This document shows, piece after piece, positions 1 through 64,000 of a DNA stretch of 64,000 nt. Positions within the stretch are counted from its first letter, which is position 1. Each line of letters opens with the position of its first letter. The translations under genes were made by a program, and so were the position numbers. The DNA is from Bimuria novae-zelandiae CBS 107.79 (lineage: Eukaryota > Ascomycota > Dothideomycetes > Pleosporales > Didymosphaeriaceae): assembly GCA_010015655.1 (NCBI GenBank), contig ML976668.1, positions 1,088,066 to 1,152,065 on the forward strand. The letters run 5' to 3'. The notes below the pieces were generated by a model. That model saw nothing but the letters and a program-made list of their open reading frames with translations, had not been told where the DNA came from and did not search any database.

Positions 1-14
1 TGCGGAAATAGACA

Positions 15-332
15 TTACACTCTTCTCCAAAAGTTGCGAAAATTTTCGTCCGTCCATGTTTCCCCGCTCATTAAACCATACTCAACATGTAAACGCTGTA
101 TATAGTGTAAGAAGTCGATATCATGGAGCCCATCGCTTGGATGGCCGCCCATTTCCAACCATGCCCCTTCAACGCAATACCAGGCCTCTGGATCGGAAAA
201 GAAGGGCTTCGTCGCCTCAGTACGTATTAAGTCCGACGTTTGCATAAGTTGGAAGAGTGTTGGATTGTCGCAAAATCGTAGGACGCGCAGTTGCAGCTCT
301 GCAGGTAACCGGGCGAACAGGTGGAAGGACAC
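15..332 (-). CDS. F-box/2EXR-like protein, 5' part (partial)
   Basis: An open frame of 105 codons starts at an ATG at 332 and ends at a TAA at 15. The N-terminus reads LFARLPAELQLRVLRFC, the leucine/proline pattern of a fungal F-box or 2EXR-type head (LPxEL followed by an amphipathic helix). After it comes a region typical of fungal F-box proteins of unknown target. Fungal proteins of this kind are usually 250-400 residues, so 105 is short. The frame may continue past an intron outside the window, or it may be truncated. F-box proteins usually act as substrate receptors of SCF ubiquitin ligases; the substrate here is unknown. Only about 260 bp of upstream sequence remains before the transposon block at 596, so its promoter region ends in transposon DNA. 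Confidence 0.5.
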   Translation of the reverse strand: MSFHLFARLPAELQLRVLRFCDNPTLFQLMQTSDLIRTEATKPFFSDPEAWYCVEGAWLEMGGHPSDGLHDIDFLHYIQRLHVEYGLMSGETWTDENFRNFWRRV

Positions 333-593
333 GTTTGGTGGTGCAGTCGAACTTGGTTGGCGGATGTGGCATGCGAAAGGGATGCGTAGTTCTCCTTGCT
401 ATGTGGATTGGATAGTGAAGATACTGGCGTCGATGGGTTGTTCCCAATTCCCATATGCAATTGCGCGTACCATGGTGGTGATGCGGGGGTGGGTCGGAGC
501 AGTTAGGTTGGAGACGAAGCACTATTTGAAGCTGTGCCGTAACAGGGGTGGGCGAGTAACGGTAAGTATGAGGAGCTCGTTTTTAGTGAGGAC
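333..593. other. Short promoter-side spacer
   Basis: This GC-balanced DNA lies between the F-box-like gene and the TA target site at 594-595. I see no convincing reading frame or RNA gene. It presumably holds the promoter of the minus-strand gene. Confidence 0.4.
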
Positions 594-1500
594 TACCGTA
601 TCTTGGCAGTCAGTGCACCACGTCAGTCAGTGCACCACCCTTAAAGAATTTATAGCACTTATAAAACTTTTTATACTAGGTATTTTAATTCGGTTTTTTA
701 AGATGTAAAACTAGTTTATCTATATTTTATTTTAACTTTATTAAAAAAACCTTTTATAAGTATAATATTTAAATCTAAAATTTCTACGTATTTTTACTTG
801 TTTTTATTATAATTTAATGCATAATTAATATTTAAAAAACTTTATTATCACTAAATATTATAACACTACTAGTATGGTATAACACTACTAATATAGTATA
901 GACATGTATTTTATACATACTATATAGGATAGATAGCTTTTAATATAGCTTTAAAAAGTATATAACTATTTTAAAAAAAGACTTTCAAAATCTTTCTTAA
1001 TAAAATTAGAATAAATACTTTCTTTATAAGTTTCTATTTTATATAATCTAATTAGATATTTCTAGTTAGATTACTCTAGTTTATATTATAAATTATATAT
1101 TAATATGAAATTTAGAATTTTTTTACAAAGTTTTTTAATACCAATTTTAAAAACATTAAGATATTACACTAATTAAATATATAACCATGATATAAATATA
1201 ATCTAGTAGTAGTATATTATTATATTTTATTTTTAAATTATACTTTATGACTTATATAGATCAAATAAAGTTAAACTTTCTATAATATTTACTTTTTCTT
1301 ATTTAGCCATAAGTACTACACTTATATAAGCTTTTTAAAAAAAATTTAAAACATTTATATATTTAATTTCTCTATTCTACCCATTCTAGAATTTATATTC
1401 GTTAGAATTTATATTCATTAAAAATGTTGGTTTTTTATTTAATTAAAATGGTTATTTTAATGGTGTTTTCATTATATTTTATAGTAATTTCTTAATAAGG

Positions 1501-1689
1501 TATTGTGGACCTGTGTACACGCCCCTGGGTGCATGTCTATATGCACGGGCTACCTGTTTACGCTGGCAGCTGCTCCCGCCACTAGCGTCTCGGCATATAT
1601 ATCACACATTACCCACAGACTCTAGATACTCTCTATACGTAGATTCTCGTCAATTAATAGATACATACTCGGTCTCAGCCTCCATGATA
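1501..1689. repeat. Solo LTR, 189 bp, inserted in the first TIR element
   Basis: A GC-richer island sits inside AT-rich transposon DNA. It begins TATTGTGGACCTG (probably TG to TA by RIP) and ends CCTCCATGATA (probably CA to TA). It is flanked by the direct repeat TAAGG at 1496-1500 and 1690-1694, the 5-bp duplication expected of LTR-retrotransposon integration. No internal region remains, so it is read as a solo LTR left by recombination. Confidence 0.7.
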
Positions 1690-2725
1690 TAAGGATAATA
1701 TCTATTAAGAGAATTCTTTTATAATATTAATTTAGACTCTATTATCTATTATCTTACTATCTAGAACCTTTTAACTAAAAGCTTTTTTATATTTCTTTTC
1801 TATTAAATTAACTTACTATTAATATTAGCTTAGTATTAGTACTAAAAATTTCCTTATAATTACTATTTAGGAATTTGTAAGTATTTTAGAAAATGAAACA
1901 TCGTTCTAATAAAAATGTTCTATATTAATGAATTAAAAAATGTTAAAATATTATAAGTAAGGTCTATTTCTTTCACTGTATTTAATCAATTCTTAAAGAA
2001 AATTATTTATATTATATAAATAGTATATAAAAAAGTGATTTAGCTTAAAGTATTAGTATACTATACTTTTTAAAACTATATTAAATCCCATTTAACGTAT
2101 ATAATATGTATATAATATATGTCTTTAATTTATTAGTAGTGTTATAATATTTAGTAATAATATAATTTTTTTAAATATTAATCATGCATTAAATTATAAC
2201 AGAAAGTAGTAAAAGCATATAAAAATTTAAATCTTACTTATTATAATTATAAATTTTTAATTTTTAATTTTGAATAAGTTAAGATATAATATTAACAAAT
2301 CAGTTTTATATTGGAAAAAAACCTAATTAAAATACCTAGTATATAAAGTTTTATAAGTACTATAAATTCTTGAAGGGTGGTGCACTGACTAACGTGGTGC
2401 ACTAATGTTAGGATCTGAGATCCAAGGAAGGCTGTGCCGGTTTTGTACTTAACCACTCATGTTATTCGCTAGGAATGACTGGTCATTTGCGACTACGCCG
2501 CATGGTGCTAAGTTATGTGACTGCTCTGTAGAGAGCGCTCGCCATCGAGCAGTCTAGGACATGTATATAGGAACGCGATGGTAGTCTTCTACTATCGTGT
2601 TTAACCTATTTACTAATTTATTATTTGGATTTGACTTAGGCTCTTGTTAATTTAATTATGCTATATATACTTTTAATACTAACGCCCTATTAATACGCGC
2701 GAGCTATTAATACTCCTTACTTATA

Positions 2726-4580
2726 GAGCCCCCCCCCCAGATTTAACCCAACCCTAGATTTAACCTAGTAAAAGCACGCGACGCGCATGCATCACGCGTT
2801 ATCCCTACCAATGCCTCACCAAACACTAAAAAGACAATTAAATCGCGAAATTTAAATACAGAAGTCTTTATATACCTTTTAAAATAAAGATTTTTCTTCT
2901 CTAAATTCTACTGCAGACTTCTTTGACGTTTCGCGACGCACCTTACACCGCAGGCATTACGGCGGCTTAACGCAGTCTATAAGCCACGAAATAGCTTAGA
3001 TCCTATTAAACACGGAAAAAAAGACTCTTATACGATAAATTAAGAACTACACTATTACTAGAACCTAAATTACTTACTTAATACTAAAGGAGCTTACCCT
3101 TCTTATACGGGCCGCACGCGTTACGCACACGTTATAACTAGCCCCTTCTTTATAATTACTCTCCTATATTAATAATAAATAGATTACACGTTTCTAAAAG
3201 AGGAACCCTAAAATAGAAGGGGTATTTACTAGGCATCTTAAGTATTTATAAAAGGAAGGAGCATCCTACGCGCGTGTAGAGCGCTAGTTCAACGCAGTAG
3301 CTTTAAAAATAGAGGAGCATGCGTACCTCCCTTCGGATATATAGAACATGGATAAGTCAGGATTTGGTGTTAGTAAGGAGCAGATTATAAAGGTATTAGT
3401 GTACCTTAATGCTACTTAAAAGGACAAAGTAATTGCTAGGAAGCAAGAATAGGTTATAGATATTAAGTACATTAATACTACAGGCGAAGCGCTAGCTCCC
3501 CTCTTAATTTTTAAAAGAAATAATATTAACACATAATAGATTAATAAGTAATCGCCTCTAGGGTGGCATTTTACTACTAGTAAGAATGGCTGGACATTAA
3601 ATAACCTGGGTCTGGAATAGCTAAAGAGAGTATTTAATCTATTAACCCGTGACAAGGCTGCGGGGCGCTAGCGTTTACTTATTACGGATAGACATGGAAG
3701 TTATATACGCGCAGATTTTATCGCCTACTATATAGGAAATTAGATTAATCTTTTAATTATGCCTGCTTATTGCTCGCATATACTCTAACCTCTTAATCTT
3801 GGCATCTTTTTAGCGTTTAAATAGTATCACTCCTGTGAGACGCATGTAATATCCTAGCTTAGCTTATAGCGCATCCCGCGATTAGAGTGGATAGAATTAC
3901 TATCCTACGCACGAGAGAAGGCAATATTAAAGAAAAATATACTTAGTAAATAGCGTGCTACTAGCTTATAACCTGCGTTACCTATGCGCGTCCTTAGTAA
4001 CCTGCCTTATAAGTTGCCCCTACTATTGCCTGTCCTAGCTACACTATAACAAGCAACTAATCTAGATCTCTCTCTACTATAGAGCTCTCCTCTAGAGCTA
4101 GTAGAACTACTAAGATTAAATAAGCAATTTATAGAGTTGCTTCGCGAGGATCCCGCAGTCCTCTCGCCAGTAAAACGCTACGCAAAACGGATAACACGCC
4201 TCTATAAAATATAAAATACTATAATAGCTATTTAAGCTAAGCAGATCGCAGATTAGTCTAAGCTTCTTTAGAAGTAAAAGAAGGCTAAGAAAGGAAAAAG
4301 AGTTTAACTAGAAGGTTAATTAATCTATATAATAATAGAAGTGTTGCAGATCGCCCGCGAAGAGGAGGCGAAGTTAATAATAAAACAAGTAAGGGGGCGC
4401 CTATAAAAGGTTATAGTACTAGAAGAAGATAGTTAGGAGGAAGCGAAAGGTTCGGATTATTTAGTAGATAGTTTATTAGAGGGGCCGGCAAAGCGCACGC
4501 GACGCGTAATGCGATCGCGTGCGCAGAGTTAATTTTGCTAGGTTAAATCTGGGGTTGGGTCAAATCTGGGGGGGAGACTC
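2726..4580 (+). mobile_element. Tc1/mariner-pogo DNA transposon inside a solo LTR
   Basis: The inverted ends begin GAG followed by a C-run and then CAGATTTAACCCAACC on the left. The reverse complement of the right end is GAGTCT, a C-run and CAGATTTGACCCAACC. TA dinucleotides flank it at 2724-2725 and 4581-4582. The inside carries a plus-strand DDE transposase remnant with many TAG/TAA stops. Its terminal repeats and transposase differ from those of the other pogo elements in the window, so it is a separate subfamily. Confidence 0.8.
2850..4480 (+). pseudogene. pogo-type DDE transposase remnant
   Basis: Conceptual translation through stops shows the DDE_1 landmarks. The first catalytic Asp is in NMDKSGFG (about 3351). 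The second is in LLITDRHGS (about 3687). The third position, 36 codons on in the HIL-PLN-LG motif (about 3795), reads Asn where Asp is expected, as a GAT to AAT change would give. Further downstream the frame keeps the arginine-rich pre-C-terminal region. Start and end are approximate because of stop codons. The protein would be inactive. Confidence 0.7.
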
Positions 4581-4971
4581 TATTATTAATACTCTTGCCT
4601 AAGAACTAACCCTTATCCCTTTAGGACCAGCTACCCCTTAGGGTCTTAATAACTAACTACTAAGATACGGTAACGTATCCTTACGCGTGATGCGCCACCT
4701 CGCGTAATACGCCACCCTTATTAAAAGTAGCTCACGCAAAATAAGGCTATAAAGCCACCTAGAATTAATACTATTACAAGATATTCTAGTATAGTAGTAA
4801 GTTAATAGCTATAATTAATTTACGCTATTTAAATTTATTTAAAAGCTTAATATTACAGCGGCTACGTGTAGATTTAGTTAGGGTAGTAAATACGTCCTCT
4901 AAGGCCTTCCTAATATCTATAGTATTAATAACACGTTTCTAACGCTTTCTACTATGTAGAGATGGCTAAGA

Positions 4972-5357
4972 TGTAACAGGAACAATCGCTCGTCGACACG
5001 AGAAACCTTGGCCAGTCAGGACAGGATCCGAGATCATCCGAAAACTGACACTCATCCATATCGGACCAATTTCGGATCTATCAGACCGATGGGAAACTAC
5101 GGATCCGATTCGGACCTATTTAGGATCCATCAGACCGACGGTCAACCTATGGCAGTTATGTGCTAGCTAGCCATCTGGGAAGAGGTGTATTTAGAGGAGC
5201 TTGGGGCCTTTGTAGTTCAGTACCTTTTCCGTATCCTTTCGTACCAGGCCTATAGGCACTTAATTCATTCGAGGCTACATTCTTATACACGCACTCCCAC
5301 ATGCCTCTGCTAGGAGATACGCCAACATCGATCCTTTGAGTGACCTGCGCCGATACA
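4972..5357. repeat. Solo LTR (386 bp) of the Ty3 family found intact at 33285-40497
   Basis: It begins TGTAACAGGAACAATCGCTC and ends CTGCGCCGATACA. Length and sequence match both LTRs of the Ty3 element at 33285-40497, apart from transition differences. It is flanked by the direct repeat TAAGA (4967-4971 and 5358-5362) and lies in the C-terminal coding part of a Fot1-like transposase. TG...CA ends and a 5-bp duplication show a true integration followed by LTR-LTR recombination. Confidence 0.92.
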
Positions 5358-5653
5358 TAAGAGGCCTTTCTCTTACCTTTTTAGGATAATTATAGAGCTT
5401 TTGCTACGTTACGGACAGACTTTTAGGCAGCGCGCTAAGCTACCTTTTCAGCCTTCTCCTTCTCCTTCGCCTTCTTAGCTGCCTCTCGCGCAGCACACTT
5501 TTCCGCTAGATCTTTTCCTTATATAATTTAGCTACTTTCTTTAGCTCTACTATTTTTACTTTTTAAAGCTACTACTGCTTATCCTCTTGCTCCTTTATAG
5601 ACTAACGTATATAAGCCTCTCTGACCTTCCTTAGTAACTATAAAACTATACCC

Positions 5654-7806
5654 CTATCCCTTAGGCTGTAGCGACATGTTCCGCTAGCAGGGGTCCTCTG
5701 TTAACATTCGTGTCGGCTATTATTAACAACGCGTTACGTTAAACGGTATTTATATTTAATTAAGATAGCCCTATTTCTTATTATTATATACTATGGTAGT
5801 TTTGTAGTTAATTAATAAGCTAGGTAATAAGTAAGTAGCAAGAAAACGCACTTTTAAAAAAGTTATAGCTAAAATCTTAGCCCTTAGTTTTATTTAATTT
5901 AAACCCTTTAACGCAGGAAGTCCGCGTAGGCTAGAGGTTAGATTGCTGGAGTAGATGCTAGCGATCCCTACGCTATACGAATTATTCTATCTCTTCTAGC
6001 CTAATTAGGTTTAAAATACTATTGCTTGGAATATAAATGCATATGCTGGACTACACCAAGACTCCGCTAATACAAACTAGCGACACTGGCATCTAACCAC
6101 AGTAGACAAGATCTAGGTCTTTGCAGGCTTAATTATCTATATAGGGACAATACCTGCCCCTTAGATCAAGAACTATTAGAGGGATAACATTAACTAAGTA
6201 ATATTTACTTAGGCGACAGATATCTCCTATATAGTTTTACTAGTTAGAGTATTATTTATATATATTAGCTATAAATTTAGATATGCAGAAGCCTGCTAAG
6301 ATTAATATTAATAGTAAAGAGTTTACTATATATCTTAAACCTCTTGAAAAGAAGTAATGTCTAAATTCTTTATTATACTTTCTAAATTAGGTTAAGAAAT
6401 AGTAGTATAAGGTGGAGCTATTAGTAGGACTACTTTAAGATAAATTTATATCCTACTATTTACCTTCCTTAAGGGTCGCGATTAATAAACTTATACTTTA
6501 TTACTTTAGATAATTACTACACACGTTTAAAATGCTAAATAATCTAATTTTATAAAGGTATAAAGTCTTTAGTTTAGCTAATTATAGTTATATTTATAAC
6601 TTTACATTAGCGAGCTAATTTAATAAGATAATAGACTATATTTTATATTAAAATTTAACTAACACTAGCTTAATAGTAGTAAGCTTAACTAAAACTCTCT
6701 TTAACCTAGACAGGATATCCTTTTCTATAGTTTATATAGTTAACTACTTTAGTCCTGTTCCTCTATTTTGACAGCTTTAGAAGGAAGGCTATAGAGCTAT
6801 AAAAATAATTAGACTTTATTATAATCTTCCCCTATAGCTAAAGAAGCTAAAAGATTATATCTAAAAAATGTCTTAGGATACTATTGCTATAATTTCTATA
6901 CTAGATATTCTTTATATAGCCTAGGTAGATAACAATCTAGTGCTTATTTTGTCCACGATCTATATAGTGAATGGTTCTGGGGATATAGTTTTGCGAGATC
7001 ATTAGATTCCCGCGAAAATATTTACTAATGTACCTAGTTTATAAAAGCTATTTTTTACGATTTTAAATATGTTTTTATTAAAACACTTCAGATCCCTAAA
7101 GTAATAGATAATCATTATTACTTTATAGGTAGTTTAAATATTACTAACTAACTTTAGAAGCATATAAAAACCTATTAAATAGTATTCTAAGTATAGTAAC
7201 TAATTTTATATTAACTTATTAATGCCACCTATTATAATGCGTATTAAATAAGTATATTTCTTTACTAAAGTATAGTTTAAAAAATAGAACATTTTAAGTT
7301 TCGCAAGCAGATTTTTAATAGTTTATCTATATTTTCCTATACGGTTAAATAGTCTAAGTTATTAAGGAAATTACAGATCTCTAATTAACGCTTATAGTTA
7401 TTAGGAGGGCACGAGCAAATACATAAATTTTTTAATAAAAAGCACTATATTTAGTATATCATTTAGCGTTAGAATAAAGACCTTTAAGATTAGTATTAAC
7501 CTTTTTAAACTAAATTTATAAGATAGATTAGTTAAACGTCTTAAAGTTATAAATAGTGTAAGACTTCCTTATATTTTAAAAGTTCTTATTAAGTAGAATT
7601 TTATTTGGTTTAATAGCTCTTTATATCATAAATTCTATATAGCTTAAACTTAAAATAGTAATTCTTACAGAGGCGTATTCTTATACACTATAATGCACTA
7701 TCGTACACCACAATTAAGCTTATTAATTTAACTAATAAGAGTTCCTTATTTACGTGGAATAGGGGACCCTTACTAGCGGAACATGTCGCTATAGCATAAG
7801 GGATAG
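5654..7806 (+). mobile_element. piggyBac-like DNA transposon
   Basis: Inverted ends of about 38 bp share CTATCCCTTA and then TAGCGACATGTTCCGCTAG. They flank a 2.15-kb AT-rich interior inserted in a Fot1-like transposase. The plus strand carries a decayed piggyBac-type (DDE_Tnp_1_7) transposase. The expected TTAA duplication is not evident at the borders, so the outermost bases are uncertain by several nucleotides. Confidence 0.65.
6110..7650 (+). pseudogene. piggyBac transposase remnant
   Basis: Reading through stops, the plus strand keeps the piggyBac signatures. Around 6925-7015 there is DNNLVLILSTIY followed by NGSGDIVLRD, matching the family block of the W-x-DN-x-V-x-LLST-x-H type. Around 7105-7160 there is IDNHYYFIGSLNITN, matching the family block of the IDDYNxxMGGVDxAN type. 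The Asp in the second block is replaced by Asn. It is an inactive relic. Confidence 0.65.
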
Positions 7807-9347
7807 TAATTTTAACGTTACTAAAAATTAAGAAGCTTACCCTTCTTCTCATTCTTTTTCTTAACTAATAAATCCCCTTTAAGCCTATTAATCTTATAGT
7901 AAAGTAGCTTATTTAAACTAAAACCATAATAAAGTAAGTAGCTAAGTTTCTACGCGTCCTTACTATCCTAATTCTTTATTATAGCTTGTATAAGGTAATA
8001 TAGTTTACGCTACTTAGATCTACTAAGTACTAAAATAAAGCTTTTTTATAATTCTTACTTATTTTAGGTAGTTCAGGTAACTCTTTTAAGTATAACCTCT
8101 AGGTTAAAAGGTAATATACTAGTAGTTTTAAAAGACTTAAGTAATATCTTCTCCTTAAAAGAGCTTATCTAGACCTTTTAAAAAAGAGGAAAGAAGTTAC
8201 CATTCTTAATTAAAATTAGGCTTTAGCTTTTTTAAGAGGTAGGTTATAACCTTAGCTAAGTAGGCTAATAAGAAAGGCTTAAAGAGGACTATATTAAGTA
8301 GTTAAAGTATATATATTAAATAAAAGGGAAATATAATTAAGAGAATTTTATTTTTATTATAATAGTTAATAAAATCTATAGTAATATAAGATTTATAGCT
8401 ATTAAGAATAAGTAATTAGTAAAATTATTAAGCTTTTACTTTAGTGTAGTAATTAAATACCTACTTAAGCTAGGCAAGACTAATATTATTATTTATCTAG
8501 TTTAAAAGTAAAGAGGAGACGTATATACTATAATTTCCTATCTTAATAAATAAAGCTTAGTAGTAACGCTAATCTATTAGTGTATATATATGCTAGAAAG
8601 ATAATCTATTCGCGAAAGCTATCTTAAAAATATATTATAACTTTCTTATTCTTTCACATGCGTTTGCCAAACACTCGTTTTAATTAGCTAATAATAATAA
8701 TAATAAGGAAGCTCTTTTTATCTATATTATATATATAATAAGACTTAATATTATATTTCTTAATTTTATTGCTTATAATATTAAAATACGGACTATAATT
8801 ATCCCTTAAATTAGTTTAGTAGTAATTACTATCTATACTAGCTACCTATTAAGAGATTAAATAAATACTATATTAGTTAATAAAGCGCGTAACGTAGCTC
8901 TCGCTTACTATCTCCTTAGCTATTATTAACGCGAAATTTTATAATATCTTTTTATAGGTACTACGTAGCGTGCTATAAGCCCTTTATATAGTTAATAAGC
9001 TTTACCTTGTATTATAGAGTAAGTTTTTATTAATTAATTGCCTTATCTACGCGCGACTGTGTTCCGGCCTTATATCTTTGTATTAAAGTAGAACGCTATA
9101 CACCATACTTGCTAGCTATTTTCTTATAGGAGAATCCTTTATTAGGTTGCAGTAATTCTATCTTAGCAAGCGCATCGTCAATCGGAGCCATATTGGTGGA
9201 GTTATGTGGTGTTGAAAATAGGGAGGATTTCTGTTGGGATGCGCATTAACGTGCACGGACAGCTCATGCCCGGAGACACCTCGTGCCCCGCCGAACACCA
9301 AGCCGCGTCTCAACACCACAACTTCAACAGACTATAACGCTACAGCC

Positions 9348-11190
9348 ATGGCACCTATTAACAATGCAATTAAAAATTTAAAATCGCGTAATCTAGGAGA
9401 ACACTTTACGTTAAAGGAAGTTATTAAGAAATACGAGGTTAACCGCTTAACGCTAGGGCGAAGGTAAAGAGGCGTAACAGCGTCTCGAGAGGATAGATAC
9501 TTAAATTAATAAGCTCTTAACCAATAACAAGAGCTAGAGCTTATATAATATATTATAAAGCTTATAAAGAGAGGCCTTCCTCCTACAAGAGAGATAATTA
9601 GGAATTTCTTATCTAAAGTAGCCTATTAGTAGCTAAGCGATTGATAGGTTTCTCGCTTCATCACTAAACACTAGATCTATATAATCTTAAAGTAGACCAC
9701 CGCCATAGATCGTGTTCGCCACCTAGCTAATTCTAAGTTAAAATACCGTCTCTATTTCGTGCTACTGCATCGAAAGATCACTAAATATTACCTTAAGGCT
9801 CGAGATATATACAATATAAATAAGAAGGGCTTCTTAATTAGCTTAATAGGCAGAAGCAAGAGGATATTTAGTAGGCGTTAATAGGAGAAGAAGGAGGTTT
9901 AAGTATCTCTTTAGGATAGATTACGCAAGTTCCTAACACTCCTAGCCTGCTACTACGCTAATAGGAGCTCGCTACCTCTAAGCCTTATCTACGCAGCTAA
10001 AAAAGGAGCTATATAATTAAGTTAGGTAGAGGATATTAAGATAGGAGAACATAAGGTCTTTGTCTTATTATCTCTAACAGGCTAATTAAACGACGACATA
10101 GGCCTAGCTTAGCTAGAGCAGGTATTTAATCGCTATATAAAGCAGCGATTAGGGAGATGGCAATTACTTATTCTTAATAGCTATAGATCTTATGTCACGA
10201 TAGAGTTTATTAACTACTATAATTGCCACAGGATCCTCCTTATAATCCTTCCCCCCTATTTAACTTATACGCTCTAGCCGCTTAACGTAGTGCTATTTAA
10301 GCCTCTCTCTTAAGCTTATTTTAATAAGCTTACTAACTATCTCTATAAGGCTTAAGGTCTTATTCTAATTAAGAAAGGAGACTTCTTTTTACTCTTCTAG
10401 AGCGCCTAGATATCCTCCTTTACGGAGAGCCTTATATTAAAGGCCTTCGAAGCTACTAGGATCTGGCCTATAGATGCTAACGTTATCCTCCATAGATTTG
10501 CTAGCACGCCAGAAGCTAAGAGAAGCTTATTATTAGGGCTCTCTAATTATAATTAGAGAAAGATAGATTAATTAGTTTAAGCTACTATTACTAATAGCTA
10601 TTAGTATAAGGTAAGAAAGCTACGTTTAGGCGTTTACTATCTCTTTATTTAGAATAAGCTTTTAAAGCATAAGAATAAGGGCTTAAAGGAGGCTCTTTAA
10701 TATAAAAAGAAGCATAGGAAGAAGGGCAAAGCTCTTAACCTTTAATAGCGCTAGGAATATTATAGTAGCGCTATCTACTAGTCTCCTCGCAAGCTACGTA
10801 AGGCTCGAGCTAGAGAAGTAGTACAGGAGCGAGATAAGATAGAGGAGAAACTTTAAAAAGCACAGGCTAAGAAGCAGCGCGAGGAGGCTTAACTATAGCG
10901 TTAAGTTAAGCTTAAAGAAAAGCGTATAGAGAGGTAAAAGCTTAAAGAGATAAAGGAGGTTAAGTAAGCTAAGAAAGTAGCTAAACGCGCGCGTAAAGTT
11001 AAAGCTTAACACTAAAAAAAAGCTATTTAATAAGCTTAAAAACGCAAGCAACTAGCCTTATAAGTAATTTTATTAAGTAATAAGCGTTAGAAACGCGCTA
11101 GCGCTGCTTACGCTAGTATTTAAGCTTAAGATAAGCTATTTACTACTTTACCTAAAGTTACATTACGTGGCCGCAATATTAAGCTCTCGA
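9348..11190 (+). pseudogene. Fot1-like transposase remnant
   Basis: It starts at ATG 9348 with MAPINNAIKNLKSRNLGEHF and is open for about 39 codons. After that TAG/TAA stops accumulate. The HTH (TLKEVIKKYEVNRLTLGRR), the linker with PPTREIIRNF, the DDE core and the Ala/Lys/Glu-rich C-terminal helix can all be followed in order. The characteristic last residues GRNIKLSSR are at about 11172-11192. The minus-oriented element at 11198 is inserted directly after them. It is non-functional. Confidence 0.75.
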
Positions 11191-12342
11191 GTAAATAACG
11201 TGTCCGTGCGCGTGCCGAGCCACTTCGCGTGACGAGCCACCCAACACCATAACAGCTCATGCAAGAATGAGGCTGCAGAACCACCCATAAACAATATTAT
11301 TATAAGATTTTCTACTAGGGTAGTCAATCGATAGCTGCGATTAATTTGCACTACTTAACTCTATCTGGAAGCTTGACGTCGCGGCCGCTGCGTGTAGATT
11401 TGCTCGGGGCAGTAGATGCGCCCTCTGAGGCCTCCCCAACATCTGTAGCATCAACAACACGTTTTGGACGCTTTCTGCTCTGTGCAGATGGCTAAGAAGC
11501 CTTTCTCTTACACCTTTGGGATAGTTGTAGAGCTTTTTCTGCGTCGCGGGCAGACTTCTAGGCGGCGCGCTGAGCTGCCTTTTCAGCCCTCTCCTTCTCC
11601 TTCGCCTTCTTAGCTGCCTCTCGCGCATCACGCTTTTCCTGCTACATTTTCTCCTTATATAGCTTAGCTACCTTCTTTAGCTCTGCTATTTTTACTTTTT
11701 AAAGCTACTACTGCTTATCCTCTTATTCCTTAATAGATTGACGAACACGTGCCTCCCTTACCTTCCTTAGTAACTATAAGATAGCCCTACTCTAATACTC
11801 CTAGCGCTATTAGAGATCTAGAGTCTTGCCCTTCTTTTTGCGCTTCTCTTTAATAGATAGTGCCTGCTTAATCCTATCCATCTCATGCTTAAGTAGCTCA
11901 TTTTGGACAGATAGGTGGTGGAGCGATTAACGAAGCTTCTTTGTATCTTGACTACCCTGATCCTTTACTGCTGATCGTACAAGCCTATCTATCTTTCTCT
12001 AGTCATGATCGCTAAGCCCTGATGAGGAGTTATCGCCTAATTCTTGATCCTGGGCGAACCTATCTAGGATAGGATTAGGATCAGGTGGCTTGGTTAGTTG
12101 GTTAGTATTCATTTTACGTCTCTTTAATAGGGATTAAGTCCACCATCTCGCCTCCCGAAGGGCATATACGACGTGCTAAGCTATGGAATTACAGTACTAA
12201 CACACTACCCTAGAAAGCATTTCTTGCCTGCGCGGGTATTACTACCATTTCGGAACTGCAGCTCCCCTTCCAGTTAGGGAGGCTGAGCGATGTATGTACA
12301 TTAGGGTGGTTTCCTTGCATTTTGAGGCATCTATGTGCTAAG

Positions 12343-12398
12343 AGAGAGAGAGAGCGAGTGTGTGTGTGTGTGTGTGTATGTGTGTAGGGGGAGGGGAA
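12343..12398. repeat. (GA)n/(GT)n microsatellite in the LINE 3' region
   Basis: A run of GA dinucleotides is followed by a GT run and a G-rich stretch. It lies downstream of ORF2 when the LINE is read on its own (minus) strand, so it appears as CT/CA repeats in the 3' untranslated region. Confidence 0.7.
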
Positions 12399-12525
12399 AG
12401 AGAGGAAGAGGGGTAGGGAGTATTATAGCTATTATGCTGGACCTAGTTCTTGCTAGGTGCTATATTGCTTGTTGCTGTTGCAGGGCTGCAGGAGCTAGCG
12501 GGGACAAATCTTGGTGTAGTACTAT

Positions 12526-15500
12526 GTGAGTTGGGTGAAGGCTTCAAAGGCCTCTGGATCCCCTAGCAGCACCGCAGTATACGCCAGGCCGTTAGCCCGG
12601 CTGGATAGTGGTGTAGGTGGTCGAAGTGGCCATCTACTAAAGGCCCCTAGGGTCTTGCGGCAGAGCGCAAGGTGCTCTAGTGTCTTGTCCTGTCCGCATA
12701 AGCAGGTAAGGTTTGCATCCTTATGGTTGTACTTTTAGTAGTACCAGGCAAAATCCCCATGTCTAGACCGGATAGAAAGCAGTCTGGCTAGGATAGCTCT
12801 TAGTAGGTCTAGTTCCTTTAGACTGCTGCGTGGTGCATAGTCTAGGTGCTAGCTTTTATACCATCTAGAGAGTTTGTTCTTTTTGTCAGACCACTAGATC
12901 TACTATGTATGTTGTGATGTCTTGCGGGCAATTGTCTTAATGCCTAAGAGTGTAGGCAGAGCAGCTTTACCCGTTAGGGGTAATAGGTGTTAGGCTTCTA
13001 GGTTGGCTAATCTGTCTGCTGCCTCATTTCCTTCAATGCCTAGGTGTCCGGGGGCCTATTTAATAGAGACGTCGTGAGTCTCCATAGCGCCATGGCACTC
13101 CAAAAAGGCCTATTGAGAGGTAGGGGGTGAATCGCCCCTTAGGCACTATATAACTGAGGTGCTGTCTATACACAGCCAGATTTAACGGGTATTAAACTCT
13201 AGTTGTCTTATAGTGTGCTAGAAGCCTCTCTATGCTCCTACTGCCTTAGCGTTAAAGACGTGCGAGGTAGAGTTAAGTGACCCGCGTCTAGTCTGCAATT
13301 ACTTTCTATTCTAATACACTATAAAGCTATAGGTCACCCGCTTTTCTCCTTCCTTTATGTACTGTTCAGAGCCATCTGAGAAGATAGTCACGTCTAGTGG
13401 TAGGAGATAGGCCTACTATATATTAAAAGCTTTAGCTGCAGTCTTCTTGTCTATGCCAAGCGTTGGGTTAGTTCGGCAGCTAGTTGAGTAGTGAGGGGCT
13501 GTGAGTATAGTCCTAAGGATCTCTAGTAGAAGAGATGCTATCTGTTGGACTTTTGTCTTAACTCGCTAGGGTTATCCAGTTTTTACGCCCTTATTTACTA
13601 TATGTACTAATGTGCGCCTAGTAAGAGGATGGTCTGTATTTATAGTTTGCAAGTAGGTTGCAAATCTGAGTTTAGCTTCCTCTAGTGCTACTACTGTAGA
13701 CAGTAGTCTGGCGTCTCGAAAGAGTGTAGCTGTAGGGGTTATTCTTTACGCTGGTAGAATGCCCCTTGCTGCTATGGCTAGTGTCTTGTCTATAGTAGCT
13801 ATATGCTATCTAATGTAAGCGCTGACCTCTTGAGGCCTGCCTGGTTTGAGTGTATGTGGCTGTTTAGTGCGGCCTCTGTACCAGCATTCAGTCCTATACA
13901 GAAGCGACGGGTATACACAGGTAATAGTGGCCTTGCGGAGGGAGCTAGCTGGTGGTCTATAGGTAGTCCTGGCCAGACTGCAAATATAATAGGCTACCCT
14001 AGCAGCTTTTGCAGTGCGTGTGGCTACATGTTATCTAAAGGTAAGTCTGCGGTTAAACCACACTCCTAACTAACGCAGGGCTGGCTGGCTGTGCTCTCTA
14101 CCTAGGAGGATAGGGTAGATCGTGAGCTACTTATCTATAATATATGGTGGTGCGTAGCTGCTTCGCTGTCTAGTTAGGTGTATTATTTCCTGCTTTTCTA
14201 GGGTAAAGGTAACCTTATTAGTCTTGCCCCATGCTCTAATCTGCCTTAGATCTGATGCTAGGAGCTCGACGTTGTCGTCTATAGAGTGTGAGGCCCAGTA
14301 TAGACATATGTCGTCTGCATATCCAAACCTCCGTTCTGTGTCTATAGATAGTAGCTCTGCTAGGTACAGTGTATATAGGACAGGGGAGAGAGGCGAGCCT
14401 TGGGGTGTGCCACAGGCGACAGGGTAGCTAGGGGTAGTAACCTGTCCAAGGCGGACCCGAACCCTCTAGTTAGTAAGGAATAAGTCTATAAAGAGCATGG
14501 TCCTTTGTAGCCAGCCCTGTTAGGCCATCCGGTGTAGCAGGCGGTTCTTAAGGAGCGCATCAAAGGCGCCTTAAATATCTAGGGTAACCATAGTAACATG
14601 CTTTCTAAGTACCTATGCTGCTTTAGTGTCGTGGGTAAACGCTGCAGTAAGGTCTGCTGTAAAGCGCTTTAGAAGGGCGCCGCTATGCTAGGGGCTAAGG
14701 ATCTTATATATCATGGCGGTCCACGTAATTTGTCTAGCTACTATTCGTTTAAGTCCCTTTTTAATGCAAGAGAGAAGCGCTATAGGTCTCTAGGAGCGAG
14801 GTAATGTTTAGTCTATCTTCCCTGTCTTTAGTATTATTGCTACCTTAGCAAGCTTCTACTGTGCTAGGAAGTGGTTGAGCTCAAGGCATCGCTGGAAGAT
14901 TCTTTATATAAGTTCCCTAACCTGAGCCTAGCAGGCACGGAGTAGTTATATAGTAGAGCGGTTAGTGCCTGGTGAGGTGCTTAAGACTCCTACTGTGTTT
15001 TGTTTAGTTTCCTCTAGTGAGATGTGTGTGCTCCACGGGAGGGCATCTGCATTCTCTTGGTCTAGGTAGTGTCTGAGGTCATCCTCTGCTGTGTACTAGT
15101 TAAGGACTTCCTCTCTAAGAGCCTCTACCTTCTCTAGGGGGTCTAATATTGTCCTATTGTTCACGATAAGAGGAGTGTCCTGGTTCTCTAGTGTGAGCTT
15201 ATACTAGGTAATAATCTTAAACAGGTCCTTATTATCCTTAGTATTATTAATAACATGCCTCTAGTACTGCCTCTTAGCCTATTGGACGGTAGTCTTGAAG
15301 GCCTGTCTCTCCTCTAGTAGACTGCCAGAGCAGAGCAGCCTAGCATATTTATAGGCCTAGTAGGCAGTTTTGCACTCCTTGGTCTACTATGGTGCAGCGC
15401 GGCCTTCCTTGCGGTCGAGCTTGCCTGCTGTCTGTACAGAGTGCTGTATGGTCTCTGTGAGCAGCGTGACGCATTCCTCTAGCTATGCTACATCCTGTGT

Positions 15501-16328
15501 TGCAAGCGGGTCTGGGATGTTCTGGACACCTATTTCTACCAGCCCAGTGAATTTAGGTAGGCTTGCCTCGGGGACTCTGTAGTGGTACTGTTCTAGATGC
15601 GGAGTGCCTGGTGTGGAGAGAGGGACAGAGGTTACTATTATCTTATGGTCTGAGCCGCTGTGCATGCTAGCATTAACAGTAAACTGGGCAAATAGGATAT
15701 TAGAGAAGGTAAGGTTAAGGATATAGCTAGCGCAGTGTGTTAGCTGCCCTAGCACACTAATGTAGTCTATAGACGCGTTAGCAGCCTATCTAGCTAGCTC
15801 TACACCTCTGTTAGCTGTAGTAGTGGTAGGCTTAAAGGATTTATGTCTAGCGTTGAAGTCTCCTCCTATAAGGCAGAGTTGAGGGGGTATAAGATGTGTG
15901 ACGTATTAGATAACGTGTAGGGTGTGTGGCTGTCTATAGCAGTTGAGTATTGTTACTCTATTTACTATAGCCCATAGCATGTCTGGGTGGTTAAGGCTCT
16001 CTCTAGCCTGGTATCGTAGGTAGCATCCTTTGCGGATGTAGGTTATCACCCTAGGGCGGGCTAAGCCTGGTGTGTTGGGGCTGTCCTAGGTGCTAATGGG
16101 TGCTAGGTGTGTGAAACTAGGGTGGGTGGAAGTTCTTAAGTTGGCATATGTGAAGGGCTCTTAAACACATATAATATCTATGCCCTTCTAAAACGCTACC
16201 TCTAGTATTGTGATGTGCTAGGGTAAGCTCCTGCTAACATTAGCCTAGCATACACGTAGTTATTTGCTTAACAGGCTAGGCTGTTGATGCCTGGTGTTGG
16301 CTAGGATGTTGTAAGGGTGTTCTAGCAT
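12526..16328 (-). pseudogene. LINE ORF2: endonuclease-RT-RNase H polyprotein, RIP-broken
   Basis: The start ATG at 16328 reads MLEHPYNILANTRH. The endonuclease shows GGDFNARH near 15860 and the terminal SGSDHKI near 15650. The reverse transcriptase shows QGSPLSPVLYTLYLAELL and then GYADDI near 14320. RNase H shows FSDGSEQ near 13380, CIDS, and GNEAADRLA near 13020. In the second acidic position, NAKAVGA reads Lys where Glu is expected. A C-terminal CLCGQDKTLEHLALC (about 12675-12720) is the zinc motif common in fungal Tad-like LINEs. Numerous TAG/TAA stops make it inactive. The C-terminal limit is approximate. Confidence 0.85.
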
Positions 16329-16612
16329 AATAATGGCGGGTTATCGCTTATGCTGGCGTCTTCCCTCTCCGAGGTAGACGGGTTAGTGTAGATAGTTAAT
16401 TGTGGACAAATGCTGCCGGCAGATAGTTGTTCTACATTAAGGCTCCTTTGGCCTGTGGCGGCCCGCCTTGGTCTCTTTTCTCTGCCAGTAGTAGAGGAGG
16501 ATGCATAGGAGGCAGTAGTTATGGGAGGTGTAGCCCTGCTTTCTCCTTCTTGCCTCTGGGCAGAAAGGTGGGAAGGCACTGTCTCTAATACCTCTATAAG
16601 AGGAGCCTCAGG

Positions 16613-17881
16613 CTAAAGTGTTGCCTGTTTAAGGGCCACTTTAACTATCCTGTAGAGGTGCTGCTGTGCTATTTTGCCTACGCGACGGATAGCCTTTAGC
16701 TTAGTCTTTATAGGCTTAGTAATATGTCTGTTAACCCGGCGAGGAGCTGCCGGGCAGTTAGTGTGACTAGCTAGATAAGGGCTATAACAGTTGGCACACA
16801 TAGCTTTGTGGGCGTAACTGTCTCCGTACTATTCTTGGTGTCTATCCGTGCGGTCCCCGCAGTGTGCACAGCGGGCTACTCGGGTATAGCGGGCAGCGTT
16901 GCAGTAGCCCTGGCAGCCTGGGTTATGTCGCTATATGGTGGGATGCTTGTAGATTTTCTTCGAGAATTGGCTAGTGCTAAAGAGCCGGAACGAGCGGACT
17001 GGCTCCTTGTATGAAACGATTCAGGTGGTAAGGCTATGCTGATTCGCCCCATGTCGTGAGGTCCTGCAACTAACTAGCTACTTACCTATTTACAAGCAGA
17101 CCTCTTTCTCTACTAGCTAGGTAGTAGTTAGTAGTTCTGTGCTGTCCAGGGTCTAAAAAGAGCTAGGTACTCCTTGTACTGCGTAGTTAGTCCAGCGTTC
17201 TGGGATCCTCACCGCGTCTCCGTCTAGCGCTCTTACTAGAAGTTCCTGGTTTTCTTAAGTTAGAAGTTGGCCCCGGATGTTCTTATTTGCTGGGGTAATC
17301 GCCCAGCCTGTGTTAATTAGTGATGCGGTAGGTATGTCTTTAAGGGTAAGTTCTACTATACTCTTGCATATTGCCTGCCTTACTATAAAGAGTAAGGGTT
17401 GTTGCAGTCGCATTGCCGGGTTAGAGATAGCTACGAATATTTAATTATCTTCTTTTAGCTTAGCGGGCGGGTTGGGCCGGGGCCTAGTAGGGATTAGGGG
17501 TTGACTGCCACCCCTATCTAAGATCTAGGGGTCTCTAGCTACGTCCGCCTAAGAGCGGCGTCCTAACTCTTAGCTCCTAGGGTTGCTGTGACTGGTGTCG
17601 CTGCTCTAGCGGGAGCTAGGGGGGGAGTTGCTTAGGGAGAGCGAGGTTAGAGCCTAGATAACTCTCTACTGTAGCTCCTTAGCAATCTTAGCCTCTTAAG
17701 GATTAGTGTAGCTCTCTGCGTGTTGGTCTACCGCTGCTACGAAAGCCGTAGTAATAGTGTTCTATAGCTAGGTAATCTGCTGAGTCTTGGTAATATGGCG
17801 TTGGACGGCATTAGAGACGCGAGGTTTGGGAGCGCCCCCACTAGGGTTCTGGCTACTTAGAAGGGGTGCACGGTGATGCAT
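16613..17881 (-). pseudogene. LINE ORF1: gag-like nucleic-acid-binding protein
   Basis: A frame starting at ATG 17881 carries several RIP-type stops and ends at TAG 16613. It contains two or three zinc-knuckle motifs (CQGYCNAAR, CAHCGDRTDRH, CANCYSPYLASHTNCPA) followed by a basic region rich in Lys/Arg. This is the architecture of ORF1 in Tad/I-type elements, where it binds the RNA template. It lies about 280 bp upstream of ORF2. Confidence 0.7.
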
Positions 17882-19539
17882 GTCCTCCTGGGGCTGTCTT
17901 GGGGCGCGTGTATAAAGCTGCTGAGGGATCACAGGGTCTGGGGACCCTGTGTGCTAGGAGGAGGGAGACTCTACTATCCTAACAAGCTCCTTTGCGCGTC
18001 TGCGCGGAGGGCTAGGCGGACGTTAGAGGTACTCCTAGAATCAGCGCAGTGAGCTTGTTCAGTTGCTGGGATTATTAGGGTCTTTAGAGAGGATATCTAA
18101 AAATCGAAAAGTTGGTGTTCGGTGTAGGATCAGGTGGCGATATGCCTGTGGCTCTAAAAGAGCTAAAGATAGTTGATTCCTTGAAGGAGGCCTTCCACGC
18201 ATTCTAGAATAAGGGGAAGAAGTTGTCTTTAGTAATAGAAGCTAGGCCTTGGCTTCTATAAAGGTATTGTGATAGCTTTGCTGAGTATACTGTTAATAAA
18301 GGCTTAAACATCGCAACGTTAAGTAGCTAAAGCGTATAAGTTGAGTAAGGAGGCAGGATAGTAAGCAGGATCCTATACTTATTATAATAGTTAATAAAGT
18401 CTATAGTGACATGAGATCCGTGGCCGTCTATAATCAAAAGACGATATAATCGTCGAGTCTTCTCTTTTATACAGCAATCGAACACCTGCTCAAGCCAGGC
18501 AAGCCCGATATCGTTATTTATCCAGCCAGAGGATGATAAGGTAATAAAGACTTCATGTTCTCCTGCCTTAATATCCTCTACCCAGCTTGATTGGATGCCC
18601 TTGTTGGCGGCCTTATAAATAAGGCTTGGCGGCAGAGCTGATCCATTAGCGCAGATACATGCCAGGAGCGTGATCTATGCGCGATTGCCATCTTGGAGTG
18701 ATGCCCTAACCTCCTTCTTCTCCCACATTTGTCTGCTGAATATTCTCTTTGATCTACCAACAATACTAATTAGGACGCCTTTTTCATCCATATTGTAGAT
18801 ATAACGAGGATCTATGCGATATTTATCCATCTTATTATGTAGAAGGTTGAAATAGAGGCGATATTTATCTACTGAATTAGCTTTGTGGCGATTGTTGTCC
18901 ATCCCGACGGTCTATTGGGAGATGAGATGAATGCTGTGTCGGTTAATAAAGCGGGTAACCTAGCTCTCGCTAACTGGCTCCTTTGCTATCGTAGAGGCAA
19001 AATTCTGTATTATCTCTCTAGTAGGAGGTGTATGTCTCTTTGTGAGTCCTTTAATATATCGTACAAGCTCCTGCTCTTGTTGTAGTGTAAGTTTCTGCTG
19101 GTTGATATTCTTGGCTTTATTTGGGGCCTGAACGCGCTTGTGTCTTCGGGACAACGTAGTCCGATCTACACCATAGGTAGCCGCTATTTTTCTATATGAA
19201 AATTTTTCTCCTGGATCCAAAGATTGAATAGCTTCAATCGCATCTTCAATTGCCCCCATATTGGTGGAGTTACGACGCGTCAAAGTTAGTGAGTCTTTCA
19301 GTCTTTAGGTGTTGGATGGCTCGTTACGCGAAGTGGCTCGGCACGCGCACAGACACGTTATAATTAGTTTAAATTAATCGCAAGAGTCGATATAGTGCTT
19401 CACTAGAAAATCTCATGATAATAGCTATTGTACGTGGCTCAGTAGCCTCACTTTTGAAGTGGTGGATATGGTGTTCGGCGGGGCACGAGGTGTCTCCGGG
19501 CATGAGCTGTCCGTGCACGTTACGCGCACGGACACGTTA

Positions 19540-21673
19540 CCGTGTCTCGGCAGTCAGTGCGCAACATCACTCAATGCGCAACCCCGCGTGATAGCGCACC
19601 TACTTTAACGCGCTACAACTCCACTAATATAGACCTAATTAACGCCGCGATAGTAGTAATTAAATTATAAAAACTAAGAGAATTTTTATTATATAATAAA
19701 ATTATAAAATAATTTAGCGTTATATATTCTACGTTAATACGCAGGTACTAACGTATTACGTAGGCGTGTGCGATTATAAATACTTCGCGCTATATACTTA
19801 GCCTATAATAAGAAAAGTAGCTCCTATAATATATTAAACGCCTTACCAAACGTGGCCTTTCTCTTATATAGTAAATAATATAGAACTTGGCGTCCTGTGT
19901 TGCTTAAAAAAATATAAGTATATTTTAGGTTAATTGCCTTATTAAGCGTAACAGTAACGCCTTAATATTATGCTAAATAATTAAAATTAATAGTAATTAC
20001 TATAACGCTAATTTAGAGGCAAAATATAAGCTCTATTTTAAGCTTTTATATAATAAAATCGCGAAGTATAGTATAGAGTCTTATTACTACTATAATATAA
20101 ATAAGAAAGGCTTCCTTCTTAGTATTACTAGCTACTTAAAAAGGATCTTTAATAGGCCTTTATATAAGAGTTGCTAAGTAAGGCAATCTATATAGGATAA
20201 TAGCTATAAGTAGACCTTAATTATCGCATGTATATGTGCCGATAAATCTACTATTAATTTATTACTAATTTATTAATCTAACGCCGGGAGCCTATAATTA
20301 AGCTAAGTAAAGGAAATTAATTCTTAATACTATAGAGTCTTTATTACCTTATCTCCCTCTGGCTAGTTAAATAACGAGATAGGCCTTTAATAACTTTAAT
20401 AAGTATTTAATTACTATATAAGAGAAAAAGCTAAAAAGGCTTAATAAGCATACTAACTTTTAATTTTTAATAATTATAGGTCTTACGTTACTATAGATTT
20501 TATTAACTATTATAACTAAAATAAGATCCTCTTAACTATATTTCCCCCTTATTTAACGCATACGTTATAGCCTCTTAACGTATATATATTTAAGTCTCTC
20601 TTAGCTATCTACTCCGACGAGCTTAACGCCTATATATATAAGAGCTAAGGACTATTAATAGTTATTAAAAAAAACTTTTTTTATTTTTCTAAAGGGCCTA
20701 GACTGCGTTAGTTACGCTATAATTAATTACTAAGGCTTTTAAGTATATAGGTATCTTACTACTAGATCCTATACTTATCTTTAAGCGATTTAATAAGGAG
20801 CCCTCTCTAGAGGTAAGATTATAAGAGAGCTTTACGTTAGTACTTAGCGTATTAAATTAGTGCAAAATAGAATAACTATTACGCTCTACTATTAAGGATA
20901 TCACGACTAAGGAGTTACGCAAGCTTAGCTAGATAATATACTTAATTTTTATATAAAAGTAACTCCTAGAGTACGAAAATAAGGACCTTTAAGAGGCCCT
21001 AAGGAATAAAAAATAGCGTTAAATAAAGGGTAAGACTCTACCCTTAGAGCAACCTAAGGAGTAGCATAAAAGAGCTATTTTCTAATTACCTACTTAAGTA
21101 TAGAGAGCGCACGATTTTCTTAGTTAATAAGAGGCTAAAAAGGAATAATTATAACTATAAAAAAGTTAGTAATAAGAAATATAGAGAGCTAATAAATACC
21201 TTAAAGCTTATTTACTTTAGGAGAGGCGCGTTACGCGGGTAATAGCTAAAAATATATGCGCTAAAGAGAGAGCTAATTAGGCTATTAAGTAACGCCTCTA
21301 TTAATAGGCTCGTAAAGCTTAATAATAACTTTAAGGATATCTTAAAATTGCTAAAAAGGGAAGTTAGAGAGCCTTAAAAGCTACTTATAAAGTTATAAAG
21401 AGGAAGAAATCTACGCTAGCACTTATACGTGTTAATATAGTAGTATTTATACTATTAACGCTATTATCGCGTAGTAGCTATTTAGTTAGAATACTAAGTA
21501 GATATCTATAATCTAAGTTGCTAGCAATTATTTACAGACCTAGGAAACCTCTTTACTAAAAAATCTCGTAATAATAGCTTTTATGTAGAGCTCTATAGCC
21601 TTATATTATTAACGTCGCGATCATGTTGGGGTTGCGCATTGAGTGATGTTGCGCACTGACTGCCGAGACACGG
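19540..21673 (+). mobile_element. Fot1-like transposon, heavily RIP-mutated inside with intact ends
   Basis: Inverted ends begin CCGTGTCTCGGCAGTCAGTG at 19540 and at 21673 on the complement, and match for about 45 bp. TA lies at 19538-19539 and 21674-21675. The 2134-bp element has a plus-strand transposase remnant. The outer 70-100 bp keep normal GC, while the interior is extremely AT-rich. Confidence 0.9.
19629..21520 (+). pseudogene. Fot1-like transposase remnant with start codon ATG to ATA
   Basis: The conserved context before the start (CCAC-AAT) is followed by ATA GAC CTA, where sister copies have ATG GAC/GCT/GGG. Reading on, KKGFLLSITSYLKRIFNRPLY (about 20104-20166) is the block after the first catalytic Asp. 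YRSYVTIDFINYYN and then LTIFPPYLTHTL mark the region around the second Asp. C-terminal Lys-rich helices follow. Dozens of TAA/TAG stops are present. It is a clear relic. Confidence 0.7.
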
Positions 21674-21963
21674 TAGTGCTGTGGTCAGTGCTCAATCGGG
21701 CAACTACAACCACGAGCTTTCAGTCTTCGTCACTCCTCGACCACGTCTATCACATCTCGCAATACTTCGAAACACTCCTACTTTCTGTTTCCGATTTCAA
21801 ATTGCCTGTCGCCTGATCTGTGCCGACATGGACGCGCACTTTAGTTAACGCGTCTCATACGCGTTTTTATGCCATAACTTCCATTCTGACCAGGTTCCTG
21901 ATCAGTCAATCGCAATCTTCACAAACAATCCTGTTTTTAACAAGAGTTTGTTATCTGGCGACT

Positions 21964-23385
21964 ATGCCACCGCTAAACAGTTTTTTCGCGTCATTTCTGA
22001 CAAAAAAGGGTCCCACTGTCAAGGCAATGCAAGATGTGCTTCGAACAATTGGGGAAGCTACCTCGGGCACTAAAGATGTCCTGCAGACGCGCCTTCTCAC
22101 CAGGCTTCCCCTAAATCGAATACCGCATACTGTTGTAAATAACAATAGGGAAAGAACGCGCATCCTATCCATCGACATGGGTCTCAAAAACTTGGCTTAC
22201 TGCGTTGCCGAGGTTCAATATTCTACACCTACCCTGGCTACTACCAACATGGACATCTTCAGTTGGCGCCGCATTGATCTCAGCGAAGCGTATCGTGAAT
22301 ACTCGCTTAGTGGTGATCAAAAGAGTCTTGAAAATGAGGCGTTGATGGAAGGACGGGAAAGTGAGGACCTATATACACCAGAAAGCTTGTCTCGGATGGC
22401 TTACTGGTTCTTGAACAAGGTGCTTTCTGAATCTCATCCTAATGTTATTCTCATCGAGCGGCAGAGGTGGCGTAGTGCAGGTAGCCCAACGATTCAGCAA
22501 TGGACTGTACGAGTCAATACCTTAGAAGCGGCTATGTGGGCTATTTTGACCACATTGAGGTACGAAAAAGCCTTACAGGTCGACTGGGGTATGAAGGCTG
22601 TGGATCCTAAACGCGTGGGACACTTTTGGCTCGACGGCGTTACGCCGACGCCTCCACCCTCAGGCCGAAAGAAAACCTCCGTGATCGATGCAGAGAAGGA
22701 TGCAGAAGACGACGAAGAGGCAGACAAGGAAGGAAAAAGAGGGGCGCAGAAATTGAGCCGCAGCAAAGCGGAGAAGAAGGCGAAGATCCAATTACTTCGC
22801 TCCTGGCTCAATTCGGACAATCCTTCAACAACTTTGTCTACAAGCAATCCCGGTACCGAGGTCTTCACTCCAAACATTTCCTTCACGTTCTCTGAAAGGC
22901 ACCGTGTGACGAATTCCACAGGCTACGGCGCCGAGGGCACGCGTCAGGCCCTCCTTTACGCTACCGACAGCCCGTCCGAGAGGTTGGAACGTAATGCATA
23001 CAACAAAGCTTACGTCAAGAAGGTAGATGACATTACGGACTGCTTCTTGCAAGCCGTTGCCTGGGTGGCCTGGGCGGTGAACCGGAGGAGCTTGGGTCCC
23101 CAAGTGCGTGAGCTTCAGGCACAGATAGAATCAAAACTGGGAAGGGGGCTGCCTATTCCACACAAGCATCTTCCGGAGGCTGTGAAAGAACTTCAGGAAA
23201 GGTCGAAGAAAGTCGCAGAGAACGAGGATTCTAGTAGGAAGGTGACGAAGAAAACATCGAGGGCCAAGAAGGCGAAAACTTTGGAGGGCGAGGAAGTAAA
23301 GGGAGCCCCAAAAGCCTCAAAGAAAGCTTCGAAAGCGAAGGGAAAGGCGTCCACTGTTAAGAAGGCATCAAAAAAGCTATTTTAA
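21964..23385 (+). CDS. CCE1: Mitochondrial Holliday-junction resolvase, CCE1/YDC2 family
   Basis: The single-exon frame gives 473 residues from ATG 21964; the open frame upstream has no ATG. Residues 8-45 form a SAP-like DNA-binding head. The Ydc2 catalytic fold follows: RILSIDMGLKNLAY with D71, VILIERQRWR with E165, and VDDITD with D355/D356/D359. These match the acidic residues that hold Mg2+ in the family. The enzyme resolves four-way junctions in mitochondrial DNA. An acidic/lysine-rich insertion (about 240-275) and a long Lys/Ala/Ser tail (about 430-473) are extra to the yeast proteins. Just after the stop, the +1 frame continues with sensible coding sequence to 23485, so the true C-terminus may differ. 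The transposon block ends only about 290 bp upstream of the start. Confidence 0.88.
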   Translation: MPPLNSFFASFLTKKGPTVKAMQDVLRTIGEATSGTKDVLQTRLLTRLPLNRIPHTVVNNNRERTRILSIDMGLKNLAYCVAEVQYSTPTLATTNMDIFSWRRIDLSEAYREYSLSGDQKSLENEALMEGRESEDLYTPESLSRMAYWFLNKVLSESHPNVILIERQRWRSAGSPTIQQWTVRVNTLEAAMWAILTTLRYEKALQVDWGMKAVDPKRVGHFWLDGVTPTPPPSGRKKTSVIDAEKDAEDDEEADKEGKRGAQKLSRSKAEKKAKIQLLRSWLNSDNPSTTLSTSNPGTEVFTPNISFTFSERHRVTNSTGYGAEGTRQALLYATDSPSERLERNAYNKAYVKKVDDITDCFLQAVAWVAWAVNRRSLGPQVRELQAQIESKLGRGLPIPHKHLPEAVKELQERSKKVAENEDSSRKVTKKTSRAKKAKTLEGEEVKGAPKASKKASKAKGKASTVKKASKKLF

Positions 23386-23485
23386 AGCGGTTGAGAAGTT
23401 CCGCTGGAGAGCAAATTACAGCCCCACAGACTATGCAAACTTGGATGACGCATTCATCAAGGCATGGTCGAAACACGATGACTGA

Positions 23486-25719
23486 ACGACGTAAAGGGGA
23501 CGCCAAGTGTGAATTGCTCTCAAAGGAACACCCAGGAGCTTAAGAAGAGGAGCATGCACGCTTGTTCCTGAAGGTTGTGAATAAAAACCTGGCAGAGGCT
23601 TAGAGCGTCAGTCGCGCGACAAGGCCTTTCCAAGGCCCCAATCTCGTTTGTGCAAAGCACGGTTCATTATGATATTCATCGCGGACTGATATCAACATGA
23701 GAAAAAACGTCTGGGGCCACGGAGATTTAAGAATGGACCCCGCGAGCATGTTGAGCAGTAGAAGCCAGTGGTGAACATCACCATCACCTTACGTTTGCCA
23801 ACGAAGCTACGGCATCGAAAGGCGATAAAGGCATCTCGTGGAATCGCATAAGCAATGCAGTCGGATCAACACCCAGCTCACTCACAGCACATGACGGGAA
23901 ATCGTTTATATTTTAGAGGCATAGCCAAGAGTACCATCATGTAGATGAGCCAACGTTTTTTAGTGCACCAACTGCCTCAAGAGGGTGCGTGTGAGGAAAA
24001 GAAACGGTGGAAGAAACAGAGCTGTATTTATAGTTCTCGTAGCCCGGTCATGGGGCCGTATTTGATACTACTTCCAATGATATGAAGGTGCGCACCATCA
24101 GCCCGTGTTGTCGTTTACATGAACCGCCGCCTAGAAGCTGTTTCGGAAATGGGCCTCGCGATCGACATTATTCTCAAATTTGCAGTCTTTGGAGCCCCAC
24201 GATGTTCTGCGAGTGAAGATTTTAATGCCAGCGACGCGTCCAACCATGCGATATGGCGAAACCCCTTTTCGACCCCGCAAAGCTTTCCAAAACATAGGCA
24301 GCGTCTTCGTCTATTTTAGAGTGGCGATCTTGACGAAGTGTAAAGAGCGAGGATCAACCACTCTCAGGCAGTCTTTTTGTACCTTCGGTCTGCAAGAAGC
24401 TGCATCGAGAGAGGTGCAGCCTACATGTACCATGGTTCATGATGCTCGCCATCTGAAATTGTGCAAACAAGGTTGAGAGCACACGGCGCCGGTTTTCCCC
24501 ACAATCTCATCTGCGAGGAGCAGTACGCTTTTGGAGGCATCGATTTCGGCCAATGCATCCTTTGGTGAGAAAGAAACTGCAGAACTTCATAGTTGGATGG
24601 GAAGGTGATTTTAGCCTTCCAACACAGGGCCAAAGTGCCATGTGATGGTTGACCAAATCTTTTTTTAGAGTCAGAGACAGACACTTCATGGAAGTATACC
24701 GATGCATTTTAGACACAGTCGTCTCCACATGATGTTCTTTGTAGTGGTTGTTTTCCAGGCCGAGGAAGGTCTTGTGAGGAGGAAAATAGGCGCAGAGGTG
24801 GGCTTTTATACATACTGGGTCTAACTAAGGCACTGGGTCCGAGTACTGCTCCGATAGTCTGACTAAGACTGAGTGATAATCGTCGTTACCACGGGACGTG
24901 CCTTGATCTTAAAAACCCTGCCCTATCATGGGACTATTGCGCTTTTTAGTCCTCATCAGATTCCTCCGTCGTTCTGCGGAATCATGGTTTTTAGTGAAAC
25001 ATAATAATACTCAGACATTGAAGTATACCTTCGCAAAGTAAGTCCTCTCATAGGCAGCTTTTGCAGACGTTTTTAGAACATCGAGAACTGTGCGAATCGA
25101 TTGTGGACCCCGAGATGCGACAACATAATAAACTCGACTTCGACTTTTAGTGACTGCACGTACCTGTGGTGTAAGTAGAAATAAAGAATCAAAAATATCA
25201 AGGCTTTTATAGGCCATTTGAACTTCATATTCAAGCGCCTGACATTCACCATGTTCAAGCCTATGAAATCGGGGCAACTGAGAAGCGAAAGCTGTGCCCA
25301 TGCACTAGACATAGATTTAGAAACCTAGCGAAGTGATCATGAGGTTCATCCAATCCAATTTTCGATGCAATATCATCGTGATAGTACACATAAGAACTCG
25401 ATGCCGACCTTTTTTATTTTTGGAGCATGGAAGTATTGTGATTTTCTGAGCCGAGGGGAATATGCCCATGAAATTGCAATGGAGACCTTTTTGTTACCCA
25501 TTCTCTAAGACATAGTAGGGTGGGTAGTACAGTTTATTAGCAGAGTATTTATACGTTCTATCGAGGAGCGCTAGTTCACTAGCACGTTTTGATATGCTTG
25601 TGGGTCGGTGAGCGAGCTCTGGGAACTTGGCAGAAAGATCCAAACCACCGTAGATCGTAGATACAGCAAGCGTTATGCTGAAGATTGAAGGGAAGTTTTC
25701 GGGTCCGCCATTCATTCAT
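23486..25719. other. Intergenic, no recognisable gene
   Basis: Small overlapping frames up to about 98 codons occur on both strands, but none has a recognisable motif, a good splice structure or coding-like composition. Base composition is host-like and I see no inverted or direct repeats. It contains the 3' regions of the convergent resolvase and GH76 genes. Confidence 0.45.
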
Positions 25720-27109
25720 TCAAGCCACTGCCACCGCCGCAACCAAACAATCCATTGCTGAGCTTTGCGTGGACGCATTCGCAGGGTATGCTGGATCCAG
25801 AGGGCCTGCCCAACTTATCGACAATTGATTCCACTCGTTCCTGTCGTTCTCCCATATGCTCTTCGCGTTACGTCGGAAGAAGTCCCGATAGACATCCTTC
25901 GGGTTTACTTTGTGCAAAATAAGCATATTCCTGACCAGGATGCCTTTGAATTGCGAACCATCTGCGCCACAAGTCCCAGTTGGTTCGCACGGGTCTTTAA
26001 GGATTCCGGAAGGAGCAAGCGTTGCAATCGCCGCCTCGGCAATCTTGTGCGCCGTATCTATATACGAAGTGTCGCCAGTGGCTTTGCTGAGCTCGACGAG
26101 CCCGCCCAGGATGACGCCCTGGTTATACGTCCAAATAGTTCCACCATTGTTCCGGCAGGTTTGCTGGTCCAGACCGTCGTTGATTGTGAAGTTTGCTCCA
26201 ATCATACCGGAGCCTTGAAACCACGCCAACTGTTGCTTGGCTATACCCAGATAAGGTGGAGTCCAGTATGAGGGTGGCACTCGATTCGCAAGAGATGCAG
26301 CGGTGCTGAAGAAAAGCTCGTTGGCAATTGCATTCACGTACGTGTGGTTTTTGTCCCACCATATCCCCCCAATGCCATCGTCATTCTTACTGCAGTTGGT
26401 TTTGCCGAACACCGAGTACATATCTTTAAATATAGCCTGTGCTTGACTAAGATACTCTTGATTATTAGTGAGGTCGTATGCAGCGATCCAACCTAGAGCC
26501 CACCACCCTTCGTCACTAAAACGTTATCAGTGTTGCAGCTTGAACTGACTGCTCATACTGACTCATAAAAACTTGCATTGCGTTAGGAAGTCTTCTGCAT
26601 CTTGATTACTCACTCACTCACCTGTTCAAGAAGCCTGTGAAATTTTGCCGTAGCGGTTTCCCATGTTGCTTCAAATATTGAGGGGGCAGATAAGGCCATT
26701 GGTCTCCATAGTATGTTTGCATCAAATATGGTTCATCTTTGACGCCCACCACTTTTGTCATCTCCGCATTCCACTTTGGCGCTTTAGAATAAGTCTTCGA
26801 AATTACACCGGCGATTTGCTGCTCTAAGCGATCATCGACAGTCGCTACTCCCGCGATAACAGTAAGACCTGTGTGCAAGTCAGGCTTGTAATCGACGCAG
26901 TTGAAATGTTTCCGGTACGTACAATTGGCTGAGTTCCACCAGCCCGTGCTTGGTACCCAAAGCCCATTGGACGAATTATACCATTGTTGCAAAGCACCAT
27001 ATGCAGCTTCCAATTGAGGGTTGGAGATATCCGCGAAGATGGCAGAACAGTACGATATTTCTGTAAGGGCTGCTATGAAGGCTAGACGTGCAAATGGTTT
27101 TAACAGCAT
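25720..27109 (-). CDS. Secreted GH76 alpha-1,6-mannanase-like protein
   Basis: Two exons, 27109-26622 and 26515-25720, give 427 residues. The 106-bp intron (26516-26621) has a GTGAGT donor, a CTAAC branch site and a TAG acceptor. Residues 1-24 form a signal peptide. The mature part fits glycoside hydrolase family 76, an (alpha/alpha)6 barrel, with STGWWNSANC, DEGWWALGWIAAYDLT, GIWWD, NELFFSTAASL, TWTYNQGVILGGL-type motifs and a C-terminal disulphide region. GH76 enzymes cut alpha-1,6-mannan backbones; Dfg5/Dcw1 members act on GPI-protein attachment to the wall. The catalytic Asp-Asp pair normally precedes EGWW. Here the splice gives N162-S163-D164, so the first Asp is Ser. Several N-glycosylation sites (NCT, NFT, NHT) fit an extracellular protein. 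Confidence 0.85.
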
Positions 27110-28559
27110 CCTTTTTAGTGGGATTCAAAGGTTTCGTCGTTAGAATTGTGCCTAAGGAATATCTCGCGCAACTAGCCTTGTAGCATCGGAAGCATCTCCG
27201 AACGGTGTCCATATCCGATTCTATGCGCCCCATGAGCAGCCACGCCGCATCACATGGTATGTAAGCTTCCCCGCAATCGATACATGTTTTCTGTAGGGGT
27301 ATCATTTCGGGAAGGTGCTTTGACGATTGTAGAAATACAGATGATACTCAACCTCATCAGCTGTTGTAAATCCTGTATAATGACGTTGTGGGGTACCAAT
27401 ATTCCCGAACGTTACCTGTAAACCGCTGGGGTATCCATGTGGTAACCGCATTCCGCTGAACTTCTGCTTCAAGGTTTTAGCCCACTAGCCTTTCGCGTAC
27501 GCCACTTTATTGATTGAGAGTAAGTATCTGTAACCCTAGAGTCGCGGATTCCTCTTCCTGTCTTGCGCGGACATGCTTGGTGTCGTCGACAATATATCAG
27601 GATCATAAACAACTCCTTGTAGATATTGTCATGCGTGCATGGTGAGCACAGCGGCGACCTGCTATGGTATAGCGTACAGTTTCTGTGCAAGGTCTTGAAA
27701 TAATCCCCGTCAGATTCAACAATGGACTACCTCCAAAATTATCGAACACATGCCCACTGCTTCTATCATAGGAGATAATCAAGTTTGGGCCCCAAGCAAG
27801 TTGCCCAGGAATTAGGTAAGTCTGATCATTGGACGTTTCTCCCTAATGCTGTGGAGGTTCTAGGATTCCTTTCAGAGCTCAATAGCGAAGTAGCAAGCTG
27901 ATGGCATCCTGGAAACCGCGTGCGAGGGACTGTCACAAGACCGATGTAGAGGGAGGAAGCTTCACCACCTGTCATCACCGTATACGGCAGGTGTACCGAT
28001 GACGTCATTGCATGTGCCCCTCCTTCACGAGAATCATGTGAAACTTCAAAAATTCCACCGCACTGTTGACTAAACACGTCTTCTCACCAAGTGGGGAACT
28101 GGCGGGATGTTTTCGTGAAGATTAATGCTGCCGGTAGGCCCAGCAGAACACTCCTCACCATAGGTTCGAAAACAAGTACTAGTGGCATTTCATCTATTCA
28201 TTTGTCGGACTCAAAGGACAGCGATGCTATATTCCTTGCCTACTAATCACTAAGTAGGTCACTAAGTCAATCATGAATCATACGAGCGGTACCAGGAAGC
28301 GAAGATCACCAAGTCCCATTGGAAGAAGAGTTATTGAACTTAAGTGATGTATTATATTGAAGAGGAATAATGTTGTACAATAATGGCGCTGAACTCATTT
28401 TCAGACCCTCTTATCTCCGGCCCTATGCAACCAAGACGTACCGCAACATGCAGCAAGGCGTAAGCGACATGACAATCGCTGCAAACTAACATCGTAAAGT
28501 CGTAACCGCATTTCTATCCATCCCTTCGTAACATGACCAGTAATGCGCGGGCATCGCTC
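27110..28559. other. Intergenic, GH76 promoter side
   Basis: Host-like composition with several short frames. One of them, at 26976-27305 on the minus strand, has CxxC pairs but overlaps the GH76 coding start. I find no supportable gene or repeat. It presumably holds the GH76 promoter and the 3' region of the small gene at 28560. Confidence 0.4.
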
Positions 28560-28781
28560 TTAGTAACCGCCGCCTCCGATGCTTGTTCCTCGGTTTCCAA
28601 TGACGTCCATGGATGCTGGCCTCGATCTGCTTCGTGCGCGGCTTTCCGGTACGCTCAAGCGGCCACGGCTTGCACTAGCACTTGTGCGTGTGGAGGGTGC
28701 TGTGCTGACTTTGCGTGCCGGGGCCTCTCCCCAGGGAATTCCGGCGACGTGCTTGCGGGAGTGGAAGATGTTGCAACCCAT
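28560..28781 (-). CDS. Small Ser/Arg-rich protein with MGC N-terminus
   Basis: The frame is 73 residues from the ATG at 28781 and reads MGCNIFHSRKHVAGIPWGEA at its start. A longer in-frame extension exists upstream, but it is Pro/Thr-rich 5' leader-like sequence. A TATA-like motif lies about 220 bp before this ATG, so I chose the inner start. The body is rich in Ser, Arg, Ala and Thr and ends in GTSIGGGGY. Gly2-Cys3 could be a site for N-myristoylation and palmitoylation, which would tether it to membranes. No domain is recognised. Composition and the clean short frame suggest a real small gene, without proof. Confidence 0.5.
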   Translation of the reverse strand: MGCNIFHSRKHVAGIPWGEAPARKVSTAPSTRTSASASRGRLSVPESRARSRSRPASMDVIGNRGTSIGGGGY

Positions 28782-29000
28782 TGTAGTGTCTGTGGGGTTG
28801 TTTGGTGGTGTGATTCGGTTTGAGAGGAGGTTGAATAGAGTCGAAGAAACTGAGTTTCCGAAGCTGGTGTAGAAGATTGGCTTGACAGGTTGGTTGGTAG
28901 GTTTGGCAAAGACTTGTAGAGTTGGATGGTGTGCTTTGAAGTGCGTTGTGGTGTAAATGTGGCTTGGTGTTCTGAAGCTTCCAGAGGGAAGTTTCTCTCC

Positions 29001-29012
29001 CTTTATATATCC
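29001..29012 (-). promoter_or_regulatory. TATA-like box for the small minus-strand gene
   Basis: On the minus strand the motif reads GGATATATAAAG, in a GC-balanced leader upstream of the start at 28781. A TATA element 60-120 bp before transcription start would leave a leader of about 100-150 nt. Supported by motif and position only. Confidence 0.35.
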
Positions 29013-29281
29013 ATGGACATTCCTATGCTGCCCGTCACACCCTGTCGAGTGACGAAGCCTCCCATGGCTCGTACGCGTCTTGCATGTAATCCAATGTAGG
29101 CTCCAAGCACATGACATCGGCCAACGCTGTCTAGCGTCTCAGCATCCTATACTAGTCGCGTGATACACCAAGCTCACCATGTTCTAGATTTCGCAGCGGA
29201 CGAGCAGATCAGCCGCAGGGTCCCTAGTTTCTTGGGATGGTGCATTAGCGGGGACTTAGTCGAGGGCGGAGCAGCTTGGTA

Positions 29282-31408
29282 CCCTGCTGAGACAGTCAGT
29301 GCGCCGCGACACTAACGCGCCACCCCAACACCAGCACCGCAGCCAGCAACATAAGGCTGTAGAGTTTTACACAAAAGCTTTTATCGCGAAATTTTCTAGA
29401 GTTAAGATTTTATAGAGCTGTAGAAGATTGCTAGCTAGTTAAATTATAAATATCTACTTAGTGTTCTAATTATTTAGCTACTACGCGATGCTGGCGCTAA
29501 TAGCGTAGATATTACTACATTAACGCGTACAGATGCCGGCGTAGGCTTCTTCCTCTTTATAATTATATAAGTAGCTTTTAAAGTATTCTAGCTTCCCTTT
29601 TTAGCAATTTTAAGACATTTTTAAAGTTGTTATTAAGCCTTGCGAGCCTGTTAATAGAGGCGTTACTTAGTAGCCTAATTAGCTTTCTCCTTAGCGCGCG
29701 TATTTCTAGCTACTATACGCGTAACACGCTTCTTTTATAGTAGATAAGCTTTAAGCTGCCTATTTACTATTTAGATCTCTCTCTACTTACTTTTCTAGAG
29801 TTGTAGTTGTTACTTTTTAGCCTTTTGTTAGCTGAGAGAATCGCGCGCCCTCTGTACGCGGGCAGGTGATTAGAAAATAGATCCTCTATACTACTTATCT
29901 AGCTACTTAAAAGGTAGAGTCCTGCCCTTTATTTAACGCCGTTTCTGGTTTGTGAGGGCTTCTCGTAGCCCCTAATTCTCATGCTCTAGGAGCTGCTTCT
30001 ATATAGAGATTAAGTGTATAGTGCGACTTAGCTTCTTGGCCTTATCACCTCCCCCTGTATTAATAACAACCTTTAAAAGCCGATTAATTTTGCGCTAATT
30101 AGACGCGCTAAGTACTAAAGTAGAGCTTTTACGCAATCTCTATTCTAGAAACTTATCTTTATTAAATTAACTAAGGATTAGTGTAGGATCTAGCGGCGAG
30201 ATACCTATATACTTAAAAGCTTTAGTAATTAATTACGGCGTAACTAACGTTGTCTAGGCCTTCTAGAATAGTGTAAAGAAGTCTCTTTTAGCGATTATTA
30301 ATAGCCCCTAACTCTTATACAGGTATGCGGAGAGCTCGTCGGAGTAGGTGGCAGAAAGAGACTTAAACACATAGACGTCTAGAGGCTACAGCGTATAAGT
30401 GGCGTGAGGGGGAAATATCGCAAGGAGGATCTTTTTCTAATTATAGTAGTTAATAAAATCTATAGTAACGTGAGATCTATGCCTATTAAGGACTAGGAGT
30501 CGCTATTGCTGTTAAGCCTTCTCCTTAGTATAGCAATTAAACACCTGTTTTAGCTATTAAAGCCCTATCTCGTTGTTTAACTATCTAGAGGTTAATAAGG
30601 TGATAAAGACTTTATAAGAATTAATGTTAATTTCCTTAACCTAGCTTAATTGTAGAGTCTCAGCGTTAGATCGATAGATTAGTAATAGATTAACAGTAGA
30701 TCCATCGGCGCATATACATGCGATGAGCGAGATCCACTCATGACTACCATCCTGGATAGATTGCCTCACTTGGCGACTCTTATATATAGGCCTGTCGAAG
30801 ATCCTTTTTGACCTGTCGGTAATGCCGAGTAGGAAGCCTTTTTCGTCCATATTATAGGTATGCTAAGGCTCTATGCCATACTTTATAATTTTCTTATATA
30901 GAAGCTTAAAGTAGAGCCTATATCTTGCGCCTAAATCAGCGTTATAGCGATTACTATCTAGCCTAGTCGTCTATCGCGAGATTAGGGAGTTAGGGTAGTG
31001 CCTAATAAAGTAATTAACCTATCGCATAGAGATATCCTTTTTAGTAATAATTAATATAAAGTTTTAGATTATCTAACGCGTAGGGGGTAGACCTTTCTAA
31101 GTAAAACGCTATATATACTATAGGAGCTTAGATTCTTGTTATTAGTTAAGATTTTAGCAAGTCTATAGTAGCTGTGTACGCGCCTGCATGGCGCGTCTAT
31201 GCCGGCGCGTTAATGTTGACCGCACAACACCAAATTCTTCTGCAATTTTTCTATATGAGAAAGTTTCTCCAGGTTCTCGTGAGTCGATAGCGATGATTGC
31301 AGCCTCAATCGGATCCATATTGGTGGAGATGCGGCGCGTCAAAGTTGAGGTGCTACATCTGTTGGGGTGGCGCGTTAGTGTCGCGGCGCACTGACTGTCT
31401 CGGCAGGG
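29282..31408 (-). mobile_element. Fot1-like transposon with near-perfect terminal repeats
   Basis: Ends begin CCCTGCTGAGACAGTCAGTG (left) and CCCTGCCGAGACAGTCAGTG (right, complement) and match 48 of 49 positions. TA lies at 29280-29281 and 31409-31410. The 2127-bp element has its transposase on the minus strand. The interior carries many RIP-type stops, but the terminal segments, including the first about 50 codons of the transposase, are untouched. It sits in host DNA and holds no further insertion. Confidence 0.93.
29400..31318 (-). pseudogene. Fot1-like transposase, intact N-terminus, RIP-broken core
   Basis: ATG at 31318 gives MDPIEAAIIAIDSREPGETF, then the HTH SYRKIAEEFGVVRSTLTRRH, open to 31163. 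A second open stretch (30850-30641) reads MDEKGFLLGITDRSKRIFDR, which holds the first catalytic Asp. Between and after these the frame has many TAA/TAG stops. Domain order matches the copies at 9348 and 19259. Confidence 0.8.
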
Positions 31409-31745
31409 TACCAGCGGAGCGGAAACTTGGGAGCCGGCGGAGGGGGCGGACCCACTACCGTACGTCATTATCGAAAGTTGCCACTTTCAAGCAAACCCGG
31501 GGGAGTATGGGGATAATCAATTAGGACGTCGCCGGTCGTGACGTTCGCCATGACCAAAGAGTGTGCCCCGCCCCACTTGCCAAGCTGCCACGTCCAACAA
31601 AACTTGGACACACGCAGGGAACGTTCCAGCGGGGACGATGCGTGGAGATTCCAAGAAGCGTCTATGTCATTCCGCCCCTCTGCGGACTCGACTGCCTCGA
31701 CGGCGCTACAGGAAATACTCTGCTCACATGCGCCTATTTTTGGGA
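31409..31745. other. Host spacer between two transposon blocks
   Basis: About 340 bp of GC-balanced DNA separate the Fot1-like element from the piggyBac-like nest. Overlapping short frames in all phases show no motif. No gene is called. Confidence 0.4.
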
Positions 31746-32483
31746 ACCTTTATCCCCCGTATGGCCAAAATCTGCCGCACATGGGCTACATAGAAATAGC
31801 TAATTGGAGCTTTGCTCCGACTTCTAACGAACACTAAAGGAGATTAGATTTATATATAAATTTATATAAAGACTTAATTTCTTATAGTTTTTTAATAAAA
31901 CTACTTAATAATTAAGCTTTAAGAAGTATTATTTAATATAATTATTTAATAGCGCTATAAGTACTCTTGCTAGCACTTAAGACGCTCCTCTAGCCTATAT
32001 AAAGGTAGCCTATACGCCCTATAGCTAAAGCTACTGCGCGGAATACGTGGAGGAGCTTTATAATTACTAGAAGTAGTCTTAAGAGGCTGCCGTGAGGGTC
32101 CTGAGTTGTGTACTTTACGCCTAGACGTCGCATAATATACACAGGTCTTGCCCTCTCCAAATAGCTTTATAGACGTGTGGGAGCTGCCAGCGTCGCTGAC
32201 GATATTGTCTACATGCTAACGTTTGTTACTGTTATTACAAAGTCGGCCTCCGCGCTTAAAAAGCTACTTAATTAAGATATATAGGAAGTTTTCATAACCC
32301 GTCCTTTTTATAAATAGCTAAAATAAGTATAATAATAGCTTATAGGCGTTATTTAGTGCTAAATTAAGTAAAAAGTAAAGTAAAGGATACTAAGTATGCT
32401 ATTTAGCCTACTAAATAAAATAATAGCTTTTATATTAATTAAATTAATTAACCTCGCTTTTATAAGTATTATAATTATCTATT

Positions 32484-32655
32484 TGTGGCGCACAGTCACA
32501 ACGATCAGGGAGCTCGAAAACAAAGTCTATTAAGGAGAGGAAGCTCTATAATAACTAGTTATTTATAAGTTTAGGGGATCGCGTGCTTAGCTACTTAGCT
32601 ACTTAGCTTAACCCTAGCTAGCGTAGAAAGCTCTAATAAAGTATTTTTTATAATA
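32484..32655 (-). repeat. 172-bp LTR, left copy (3' LTR in the inferred orientation)
   Basis: Matches 41457-41628 over its full length with only transition differences. Its last bases TTATAATA correspond to TTGCAACA in the other copy. Preceded by the target duplicate CTATT. Confidence 0.85.
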
Positions 32656-33284
32656 TACCCCCTAGCTTATAAAGTATAGCATAATAAGCTAAATAGTAAC
32701 TTAAAGTATAAAAGGTAGCGAACTTGCGCGTAAAGCTTAAAAAGTGTCTAGTTTAGATTTCTAGCTTACTAGGTAATTAGTCTAAGTAGCTAGTTTATAT
32801 ATAGTTCTAAAAGAAAGGTAGAGAAGAAAAGGGAGTAGCGTACTTTTACTATAAAGCTTTAATAAATATTTAAAGGTAACTATTTACTTATAACATAACC
32901 CGCGCGAGTACCTGCGTAAAAAAGTAAAAAAAATAAAAGGAGTAGTATACTTTTACTATAGAGCTTTAATAAATATTTAAAAGTAATTATTTACTTATAA
33001 CGAAACCTATGCGAGTACCTGCGTATATAAATATAAAAAATAAGTAGCTATAAAATTATAGCGCTTAGCTAGTAAAGGCTTACTTGCCTATAGGCTTACT
33101 ATAATCTATACTTTAATATTCCCTAAAAAGACTAAAGGAGGGTCTACTATCTACCTTTTATATTTAAGCTTAGTTAATAATACCTTTTACTAATTCTTTT
33201 AAATCTAGCTTTTAATTTCACTAATCTTCTTGCTTATAAGCTTATTATAGAGCTTATAAGGAGCTTCTTTTTAAAGCGCGTACT

Positions 33285-33670
33285 TGTAACAGGAACAATC
33301 GCTCGTCGACACGAGAACCCTTGGCCAGTCAAGACAGGATTCGAGATCATCCGAAAACCGACACTCATCCGTATCGGACCAATTTCGGATCTATCAGACC
33401 GATGGGGAACTACGAATCCGATTCAGACCTATTTCGGATCCATCAGACCAACGGTCAACCTATGGCAGTTATGTGCTAGCTAGCTATCTAGGAAGAGGTG
33501 TATTTAGAGGAGCTTAGGGCCTTTATAGTTTAGTACCTTTTCCGTATCCTTTCGTACCAGGCCTATAGGCACTTAATTTATTCGAGGCTACATTCTTATA
33601 CACGCACTCTCACATGCCTTTGCTAAGAGATATGCTAATATTAATCCTTTAAGTGACCTGCGCTAATACA
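33285..33670 (+). repeat. 5' LTR of the Ty3 element
   Basis: 386 bp, same length as the 3' copy and the solo copy at 4972-5357. Differences between copies are transitions. Confidence 0.93.
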
Positions 33671-33889
33671 TTATACAGAAAAGGTCGCTATCGCTAGTAA
33701 CGGCTTTAAAGAATATTACTACGAGAACGGAACGGACCCGCGTTAGCGCGTCCCTAGTTTTCTCTATAGGCAGGATTCTAGAGACCTCCTGCTAATTAAA
33801 GCCTTTAGGTTTAGAACTCCTAATTATAGATAAATTAGGTTAACTTTAGAAAAGTCGCGTAAAGTTGCGCCAAGGTAGAAAAGTGGTAA

Positions 33890-35065
33890 CTACTAATAAC
33901 CTATAGACTTAAAATTAAACGTTAATGTCTGCTTTAGTATCGTTAAAAACGGCACGGCAGGCGGCCTGGAGTTGGACTTAAGGAGACCATTAGCCACCCC
34001 TAGAACCTTTAAAGAGCGAAGAAGACGAAGAAAGCGATAATACTTTAAATAATCCTATTATTAGACCTAAAACTAATTTAGTTTAATCCGCTAACCTAGT
34101 AATAGCTTTTTAGAACCAATTACGTCAAATGCAAGCACCACTAGAGTAATTAACTAGAGAATCCTAAGCTAGGGACTAAGCCCGGCCTATAATTAAATCA
34201 CCCCTGATAGTCCTCCGATACCAGTCCGAATCTCCCGCCACTATTATGGCAAAGCTATCCGAGCGAACTCCCAAGATAGAATCCCTAATTAATAAGAAAG
34301 AACCTACCTTTCCTTAATAGTAAGCATCAATTAGGGACTGTCTTAAGATTAACGCAGATTACTATCCGAGTGAACGCGCTCGCATGGCATTAGTATAGGG
34401 ACATACTTCTAGTACCGCTCGCGAATATTTGGAACCCTAGTACCTAGCTACTTTAGATACGTTACGGTTTAAGAATGCTGAGGAGATAATTAAACTACTA
34501 TTATCCTTCTTTATATCTAGTAACAAGGAAGCTAAGTACCGGACCACGTTCTAACGCTTAGAGATAACCTCTAAGGAAACTTTCCCTACCTTTAAGGCTA
34601 AGTTTATTAGTGCAGCAATCCGAGGCAGAGTTTATAAGGATAAATAGTCTCTATTCCTATAGGAAAAGATAACACCATCCTTAAGGGCTCTAAATATAGG
34701 GTTTAAGCACCTGTGGAATAATTCCTTTAAGAAAATAGTGGCCCACCTAATAGCCTTTAACTTAGAAACGCGGAATGCACTAACAAGTCCCTTTACCTAC
34801 TTTATAACTAGTACAAATTAACCTCTGCGTCAGAAGAACTATAAGGAAGAAATTCACCCTAGTACCCTAACTAAGATACTATACAGGCCTATTAAGGAAT
34901 CTACTCTAAATACGCCCCAAGACAGGACAGTCCTGCCGTCGTAACCTCTAATAACACAAACAAGTTCTAACACTTGCTATAACTACAAAAAGTTAGGACA
35001 CTTTGTTAAAAATTGCCCTCAACCCCGCGTCCGCGAGATTAGAGTGGAACTAGACTCTAATTAAG
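33890..35065 (+). pseudogene. Ty3 gag remnant with damaged zinc knuckle
   Basis: The capsid-like part can be read through stops, for example RDCLKINADYYPSERARMALV and KETFPTFKAKFISAAI. The nucleocapsid box near 34975-35020 reads CYNYKKLGHFVKNCP, where the CX2CX4HX4C pattern has its second Cys replaced by Tyr (TGC to TAC). That is a RIP-type change that would abolish zinc binding. Start is approximate. Confidence 0.75.
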
Positions 35066-35139
35066 AATACGTTAATGCGGATAAGGAAGCATCCCCGGGA
35101 AACGAAGACGCCTAGGAAAAGCCTCCGCCCTAGGTATAA

Positions 35140-38100
35140 GCAAGTACGACCTTTCTAATATAGATTTATCGAAGTTACTAGGAGGTCCTCACTTTCGAAC
35201 CCCCCTCGTACTCTATTTAAACGGGTACGGGATCTAACTTAATACCCTTGTTAACACTAGTGCCTAAGGTTTTCTTTTTATTAATTCTTAAATTGTAGCT
35301 TCTTTATCTTAGTCCCTTTATGTTCCTATCCAAAAACTACCGTACCGCATTATGGTTCGAGGGTTCTCGAATAAGATTCGTGCCCTAGTGGACCAATACA
35401 TTCGTTTACACATAAGGATAGATGGGCGAACAATCCGTAACTACCCCTTTATAGTGATAGACTTAGGAACACAGGACTGTATCTTAGGACTCTAATAGCT
35501 TAAGCGCTTTAAGCTTTAATTAGATATAGAGCAGAATTAGATCTTATAGCTAGCAAAGTATCCTAAGACCTACAATCCCTCTAAAACTATCTTAATGTAG
35601 CTAGAATAACTAATTTAGAACTTAAAGGTGCAGCAAGACATTCGTCGCCAGGATATCCTATAGGAACAGGAACAATATCAGATGAAGAACAGCCCCACAG
35701 TTAATTACATTAAGGGCCTTATTCGACTGCCTCATCCTCTCCCTCCAAGTAGGAAGACAGTACCCCTAATTTCTCAGGATCCCGCTCCAAAACCTGCCCG
35801 TTCCGCATCCGCTCCGCAGGCGATGCGGATGCCCACAATTACTCTTATCTTAGCAAACGCCTTTCACTTTAACATGAAAAAGCTAGTTAACGAATTCTTT
35901 ACTACTTCTCTGTACGAAATCGAACGCCTGTTAGACTATATACGAACTTAACGCTACGCTAAAGATCCTAAGAATACTTATCTTATTAAAGAACGACTTC
36001 CCTAGATATACTATTAGTATTAGGATGTGTTTAGTAAGACTGCGGCCGATAAGCTGTCCTCGCGCCAACTATATAACCATAAGATTATGCTCACTAAACC
36101 CCTTCCAAACAACTACAGTCCTCTATATAAATCTAGTCTAGAAGAACTAGAGGCCATTAAAAAGTACGTTCTAAAACATCTTTAAAAGGGATTTATTAAG
36201 TATAGTCGAAGCCCTTTCGCGTCTCCTATCCTTTGTGTACAAAAGCTAAACGGAGATTTTCGAATATGTGTAGACTATCGCAAACTTAACCTTCTGACCT
36301 AAAAGGACTCCTACCTAATTCTAAGAATTAACGAACTTTTGGCTCGCCCCTCTAAGGCTAAGATATTTACTAAATTTAATATCTAAGCTGCCTTTAATAA
36401 AATTCGCATAGATCCTAAATTAGAAGAGTACACTATATTTCGGACCCGATACAGATCTTACAAGTGCAAGGTATTGCCTTTTAGGTTGTATAATAGACTA
36501 GCTACCTACCAGCGATACATAAATAACATTCTTATTAATTATCTCGATAACTTTTGCATTGCGTACCTGGATGACATCCTTATTTATTCCGACACCGTCG
36601 AGGAACACATTAAGCACGTTTAGAAGGTGTTAGATCGTTTCTAGAAAGCCGGCCTCCAAGTTAACATCCTCAAAAGTGAATTCCATGTGACTCGGACCCG
36701 ATACCTAGGTTATATCCTTACCAATACTGGTATGGAGGTAGATCTAGCCAAGGTAGAAGCACTACGGAACTAGAAAGCCCCTACAACCGTAATAGGTGTG
36801 AAGTCGTTCCTTAGATTTGCTAGGTTCTATTAGTAATTTATTAAGGACTTCTCCTATATTACGAAACCTATTAGTACCCTGCAAAGTCCTTAAATCCTAT
36901 TTAAATAGAGTTCGGAGTGTGAAGTTGCCTTCTAGTAAATTAAACAGGCGTTACTGGCTATCCCCACCCTCTATTACTTCGACCCTGAACTACCTACTAG
37001 GGTAGAAACAGACGCATCAGACAGAGTAATTGCAGGAGTACTATCCCAGGAACATCTAGATGGAAAAGTTCAACCAGTGGCATTCTACAGTCATGTCCTA
37101 ACCGGATCCGAACTAAACTAGGAGATCCATAATAAAGAATTATTCGCTATTATTACTGCCTTTATTAAGTAGCGCGCAGAACTCGCTTCTACCTAAACTA
37201 TAATCTAAGTTCTTTTAAATTATCAATCCTTAGAATACTTTATAACTACTAAGGTCCTTAATGCTCGTTAAGTTTGCTAGTACGAAATGCTATCCTCGTT
37301 TGACTTCTAGATCGAATACACGCCAGGTAAAAGCAACGCTAGAGCTAATATCTTAAGTTAACGAGAATAAGATCTTACGGACTTTAAGGCTATTTAAAAT
37401 GATAATCGTAGCCGAGTATTCCTAGGGCCCCATCGACTTGACCCCCGAATTAACTCCGACCTGGCCTAGACCTACATTAAGAAGTCTAATGCCGAAGTCG
37501 ACGTGTTCGCCTTATTAACTAATAAAGACATTATAAGTCTAGATTCTTATTAACTTATTAAAGCCTTGCTGCAGGAGAACCGCCTCGGATTTATTACAAA
37601 ACGCCAGTCCCTACTAGAGAAATATTAGATTTATAACAGTCTTATTCTATACAACGACAGACTGTGCGTCCCTCCCGAATCTACTCTGTGTACCCGCCTT
37701 ATCCGGGAAATCCATAATTAGAAGTCAACGGCTTATCCAGGTTATACAAAAACCTACTAGTTGCTCTCTCGAAAGTACTACTAGAAGGGAATAGAAGCTA
37801 CCTATAAGCGGTATATATAAAACTGCATTCCCTGCCAACGTGCACACCCAAGGCAGACCCCTACTCTAGGGTTTTTACATCCGTTACCTATCCCTAATAG
37901 GCCTATACAACATCTGTGTATCGACTTTAAGGAATTTCCTAAGGACAGGGCCAGATACGATTAGATCATGGTAGTTATCAATCGTTTGTCTAAACAAGTA
38001 GTATCTATTCCTTGCCATAAATCAATTAATGCCCGCGAAATGGCTAACTTGTTCGTATAATAGGTGTACTAATTCGGACACACTCCGGAGTCTATTGTCT

Positions 38101-38985
38101 CTAATCGAGGTCCTCAGTTTATTTCCACATTCTGGTCGGAGTTTTGTTAGATTATAGGCGTTAAAGTGAAGCTATCTACCGCGTACCATAAAGAGACAGA
38201 TGGCCAGACAGAAATCATAAACAAGTATATCGACCAGAGGCTACGCCCCTTCGTATCCTACTACCAGGATAACTGGAGTTCACTTCTACCCCTGATCGAT
38301 CGAGCGCAGGTTACTCTACCCCATTTGGCTATTGGCATGTTACCCTACCAGATCCTGTATGGCTCCGAACCCCGTTAAAGTTAGGATTGGAATCCTACCT
38401 TATTCATCAAGCCCCAGGATTATTTAAATATTAAAGATACTTAATTGCTAGCCAAACGAATGCATGCCGCTTGGCAGCTAGCGAAGGAAAATATGGAACG
38501 AGCACAAGACTAAATGCAATCCGTAATCAATTAACACCATCGCCTAGTTAACTAGAAAGTTGGCAATATAGTCTACCTAGACGCTTGCAACCTTGCAGTG
38601 TCAAGACCCAGCTAAAAGCTGTCTAACAAGTAGGAGGGCCTATTTAAAGTAATAGAACAAGTTAGTTACTTATACAGACTTAAACTTCCTTTAGGGTCCC
38701 GAATCTATAATGTCTTTGCTCCGAATCTCCTCTACAAAGATCCTCAAGACCCACTACTAAGACAAGAAGCTCCAAAACCGCCAGGTGTCCCTATTAATAG
38801 AGTAGAGGAATAGGAAGTTGAGGAGATCTTAGCTAGTAAGCTATCCTAAAATACCTTTAAATACAGAGTTAAGTAGGTAAGACATAACCTAGATCCAGTA
38901 TAGTACCCTGCATCGAACTTCATGGGAGCCCCCTACAAGTTAAGATAATTTCACGACAAGTATCCGAATCGCCCCGGACCTCCAA
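35140..38985 (+). pseudogene. Ty3 pol remnant: PR-RT-RNH-IN-chromodomain
   Basis: Protease near 35250 reads VNTSA-GFLF where a V-D-T/S-G/A core is expected. RT reads [24 protein letters not shown] and YLDDILIY (about 36565). RNase H follows with VETDASD near 37005. Integrase has a zinc-binding CIPCQRAHPRQTP near 37840 and LCIDFKEF. It then has VSNRGPQF (Asn at the second Asp position) and YHKETDGQTE with the Glu. The end reads EVEEILASKLS then KYRVK and YPASNFMGAPYKLR, a chromodomain. Such domains steer integration to H3K9-methylated heterochromatin. Many TAG/TAA stops. Confidence 0.88.
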
Positions 38986-39093
38986 AGGCATTGAGTCAGT
39001 GGATTCACTCATAGGAACAAGGAACAGAGTAGCAGGCCTAAGAGTTTTGAATTCTAATAGTACAAGAAAGAAAAGAAAGAAAAAAACAAAATT

Positions 39094-39686
39094 CTACTCC
39101 TTATCTGAATTAGAGGGCTTAGGTAGAGCACCCTTAAGGGCAGCAGGCGCCTTCCCCTTCCCCTTACCCTTTCCCTTCCCCCGACCCCCCTCCGAAGCCG
39201 TCCTTATAGTGTCATGAAGATCATCCACTGCCTCCTCCACACGCCGCAGACGATCCTCCACCCGCACAGAAGCAGAATGCTGCGCGAGCAGCAATTCCAC
39301 AGAAGTCAGCACAGCCTCACCCGCCCAGGTGACCTGCACAATTATGCCCAGGTCCTTCGCAGCCTTGTCGAGCGCGGGTCGGAGGTCAGTAGCGTCCTCC
39401 CCGCTGGCCCCCTCCTAATCCCGCAAGGCCCTCCTAAAAGTCCGAAATTCGGACTCTACGAAGTCGGGCACCTACCTAATCTGTCATCGAAGCGGACTAG
39501 AATTAGAATCGCTATACTTACAAGGTTGCACGTCTCGTTCTAAGAGGTGCAGTAGCTGCACTTTTTGGAGGACAGCTTAGGGAACTTGTAGTTGGGCACG
39601 TTGCCGCAACCAAACGCACGCACACAGCGCAGACAGATAACTCGGTACTCTTCCAGAAGCGCTCCGAGAGGAGCGCGGATAGGCAT
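39094..39686 (-). pseudogene. Antisense intron-containing gene inside the Ty3 element: zinc-cluster-like plus coiled coil
   Basis: On the strand opposite to gag-pol, an ATG at 39686 opens exon 1 (39686-39522). Then comes a 41-bp intron (39521-39481; GTAAGT donor, CTAAT branch site, ACAG acceptor) and exon 2 (39480-39094). The phase is preserved and the total is 183 codons. Residues 18-53 hold six cysteines spaced C-x2-C-x5-C-x15-C-x2-C-x6-C, close to a fungal Zn2Cys6 cluster. Residues about 95-150 look like an amphipathic or coiled-coil helix (VEDRLRRVEEAVDDLHDTI). The tail is a Gly-Lys repeat. Three in-frame TAG codons (49, 58, 77) are each one transition from CAG or TGG. GC stays near host level, unlike pol. 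I do not know its function; a regulator or host-derived passenger gene is possible. Confidence 0.65.
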
Positions 39687-40111
39687 TGTGAACTAAGATA
39701 GCTATTAGCAGCACGAACACCTCCGAGACGGTCCTAAATACCTACTAAAGTCGAATTGTTGTGGGTTAACGAAGAAAGAACTAAGTCCTTAAAACCTACC
39801 TCTTTATGCCTCGCCAATTGCGGCTCTGTTCATTTATAGAAAAGAGCGACCCCTCACCTGCAAACACTTACAAGATTACATTATATGGGCATGCTACGTA
39901 ATTACGTAGCTACTCCGAACATGGTCCTGTTCAGGTGGCTACGCGCACAACCAGCGAAACAAGATAAACGGAAATTAACTAATTAGTAGAGTTATAATTA
40001 CTACCGCAACATCACTAACTGCGCTGGTTGCCAGAAACAGCTAAAACGCGCGAAACAATTCACACACGGCATAGATAAGGGACTATCTGCAAGTTATAAA
40101 GGAGGGGGTAG

Positions 40112-40497
40112 TATAACAGGAATAATCGCTCGTCGACACGAGAACCCTTGGCCAGTCAAGACAGGATTCGAGATCATCCAAAAACCGACACTCATCCGTA
40201 TCGGACCAATTTCGGATCTATCAGACCGATGGGGAACTACGAATCCGATTCGGACCTATTTCGGATCCATTAGACCAACGGTCAACCTATGGCAGTTATG
40301 TGCTAGCTAGCCATCTGGGAAGAGGTGTATTTAGAGGAGCTTAGGGCCTTTATAGTTCAGTACCTTTTCCGTATCCTTTCGTACCAGGCCTATAGGCACT
40401 TAATTCATTCGAGGCTACATTCTTATACACGCACTCCCACATGCCTCTGCTAAGAGATACGCCAACATCGATTCTTTGAGTGACCTGCGCCGATACA
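40112..40497 (+). repeat. 3' LTR of the Ty3 element
   Basis: 386 bp, preceded by the polypurine tract and followed by the GTACT duplicate. Its terminal TG is mutated to TA. Confidence 0.93.
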
Positions 40498-40502
40498 GTA
40501 CT

Positions 40503-41100
40503 AAAGGTGGTTACACTTTATAGGCTTCTATTAATACTAGCTATTTACTCTATATAGGCACTTATAGCTTATATTAGGAGTGCGCCTTCTAAGCGTAGCG
40601 TATATATCTGCGTGCTTAGTTATTTAGTCAAGCTGCGCGAGCCAGCGAGCGTATCCTTCTAGAGATAGAGTTTCTACTACGCCTAGTTATAATAGGTTAT
40701 TAAGCTCTTTCTAAGCCTACTTATAGTTATATTATAGTGCTAAGCGTAGGAAATCCTTTATTAGCAGCGTACCCTTTATCTTTAAGAAATCTAAGAGCAC
40801 AGCGTTGGCGTGTGCGCGGTTCTATTTGGATAGCTATTTAGTTATGTCTGTTGTTCTGCTGCTCTGTAGGCGTAGGGTGACCTCTCTATATGTATGTCGT
40901 ACCTGCTCCTTCTAATTATTATCGCTTAAACAGAGATTATTCTTAAGTTCTCTAATTAGCGCCTATAGCGTCTACTACTTACTTAATTATAGTATTATAA
41001 GCTTTAGCCTTTATAAATTAACTATAATATAGACTTAGTTTTAGAGTGCCTAAAGCTTTATTATAAGCTAACTATAAATAGTAGACTCTAGCTTATAGCG
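40503..41100 (-). pseudogene. Gag-like remnant of the 172-bp-LTR element
   Basis: On the minus strand a readable frame with few stops gives EQVRHTYREVTLRLQSSRTT, then RAHANAVLLDFLKIKGTLL, and later VETLSLEGYARWLAQLD. Helix-rich, charged, without cysteines; it resembles capsid-type gag of Copia elements only in general character. The opposite-strand Ty3 element interrupts it at 40497. Assignment to gag is inference from position next to an LTR. Confidence 0.35.
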
Positions 41101-41456
41101 CTTAAGCTATTATGCATAAGACTTGCCTTTAGTATTTATATTTAGTAGCTTTAGAGCCTAGTCGTGTATATTTATCTACTTAGAAGCCTTAAGGTTAATA
41201 TAACTTTATATTTCTTAAGCTTTTACGTAGTACTTAAGCTACGCGTACTAAAATAGAAATAAATTATAATTTATAAGTTAGTTACTTACTAGGAGCTTTA
41301 TAGTAGTTATTATATAGTTTAGCTCTATTATAGGTTATAAGCGTCGAGACGTGAGCGTAAAAATAATAAAGAGTAAAAAATAGTTTACTACTATAATTAT
41401 TAGCTAGTGTAAAGCAAGTATATTATAAAGCGTTATAAAAATACTAGGCTTATAAT

Positions 41457-41628
41457 TATAGCGTATAGTTACAACGATTAGGGAGCTTAAAAATAAAGTC
41501 TATTAAGGAGAGGAAGCTCTATAATAACTAATTATTTATAGGTTTAGGGGATCGCGTGCTTGGCTACTTGGCTGCTTGGCTTAACCCTAGCTAGCGTAAA
41601 AAGCTCTAGTAAGGTGCCTTTTGCAACA
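41457..41628 (-). repeat. 172-bp LTR, right copy (5' LTR in the inferred orientation)
   Basis: Partner of 32484-32655. Its first bases TATAGCGTATAG correspond to TGTGGCGCACAG with RIP-type changes. Followed by the CTATT duplicate. Confidence 0.85.
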
Positions 41629-43164
41629 CTATTATTATTAGTATTTTTAATAACTTAATAGTGTTATTACTAAAAGCGTTTATAAAGATCTTCTAGTTAT
41701 TTAATACTATCTTAAAGCGTTAATAGAGCTTTTCGACGTATTAAGTAGCTATATAAAAGTTAACACTATACTAAGTAATAACGTTAATACTTATAATTTA
41801 TAGCTATACTAGTAAAAAGTATAACCTAATTATTTTTTAAACCACCTTTAGTATTTTTTTTAATGCTAATAGCGCCTAGCGTATTTCTTTTTACTTTAAG
41901 GGCTACTAAGCGTGTATTGTTAGCTATATAAAATTAATGTTAAAGCGCTCTTTAGATGGCTTTTTATAGGTAATAAATATATTACTTATTTAAAATTTTA
42001 TTTTTATAGCCTACTTCAAGATCTCTTTTATTATTATTTTTATTATTTTAATAGTCCTAGCGCAGCCAACGCCTTTAGATTTAAAATATTTAAGTATAAG
42101 TATTATATTAAAAAGGTTATTATTCTAGATAATATAATAGCTAGCTAAAAAAAGTCTTTCTTTAGCGTTGTCCTTAGTAAGTATAAGAGTAATAGAGATA
42201 AGCTTTATTAAAGTTAAAAATTTACTAGTAGCATTAGCGTTAGTAATTTTAATTAAATTAATAGATTTTCTACTATAGGTATAAAAAAGCTAGTTAAGTA
42301 TTACTTTATTATTTACTAAATACTAGATCTTATAGCTCTTAGGTATAGGCTTTATTTTAATTATTACTTTTTCTAACGCGTGTCTAGTAAATTTTATAAT
42401 TACCTTATTAACGTAAAGGTACTTACTAGGTATCTAGTATAATAGCGAGCGCTTGCAGAGAAGCTAAAAAAGATCCTAAATATAGCTAAATAAAAAGTAA
42501 AAACTCTACTCTACCTTAGTATAATATAGGTATTAATCTAGTACTACTAGCGCTGACGGGATATAAAGTTATTAATTTTATATATAGAAGTGTTTTAGTA
42601 GCCCTTCTCTTAGCACTCTACTAACGAGGGCTCCTAGTAGACGCCTATATAAATAATAATTATAAAATACGTATATAGCTTTATTAAAGATATTAGTTTC
42701 TAGCTATAATAACTACTAGGCGTTACTACGCGGAGCGCCTTAGTATACTAATTTATATAATATACTATATAGCGTATAATGTTAGTAGAGAAGTAAAAAT
42801 TAAATAAGATAAATAAATTATTATAATTAATATTTTTTGGTAGGTAAGCCTCTCTAAAAATATATAAATTACTAATACTAAGAAGTTTCTAATTAGGTAG
42901 TAGATTTACTAGTAAGTTAGGCTTTTTAGCGTTAAATTTACTATATTTTATATATTTTATAAAGTTAAGATTATTGCTAAGTAGGCTAGTAGCTTTTAGC
43001 ATGTTTATAAGTATAGGCAATTTTAAAAAAAGGCGCATTTTAGCTAGTAAATAGAAATTACTAATATCACGATATAGATTTGGTGTTTACTTGGCAGCTG
43101 TCCTGATTGGCCATTTCCATGTGGCCCGTGTGCGGCAGATTTTGGCTATGCGGAGGATATAGGT

Positions 43165-46100
43165 CGGATGAAATTCTGGCACTTTTGGTGTGGCGTGGGC
43201 AAGAAGGGTCGGACTCACGATAGAAATTATCTTGGATGGAATTACGCGGTTACTGCGCCCAGTTCACTGTATAGTCCATTTTCGCATTGTCATGAGTTTA
43301 TCATCGCGCTGGTGCGAAGAGTTATTTCGTAGATGTTAAGTACTTGGGTTTCGTACGGAGGTATAATGTCACGGTGAGCAGAGCGATGAGCGGACAGTAC
43401 GCAGTGGAAAAGATTATGGGATTGAACTGAGGTTGTACTATCTAGGAGCTACAGAAGGTATAGGTGCGCAGGCACAAACAACGCTAGTCCTAGACAGGTG
43501 TAGTACTCTCAGAAAGGTGAGTAGCAACCAAGCAAGGGTAGGAGTAACGATCTCATAGGGTAGGAGCCATAAACCGTGACATATAAAGTGTCTACGAACT
43601 GAGATCGAGCTAGCGTACAGTGTTGGCCTCGTTCAAGTTCTCAAGGGTAACTTTGGAGGTCAGGAAAACTTACGTAGTTCATTCTCGGGGCTCTGCCATC
43701 GCCCATCTCGACTTTCCTGAGCCTAAGTAGTACTACATGGCGTCTTCGCTTCTGGCCGCAGTAGCGGCTACAAAGTGAACGAATTGATGATGAGGGACTA
43801 CAGGTAAAGAAAGTCTCTTAGTTTGTATACTATGATAGCTTCGGGTTACTGGAGGTGACAACACAACACCCTGTATGCATTATGTACCGTCTATCTCATG
43901 CCAAAAAGCACTTCAAAACTTTACAGGGCCATGGATGCTCGCTACACCCGGGCGCAGTACCGCGCATAGGGGCGTGCGGGCTCCGTAATACTAGAACTTT
44001 CCAAATTCATGCTATGAAATGTTAACAAGATTATTTTAGCCTTTAACAGACAAATTTCAAGGCGTAACTGAGCTCTTTTAAGGCTGAAATCGGAACATTC
44101 TAGTAATATAGACTCCATATGGCGTGCTACTGAGTGGCGGCACAGGTTAGCCTAAAGGTGAGATGCTTAACAAAAGGTGCAGACTAATTTTGTTAAATAA
44201 ATTCTACAGAGAAGCTGCTCTCCCATTATTACCGCTAACCCAAGTGGCTAAATTCCTCGGGAGGTCAGGCAACGTCCACCCTGACTTCAGTCCTCATGAG
44301 GGCGCAGCATTTTCTCCTAAATACCCTCTACTTAAAATATTTTCCCATCACATTCTCGAGGTCTTTCCTCCCACGGGTCTTCCACTTAAATTAAAATGCG
44401 CCTACTACTTGGCATACTAGAGCGGAGAAAGCTATACAAATAGCAAACATGGTATACGGAAACACAAGACATAGCTGCCCTTCTTTTACGTATGCGTCTG
44501 AATTCTACATAAACTTCAAAGTGAACTAGCTTTATTTATTCATTCACAATTAAGTGAGACCGGAGAAATTTATTCAAGACTACTTGTCCGGCAGCGAGGA
44601 AAGCGAAGGACGGGGACGCCGTTAACACGTCTAGTATGCAAGAAGGCGCCGGCTTACTAAAGTCTTCTAGGAGCTCAGGCAAAGAGGATTTGGTGGATAC
44701 GCAATTACATGCAGGCTGAGGCAGTATGACTCGCTTTTCAAAAGCAACAAGACATGAGGAAACGATTGTTCTGTATCTGGGGCGATAAGAGCTGTGGCTA
44801 ACAGACATCTTCTCTCTCCCTAACACTTTTATTCAATCGCATCGAAGAGATATCTACGCACTGACGCCCGTACGAGCAGTCTATCTATTCACAAAAACAA
44901 CGCACTATCAGTGCTAAACGCACTATCAGCACAATATATGAAATATCTCATCCAGGCCGTCATGAAAACCGAGAAGTACAGCTAAAAGAGTCGACCAAGT
45001 GCTTCGACTCAGGCGCTGGTCCATCACTATACACAATATTCTCCCCGAGCCTTATTCGTCCCAGCGACCTCTTTCTCGACCTACCTCACCCGAACCAAAC
45101 TAGTGTTCCTAAGACGTGCCAGCCCCGCGACGAGATGCAGCCAGACGCCACACAGCTTCATCCAGACGCAGGGTTCCGAGAGGCGCACGTCGGAAACGTT
45201 AGCAGTATTGACAGCTGAAACATCTGTCCTCGTCCCAGAGCTGAGTCGCGTACGAGGATTCCATTTACGATGTGATAGTGGCGTGTATATCCTTCGCGTT
45301 GCGGAGATGACGCGACGCGTAGGAATAAGAGAAAGTTTGGGGATCGTTGTGTAACATCCGACGTCAGACGCAGGGTGAACCTTGCCTAGAAGAGATGTGT
45401 TTCGTACCTTTGGTAGCCCTGGTAGAAGAATCGATATGCTATGTTGCCTTAGGATATGCATTGTAGAAACCGACTGTGCGAAGCTGCTGGTTGTCCGGAT
45501 GGTGTCTATTTCGGGAGCAGCGTGCATCTGTCAGCGTGAGGCAGACGCATAAACAGCAGCGCCCAGGTCCCATAGTATCGACGAAAATGTCCGAACATGT
45601 CGTCCACGAGTTCCCAGCGTCGTTTTCGACACCTGTGTTAGCGTATAGACCTCAATTGCGACCCATGCCATCCACGTCCACCCCAGCACTCTCCGTTCAT
45701 GCCGTGCGGACCCCCATAGGCGCCCCGCCTCTTTCACCTCCATCCGTCATTATCGTACCAGGGTCATCATAACAGCAATCGACGCCCTCCGCCAACCTTC
45801 CCAATACTGCAATCCCCCCAAACGCTTTCGACGTCAAAACCCATAGAAGGAAGCATCCTCACGCACAGTGACGCCACTCCCGCCTTCAAACGAGATTTTC
45901 AGCACACGGAGAATTGACCTGCCCGCGCGTTCGGCATGCAGCTTTTGATACTGTTCAGAGGCGAGATATCGGAGCGGCGGCGCGGATGTGCGCGTGGCGT
46001 ATTTTCCACGAATAGGGTGTGGGCGTGGGGTGACGGTGTGAAACGGAAGCGAGTTGATGTGCAAATGGGGGCTGTTATGTAGCGCGTTGTGTTGGAGTAC

Positions 46101-49100
46101 ATGTAAATCTTCGAAAACGAGGTGGAAAAGCAAGTACCATCTGTCTCGACGACGACAGGCAAGCTGCGTGGCTGAAATGTGATAGTGAGTGTGATGTTCG
46201 GTTAGGCGTATAGTAGCGTCCCGAGGAGGCGGTTCTGCGTAACGTGAGATGACAGGCGATAAAGGTTGAATAGTTGAATGCCGGGTCGAGGTTTCCCTCC
46301 CCTGCATAGTGCATTGCAACACTCCACAGCTTTCCCCTCTAAGCGCCTACGAGCATTCATAGTACAAATTCTTGCATTTGCAGATGATTGGGCCCGGAAA
46401 TAGCAGCAAGAACTTTGCAAACGATAAATTGAGGACATGTACCTTTGCATACAACGAGAACAGCAGCATCGCGTGGGCTTTGTTTACGTGATTAAGACGA
46501 GGGCGGAGCATACATTTGCACATTGAGTCGGAAGGCTTGACGTAGGGCGCACCGAGCCAGCATGAACTGACAAACGACTTCTCTGTATGAAAGACGTTGT
46601 TGAAGTAGACTTTTCCGGTTCTCGATTCAGTAAACAAACGAACGCCAACAGACGCAGGCCAGACTGTGACGTAGTTGTAGCGAGTTCATGAGCAGAATTA
46701 CCACACGAGGTAGGGACAAGCTATTGCATCGATTGAAACAGCAGCTCCTGCGGCTGAACTTGAGGCTAGCCTTCCAGGAGCATTCGAGAGGGTCCGGTCA
46801 ACGGGTGGTAGGCGAAAGCTCTTATGTAATCATGCCGAAAAAGCACATATCGTGCGTACGTACTCGGAGTCGTCGAAATGTTATTGGAGGCTTGCAGGGG
46901 TGCCCAGTAGAAATATTTAATCGGAGCTAGTGTAAACTCGCCGACAGGGATAAACTTGCAGCTGAATAGCAACTTTACAAAAGCTCGTCGCTTATGGAGT
47001 GACCATTAAACGGGTGTTGCAAAATTCAATACCGGATCATGAGGTTCTGGACGCCAGAGCTGGGATGGATGATTCAGTGGTGAGAGGACCCGCGCAGACA
47101 CGGTTTGAAAGAGACGGAAGTAGTATAGCTTGAAGGTACTGAAGCAAATTCGACTTAGATCCACGTATGCTGAGCACCGCAAGAGGCGCGGGTCGGTTTC
47201 CAGTGCCGTGAGTCCCTCCACACTTACGGTCGCGATATGCGTTTCCTATCGACAGCGGCGCTGGAGCTGCGAAATTAAGTCGCTTTTACGTGGGAGGTAA
47301 ATAACTCTAGATACCAGCATCGGTAGGACGACATTAGATCAAAGGTACACGCCTCAGATCAACGCAAAGGTCTGCCATTCCCTGACATCGAACTCCTCAA
47401 GCGACAAGAACTGTGCCGTCGGCGGCGCCGGCAAGTGAACATGGTCAAATTTGCGGAGGACGGGAGATGAGGCTGAAGCTTGGGTAGGCTTGGCAACAGC
47501 GGTCGGAGCGTTGTGATGGTCGGAAGAGCGAGGGTGCTTCCCCGAGTGATCATGCGCATACTGGGGCCTGAACGTGACCGGAACGTAGGCTCGCCGAACA
47601 CCACGACGGCGATGGACTTGAGGAACTGCCAAGGAGACATGCCAGTTTTCCGGTCAGAAACACGACGGTCACGCTGCACGTCTGATTCCGGCGCTGGATA
47701 CAAGGTGCTGTCGTGGGCGGGACGCGGCAGCGGCCTTCGATTCTGCTGACGGTCAGATGATTACATGAAAAATTGTGCGTGCTGGCGGGATGATAATGGA
47801 TCGTCCTGTGCTGATCGCAATCCCTCAGACAACCACGGTAGATCATTCTCAAGGAGCGTTAGTGCTCGGTGTTCGATTATCGTCTCAATAACTGTTAGCC
47901 CTGAAGTGGTACGATTCGTAATAGAGAAACAGAATATTGAGCCTGGGATAATGCGAACGACCGTCCCACGAACCCCACACCAAATTTGCCCTATTCCCTT
48001 GTTTAGTAGAAGTCAGGCGCATTGAGTATATTCACATCTCTTGAGCGATGTTCGATCTTTCTCAATATTTCGATGCGGTGCCGTTTTACAGTGTCGCGGC
48101 GGTATCCATGTGTCGATCGCCACGTGCGTGGCCTTGAACTCATGCAGCCTCTGGGAACAAGGATTGCTTTGTCGCATGTGAACGCTCACTCCCTTTACGG
48201 GGATGAGTATCTCCTCGTTGGTTTGTTGATGATGTTGGAGGACCCATAACTACTTCAGAGAGGAAATACAGTTGGGACGGAAGGTTGCGCCGCCGTTCAG
48301 ATCGAACCCCATCTACAGAACGCTGTACATCATTCCCAGTGTACTATGCTCTTGCCCTCCCTTCTGTACCTGATCAAGCATCTACCGGCTGGCGTTTTCT
48401 TGGGTCGGTAACGCATAGGATCAAGGGTAATACCGAGTGCTCAATTTTGCCTGTGAACCACTCGACTTCTACAGAGGAAGTCGAAAAGGAGATGTGGCTG
48501 GGACTATCAATCGACACTGGGATGGATGATGCTACTAGCTGGGGACGTCGCCCCACAGCCCCTGGTGGCTCGAAGTACGAGATTGCGGTGGAACTTCAGG
48601 CAGCACACCTCGAGCAGCATCATCGCCGGGCGATCTATTTCCGGGATTTCCGGTAAGATACTGTTGGCAAAAAGGACCGAGCAATGCAGTGGATGCCTTG
48701 CTGCCCGCGAGTGCAACAACAATGGCGGTATTCGTGTGGCCTTATCCTATGGACCTGGTGCCTATGGTTGTGCACAAAAATCCGGAAACGTTAGTACCGT
48801 ATCCTGTAAAAGACGTGCGTTTATGGAGAAAACATTTGAAAGCATGGCGTACCGAGCTCCTGGACAGTGGCTTTGGAACCCGAGGATCGTTGCGCCGTAT
48901 AGTTCGGGCAGAAGCATTGACACAACGACGGTTAAAATCGGCCATTGGCTGAGGTTCAATCTCTATGTACAATTACTATATTTATAGAGGTGTGAGGATC
49001 ATAGGTTCTGTGGGATTGTGAAGGTGTGGAGCCGCAATGGAGGCACAATAATTGTTGTTCCTGGTTGTCGGTGAGCCGATAAGGCCTCGTCCCCTGGTGG

Positions 49101-50846
49101 GGTAGCTGACGGAAAGGTGCAGGACAGTGCTCCTGTGCCCGAAGCAGGGCCACCTCAATCGGGTCGTTGGATTGGGTCGCAGCGTCGAAGCTCAAGCCAC
49201 GCGCCGCAAGCTGTGGAGGTGATGAAGGAGTCGCTGTTGTTTTCGTGAGAAAAATCCAAGTCATAGCCAATAGGGTAAGTAAACGGTCGGGCCGGGCTGA
49301 CTAGCGGGGAAGGTTATCCGCTCAGAAAGGTGGTGAATAGCGATGATCACTGTGCATCCCGACCGCTTTCGTGTCCTTAGCGCAGCCGGTGCGAGACTGG
49401 GGTCGTGTTTCCCAGCGACCTCACCTGCAGCCCAGTGTGCTTGGTTCGCGTCCGGCAGGTGCAGCTGCAGCACTTATGCAGGCGGCCGCGGCCGCGGCCA
49501 TCGTCGACGTCGTGCCGCCTCCCCTGACGCGGTCGCGACGGGGCGTCTCCTAGGTGCAAGCCATCGAGTCCAGCGTGTGTGGCATCTGAGACACAACACT
49601 GGGAAGGTGGACGAGGCCACACGACGACGGATGCTGGCGTCGCTGCTCCTGGCAACGGCGCCATCCGTAGGTCTTGGCCTGGCAATTGGTTGGGTGAATA
49701 GCAGGGACAGGCGGTTTAATGATAGTGTAAGGAGCAGCAGAACGGCGTCCAGGGAGCCATCCTTCTTGGGCTGGCGCGAACGCGCATGGCCTGTGCCCTA
49801 GGAGGCCCCTGTCAACGCGCACCGCACTGACACCGTCCACGGCTCTGTGCAGCACCTGCAGAGTTCTGCAGACAACTGCCCATGCTGCCGTGAATCATAT
49901 CGAGACCGTCCGTCTGCCGTCTTCCGCCTTTCCGTGTGCTCCAAGGCCGTCTTCGACCTCACCTGCAGCTCTACTACATCACGACTGCCAATTGTCCCCA
50001 GGCGTCCCTTCCTTTGCTCGCGTAGTCCGCAACTCGAACATCCTTTGCGACCGTTGAGACGGCAGGCACGACCCTTGCACCATTGCACCACACGGCAGCA
50101 GGAACAACACAGCGCACTTGCCGGTGCTGCACCCCTCCTTCGACCACCTTGACCATCGTCTTCTGTCTGGCCGCTATCAACGTCATCTGGCCTGGCCGCC
50201 ATCCTTCACCTTCTGCCACTGCGTCGCCCTACCTTCGTTTTGCAGCAGAAAACGCCTAACAGAAACTTGTGCCGTCGCAGCACTTTCGACGTGCAACCCT
50301 CCGCGATTGGCGTTCAAAACTGTGTTTCACGACACGCACCACCACAGCTCTCCAATTCGTCATCCTGCCACACCAAACCGGTGCCAGAAAAGGAAGTTCA
50401 GGTAGCTCGAGCTCTGCGTCGCACGTTGCTCCCCGGACGTGCTGCATCCCGCAGGACAACCGCTGCCAATTGCCCTCTGAAACGCTCTGCAGCACCGTTT
50501 CACTGTGAGCGCGCCACATTCGGATTGTGGGTACGACTTATCCCGTCGTCGAGCGTCACATTGTTCGAATCGGGCCATTCTTGCGGAACCATTCATCATC
50601 ACAGCAACAGTACACAAGCGAACACTAACACCGTCATTAGCCAAACAACGGCTATCGATACGCTCAGGCCGTCTTCACCAATCTCACCAACCGCCCCGGA
50701 TTCGTCGAGCTGTTAAGCCCATCACTCACAGAAACCTGGCCCTGACCCGTCAGATGCCTCAGCAACATTGAGTCGCACACCAAGCGCCAGCATTGGAGCG
50801 CGCTCCCCATTTCCGCGACCATCCTCCCTCCTCTCTGCAGTTCGCC
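43165..50846. other. Gene-poor host region, no supported gene
   Basis: Composition returns to host-like at 43165. Many short overlapping frames occur on both strands, but none shows a domain, signal peptide or consistent exon structure. Two places have somewhat coding-like residues: 47354-47703 (minus), ending SLEEFDVREWQTFALI, and 48115-48960 (plus), in three successive frames. Both may be decayed genes or exons I cannot join. 49800-50846 is GC-rich with TC/CA-rich stretches and likely holds the leader and promoter of the Ras exchange factor gene. No repeats or RNA genes were recognised. Confidence 0.4.
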
Positions 50847-53800
50847 ATGGCCGACTTCATCTTGGAAACAGAGCAGACGGACAAGCATGCTAGTGCGTTG
50901 GTGGCGCCGTTGAACATCCAGAAGTCGCCGAAGCGGTCACGGAGTAGAGGGCCCGGGCATTCTCGCCAGTCCTCGTCAAGAGGATCAAGAGGAGGACAAT
51001 CGGCGACCTCACAATCACATATGTCCCCACCTTTAACCCCACGGTCCTCCCACGACACGCTATCAGACCGCCCTTCGCAACCCGTCTTTCACAACTACTT
51101 GCGCGCCTTCTACCACTTCCATCCTAGCTCCACCGTGTCTTCGTCGACCGATGAATCGTCCATTACTGTCTCTATCAACCAAGGCGACGTCATTCTGGTA
51201 CACTCGGTCCACCCAAATGGCTGGGCCGACGGGACGTTGCTGGCTTCGGGCGCTCGCGGATGGCTTCCTACGAACTACTGCGAACCCTACGACCATCCAA
51301 CGATTCGCACCTTGCTGAACGCCCTCACCAATCTCTGGGACCTTGTCCGTGACGGAGAAAATGGGGATTTGTTAGTCTTCACGAAGCAAGATTATGTAAG
51401 GAGCTTGATTGCCGGAGTCCGCTTTTTCCTGGTAAGCAAATGAGCCTATACCCCGCCGCATAAAGAACAAAGCTCATCATAGTAAGGAAAGGACAGAGTG
51501 TCTGACCAGGGATTCGCCTCTCATTGTAGCCCACGTCGGTCTCCGACGGATGCGCAAAGGGTTATTGGGTGACCTCTCGTCTCTCGTCAAGACCGCTAAA
51601 AAGCTGCAGGAGGTCCTGCAGGCCAACGACTCACCTGCTCCGGTGTTTGGGCGGCTGGACGAGCTTGTGCTCAAAGCATTCAAGCTCGTTACTAGAGCTG
51701 TCCGATTCCTGGATATATGGGCGCAAGATGCGGTGTCGCTGTCATTTGACAAGGGCGAGGGCAATAATAGACCTCTGACCCCTCCATCCGACTCCGCTGA
51801 TCTTGCAGTGCAACCGCCCCCAACGTCGAATCAGGACGGCGTAGAAGGTGCACAAGCGAATGAGGAACCAACTAATGTACCACAAGCGAGCGCAAGTGTA
51901 ACGCGCGAGTTATTGGACCACGAAGCAACGCAAACACGCAACCTCTCCCGCCTCTCCGTCGCCTTCTCAATCCCCTCAGACTCGGACACGCTCCAATCAC
52001 CTTTATTCCCTCCACATCCGCAAGCTCAGCCAAAACGGTGGTCTATTACGCATCGCTTATCCTACACTGGAAAGTCTCAAGGCGCGCGAAAACAGAACCT
52101 TGCATCGGAGCGGCTGAATACTGCGCACGACTCATTTCTGGGGTTTATAGGCTCATTTATTGGGTTGCACCTGCAATCGCGGTCTTCCGAAGAGCTCGCC
52201 GTGACAACACAAGAATCTGTCATCGCATGCCGGAACCTTCTCGCAGTGGTCGAGGAAGTATGGGAACGCGATTCACGAAGATCCGAACAACTGGAGCAGG
52301 CAAGGGAAATAATGTACACGAAACTCACCGAACTTGTACAGGCGACCAAAGACATGTTCAGTAGCTCGGAGGCGGGCATGGGTGACGAGATGATCATGCC
52401 GGACCAGGGGAAACAGCTTGTCGATGCAGCCACGAGTTGTGTCCGCTCGGCTGGAGACTGCGTCACTAAAGCGAGGCTGGTCATCGAACGTATAGGGGAC
52501 TTCGAGTTTGAGAACGGAGGGCAAGACCTATCTCAGGCCATCTTTGACCAACTCAACCAGAATCAACCCACTCAAGAAAAGCCACAGGAGACGCCCCAAC
52601 CTGAACTGCCGAGCCAGCCGGAACGAGTCGTTGAGACTGAAAAACCGCTCCCTCTGCCACCGACCGACGAGCGGAAACTGCTGCCACCACTGGTCATCTC
52701 AGAATCGAAGCCGCTCCCTGATGTCCCGCATTCACCGTCTGCAGATGTTCAAAACATAGGCCTTCGACCCACTCAGAACGCTTCCGCCGACAGCCCTGCC
52801 GCAATCTCAGTACGATCTTCAATGTCATCTGTACCGCCCCCTCTGACCCATCACGCCGTTCCACACCTTCCCCAACTGAGCCCCTCGGACAACTCCCAAA
52901 GTCCTGCTAGTATAACACAGCGATTCTTTGGAAAATCACCCAAGACTGACAGTATCAATGCGTCCGTCGCGGATACCAGCAGCACGTACAGGAACAGCAT
53001 GCGGGGCGAAACTGCCAGCATATTGTCGCAAACTTCGACCAGGGCCACGACGCCTGAACAATCCCCTGCGAAGCAGAACAGTGCACAAACACCAGTGAGC
53101 AGTCTCAGCAGCTCATCGGAGCTCCGTTCTGTTGCCAGTGAAGACGTTGTAGCAGCTGAAGAGCATCTGCTCGAAACAACTTATGCTCACGAACTGATCT
53201 ATAACAAGGACGGCCAGATCTCCGGTGGCTCTCTTCCAGCCTTGGTAGAGCAGTTGACCTTGCACGATTCTACGCCCGACACAAGTTTCGTCACTACCTT
53301 CTACCTCACCTTTCGGTTGTTTGCTACACCTGTGGATCTATCGCAATGTTTAATTAGCCGATTTGACCAGGTTGGGGACAGCCGATCTGTGGGTGTCCCT
53401 GTCCGCCTCCGGGTATACAACGTCTTCAAGGGCTGGCTAGAAGGCCACTGGAACGTAGAGTCTGACTCTGCGGCTCTCGGCATCATTTTCTCGTTTGCGA
53501 CGGGAAAATTGCGATCGGCTCTACCTGCTGCTGGCAAACGGCTTGCGGAACTGACATCTAAAGCCACAGAGATTCGTGCTGGTGCACTGGTTCCTCGGCT
53601 AGCGTCCTCTTTGGGCAAGACTGGCATCTCTGGTTCCGTCTTCGTCCCTGCGGATAGCACAGCGCCAAGCCCGATTGTGACTAGGAGCCAGTTGAATGCT
53701 CTGAAGGGATGGAAAGAAGGCAAGACACAATGCAGCATTCTCGATTTCGATCCCCTCGAAGTGGCAAGGCAGTTTACCATCATTGAGTCCAAGCTGTTTT

Positions 53801-54630
53801 GTAACATACAGCCGGAGGAGCTCCTCGCTCTCGAATGGACGAAAAAGGCAGGCAAAGGGGCCAACGTCAAGGCTATGTCTACGCTTTCGAATGACTTGGC
53901 CAACTTGGTCATTGACACAATCCTACACCTAGAAGATGTGAAGAGGCGAGCGATTGTGATCAAGCAATGGGTGAAAATTGCGGCTAAATGCCTGGAACTC
54001 AACAACTACGATTCCTTGATGGCCATCCTCGCATCGTTGAATACATCAATGGTACTACGATTGAAGAGAACATGGGAGCTTGTCTCTGCTAAAACGAAGG
54101 CTCGTTTCGACGAACTCAAGTCCATCACTGACCATGCTCGTAACTATGCGGTCCTTCGCCAGCGTCTCCATGACCACTTTGCACCTTGTATTCCGTACGT
54201 GGGCATGTATCTCACTGATCTTACTTTCGTGGACGCCGGCAACGGTGCAACACGCCAGCTCCCTGGCGAATCAGGAGAAGATGGGATCCCTGTTATCAAC
54301 TTTGACAAACACATGAAGACGGCCAAAATCATTGGACAGCTTCAATCGTTCCAGGTGCCTTATCGCCTGACACCTGTTCCTGAAATGCAAGAATGGATCG
54401 AGACCCAGATACAACGAATGCATTCGAACGACCAAGTTAACCCCCAAAGCTTCCATCGACAGTCCCTGCTCTTGGAACCTCGGGACCCTCCCCGCGTCAT
54501 CAAGGCTGTGCCTCCCCCAATCGATAGCAGTGCCTCTAGCACGTTGACTGCGGTCCATCGCACCGGCTCAAAGGATCGCTTTGAAATGTTGAGCTTATAC
54601 TTCACTACCAGCAACATAAAAGATCGATAA
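50847..54630 (+). CDS. CDC25: Ras guanine nucleotide exchange factor, CDC25 type (SH3-REM-RasGEF)
   Basis: Two exons, 50847-51431 and 51499-54630, are joined across a 67-bp intron (GTAAGC...CAGAG) and give 1238 residues. An SH3 domain lies at about 83-150 (AFYHFHP, GDVILVH, NGWADG, GARGWLPTNYCEPY). A long disordered Ser/Pro/Gln-rich linker runs from about 270 to 740. The REM domain (about 750-860) starts ELIYNKDGQISGGSL. The catalytic CDC25 domain is at about 940-1170, with FDPLEVARQFTIIESKLFC, NLVIDTILHLEDVKRRAIVI and PYVGMYLTDLTFVD. It loads GTP onto Ras and so feeds the cAMP-PKA pathway for growth and nutrient sensing. SH3 at the N-terminus and the GEF at the C-terminus match yeast Cdc25. 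Confidence 0.93.
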
Positions 54631-55360
54631 GATCGATAAGATCGCCACATTCGCGTGTATTGTCGGCGTCGCCTCGCAGCCTGCACAGTCATGCAGCTGC
54701 TTTCTTTTTCTTGAATACCACGTGTACAATACGCTTTACGTACATGGCCCTGTTTTACTTACGCTTCTAAACTAGTGGAGCTCGGCGATGAAGCTTGAAG
54801 CTAGCCTTTCAGTTTCTTTCTACTACCATGGACGATCACGACGTTAACGACCAATTCTTTTTTTGTTGTTTCAGATACCACAATAACCAACTTCGTTTTT
54901 GATTTGCTGGGCGATGCATGGTCCGGGGGCTGTGATCCGCAACTGGAGTTTTGGAGCTGGGTTTGATGGATTCTAGGATGGGCCTTCTGTATAGAAGGAA
55001 CGCATAAAAGTATGGCAGGTTAGGGGATGGGAAGCGATATCCAGTGTATAATCTTAGTTACATGTGCATACGGGAAGACAGGAGCCCGAGATAATGGAAG
55101 CAATGTCTGCCTAATTGACTCTCGCTTGGTCGGATGATGCATAAAATTGAGCAACATGTGATTGCCCGACCGCAGATCCTGTTGACTTGTGAATCGACCT
55201 CGGGAGTTCACGAGCCTCATGCTGGCGCTTTCTCTAGGAGTGGCTGAAGGGTGTGGCGTGCGAACGGACTCGTGACAGACGAGCACGCGGCGGTGGGTTC
55301 TTGCACACGAGACTTGTTTGTGCTCGACGCCTCCACCTTTCCCCTGCATAGCATGCCCTC
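54631..55360. other. Intergenic between RasGEF and CHY-RING genes
   Basis: It starts with a short GATCGATAA direct repeat right after the stop codon, followed by 3' UTR-like T-rich sequence. No gene is seen. The right part is the promoter of the plus-strand CHY-RING gene. Confidence 0.4.
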
Positions 55361-57774
55361 ATGAGTTTATTCTCATCTTTTATTATTGACCCAGTTGTTC
55401 GTCAGGCGCGCCGCTTCTCAAGCGCTGCTCCCACCAACGCCGCCAGCGACAGCGAGAGCCGATCACATGTCAACAACTCTCCCACTACAATAACGTTTTC
55501 TGCCCAATCCAACGACGGCGCAATAACGAGCCGCGCAGTTGTCCCGGAGAGCAGCAGTGTCGCTACGGTAGGGGAAGGGCTGCACCATGAACCCTCTGCC
55601 CGCCGCCCACTCTCTGCCGTCAGTCGCAATGACGGCACCATACATTCGCTAGGCTTGTTGCGCCGCATCACGGCTCCGAGCGCACCCATCGACATCCCTG
55701 GCGATGGGAACATGTCTGCGAACCCCTCGCACACGCTGGAGGTGCAGTTTCGTCGCCTCAACCTCGAGCCCTCGCACGCCGTGACGCAGGCCCGCGACAT
55801 TACCCGTCCCGCGTCGACGGCAGGCGCACAGAATGCCCCCGCCATGTCAGAGTCGTTGCCCGCAGACGACGGAATGCGCCATCTGCGGGCTCGCATCCAC
55901 GATATCAGGGCCTTGGAAATTAGCGATGTCGACAAAGCGCGCATGATGCACGGTCTCATGACAGAGCGCTACAACTACCTACGCCCGACGTCGCCTAGCA
56001 GTTTCGCGTCGCACGATCGTCCTTTCACGCCCACCTCAAGCCAGTCGGTGGTTTCCGACGTCCATTACTCGTCCCCCTTGGCTGCCTCCGATGTCGACCC
56101 GGAGAACCCCTTCAACCTCCGCCCCGGAGACACAGAGCCCACGTACAGACCCCTGCCGTCCCATGCGAACCCAGACGCTGCCGTAGAAGAGGAGGACGCC
56201 GACGCATTTGAAGATGAGGCCCCATTCGGCTGTGAACACTACAAGCGCAATGTTAAGGTGCAGTGCTATGCGTGTCGGCGGTGGTATACATGCCGGCATT
56301 GCCACGATGCGGTCGAAGACCACAGCTTGGAACGGAAGAGGACTGAGAATATGCTCTGTATGGCATGTGGCACCCCGCAAAAGGCCTCCGAATACTGCGC
56401 CGAATGTGGAATCCAATCGGCATGCTACTACTGCGATATTTGCAAGCTATGGGATAACAATAGCAGCAAGAAGATATACCATTGTGCCGACTGCGGCATC
56501 TGCAGGCGGGGTGAAGGGTTAGGGAAAGACTATGTTCACTGCAAGGTAAGTTCAGCGATACCGACAATGCGATTTTGCCTAACGTGACGCAGAACTGCAA
56601 TGTGTGCATATCGATAGCTTTCGCTACCACTCACAAATGCATTGAGCGCGCCACTGACTGCGATTGTCCTATATGTGGAGACTATCTGTTTACCTCGTCC
56701 ACCGCTGTAGTGTCCATGCCATGTGGGCATTACTTACACAAGGATTGCTATAACCGGTACATGGAGACTGCGTACAAATGTCCCACGTGCAAAAAGAGCG
56801 CCGTGAACATGGAATTACAATGGCAGAAACTGACACAGGCAATCGAAAGTCAGCCTATGCCCGATCAATTCGTCAACACGCGGGCAATCATTCAATGCAA
56901 CGATTGCTCTACGAAATCATCTGTCAAGTATCACTGGTTGGGCAACAAGTGTAACTCTTGCGACTCATACAACACCAACGAACTCCGTATCTTGAATGGT
57001 CCTGAGAGCGAGGAGACCGCCAATGCCATTCTCAACGCCGGCAATGACGAAAACTCTGGCACTCGATCACCAATAAGCATCAGCTCTCCTGCTTCTCTAC
57101 CTCTCCGTTCGCCTCGCTACTACTTCCAACCCGACGAGCCAGAACAGACATGGCTACCGGGCCAGTTGCCATCCTTCCCCTTCCAAATGCCACAATTTCC
57201 AGGTATGCCACAATCAGGACAACTACCATCATTCCCTTTTCAGTTGCCTCAGTTCCGAGGTATGCCACAATTCCCAGGCATGCCTCGAATGCCCGAAATG
57301 CCGCAAATGCCTCAGATTCCCGATGCATCCGAATTGTTAGACCGTGTGCGCCGATCTTTCGATCATTATCTCAATCCGACCGGCGAGATTCCCAACGAAG
57401 CCGTCCCAATTATCGACCTGGACGAAGAGCGCCGAGAGACACGCGCTACAGATGGCACTGCGGTCCAACTTCCCGCGCTACCGCAGTATGTCCTCGAGCG
57501 TTTCAATCGATCCATACTTCCTCTGCGCAACTATTGGAACCCTGCTATGGAACAGATCCCTCAGCTAGACTTGTCCGACGATCACGACACCCAGGGGATG
57601 CAGTTCTGGGGCGTGGATGGTGCGAGGTTTGACCGATTTCTCGCCGGCGGCGAAGAGAGGGATGACGACGAAAGCAGCAGTGAGGAGAGCGAGGACGAGC
57701 AAGAAGAAGAGGACGATGTGGAAGGAGAAGAAGACGACGACGATAACGACATTGATTTACCTGGGCACCGATAG
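55361..57774 (+). CDS. CHY/CTCHY zinc-finger RING E3 ubiquitin ligase (RCHY1/PIRH2-like)
   Basis: Exons 55361-56545 and 56593-57774 flank a 47-bp intron (GTAAGT, CTAAC branch site, GCAG) and encode 788 residues. After a disordered N-terminal extension of about 285 residues come the CHY finger (FGCEHYKRNVKVQCYACRRW, then RHCHDAVEDH), the CTCHY finger (about 355-415), and a RING-H2 domain at about 419-461 (CPICGDYLF, MPCGHYLHKDC, YKCPTC). A zinc ribbon follows at about 496-522 (CNDC...KCNSC). This is the full domain order of human RCHY1, an E3 that ubiquitinates p53 and others. Beyond it lies a Met/Pro/Gln-Phe repeat stretch (about 581-640) and a strongly acidic tail (about 749-781), both extra to the core family. 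Substrates in fungi are unknown to me. Confidence 0.93.
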
Positions 57775-58341
57775 GTCGCTCTGGCGCAACTTGGTATGGA
57801 AGCTAGCGATGAGCATTGAGTTGTGTTCAGCTTTGGCATTGCAGGCGCTTGGTTCGGCATGGATTAAAAGCATCGGTGGACGGCATATATACCCTATGTG
57901 TAGATGAACAAAAAGTCGTGTTGTACATTGATTATGAAGCCAGACGACATCCGAAGACGTGTGGACTGTATTATGTCGAGACCATGATGTTGCGCAATCA
58001 CCCAGAAGTTGTTGTCAAATGGCAAAGAAGAGAGAAGTCCGAGTGAATTAAACTCAGCAAGTAAGCTTTGCTTCAATCGCTGGCGCCTATGGGTGGATGA
58101 GGTTCGGATAGTTGACTAAGCGCTCGGCTACCTAGCGCCTTGGCCGAAATTCCCACATGCGCGAAAATCGTTTCGATCGCTTCATCGAAGTTCAGGAACA
58201 TCAAGCCCGTCGACCTCACCTCCACTAACCAACAGCGGAATTCTTCAGTAAGACCTTTGCCTCTTTCCTAGTTCCACGCAGCTTGCGTATTGCAACTACG
58301 CGCCCCTCGATTTTAGAACGTTCCTAATCACCCGCGTAGAA
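57775..58341. other. Intergenic, eL31 promoter
   Basis: About 570 bp without a gene. The right 250 bp, containing TTCCTAGTTCC-like pyrimidine tracts, is the likely promoter and leader of the ribosomal protein gene. Confidence 0.4.
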
Positions 58342-58935
58342 ATGTCCAACGCCACAGGAAGCAAGAAGTCCGCCGGCAAGACCCAGCGCTCTGCCATCGC
58401 TGACGTCGTCGCGCGCGAATACACGATCCACCTGCACAAGCGAGTACGTTGAGTTCAGTTTTGTGAAGTCCACCGGATACCGCATGCCCAGTCACACGGG
58501 TGTGTTGGTCGGGCGGAAGACTGTTCGAGATGTACAACGGATGGCTAATACTGGGATGGCAATAGGTCCATGGTGTGTCGTTCAAGAAGAGGGCCCCTAG
58601 GGCGATCAAGGAGATCCGCCACTTCGCCGAGAAGGCTATGGTACGCTCTTCACCATGGCACGCAATACTCGCACGAGGCTTGTGTGGCACAATTGGAAAC
58701 TGGAGGCATCGACTAATGTTGTAAACAGGGCACCAAGGACGTCCGCCTAGACCCCCAGCTCAACAAGAAGGTGTGGGAGTCCGGCATCAAGGGCGTTCCG
58801 TTCCGCCTCCGTGTGCGCATCTCGCGTAAGCGTAACGACGAGGAAGGCGCCAAGGAGAAGCTCTACTCGTACGTCCAGGCCGTCAACGTCAAGGACCCCA
58901 AGGGTCTCCAGACCACCGTCGTCGAGGACGCTTAA
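58342..58935 (+). CDS. RPL31: 60S ribosomal protein L31 (eL31)
   Basis: Three exons, 58342-58443, 58566-58640 and 58729-58935, give 127 residues. Introns are 122 and 88 bp, both phase 0. Exon 1 ends [11 protein letters not shown], exon 2 is [20 protein letters not shown] plus AEKAM, and exon 3 begins [20 protein letters not shown]. These match the conserved eL31 core, including the [10 protein letters not shown] and RVRISRKRN stretches that contact rRNA near the peptide exit tunnel. Length fits the family (about 113-125) with a short Ser/Lys N-terminal extension. Codon use is strongly biased to C-ending codons, as expected of a highly expressed gene. Confidence 0.97.
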
Positions 58936-59282
58936 GTTGGTGCGAGCGTGAAGGGGTGGAAGAGGATGAACATGACGAGGCGTGAATGCCAATGCATAAA
59001 AGAATGGCGTTCCGGCGGGATGCTGAGTAGCTATTTTCTGCACTCGGAGCGAAAGGCTTGAATGATATCCAATGAATGGTTCACACCCGCCAACCCGTGG
59101 TTTCCCTGTGACAGTACTCATGCGCTCCAGTGACGCATTTTTACCGCACGGTGAATGTCTTTGAAGTTGATATTGGCATGGCTATCTCACTTTTGACAGT
59201 ACCCACATCTCCAGTGTCCACGGACACCATCCCATCCACTCAGTCTTCGTCCCAGGCTACTTCTTTTCAACTCCCGGCCACC
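58936..59282. other. Convergent 3' regions
   Basis: About 350 bp between the eL31 stop and the stop of the opposite-strand GFA gene. Nothing else is seen. Confidence 0.5.
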
Positions 59283-59945
59283 TCACTCCTCTAGCATCCC
59301 CTCACTCTTCACCGTCCCCTCCACCCCAGCCAACCACCCCACCCGCTGCTTCACAAACTGCTCCCTCCGCGGCCTCAACGCCCCCTCCATCAAGCTAAAA
59401 TCATCTACCGTCCCGATCCTCATAATACTCTGTCCCGGAAACGCCGCGCCCACTCTGTACATCAGCGTCCCGCACGTGCCGCAGAAATGATCTGTCACCC
59501 CACCGCGTCAGCGCAAACTCACGCTTTACACCTTACAAAAACATCTTGGTCGGCGAAATGCAGGGGAGGATGATGGACTTACTAGTCATCATATTATGTC
59601 TCCCAATAGTTTCTTTCTGCCCGAAAGTTCTAAGGGCGTCTTGCCCGCGCAGATGCACGAGGTGTGTGTCCAGCACGGTGAAATTGGAGGCGAACATGGA
59701 GGCTGTGATTTTGTGGCAGTCGGCGCAGCTGCAGACGAAGGTGTCGACGAGGCCGGGGGCGGTTGTGGGCTGGTGGGTGGTTAGTATAAGAGAGGGAGGG
59801 GGCAGGGGGGTTCGCATACGAATTGCAGTTGCACGGCGCCGCAGAGACATGTTGCTGTTGCGGCGGTGGAGGTGGACCAGCCGTCGCGAGCGAGGCCGGC
59901 GAGGGGGAAGTCTTGCGGGTGGGTTGTGGGTGTGTGCTTGGACAT
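59283..59945 (-). CDS. GFA/CENP-V-type zinc protein (glutathione-dependent formaldehyde-activating family)
   Basis: Three exons, 59945-59820, 59769-59583 and 59491-59283, give 173 residues. Introns are 50 bp (GTATGC, CTAAC, CCAG) and 91 bp (GTAAGT, ACAG). The family zinc ligands are present: CLC at residues 33-35, CSCADC at 55-60, and CGTC at 108-111 after NHF. The first pair and the CGTC pair bind the structural zinc; the CxCxxC motif binds the second zinc in the GSH-binding type. GFA proteins are small cytosolic enzymes or enzyme-like proteins, and many fungal members have no known substrate. Its stop faces the eL31 stop. An 11-bp tandem repeat begins just upstream of its ATG. Confidence 0.88.
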
Positions 59946-59947
59946 TG

Positions 59948-60057
59948 TGGGTGGGTGAAGTGTGGGTGAAGTGTGGGCGAAGTGTGGGTGAAGTGTGGGT
60001 GAAGTGTGGGTGAAGTGTGGGTGAAGTGTGGGTGAAGTGTGGGTGAAGTGTGGGTGT
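59948..60057. repeat. 11-bp tandem repeat at the GFA gene 5' flank
   Basis: About nine head-to-tail units of GTGTGGGTGAA with one variant (GGGCGAA) occupy 59948-60057, starting a few bases upstream of the GFA start codon. On the gene's strand it is C-rich (TTCACCCACAC). It would lie in the 5' UTR or core promoter and, as a minisatellite, may vary in copy number between strains. Confidence 0.9.
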
Positions 60058-60552
60058 GTTAGGTGTAGATAAGATCTATGGCGTTGTTGGACGAGTTTGA
60101 ATAGGCGGAGGTGGTCAATTGCTATAGGTATTTATGGTTTCGTGGATGTGAGTAGTGTTTGCATTGCCGTAGTAAAGAAGCTTTTCTGGCTACCCGAACG
60201 CACCAATAGGAGCTCAAGCACTGGAGCACATAGTTGTGACTGGCTGTAGAGCGTTGGACGGACGAGGCTGGCTGGCTATCGGGGGCACGTTTGTAAGGTA
60301 CGGCGTCGTCACTCCGCTTTACAAATGCAGCGGGATCGTAGGCGGGGCAAGACCATACGCGTGGGTTAGTAAAACCTAGCCCCTCCGACACCTATGACGT
60401 AGATCTGTGTTCGGGAGAGCAAGGCTGCGGTGCATATGTAAGCATGCCGAATTTACAAAGCAGCGCGTTGAATGCTCGGGGACATTCAGCACAACAACTA
60501 CCATTAAGATTATAGTCAATAGTCTATACATACGCATCTCTATCCCACCCGC
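60058..60552. other. Intergenic between GFA and GH16 genes
   Basis: About 500 bp of host-like sequence without a supported frame. It contains the upstream region of the GFA gene and the 3' region of the GH16 gene. Confidence 0.4.
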
Positions 60553-61660
60553 TTACTCCTTAAACACTTTCAGATAATTGATGCGCCAGTAGCTATCCCC
60601 AAATGCAGACGGGTTGTTCGCAACATAATCGTTGCAGGTCGCAGCCTTCTTCGAGCACGTCGGGTTACTCGCCCACACCGCGTTGCCCGAGTCGCCGCAG
60701 AACGTGGTGTCGAACACAATCCTGTGGTTGACAAAGTGCTTGTTGAAGTCGCACCCGCTGCCTGTGAAGCTGGCGGTAGGCGTGCCCCATGTGTTGGGCT
60801 CGGGGCTATTGCCAAAGAGGTTATACGGGATGGCGTCGCGGGGCCAGAACCACATTTTAATACCCGAGGATGTCCACTGCATAGCGTAGATACCGCCCCA
60901 GGCCTTGTTAAGTGGGGTACCTGGATGGGTTAGACTTCGTGTGGGAAATCCAAAGGCGAATGAACATACCTAACGAGGAAGCAGACGGGTCGTCAATCGC
61001 ACACCCGACATTGGAAATCTGGCCCGCGGCATTGATGTAGCAATTCTTCGTCTTTACAGTGCCCTTGCTGCCCGTGCCGGTGATACTGCAGCCCGAAGAC
61101 GTGTGCAAACTCATAGAGTTCCGGGTCCCGTCGTGGATACCTTCGATGATATCTGAGCTGTGTCAGTCCTGGCTCTCTGTGACTGACAAAATGATGCTGG
61201 CAGTGGCGTACCGATCTCGCCGTCCGTAGGCCATGTGTTCTGCGTTCCATAGGTCCAAAAGGCCGGCCAACTTCCGCAGGTGCTACTCGGCATGTGCAGC
61301 ACATCGAGGATAAAGAGCCCTTTGTTGTAAAGCTTTTTCGATTCGAGGCGCAAGCTAGGACGGCCATTGGGGGTGCGGTTCTTCGAGTCGACATTGAGGA
61401 AGACGTTGTTGCCGGTTACGTTGTAGAGACCTTGGGAGAGAGCGTCGGTTTGATTGACATATCTGGTCGTGTAAGTTTTTGTCTAACAAGGTAGAAGGTG
61501 GGATGCTATACTTGACGAAGCCATGAGTGGGATCATCACCGGAGTAGAAGTTAAAGCAATTCTGAAAGGAGGCACCAATGCAGTGATCCTGGAGGGTATA
61601 TGCTGCAGTTACAGCTTGAGCGCCCATGAGGGCTATAAAGAGAAGGGCTTGGAAAGACAT
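60553..61660 (-). CDS. Secreted GH16 endo-beta-glucanase (laminarinase-like)
   Basis: Four exons, 61660-61512, 61462-61212, 61152-60970 and 60920-60553, with introns of 49, 59 and 49 bp, give 316 residues. Residues 1-19 are a signal peptide (MSFQALLFIALMGAQAVTA). The active site is GEIDIIEG with E132, D134 and E137, the E-x-D-x-x-E form of bulged GH16 enzymes: E132 nucleophile, E137 acid/base. Substrate-cleft motifs GSWPAFWTYG and MWFWPRDAIP and several cysteines fit the fungal endo-1,3(4)-beta-glucanase group. It likely acts outside the cell on beta-1,3 or mixed-linkage glucans, either own-wall turnover or plant material. All three introns keep phase, which supports the exon model. Confidence 0.93.
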
Positions 61661-62401
61661 GTTGGTAGATTAAAATATTATAAATGAGAAGGCAAGAAAT
61701 GAATGGATGCGAGCAATCGAATGCTGCCGCTATTGTGCTACTGCTTGAAACTACCGCAGATAAAGTACTCAGGAACTCTACGTTAGAAAGGAAGGGACTG
61801 ACAGAAGTATATTCATCCCACGACGGCCACTAATGCAGGAACATCTGCAGGCAACCAGCTATCGCAAGCCCATGATCTCGCCTTACGAACAATGCCACCG
61901 CGCCGTAGGGGCGGCATGATAGACTAGATGGTCTGCAGCCACTCTTGCATTGGAACGCGCATGATTCAACCAATAACTATTGTTGCTGATTGATAGCGAG
62001 TCATCCTTGGCGCCATTGAATCAATTGTTCCTTTCTAGATACGAAGGCTGGCTGATGTTAAGCGATGAGGCGCTGGGCAGGAGTGCCTGGACCTGCGTCG
62101 GACGGATTAGGTTGCGGCCGTAGCTTGCCGAAGAACTTTGGCAAGCGGAACGTTAAAGAAAACGTGAAATCAAACAAGATACATTTGCTGTCCTTTGAGA
62201 CTATATTTTTGCTGTTGGGGCGGATACATGGGATATTAGATTCGGTGGTATACATAGGTGTATAGTGTTGTACATGACGGCGCAATCAATGCATGCGAGG
62301 CGAGAACCTTGACGCGTCACATGCTTGTTCGAGCCTCGAGGCGCAACCTCAATTCGATACACCGAGACGTCTCGGTCATTCGTGGAAGTCGGCTTATGAC
62401 T
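61661..62401. other. Intergenic, GH16 promoter and COQ2 3' region
   Basis: About 740 bp with no supported frame. The left part is the promoter of the minus-strand GH16 gene; the right part is the 3' flank of COQ2. Confidence 0.4.
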
Positions 62402-63682
62402 TCACGGTTCTTTGCTCCCTTCGTCGCTCTTTTCCTCATCGTCGTACCAGCCCAGGTACTGCGCGAGGTATTCGCCAGTGAGACCCATCGTGATTCCACC
62501 CCCGGTGAACCAGGCACCGTTCTTGAACCACCACCAGCAGTTCTTTATGTCTTTGAGCTGCACTCTCCAGATCATGGTACCTAGGGTGACAACGGCACTT
62601 CCAAGAGCGCCCGTAAAATAGACAGGCCCCATACCTGCAGCCACACCCGTGGCGGCTAAGAGACCGAGCTGCACGGCGGCGAGACCGGTTAGAACGGCCT
62701 TTGTGTCCTTGTCGTGCTTCAATGCGATGCTCTTGATGCCAACTTTTGCGTCGTCCTTGATGTCCATGTGGGCGTAGATCATATCGTAGAGAACTGTCCA
62801 AGCGACGTTGCTTGCATAGAGACATGCAGCGGCAATTAGCGCAGGCTGATTGGAGAGTAGATCAACACCGAGTGCAGGAAATCCCATCATCGCTCCCCAG
62901 GAAAATGTGAGTCCAAGTACAAACTGCGGGTAGTTGGTGACGCGCTTCGCCAAAGGATACATTGCTACAAACAGGAGTGACGGTGTCGCGTACCAGAAGC
63001 ATTCGAACGGCAATGAAAGCAGAACGCCTAAGCCCGTGAGAAGCTGAGCGCCCGTGAAGACAATAGCTGCCTGAGGGCTGATGGCTTTCCTGGCAATTGG
63101 ACGTAGGCGCGTGCGCTCCACATGCGGATCTAGGTTACGGTCCCAGAGGTCATTGATGGTGCATCCTGCCCCTCGCATGACCAGTGCACCGGTGAAGAAG
63201 AGAGCAGTCGTGCCCGCGACTGCTGAAGGGGCCGCCATGGGCGTTGCCATGGTGGCGGCAACAAGTGTGCTGAAAACACATGGGAAGAAAAGGTAGTAGG
63301 TTCCGGTGGGCTTGTCAAGCCTAATGAGCTCTGCGTAAGGGACGACAGGTTTTGGTAGGTAGGAAAGAAGCCCAGTTGTGGGCGGTTTATATTCTGGCAA
63401 CGCCCTGGGAGCGTCTTGGGTTGCTGTTGCTAGGTCTGCGGTCTGTACTCGGAATGGTATTGAGACAGAATATTTCGGATGCAGAATGCTCGCTCTTTGA
63501 ATCGGAATTGTGGATGTTAATGGTTCCAGTATCTTCGGTTTCGGAGAGCGCAGCGAGGCGTTGTGCCGTGCATGATTCAATTTTGGGGTGTAGACCGATC
63601 TACAACTCACTTTGGAAGGCTTGCGCAGAGCCTGCAAGCAGAGTGAGTGACCCCGGAGGCGTGACGAATGCAATAATGCCAT
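62402..63682 (-). CDS. COQ2: 4-hydroxybenzoate polyprenyltransferase, mitochondrial (UbiA family)
   Basis: Single exon, 426 residues from the ATG at 63682. The frame is open further upstream but has no ATG there. The first about 90 residues are rich in Arg/Ser with almost no acidic residues, fitting a mitochondrial targeting sequence. Two polyprenyl-diphosphate/Mg2+ motifs are present: NDLWDRNLD (N177-D185) and YDMIYAHMDIKDD (D300-D311). About eight or nine hydrophobic segments between and after them fit UbiA. COQ2 joins the polyprenyl tail to 4-hydroxybenzoate in the inner membrane, the committed step of ubiquinone synthesis. The C-terminus is short and acidic. Confidence 0.96.
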   Translation of the reverse strand: MALLHSSRLRGHSLCLQALRKPSKVSCRSVYTPKLNHARHNASLRSPKPKILEPLTSTIPIQRASILHPKYSVSIPFRVQTADLATATQDAPRALPEYKPPTTGLLSYLPKPVVPYAELIRLDKPTGTYYLFFPCVFSTLVAATMATPMAAPSAVAGTTALFFTGALVMRGAGCTINDLWDRNLDPHVERTRLRPIARKAISPQAAIVFTGAQLLTGLGVLLSLPFECFWYATPSLLFVAMYPLAKRVTNYPQFVLGLTFSWGAMMGFPALGVDLLSNQPALIAAACLYASNVAWTVLYDMIYAHMDIKDDAKVGIKSIALKHDKDTKAVLTGLAAVQLGLLAATGVAAGMGPVYFTGALGSAVVTLGTMIWRVQLKDIKNCWWWFKNGAWFTGGGITMGLTGEYLAQYLGWYDDEEKSDEGSKEP

Positions 63683-64000
63683 GGTGAGATGTGACCCGCC
63701 AAGTCGCTCCTGCAAACGTTCCTTCCTTTCACCAGTGGCGATTAACCTTAGATCAGAAGCATAAACCTCCTTTATTGTCTCTAGAAGTGAACGAGATGAA
63801 GGTGAAGTGCACGCCAATGGCCCTCGGCGGAAGTGAGAGGCCAGTCGCGTCTCGTCTGTGCGCGGTTTTCTCGCCAAATCACGTGCTTTCTTAACCGCGG
63901 GTCGCAGCTTCCCCAACCTTCTACTTTAGCGTTGCGCGTTCGCCTCTCCACGCACTCTCGACTTTCGTGTCGCCACCACTTTTGGGGCCTGCGACCGCTG
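63683..64000. other. COQ2 promoter region to window end
   Basis: About 320 bp upstream of COQ2. Small frames in both directions have no motif. A divergent gene may start beyond the window. Confidence 0.35.

Follow-up and report, generated by a model that had tools for sequence, protein, structure and literature searches.

Genes that lie between pol and the 3′ LTR of a retroelement and read antisense to it are already known, and in fungi they are represented by brtn of Boty. This gene was reportedly described by Zhao et al. in 2011, in Boty-like Ty3/gypsy elements of Botrytis cinerea and Sclerotinia sclerotiorum. Outside the fungi, the human retroviral gene HBZ of HTLV-1 is spliced and encodes a bZIP protein. 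Published accounts add that HBZ is an antisense gene whose protein is nuclear (PMC11963269), that the gag-pol of Boty-like elements includes a chromodomain (PMC4227169), that the start of brtn is missing from one Botrytis consensus (PMC8365987), that the antisense gene of the plant element Grande has its own promoter and a nuclear product (PMC7264820), and that the TRP28 domain of Retand is probably DNA-binding (PMC11963269). PMC7264820 describes the functions of antisense genes in this position as not known.

Here we describe a gene of this kind from a window of 64,000 nucleotides of the Bimuria novae-zelandiae CBS 107.79 genome (contig ML976668.1, positions 1,088,066 to 1,152,065). It resembles brtn in being an additional, antisense gene in a fungal element, and may be kin to it; no Botrytis protein was among the three matches obtained at E up to 1, in a search that depends on shared words. 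The Botrytis consensus that has lost the start of brtn (PMC8365987) parallels a short lineage described below. To Grande gene23, RIRE2, Retand ORF4 and PvRetro13 ORF2 the likeness is one of place and orientation. These are plant elements, however, and the protein described here has no Pfam match above cut-off, with no TRP28 or SMC domain seen at that level. HBZ, a different protein from a human retrovirus, serves as an analogy only. The gene itself was not found in the titles and abstracts searched, in which subscription journals are thinly covered.

Judged from its sequence, the gene consists of two exons that carry splice signals and are separated by an intron of 50 nt; its frame is conserved between two element families, where it occupies the same position, and the protein has relatives in other records. 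We consider it, with a probability of about 0.9, to be a resident protein-coding gene of the element.

The element and the gene model

The features of the window copy are collected in Table 1. A single Ty3-type insertion spans 33285–40497, both LTRs included. Since the target duplication flanks the entire element, a separate nested element was rejected as the source of the gene. Only transitions distinguish the two LTRs; the one transversion in their comparison is a flanking base that lies beyond the LTR. RIP indices are high, and the window copy is a dead, mutated relic. Pfam recognised the integrase in a piece of the sister copy L011 (Integrase_H2C2, 1e-18; rve, 7.4e-15). The Chromo match on the same piece is weak (E 0.0019; 18.5 bits, under the curated cut-off of 25.1), and the corresponding piece of the window copy gave no Pfam chromodomain match. 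The host element is probably of the Ty3 chromovirus lineage. The initial annotation was right that gag-pol ends upstream of the antisense gene; its end point near 38985 was too early, as the pol match extends to ∼39029, which leaves 67 nt to the beginning of the matched antisense frame.

Table 1. Features of the element in the window copy (window positions)
Feature	Position	Strand	Comment
Target-site duplication GTACT, left	33280..33284		Exact 5-bp duplication
5′ LTR, 386 bp	33285..33670	+	
gag-pol	34000..39029	+	Many stops; integrase, then weak chromodomain match; left boundary is a rough guess
Antisense exon 2, 126 codons including stop	39094..39471	-	One in-frame stop in window copy
Antisense intron, 50 nt	39472..39521	-	GTAAGT...TAG
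Antisense exon 1, 55 codons	39522..39686	-	ATG at 39686; CX2C...CX2CX6C module; one in-frame stop in window copy
Segment missing from 18/40 aligned copies	39625..39940		
Stretch from antisense ATG to 3′ LTR, 425 bp	39687..40111	-	Presumed promoter and 5′ UTR, from position only
3′ LTR, 386 bp	40112..40497	+	
Target-site duplication GTACT, right	40498..40502		

The two-exon antisense frame reported by the initial annotation at 39686–39094 is present, keeps phase across its intron and ends in a GK-rich tail; its length and splicing needed revision. The corrected model has 180 codons rather than 183, and an intron of 50 nt (39521–39472) rather than 41. The acceptor is the TAG immediately 5′ of GTGCCCGAC. 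Among 40 copies scored and aligned from 52 candidates (22 long and 18 short), the TAG preceding GTGCC is invariant, while adjacent sites vary, and the intron is 50 nt long in every one, as it is in all five second-family copies read. Of these five, L041 has TAG as its acceptor and the remaining four have TAA. The donor in the 40 aligned copies is GTAAGT in 20, GTGAGT in three, ATAAGT in 14 and ATAAAT in three, and the last two forms could be products of RIP. The boundary is also marked by a database protein from Polyplosphaeria fusca, P0002, in which the exons are joined at the corrected position (..KCNP-IPDY..) with no extra residues. The three codons added by a 41-nt intron are absent from this junction, which argues for the 50-nt model. 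Thus two of the three in-frame stops first counted stand, both at positions that are sense codons in some other copies, and the third is the splice acceptor itself.

Exon 1 measures 165 nt in 21 of the 22 long copies. Exon 2, which includes a helical region, a VTxAGEAGLTxxELLLAQH motif and the GK-rich basic tail, measures 378 nt in 15 of them; in the others it is 417 nt (one copy), 222 nt (three), 377 nt (two) or interrupted by an assembly gap (one). The GC content of the gene exceeds that of pol, as the initial annotation stated (0.567 versus 0.413 in the window copy, with the same direction in all eight copies measured). An intron on the antisense strand is left unspliced in the genomic RNA and so is retained by new copies. 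Its retention in all 40 copies indicates that a spliced antisense mRNA was never the template for any of them.

Distribution and relatives

Searches of the same genome returned 61 DNA matches, 110 protein matches to the exons and 92 matches to a second-family query, which merge into 55 gene places. At 50 of these the end of pol lies just upstream on the opposite strand, at a distance of 58–131 nt in 42 and up to 349 nt in eight. At L042, L043, L045 and L046, pol pieces were correctly placed and oriented (by blastn or tblastx; by tblastx alone for L043), and the 55th place, on C87, is unread. Seen from pol, the gene stands beside 48 of the 51 pol matches with at least 55% identity, and beside 52 of 150 overall. 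It accompanies three of 14 matches at 41–54% identity, the remaining 11 being short chromodomain-only matches, none of three at 35–40%, and one of 82 below 35%. This lone case is the neighbour of a place already counted, since two of the 52 positive matches share places (50 places). No antisense gene was found in the elements at C73, C18:647616 and C60, whose pol is 37–40% identical. The gene is therefore present in other copies of the family in the same place and on the same strand, and in two element families.

The second family (B; that of the window copy is A) was read at L041, L042, L043, L045 and L046. Its pol shows 62–66% DNA identity to that of family A where aligned by blastn or MAFFT, and its antisense protein, compared exon by exon, is 29–51% identical to that of the window. 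LTR pieces ∼80% alike lie downstream in L045 and L046; near L043 there is a family-A LTR in the opposite direction.

Beyond this genome, the window frame by itself found no relatives when used as the query of a protein search. They emerged only from alignments that included less mutated copies and the second family, which at E up to 0.01 returned three proteins. P0002, of Polyplosphaeria fusca (Pleosporales, Dothideomycetes), has 175 aa and 55% identity over the query (E 1.3e-36); P0003 and P0004 have ENA as their source. With the limit raised to E 1, a second search gave P0002, P0004 and P0005 but not P0003. In P0003, V-S follows ..KCNP, the reading expected from an unspliced GTAAGT-like donor. 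The basic tail is shared by both element families, P0004 and P0005.

Some further observations concern other repeats found in these searches. L036, L037 and L038 (C169, C98 and C58) have equal match scores, lie near three contig ends and have lost ∼52 codons in frame; they probably stem from duplication of a chromosome end and not from three insertions. A query with the 5′ LTR gave 447 candidate places in the genome, of which 40 were scored, with at least 41 matches, so that LTRs far outnumber gene places and many are probably solo LTRs. Short matches to the chromodomain end of pol, with 45–56% identity, occur at about ten further places and at L047 (529–1155) and L048 (415–1068), the latter two at C13:800846 and C54:102010. 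They fall mostly within stop-free frames of ∼230–240 codons in this RIP-ridden genome. At two of three such places read there is an open frame (208 and 217 aa) that starts KR-rich and ends like a chromodomain; the third, L049, has no such ATG-started frame among ORFs of at least 120 aa. These frames are perhaps a host gene family derived from, or related to, the chromodomain of the element.

Selection, the short lineage and competing explanations

Because RIP does not make transversions, these were used to look for selection on the frame, with the window copy as the reference (REF) in pairwise codon-position comparisons. In exon 1, 13 of 17 transversions between REF and L046 fall at position 3 (p 0.00034), and 12 of 21 between REF and L045 (p 0.021). 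The shorter exon 1 of L042 and of L043 was excluded from this main test, and each gave 3/3/12 over the three codon positions against REF. In the first 270 nt of exon 2, comparison of REF with five family-B copies placed 34–36 of 61–68 transversions at position 3 (binomial p 8.9e-5 to 0.0015), where DNA identity is 42–51% and individual positions may be misaligned. Pol, as control, gave 143 of 242 (L041) and 64 of 112 (L046). The comparisons of REF with family B share branches and so are not independent. A position-3 bias in the antisense frame like that in pol points to purifying selection on the protein.

Inside family A the picture differs: the counts for exon 2 are 13/14/15, with no bias, as expected if decay after insertion dominates. 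Between REF and L036, position 3 accounts for nine of 20 transversions in the gene and 37 of 40 in pol, which suggests weaker constraint on the antisense gene there. Together with the position of the gene, its presence in two families and the intron kept in 40 of 40 copies, the codon bias between the families upholds the proposal that the element encodes the gene and carries it along. None of the outcomes named in the initial annotation as refuting it was encountered, although the gene looks less constrained than pol inside family A and the start codon is missing from 18 of the 40 aligned copies.

The aligned short copies share one common junction, and their deletion takes the ATG, ∼20 codons and most of the upstream stretch of the antisense gene. 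No in-frame ATG lies between the junction and the next upstream stop in any of the 18. The lineage has nevertheless multiplied, and the gene is thus dispensable in cis. Possible reasons are supply in trans, dispensability of the gene or release from a brake.

Could the gene instead be host cargo? Its GC content above that of pol, and the filing of P0002 of Polyplosphaeria in databases as an ordinary hypothetical protein, would be in keeping with a captured host gene. However, three versions of the query found no host copy in the genome itself (C87 aside), two element families carry the gene, and its position-3 bias between them is about that of pol. Capture in general we regard as unlikely, and the recent capture of a host regulator put forward by the initial annotation finds no support, no place off elements having come up in those searches except C87, which is unread, and the gene being common to both families.

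Quite unlikely, too, is a function exerted by the antisense RNA and not by a protein, through pairing with the genomic RNA and feeding of silencing or copy-number control. Action of this sort is proposed for the antisense transcripts of plant elements in PMC7264820, and would fit the multiplication of a lineage truncated at its 5′ end, but it leaves unexplained a position-3 bias like that of pol and amino-acid similarity across species, which indicate selection on protein. The short lineage is equally the starting point for the idea that the protein restrains copying and that loss of the start released these copies, which make up 18 of the 40 aligned and derive from a single junction. We think this improbable, as their abundance is explicable by drift, age or supply in trans. 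That the frame is a non-functional leftover, open by chance or through sense-strand constraint, has a negligible chance of being correct: the two stops of the window copy and the unbiased exon 2 counts within family A would suit it, yet the sense strand at the gene yielded no pol domain, splice sites, phase and frame are maintained across copies, and the bias between families and the similarity of the protein across species contradict it. A chance frame was rejected on these last two grounds, by which the antisense frame, as a sequence, is more than chance.

The predicted protein and its possible role

In Zn2Cys6 factors, six conserved cysteines follow the spacing CX2CX6C...CX2CX6-8C. The initial annotation saw six cysteines in nearly this arrangement, a claim that fails at two points: the first spacing is X5 and not X6, and the sixth cysteine, at codon 27, is variable. 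In eight family-A copies this codon reads Cys in REF and L003, Arg in L002, L025 and L036, and Tyr in L005, L021 and L033. Among the 18 short copies it is Arg in 12 and Cys in six. It is Arg in L045 and L046 of family B and in P0003, whereas P0002 has Cys here but is missing a different one of the six. Given that decay runs from C to T and from G to A, Arg is the likelier ancestral state in family A; the Cys in P0002 leaves slight doubt. With codon 27 not conserved, the spacing off and no Pfam match above cut-off, a Zn2Cys6 factor was rejected, and from its sequence the protein is unlikely to belong to that class. The motif CX2C-X21-CX2C-X6-C is the better supported module, though metal binding by its first pair is not universal, P0002 having Val at the second Cys of the first CX2C. 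No credible domain was found in Pfam, NCBIfam or PDB; the best PDB match is to a coiled-coil stretch (E 0.023). In an AlphaFold model of P0002 the exon 2 part is wholly helical, but confidence is poor (pLDDT 57, pTM 0.38).

These features suggest how a resident gene might work. Minus-strand transcription would begin in the stretch between the ATG and the 3′ LTR, or in the LTR, and the transcript would be spliced in vivo to give a protein of ∼180 residues that carries a zinc-binding module at its N terminus together with a helical pairing region and a basic tail. The tail may bind nucleic acid, and by itself hints at a nuclear location. There the protein could act in trans, with the nucleic acid or chromatin of the element itself as its target, and regulate the element's transcription or aid nuclear entry or integration. 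On balance we favour an accessory gene of long standing in a fungal Ty3 lineage, arranged tail-to-tail with pol, whose product is an accessory factor. More tentatively, and at rather less than even odds, it may belong to an ancient family of spliced regulators that fungal chromoviruses themselves encode, under selection about as strong as that on pol across two families and serving copies in trans, with the start-less lineage living off full copies; it would then be a fungal counterpart to the antisense regulators that retroviruses have. A specific role for the protein as a nuclear regulator is more doubtful still.

In the present case, 55 places and two families within one genome allow the gene to be traced; it has an intron, selection on its protein can be measured, and one lineage carries a natural deletion. 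The stop-free relatives from other genomes make the function of an antisense gene directly testable in fungi.

The surroundings of the window copy contain older repeats. Direct repeats (32460–32649 and 41433–41622, 84%) and inverted arms (31746–31804 and 43106–43164, 85%) flank the Ty3 element, which, judged from them, seems to be nested in an older repeat. On its 3′ side, 42281–42314 resembles the element stretch 35874–35907 (79%) and is a possible older Ty3 remnant. Inverted arms of 54 nt at 29277–29330 and 31360–31413, 98% complementary and spaced by 2029 nt, resemble a small TIR DNA transposon. Finally, the region 11000–18000 has a high RIP index (TA/AT 1.6–2.4) despite a GC content of ∼0.43–0.50.
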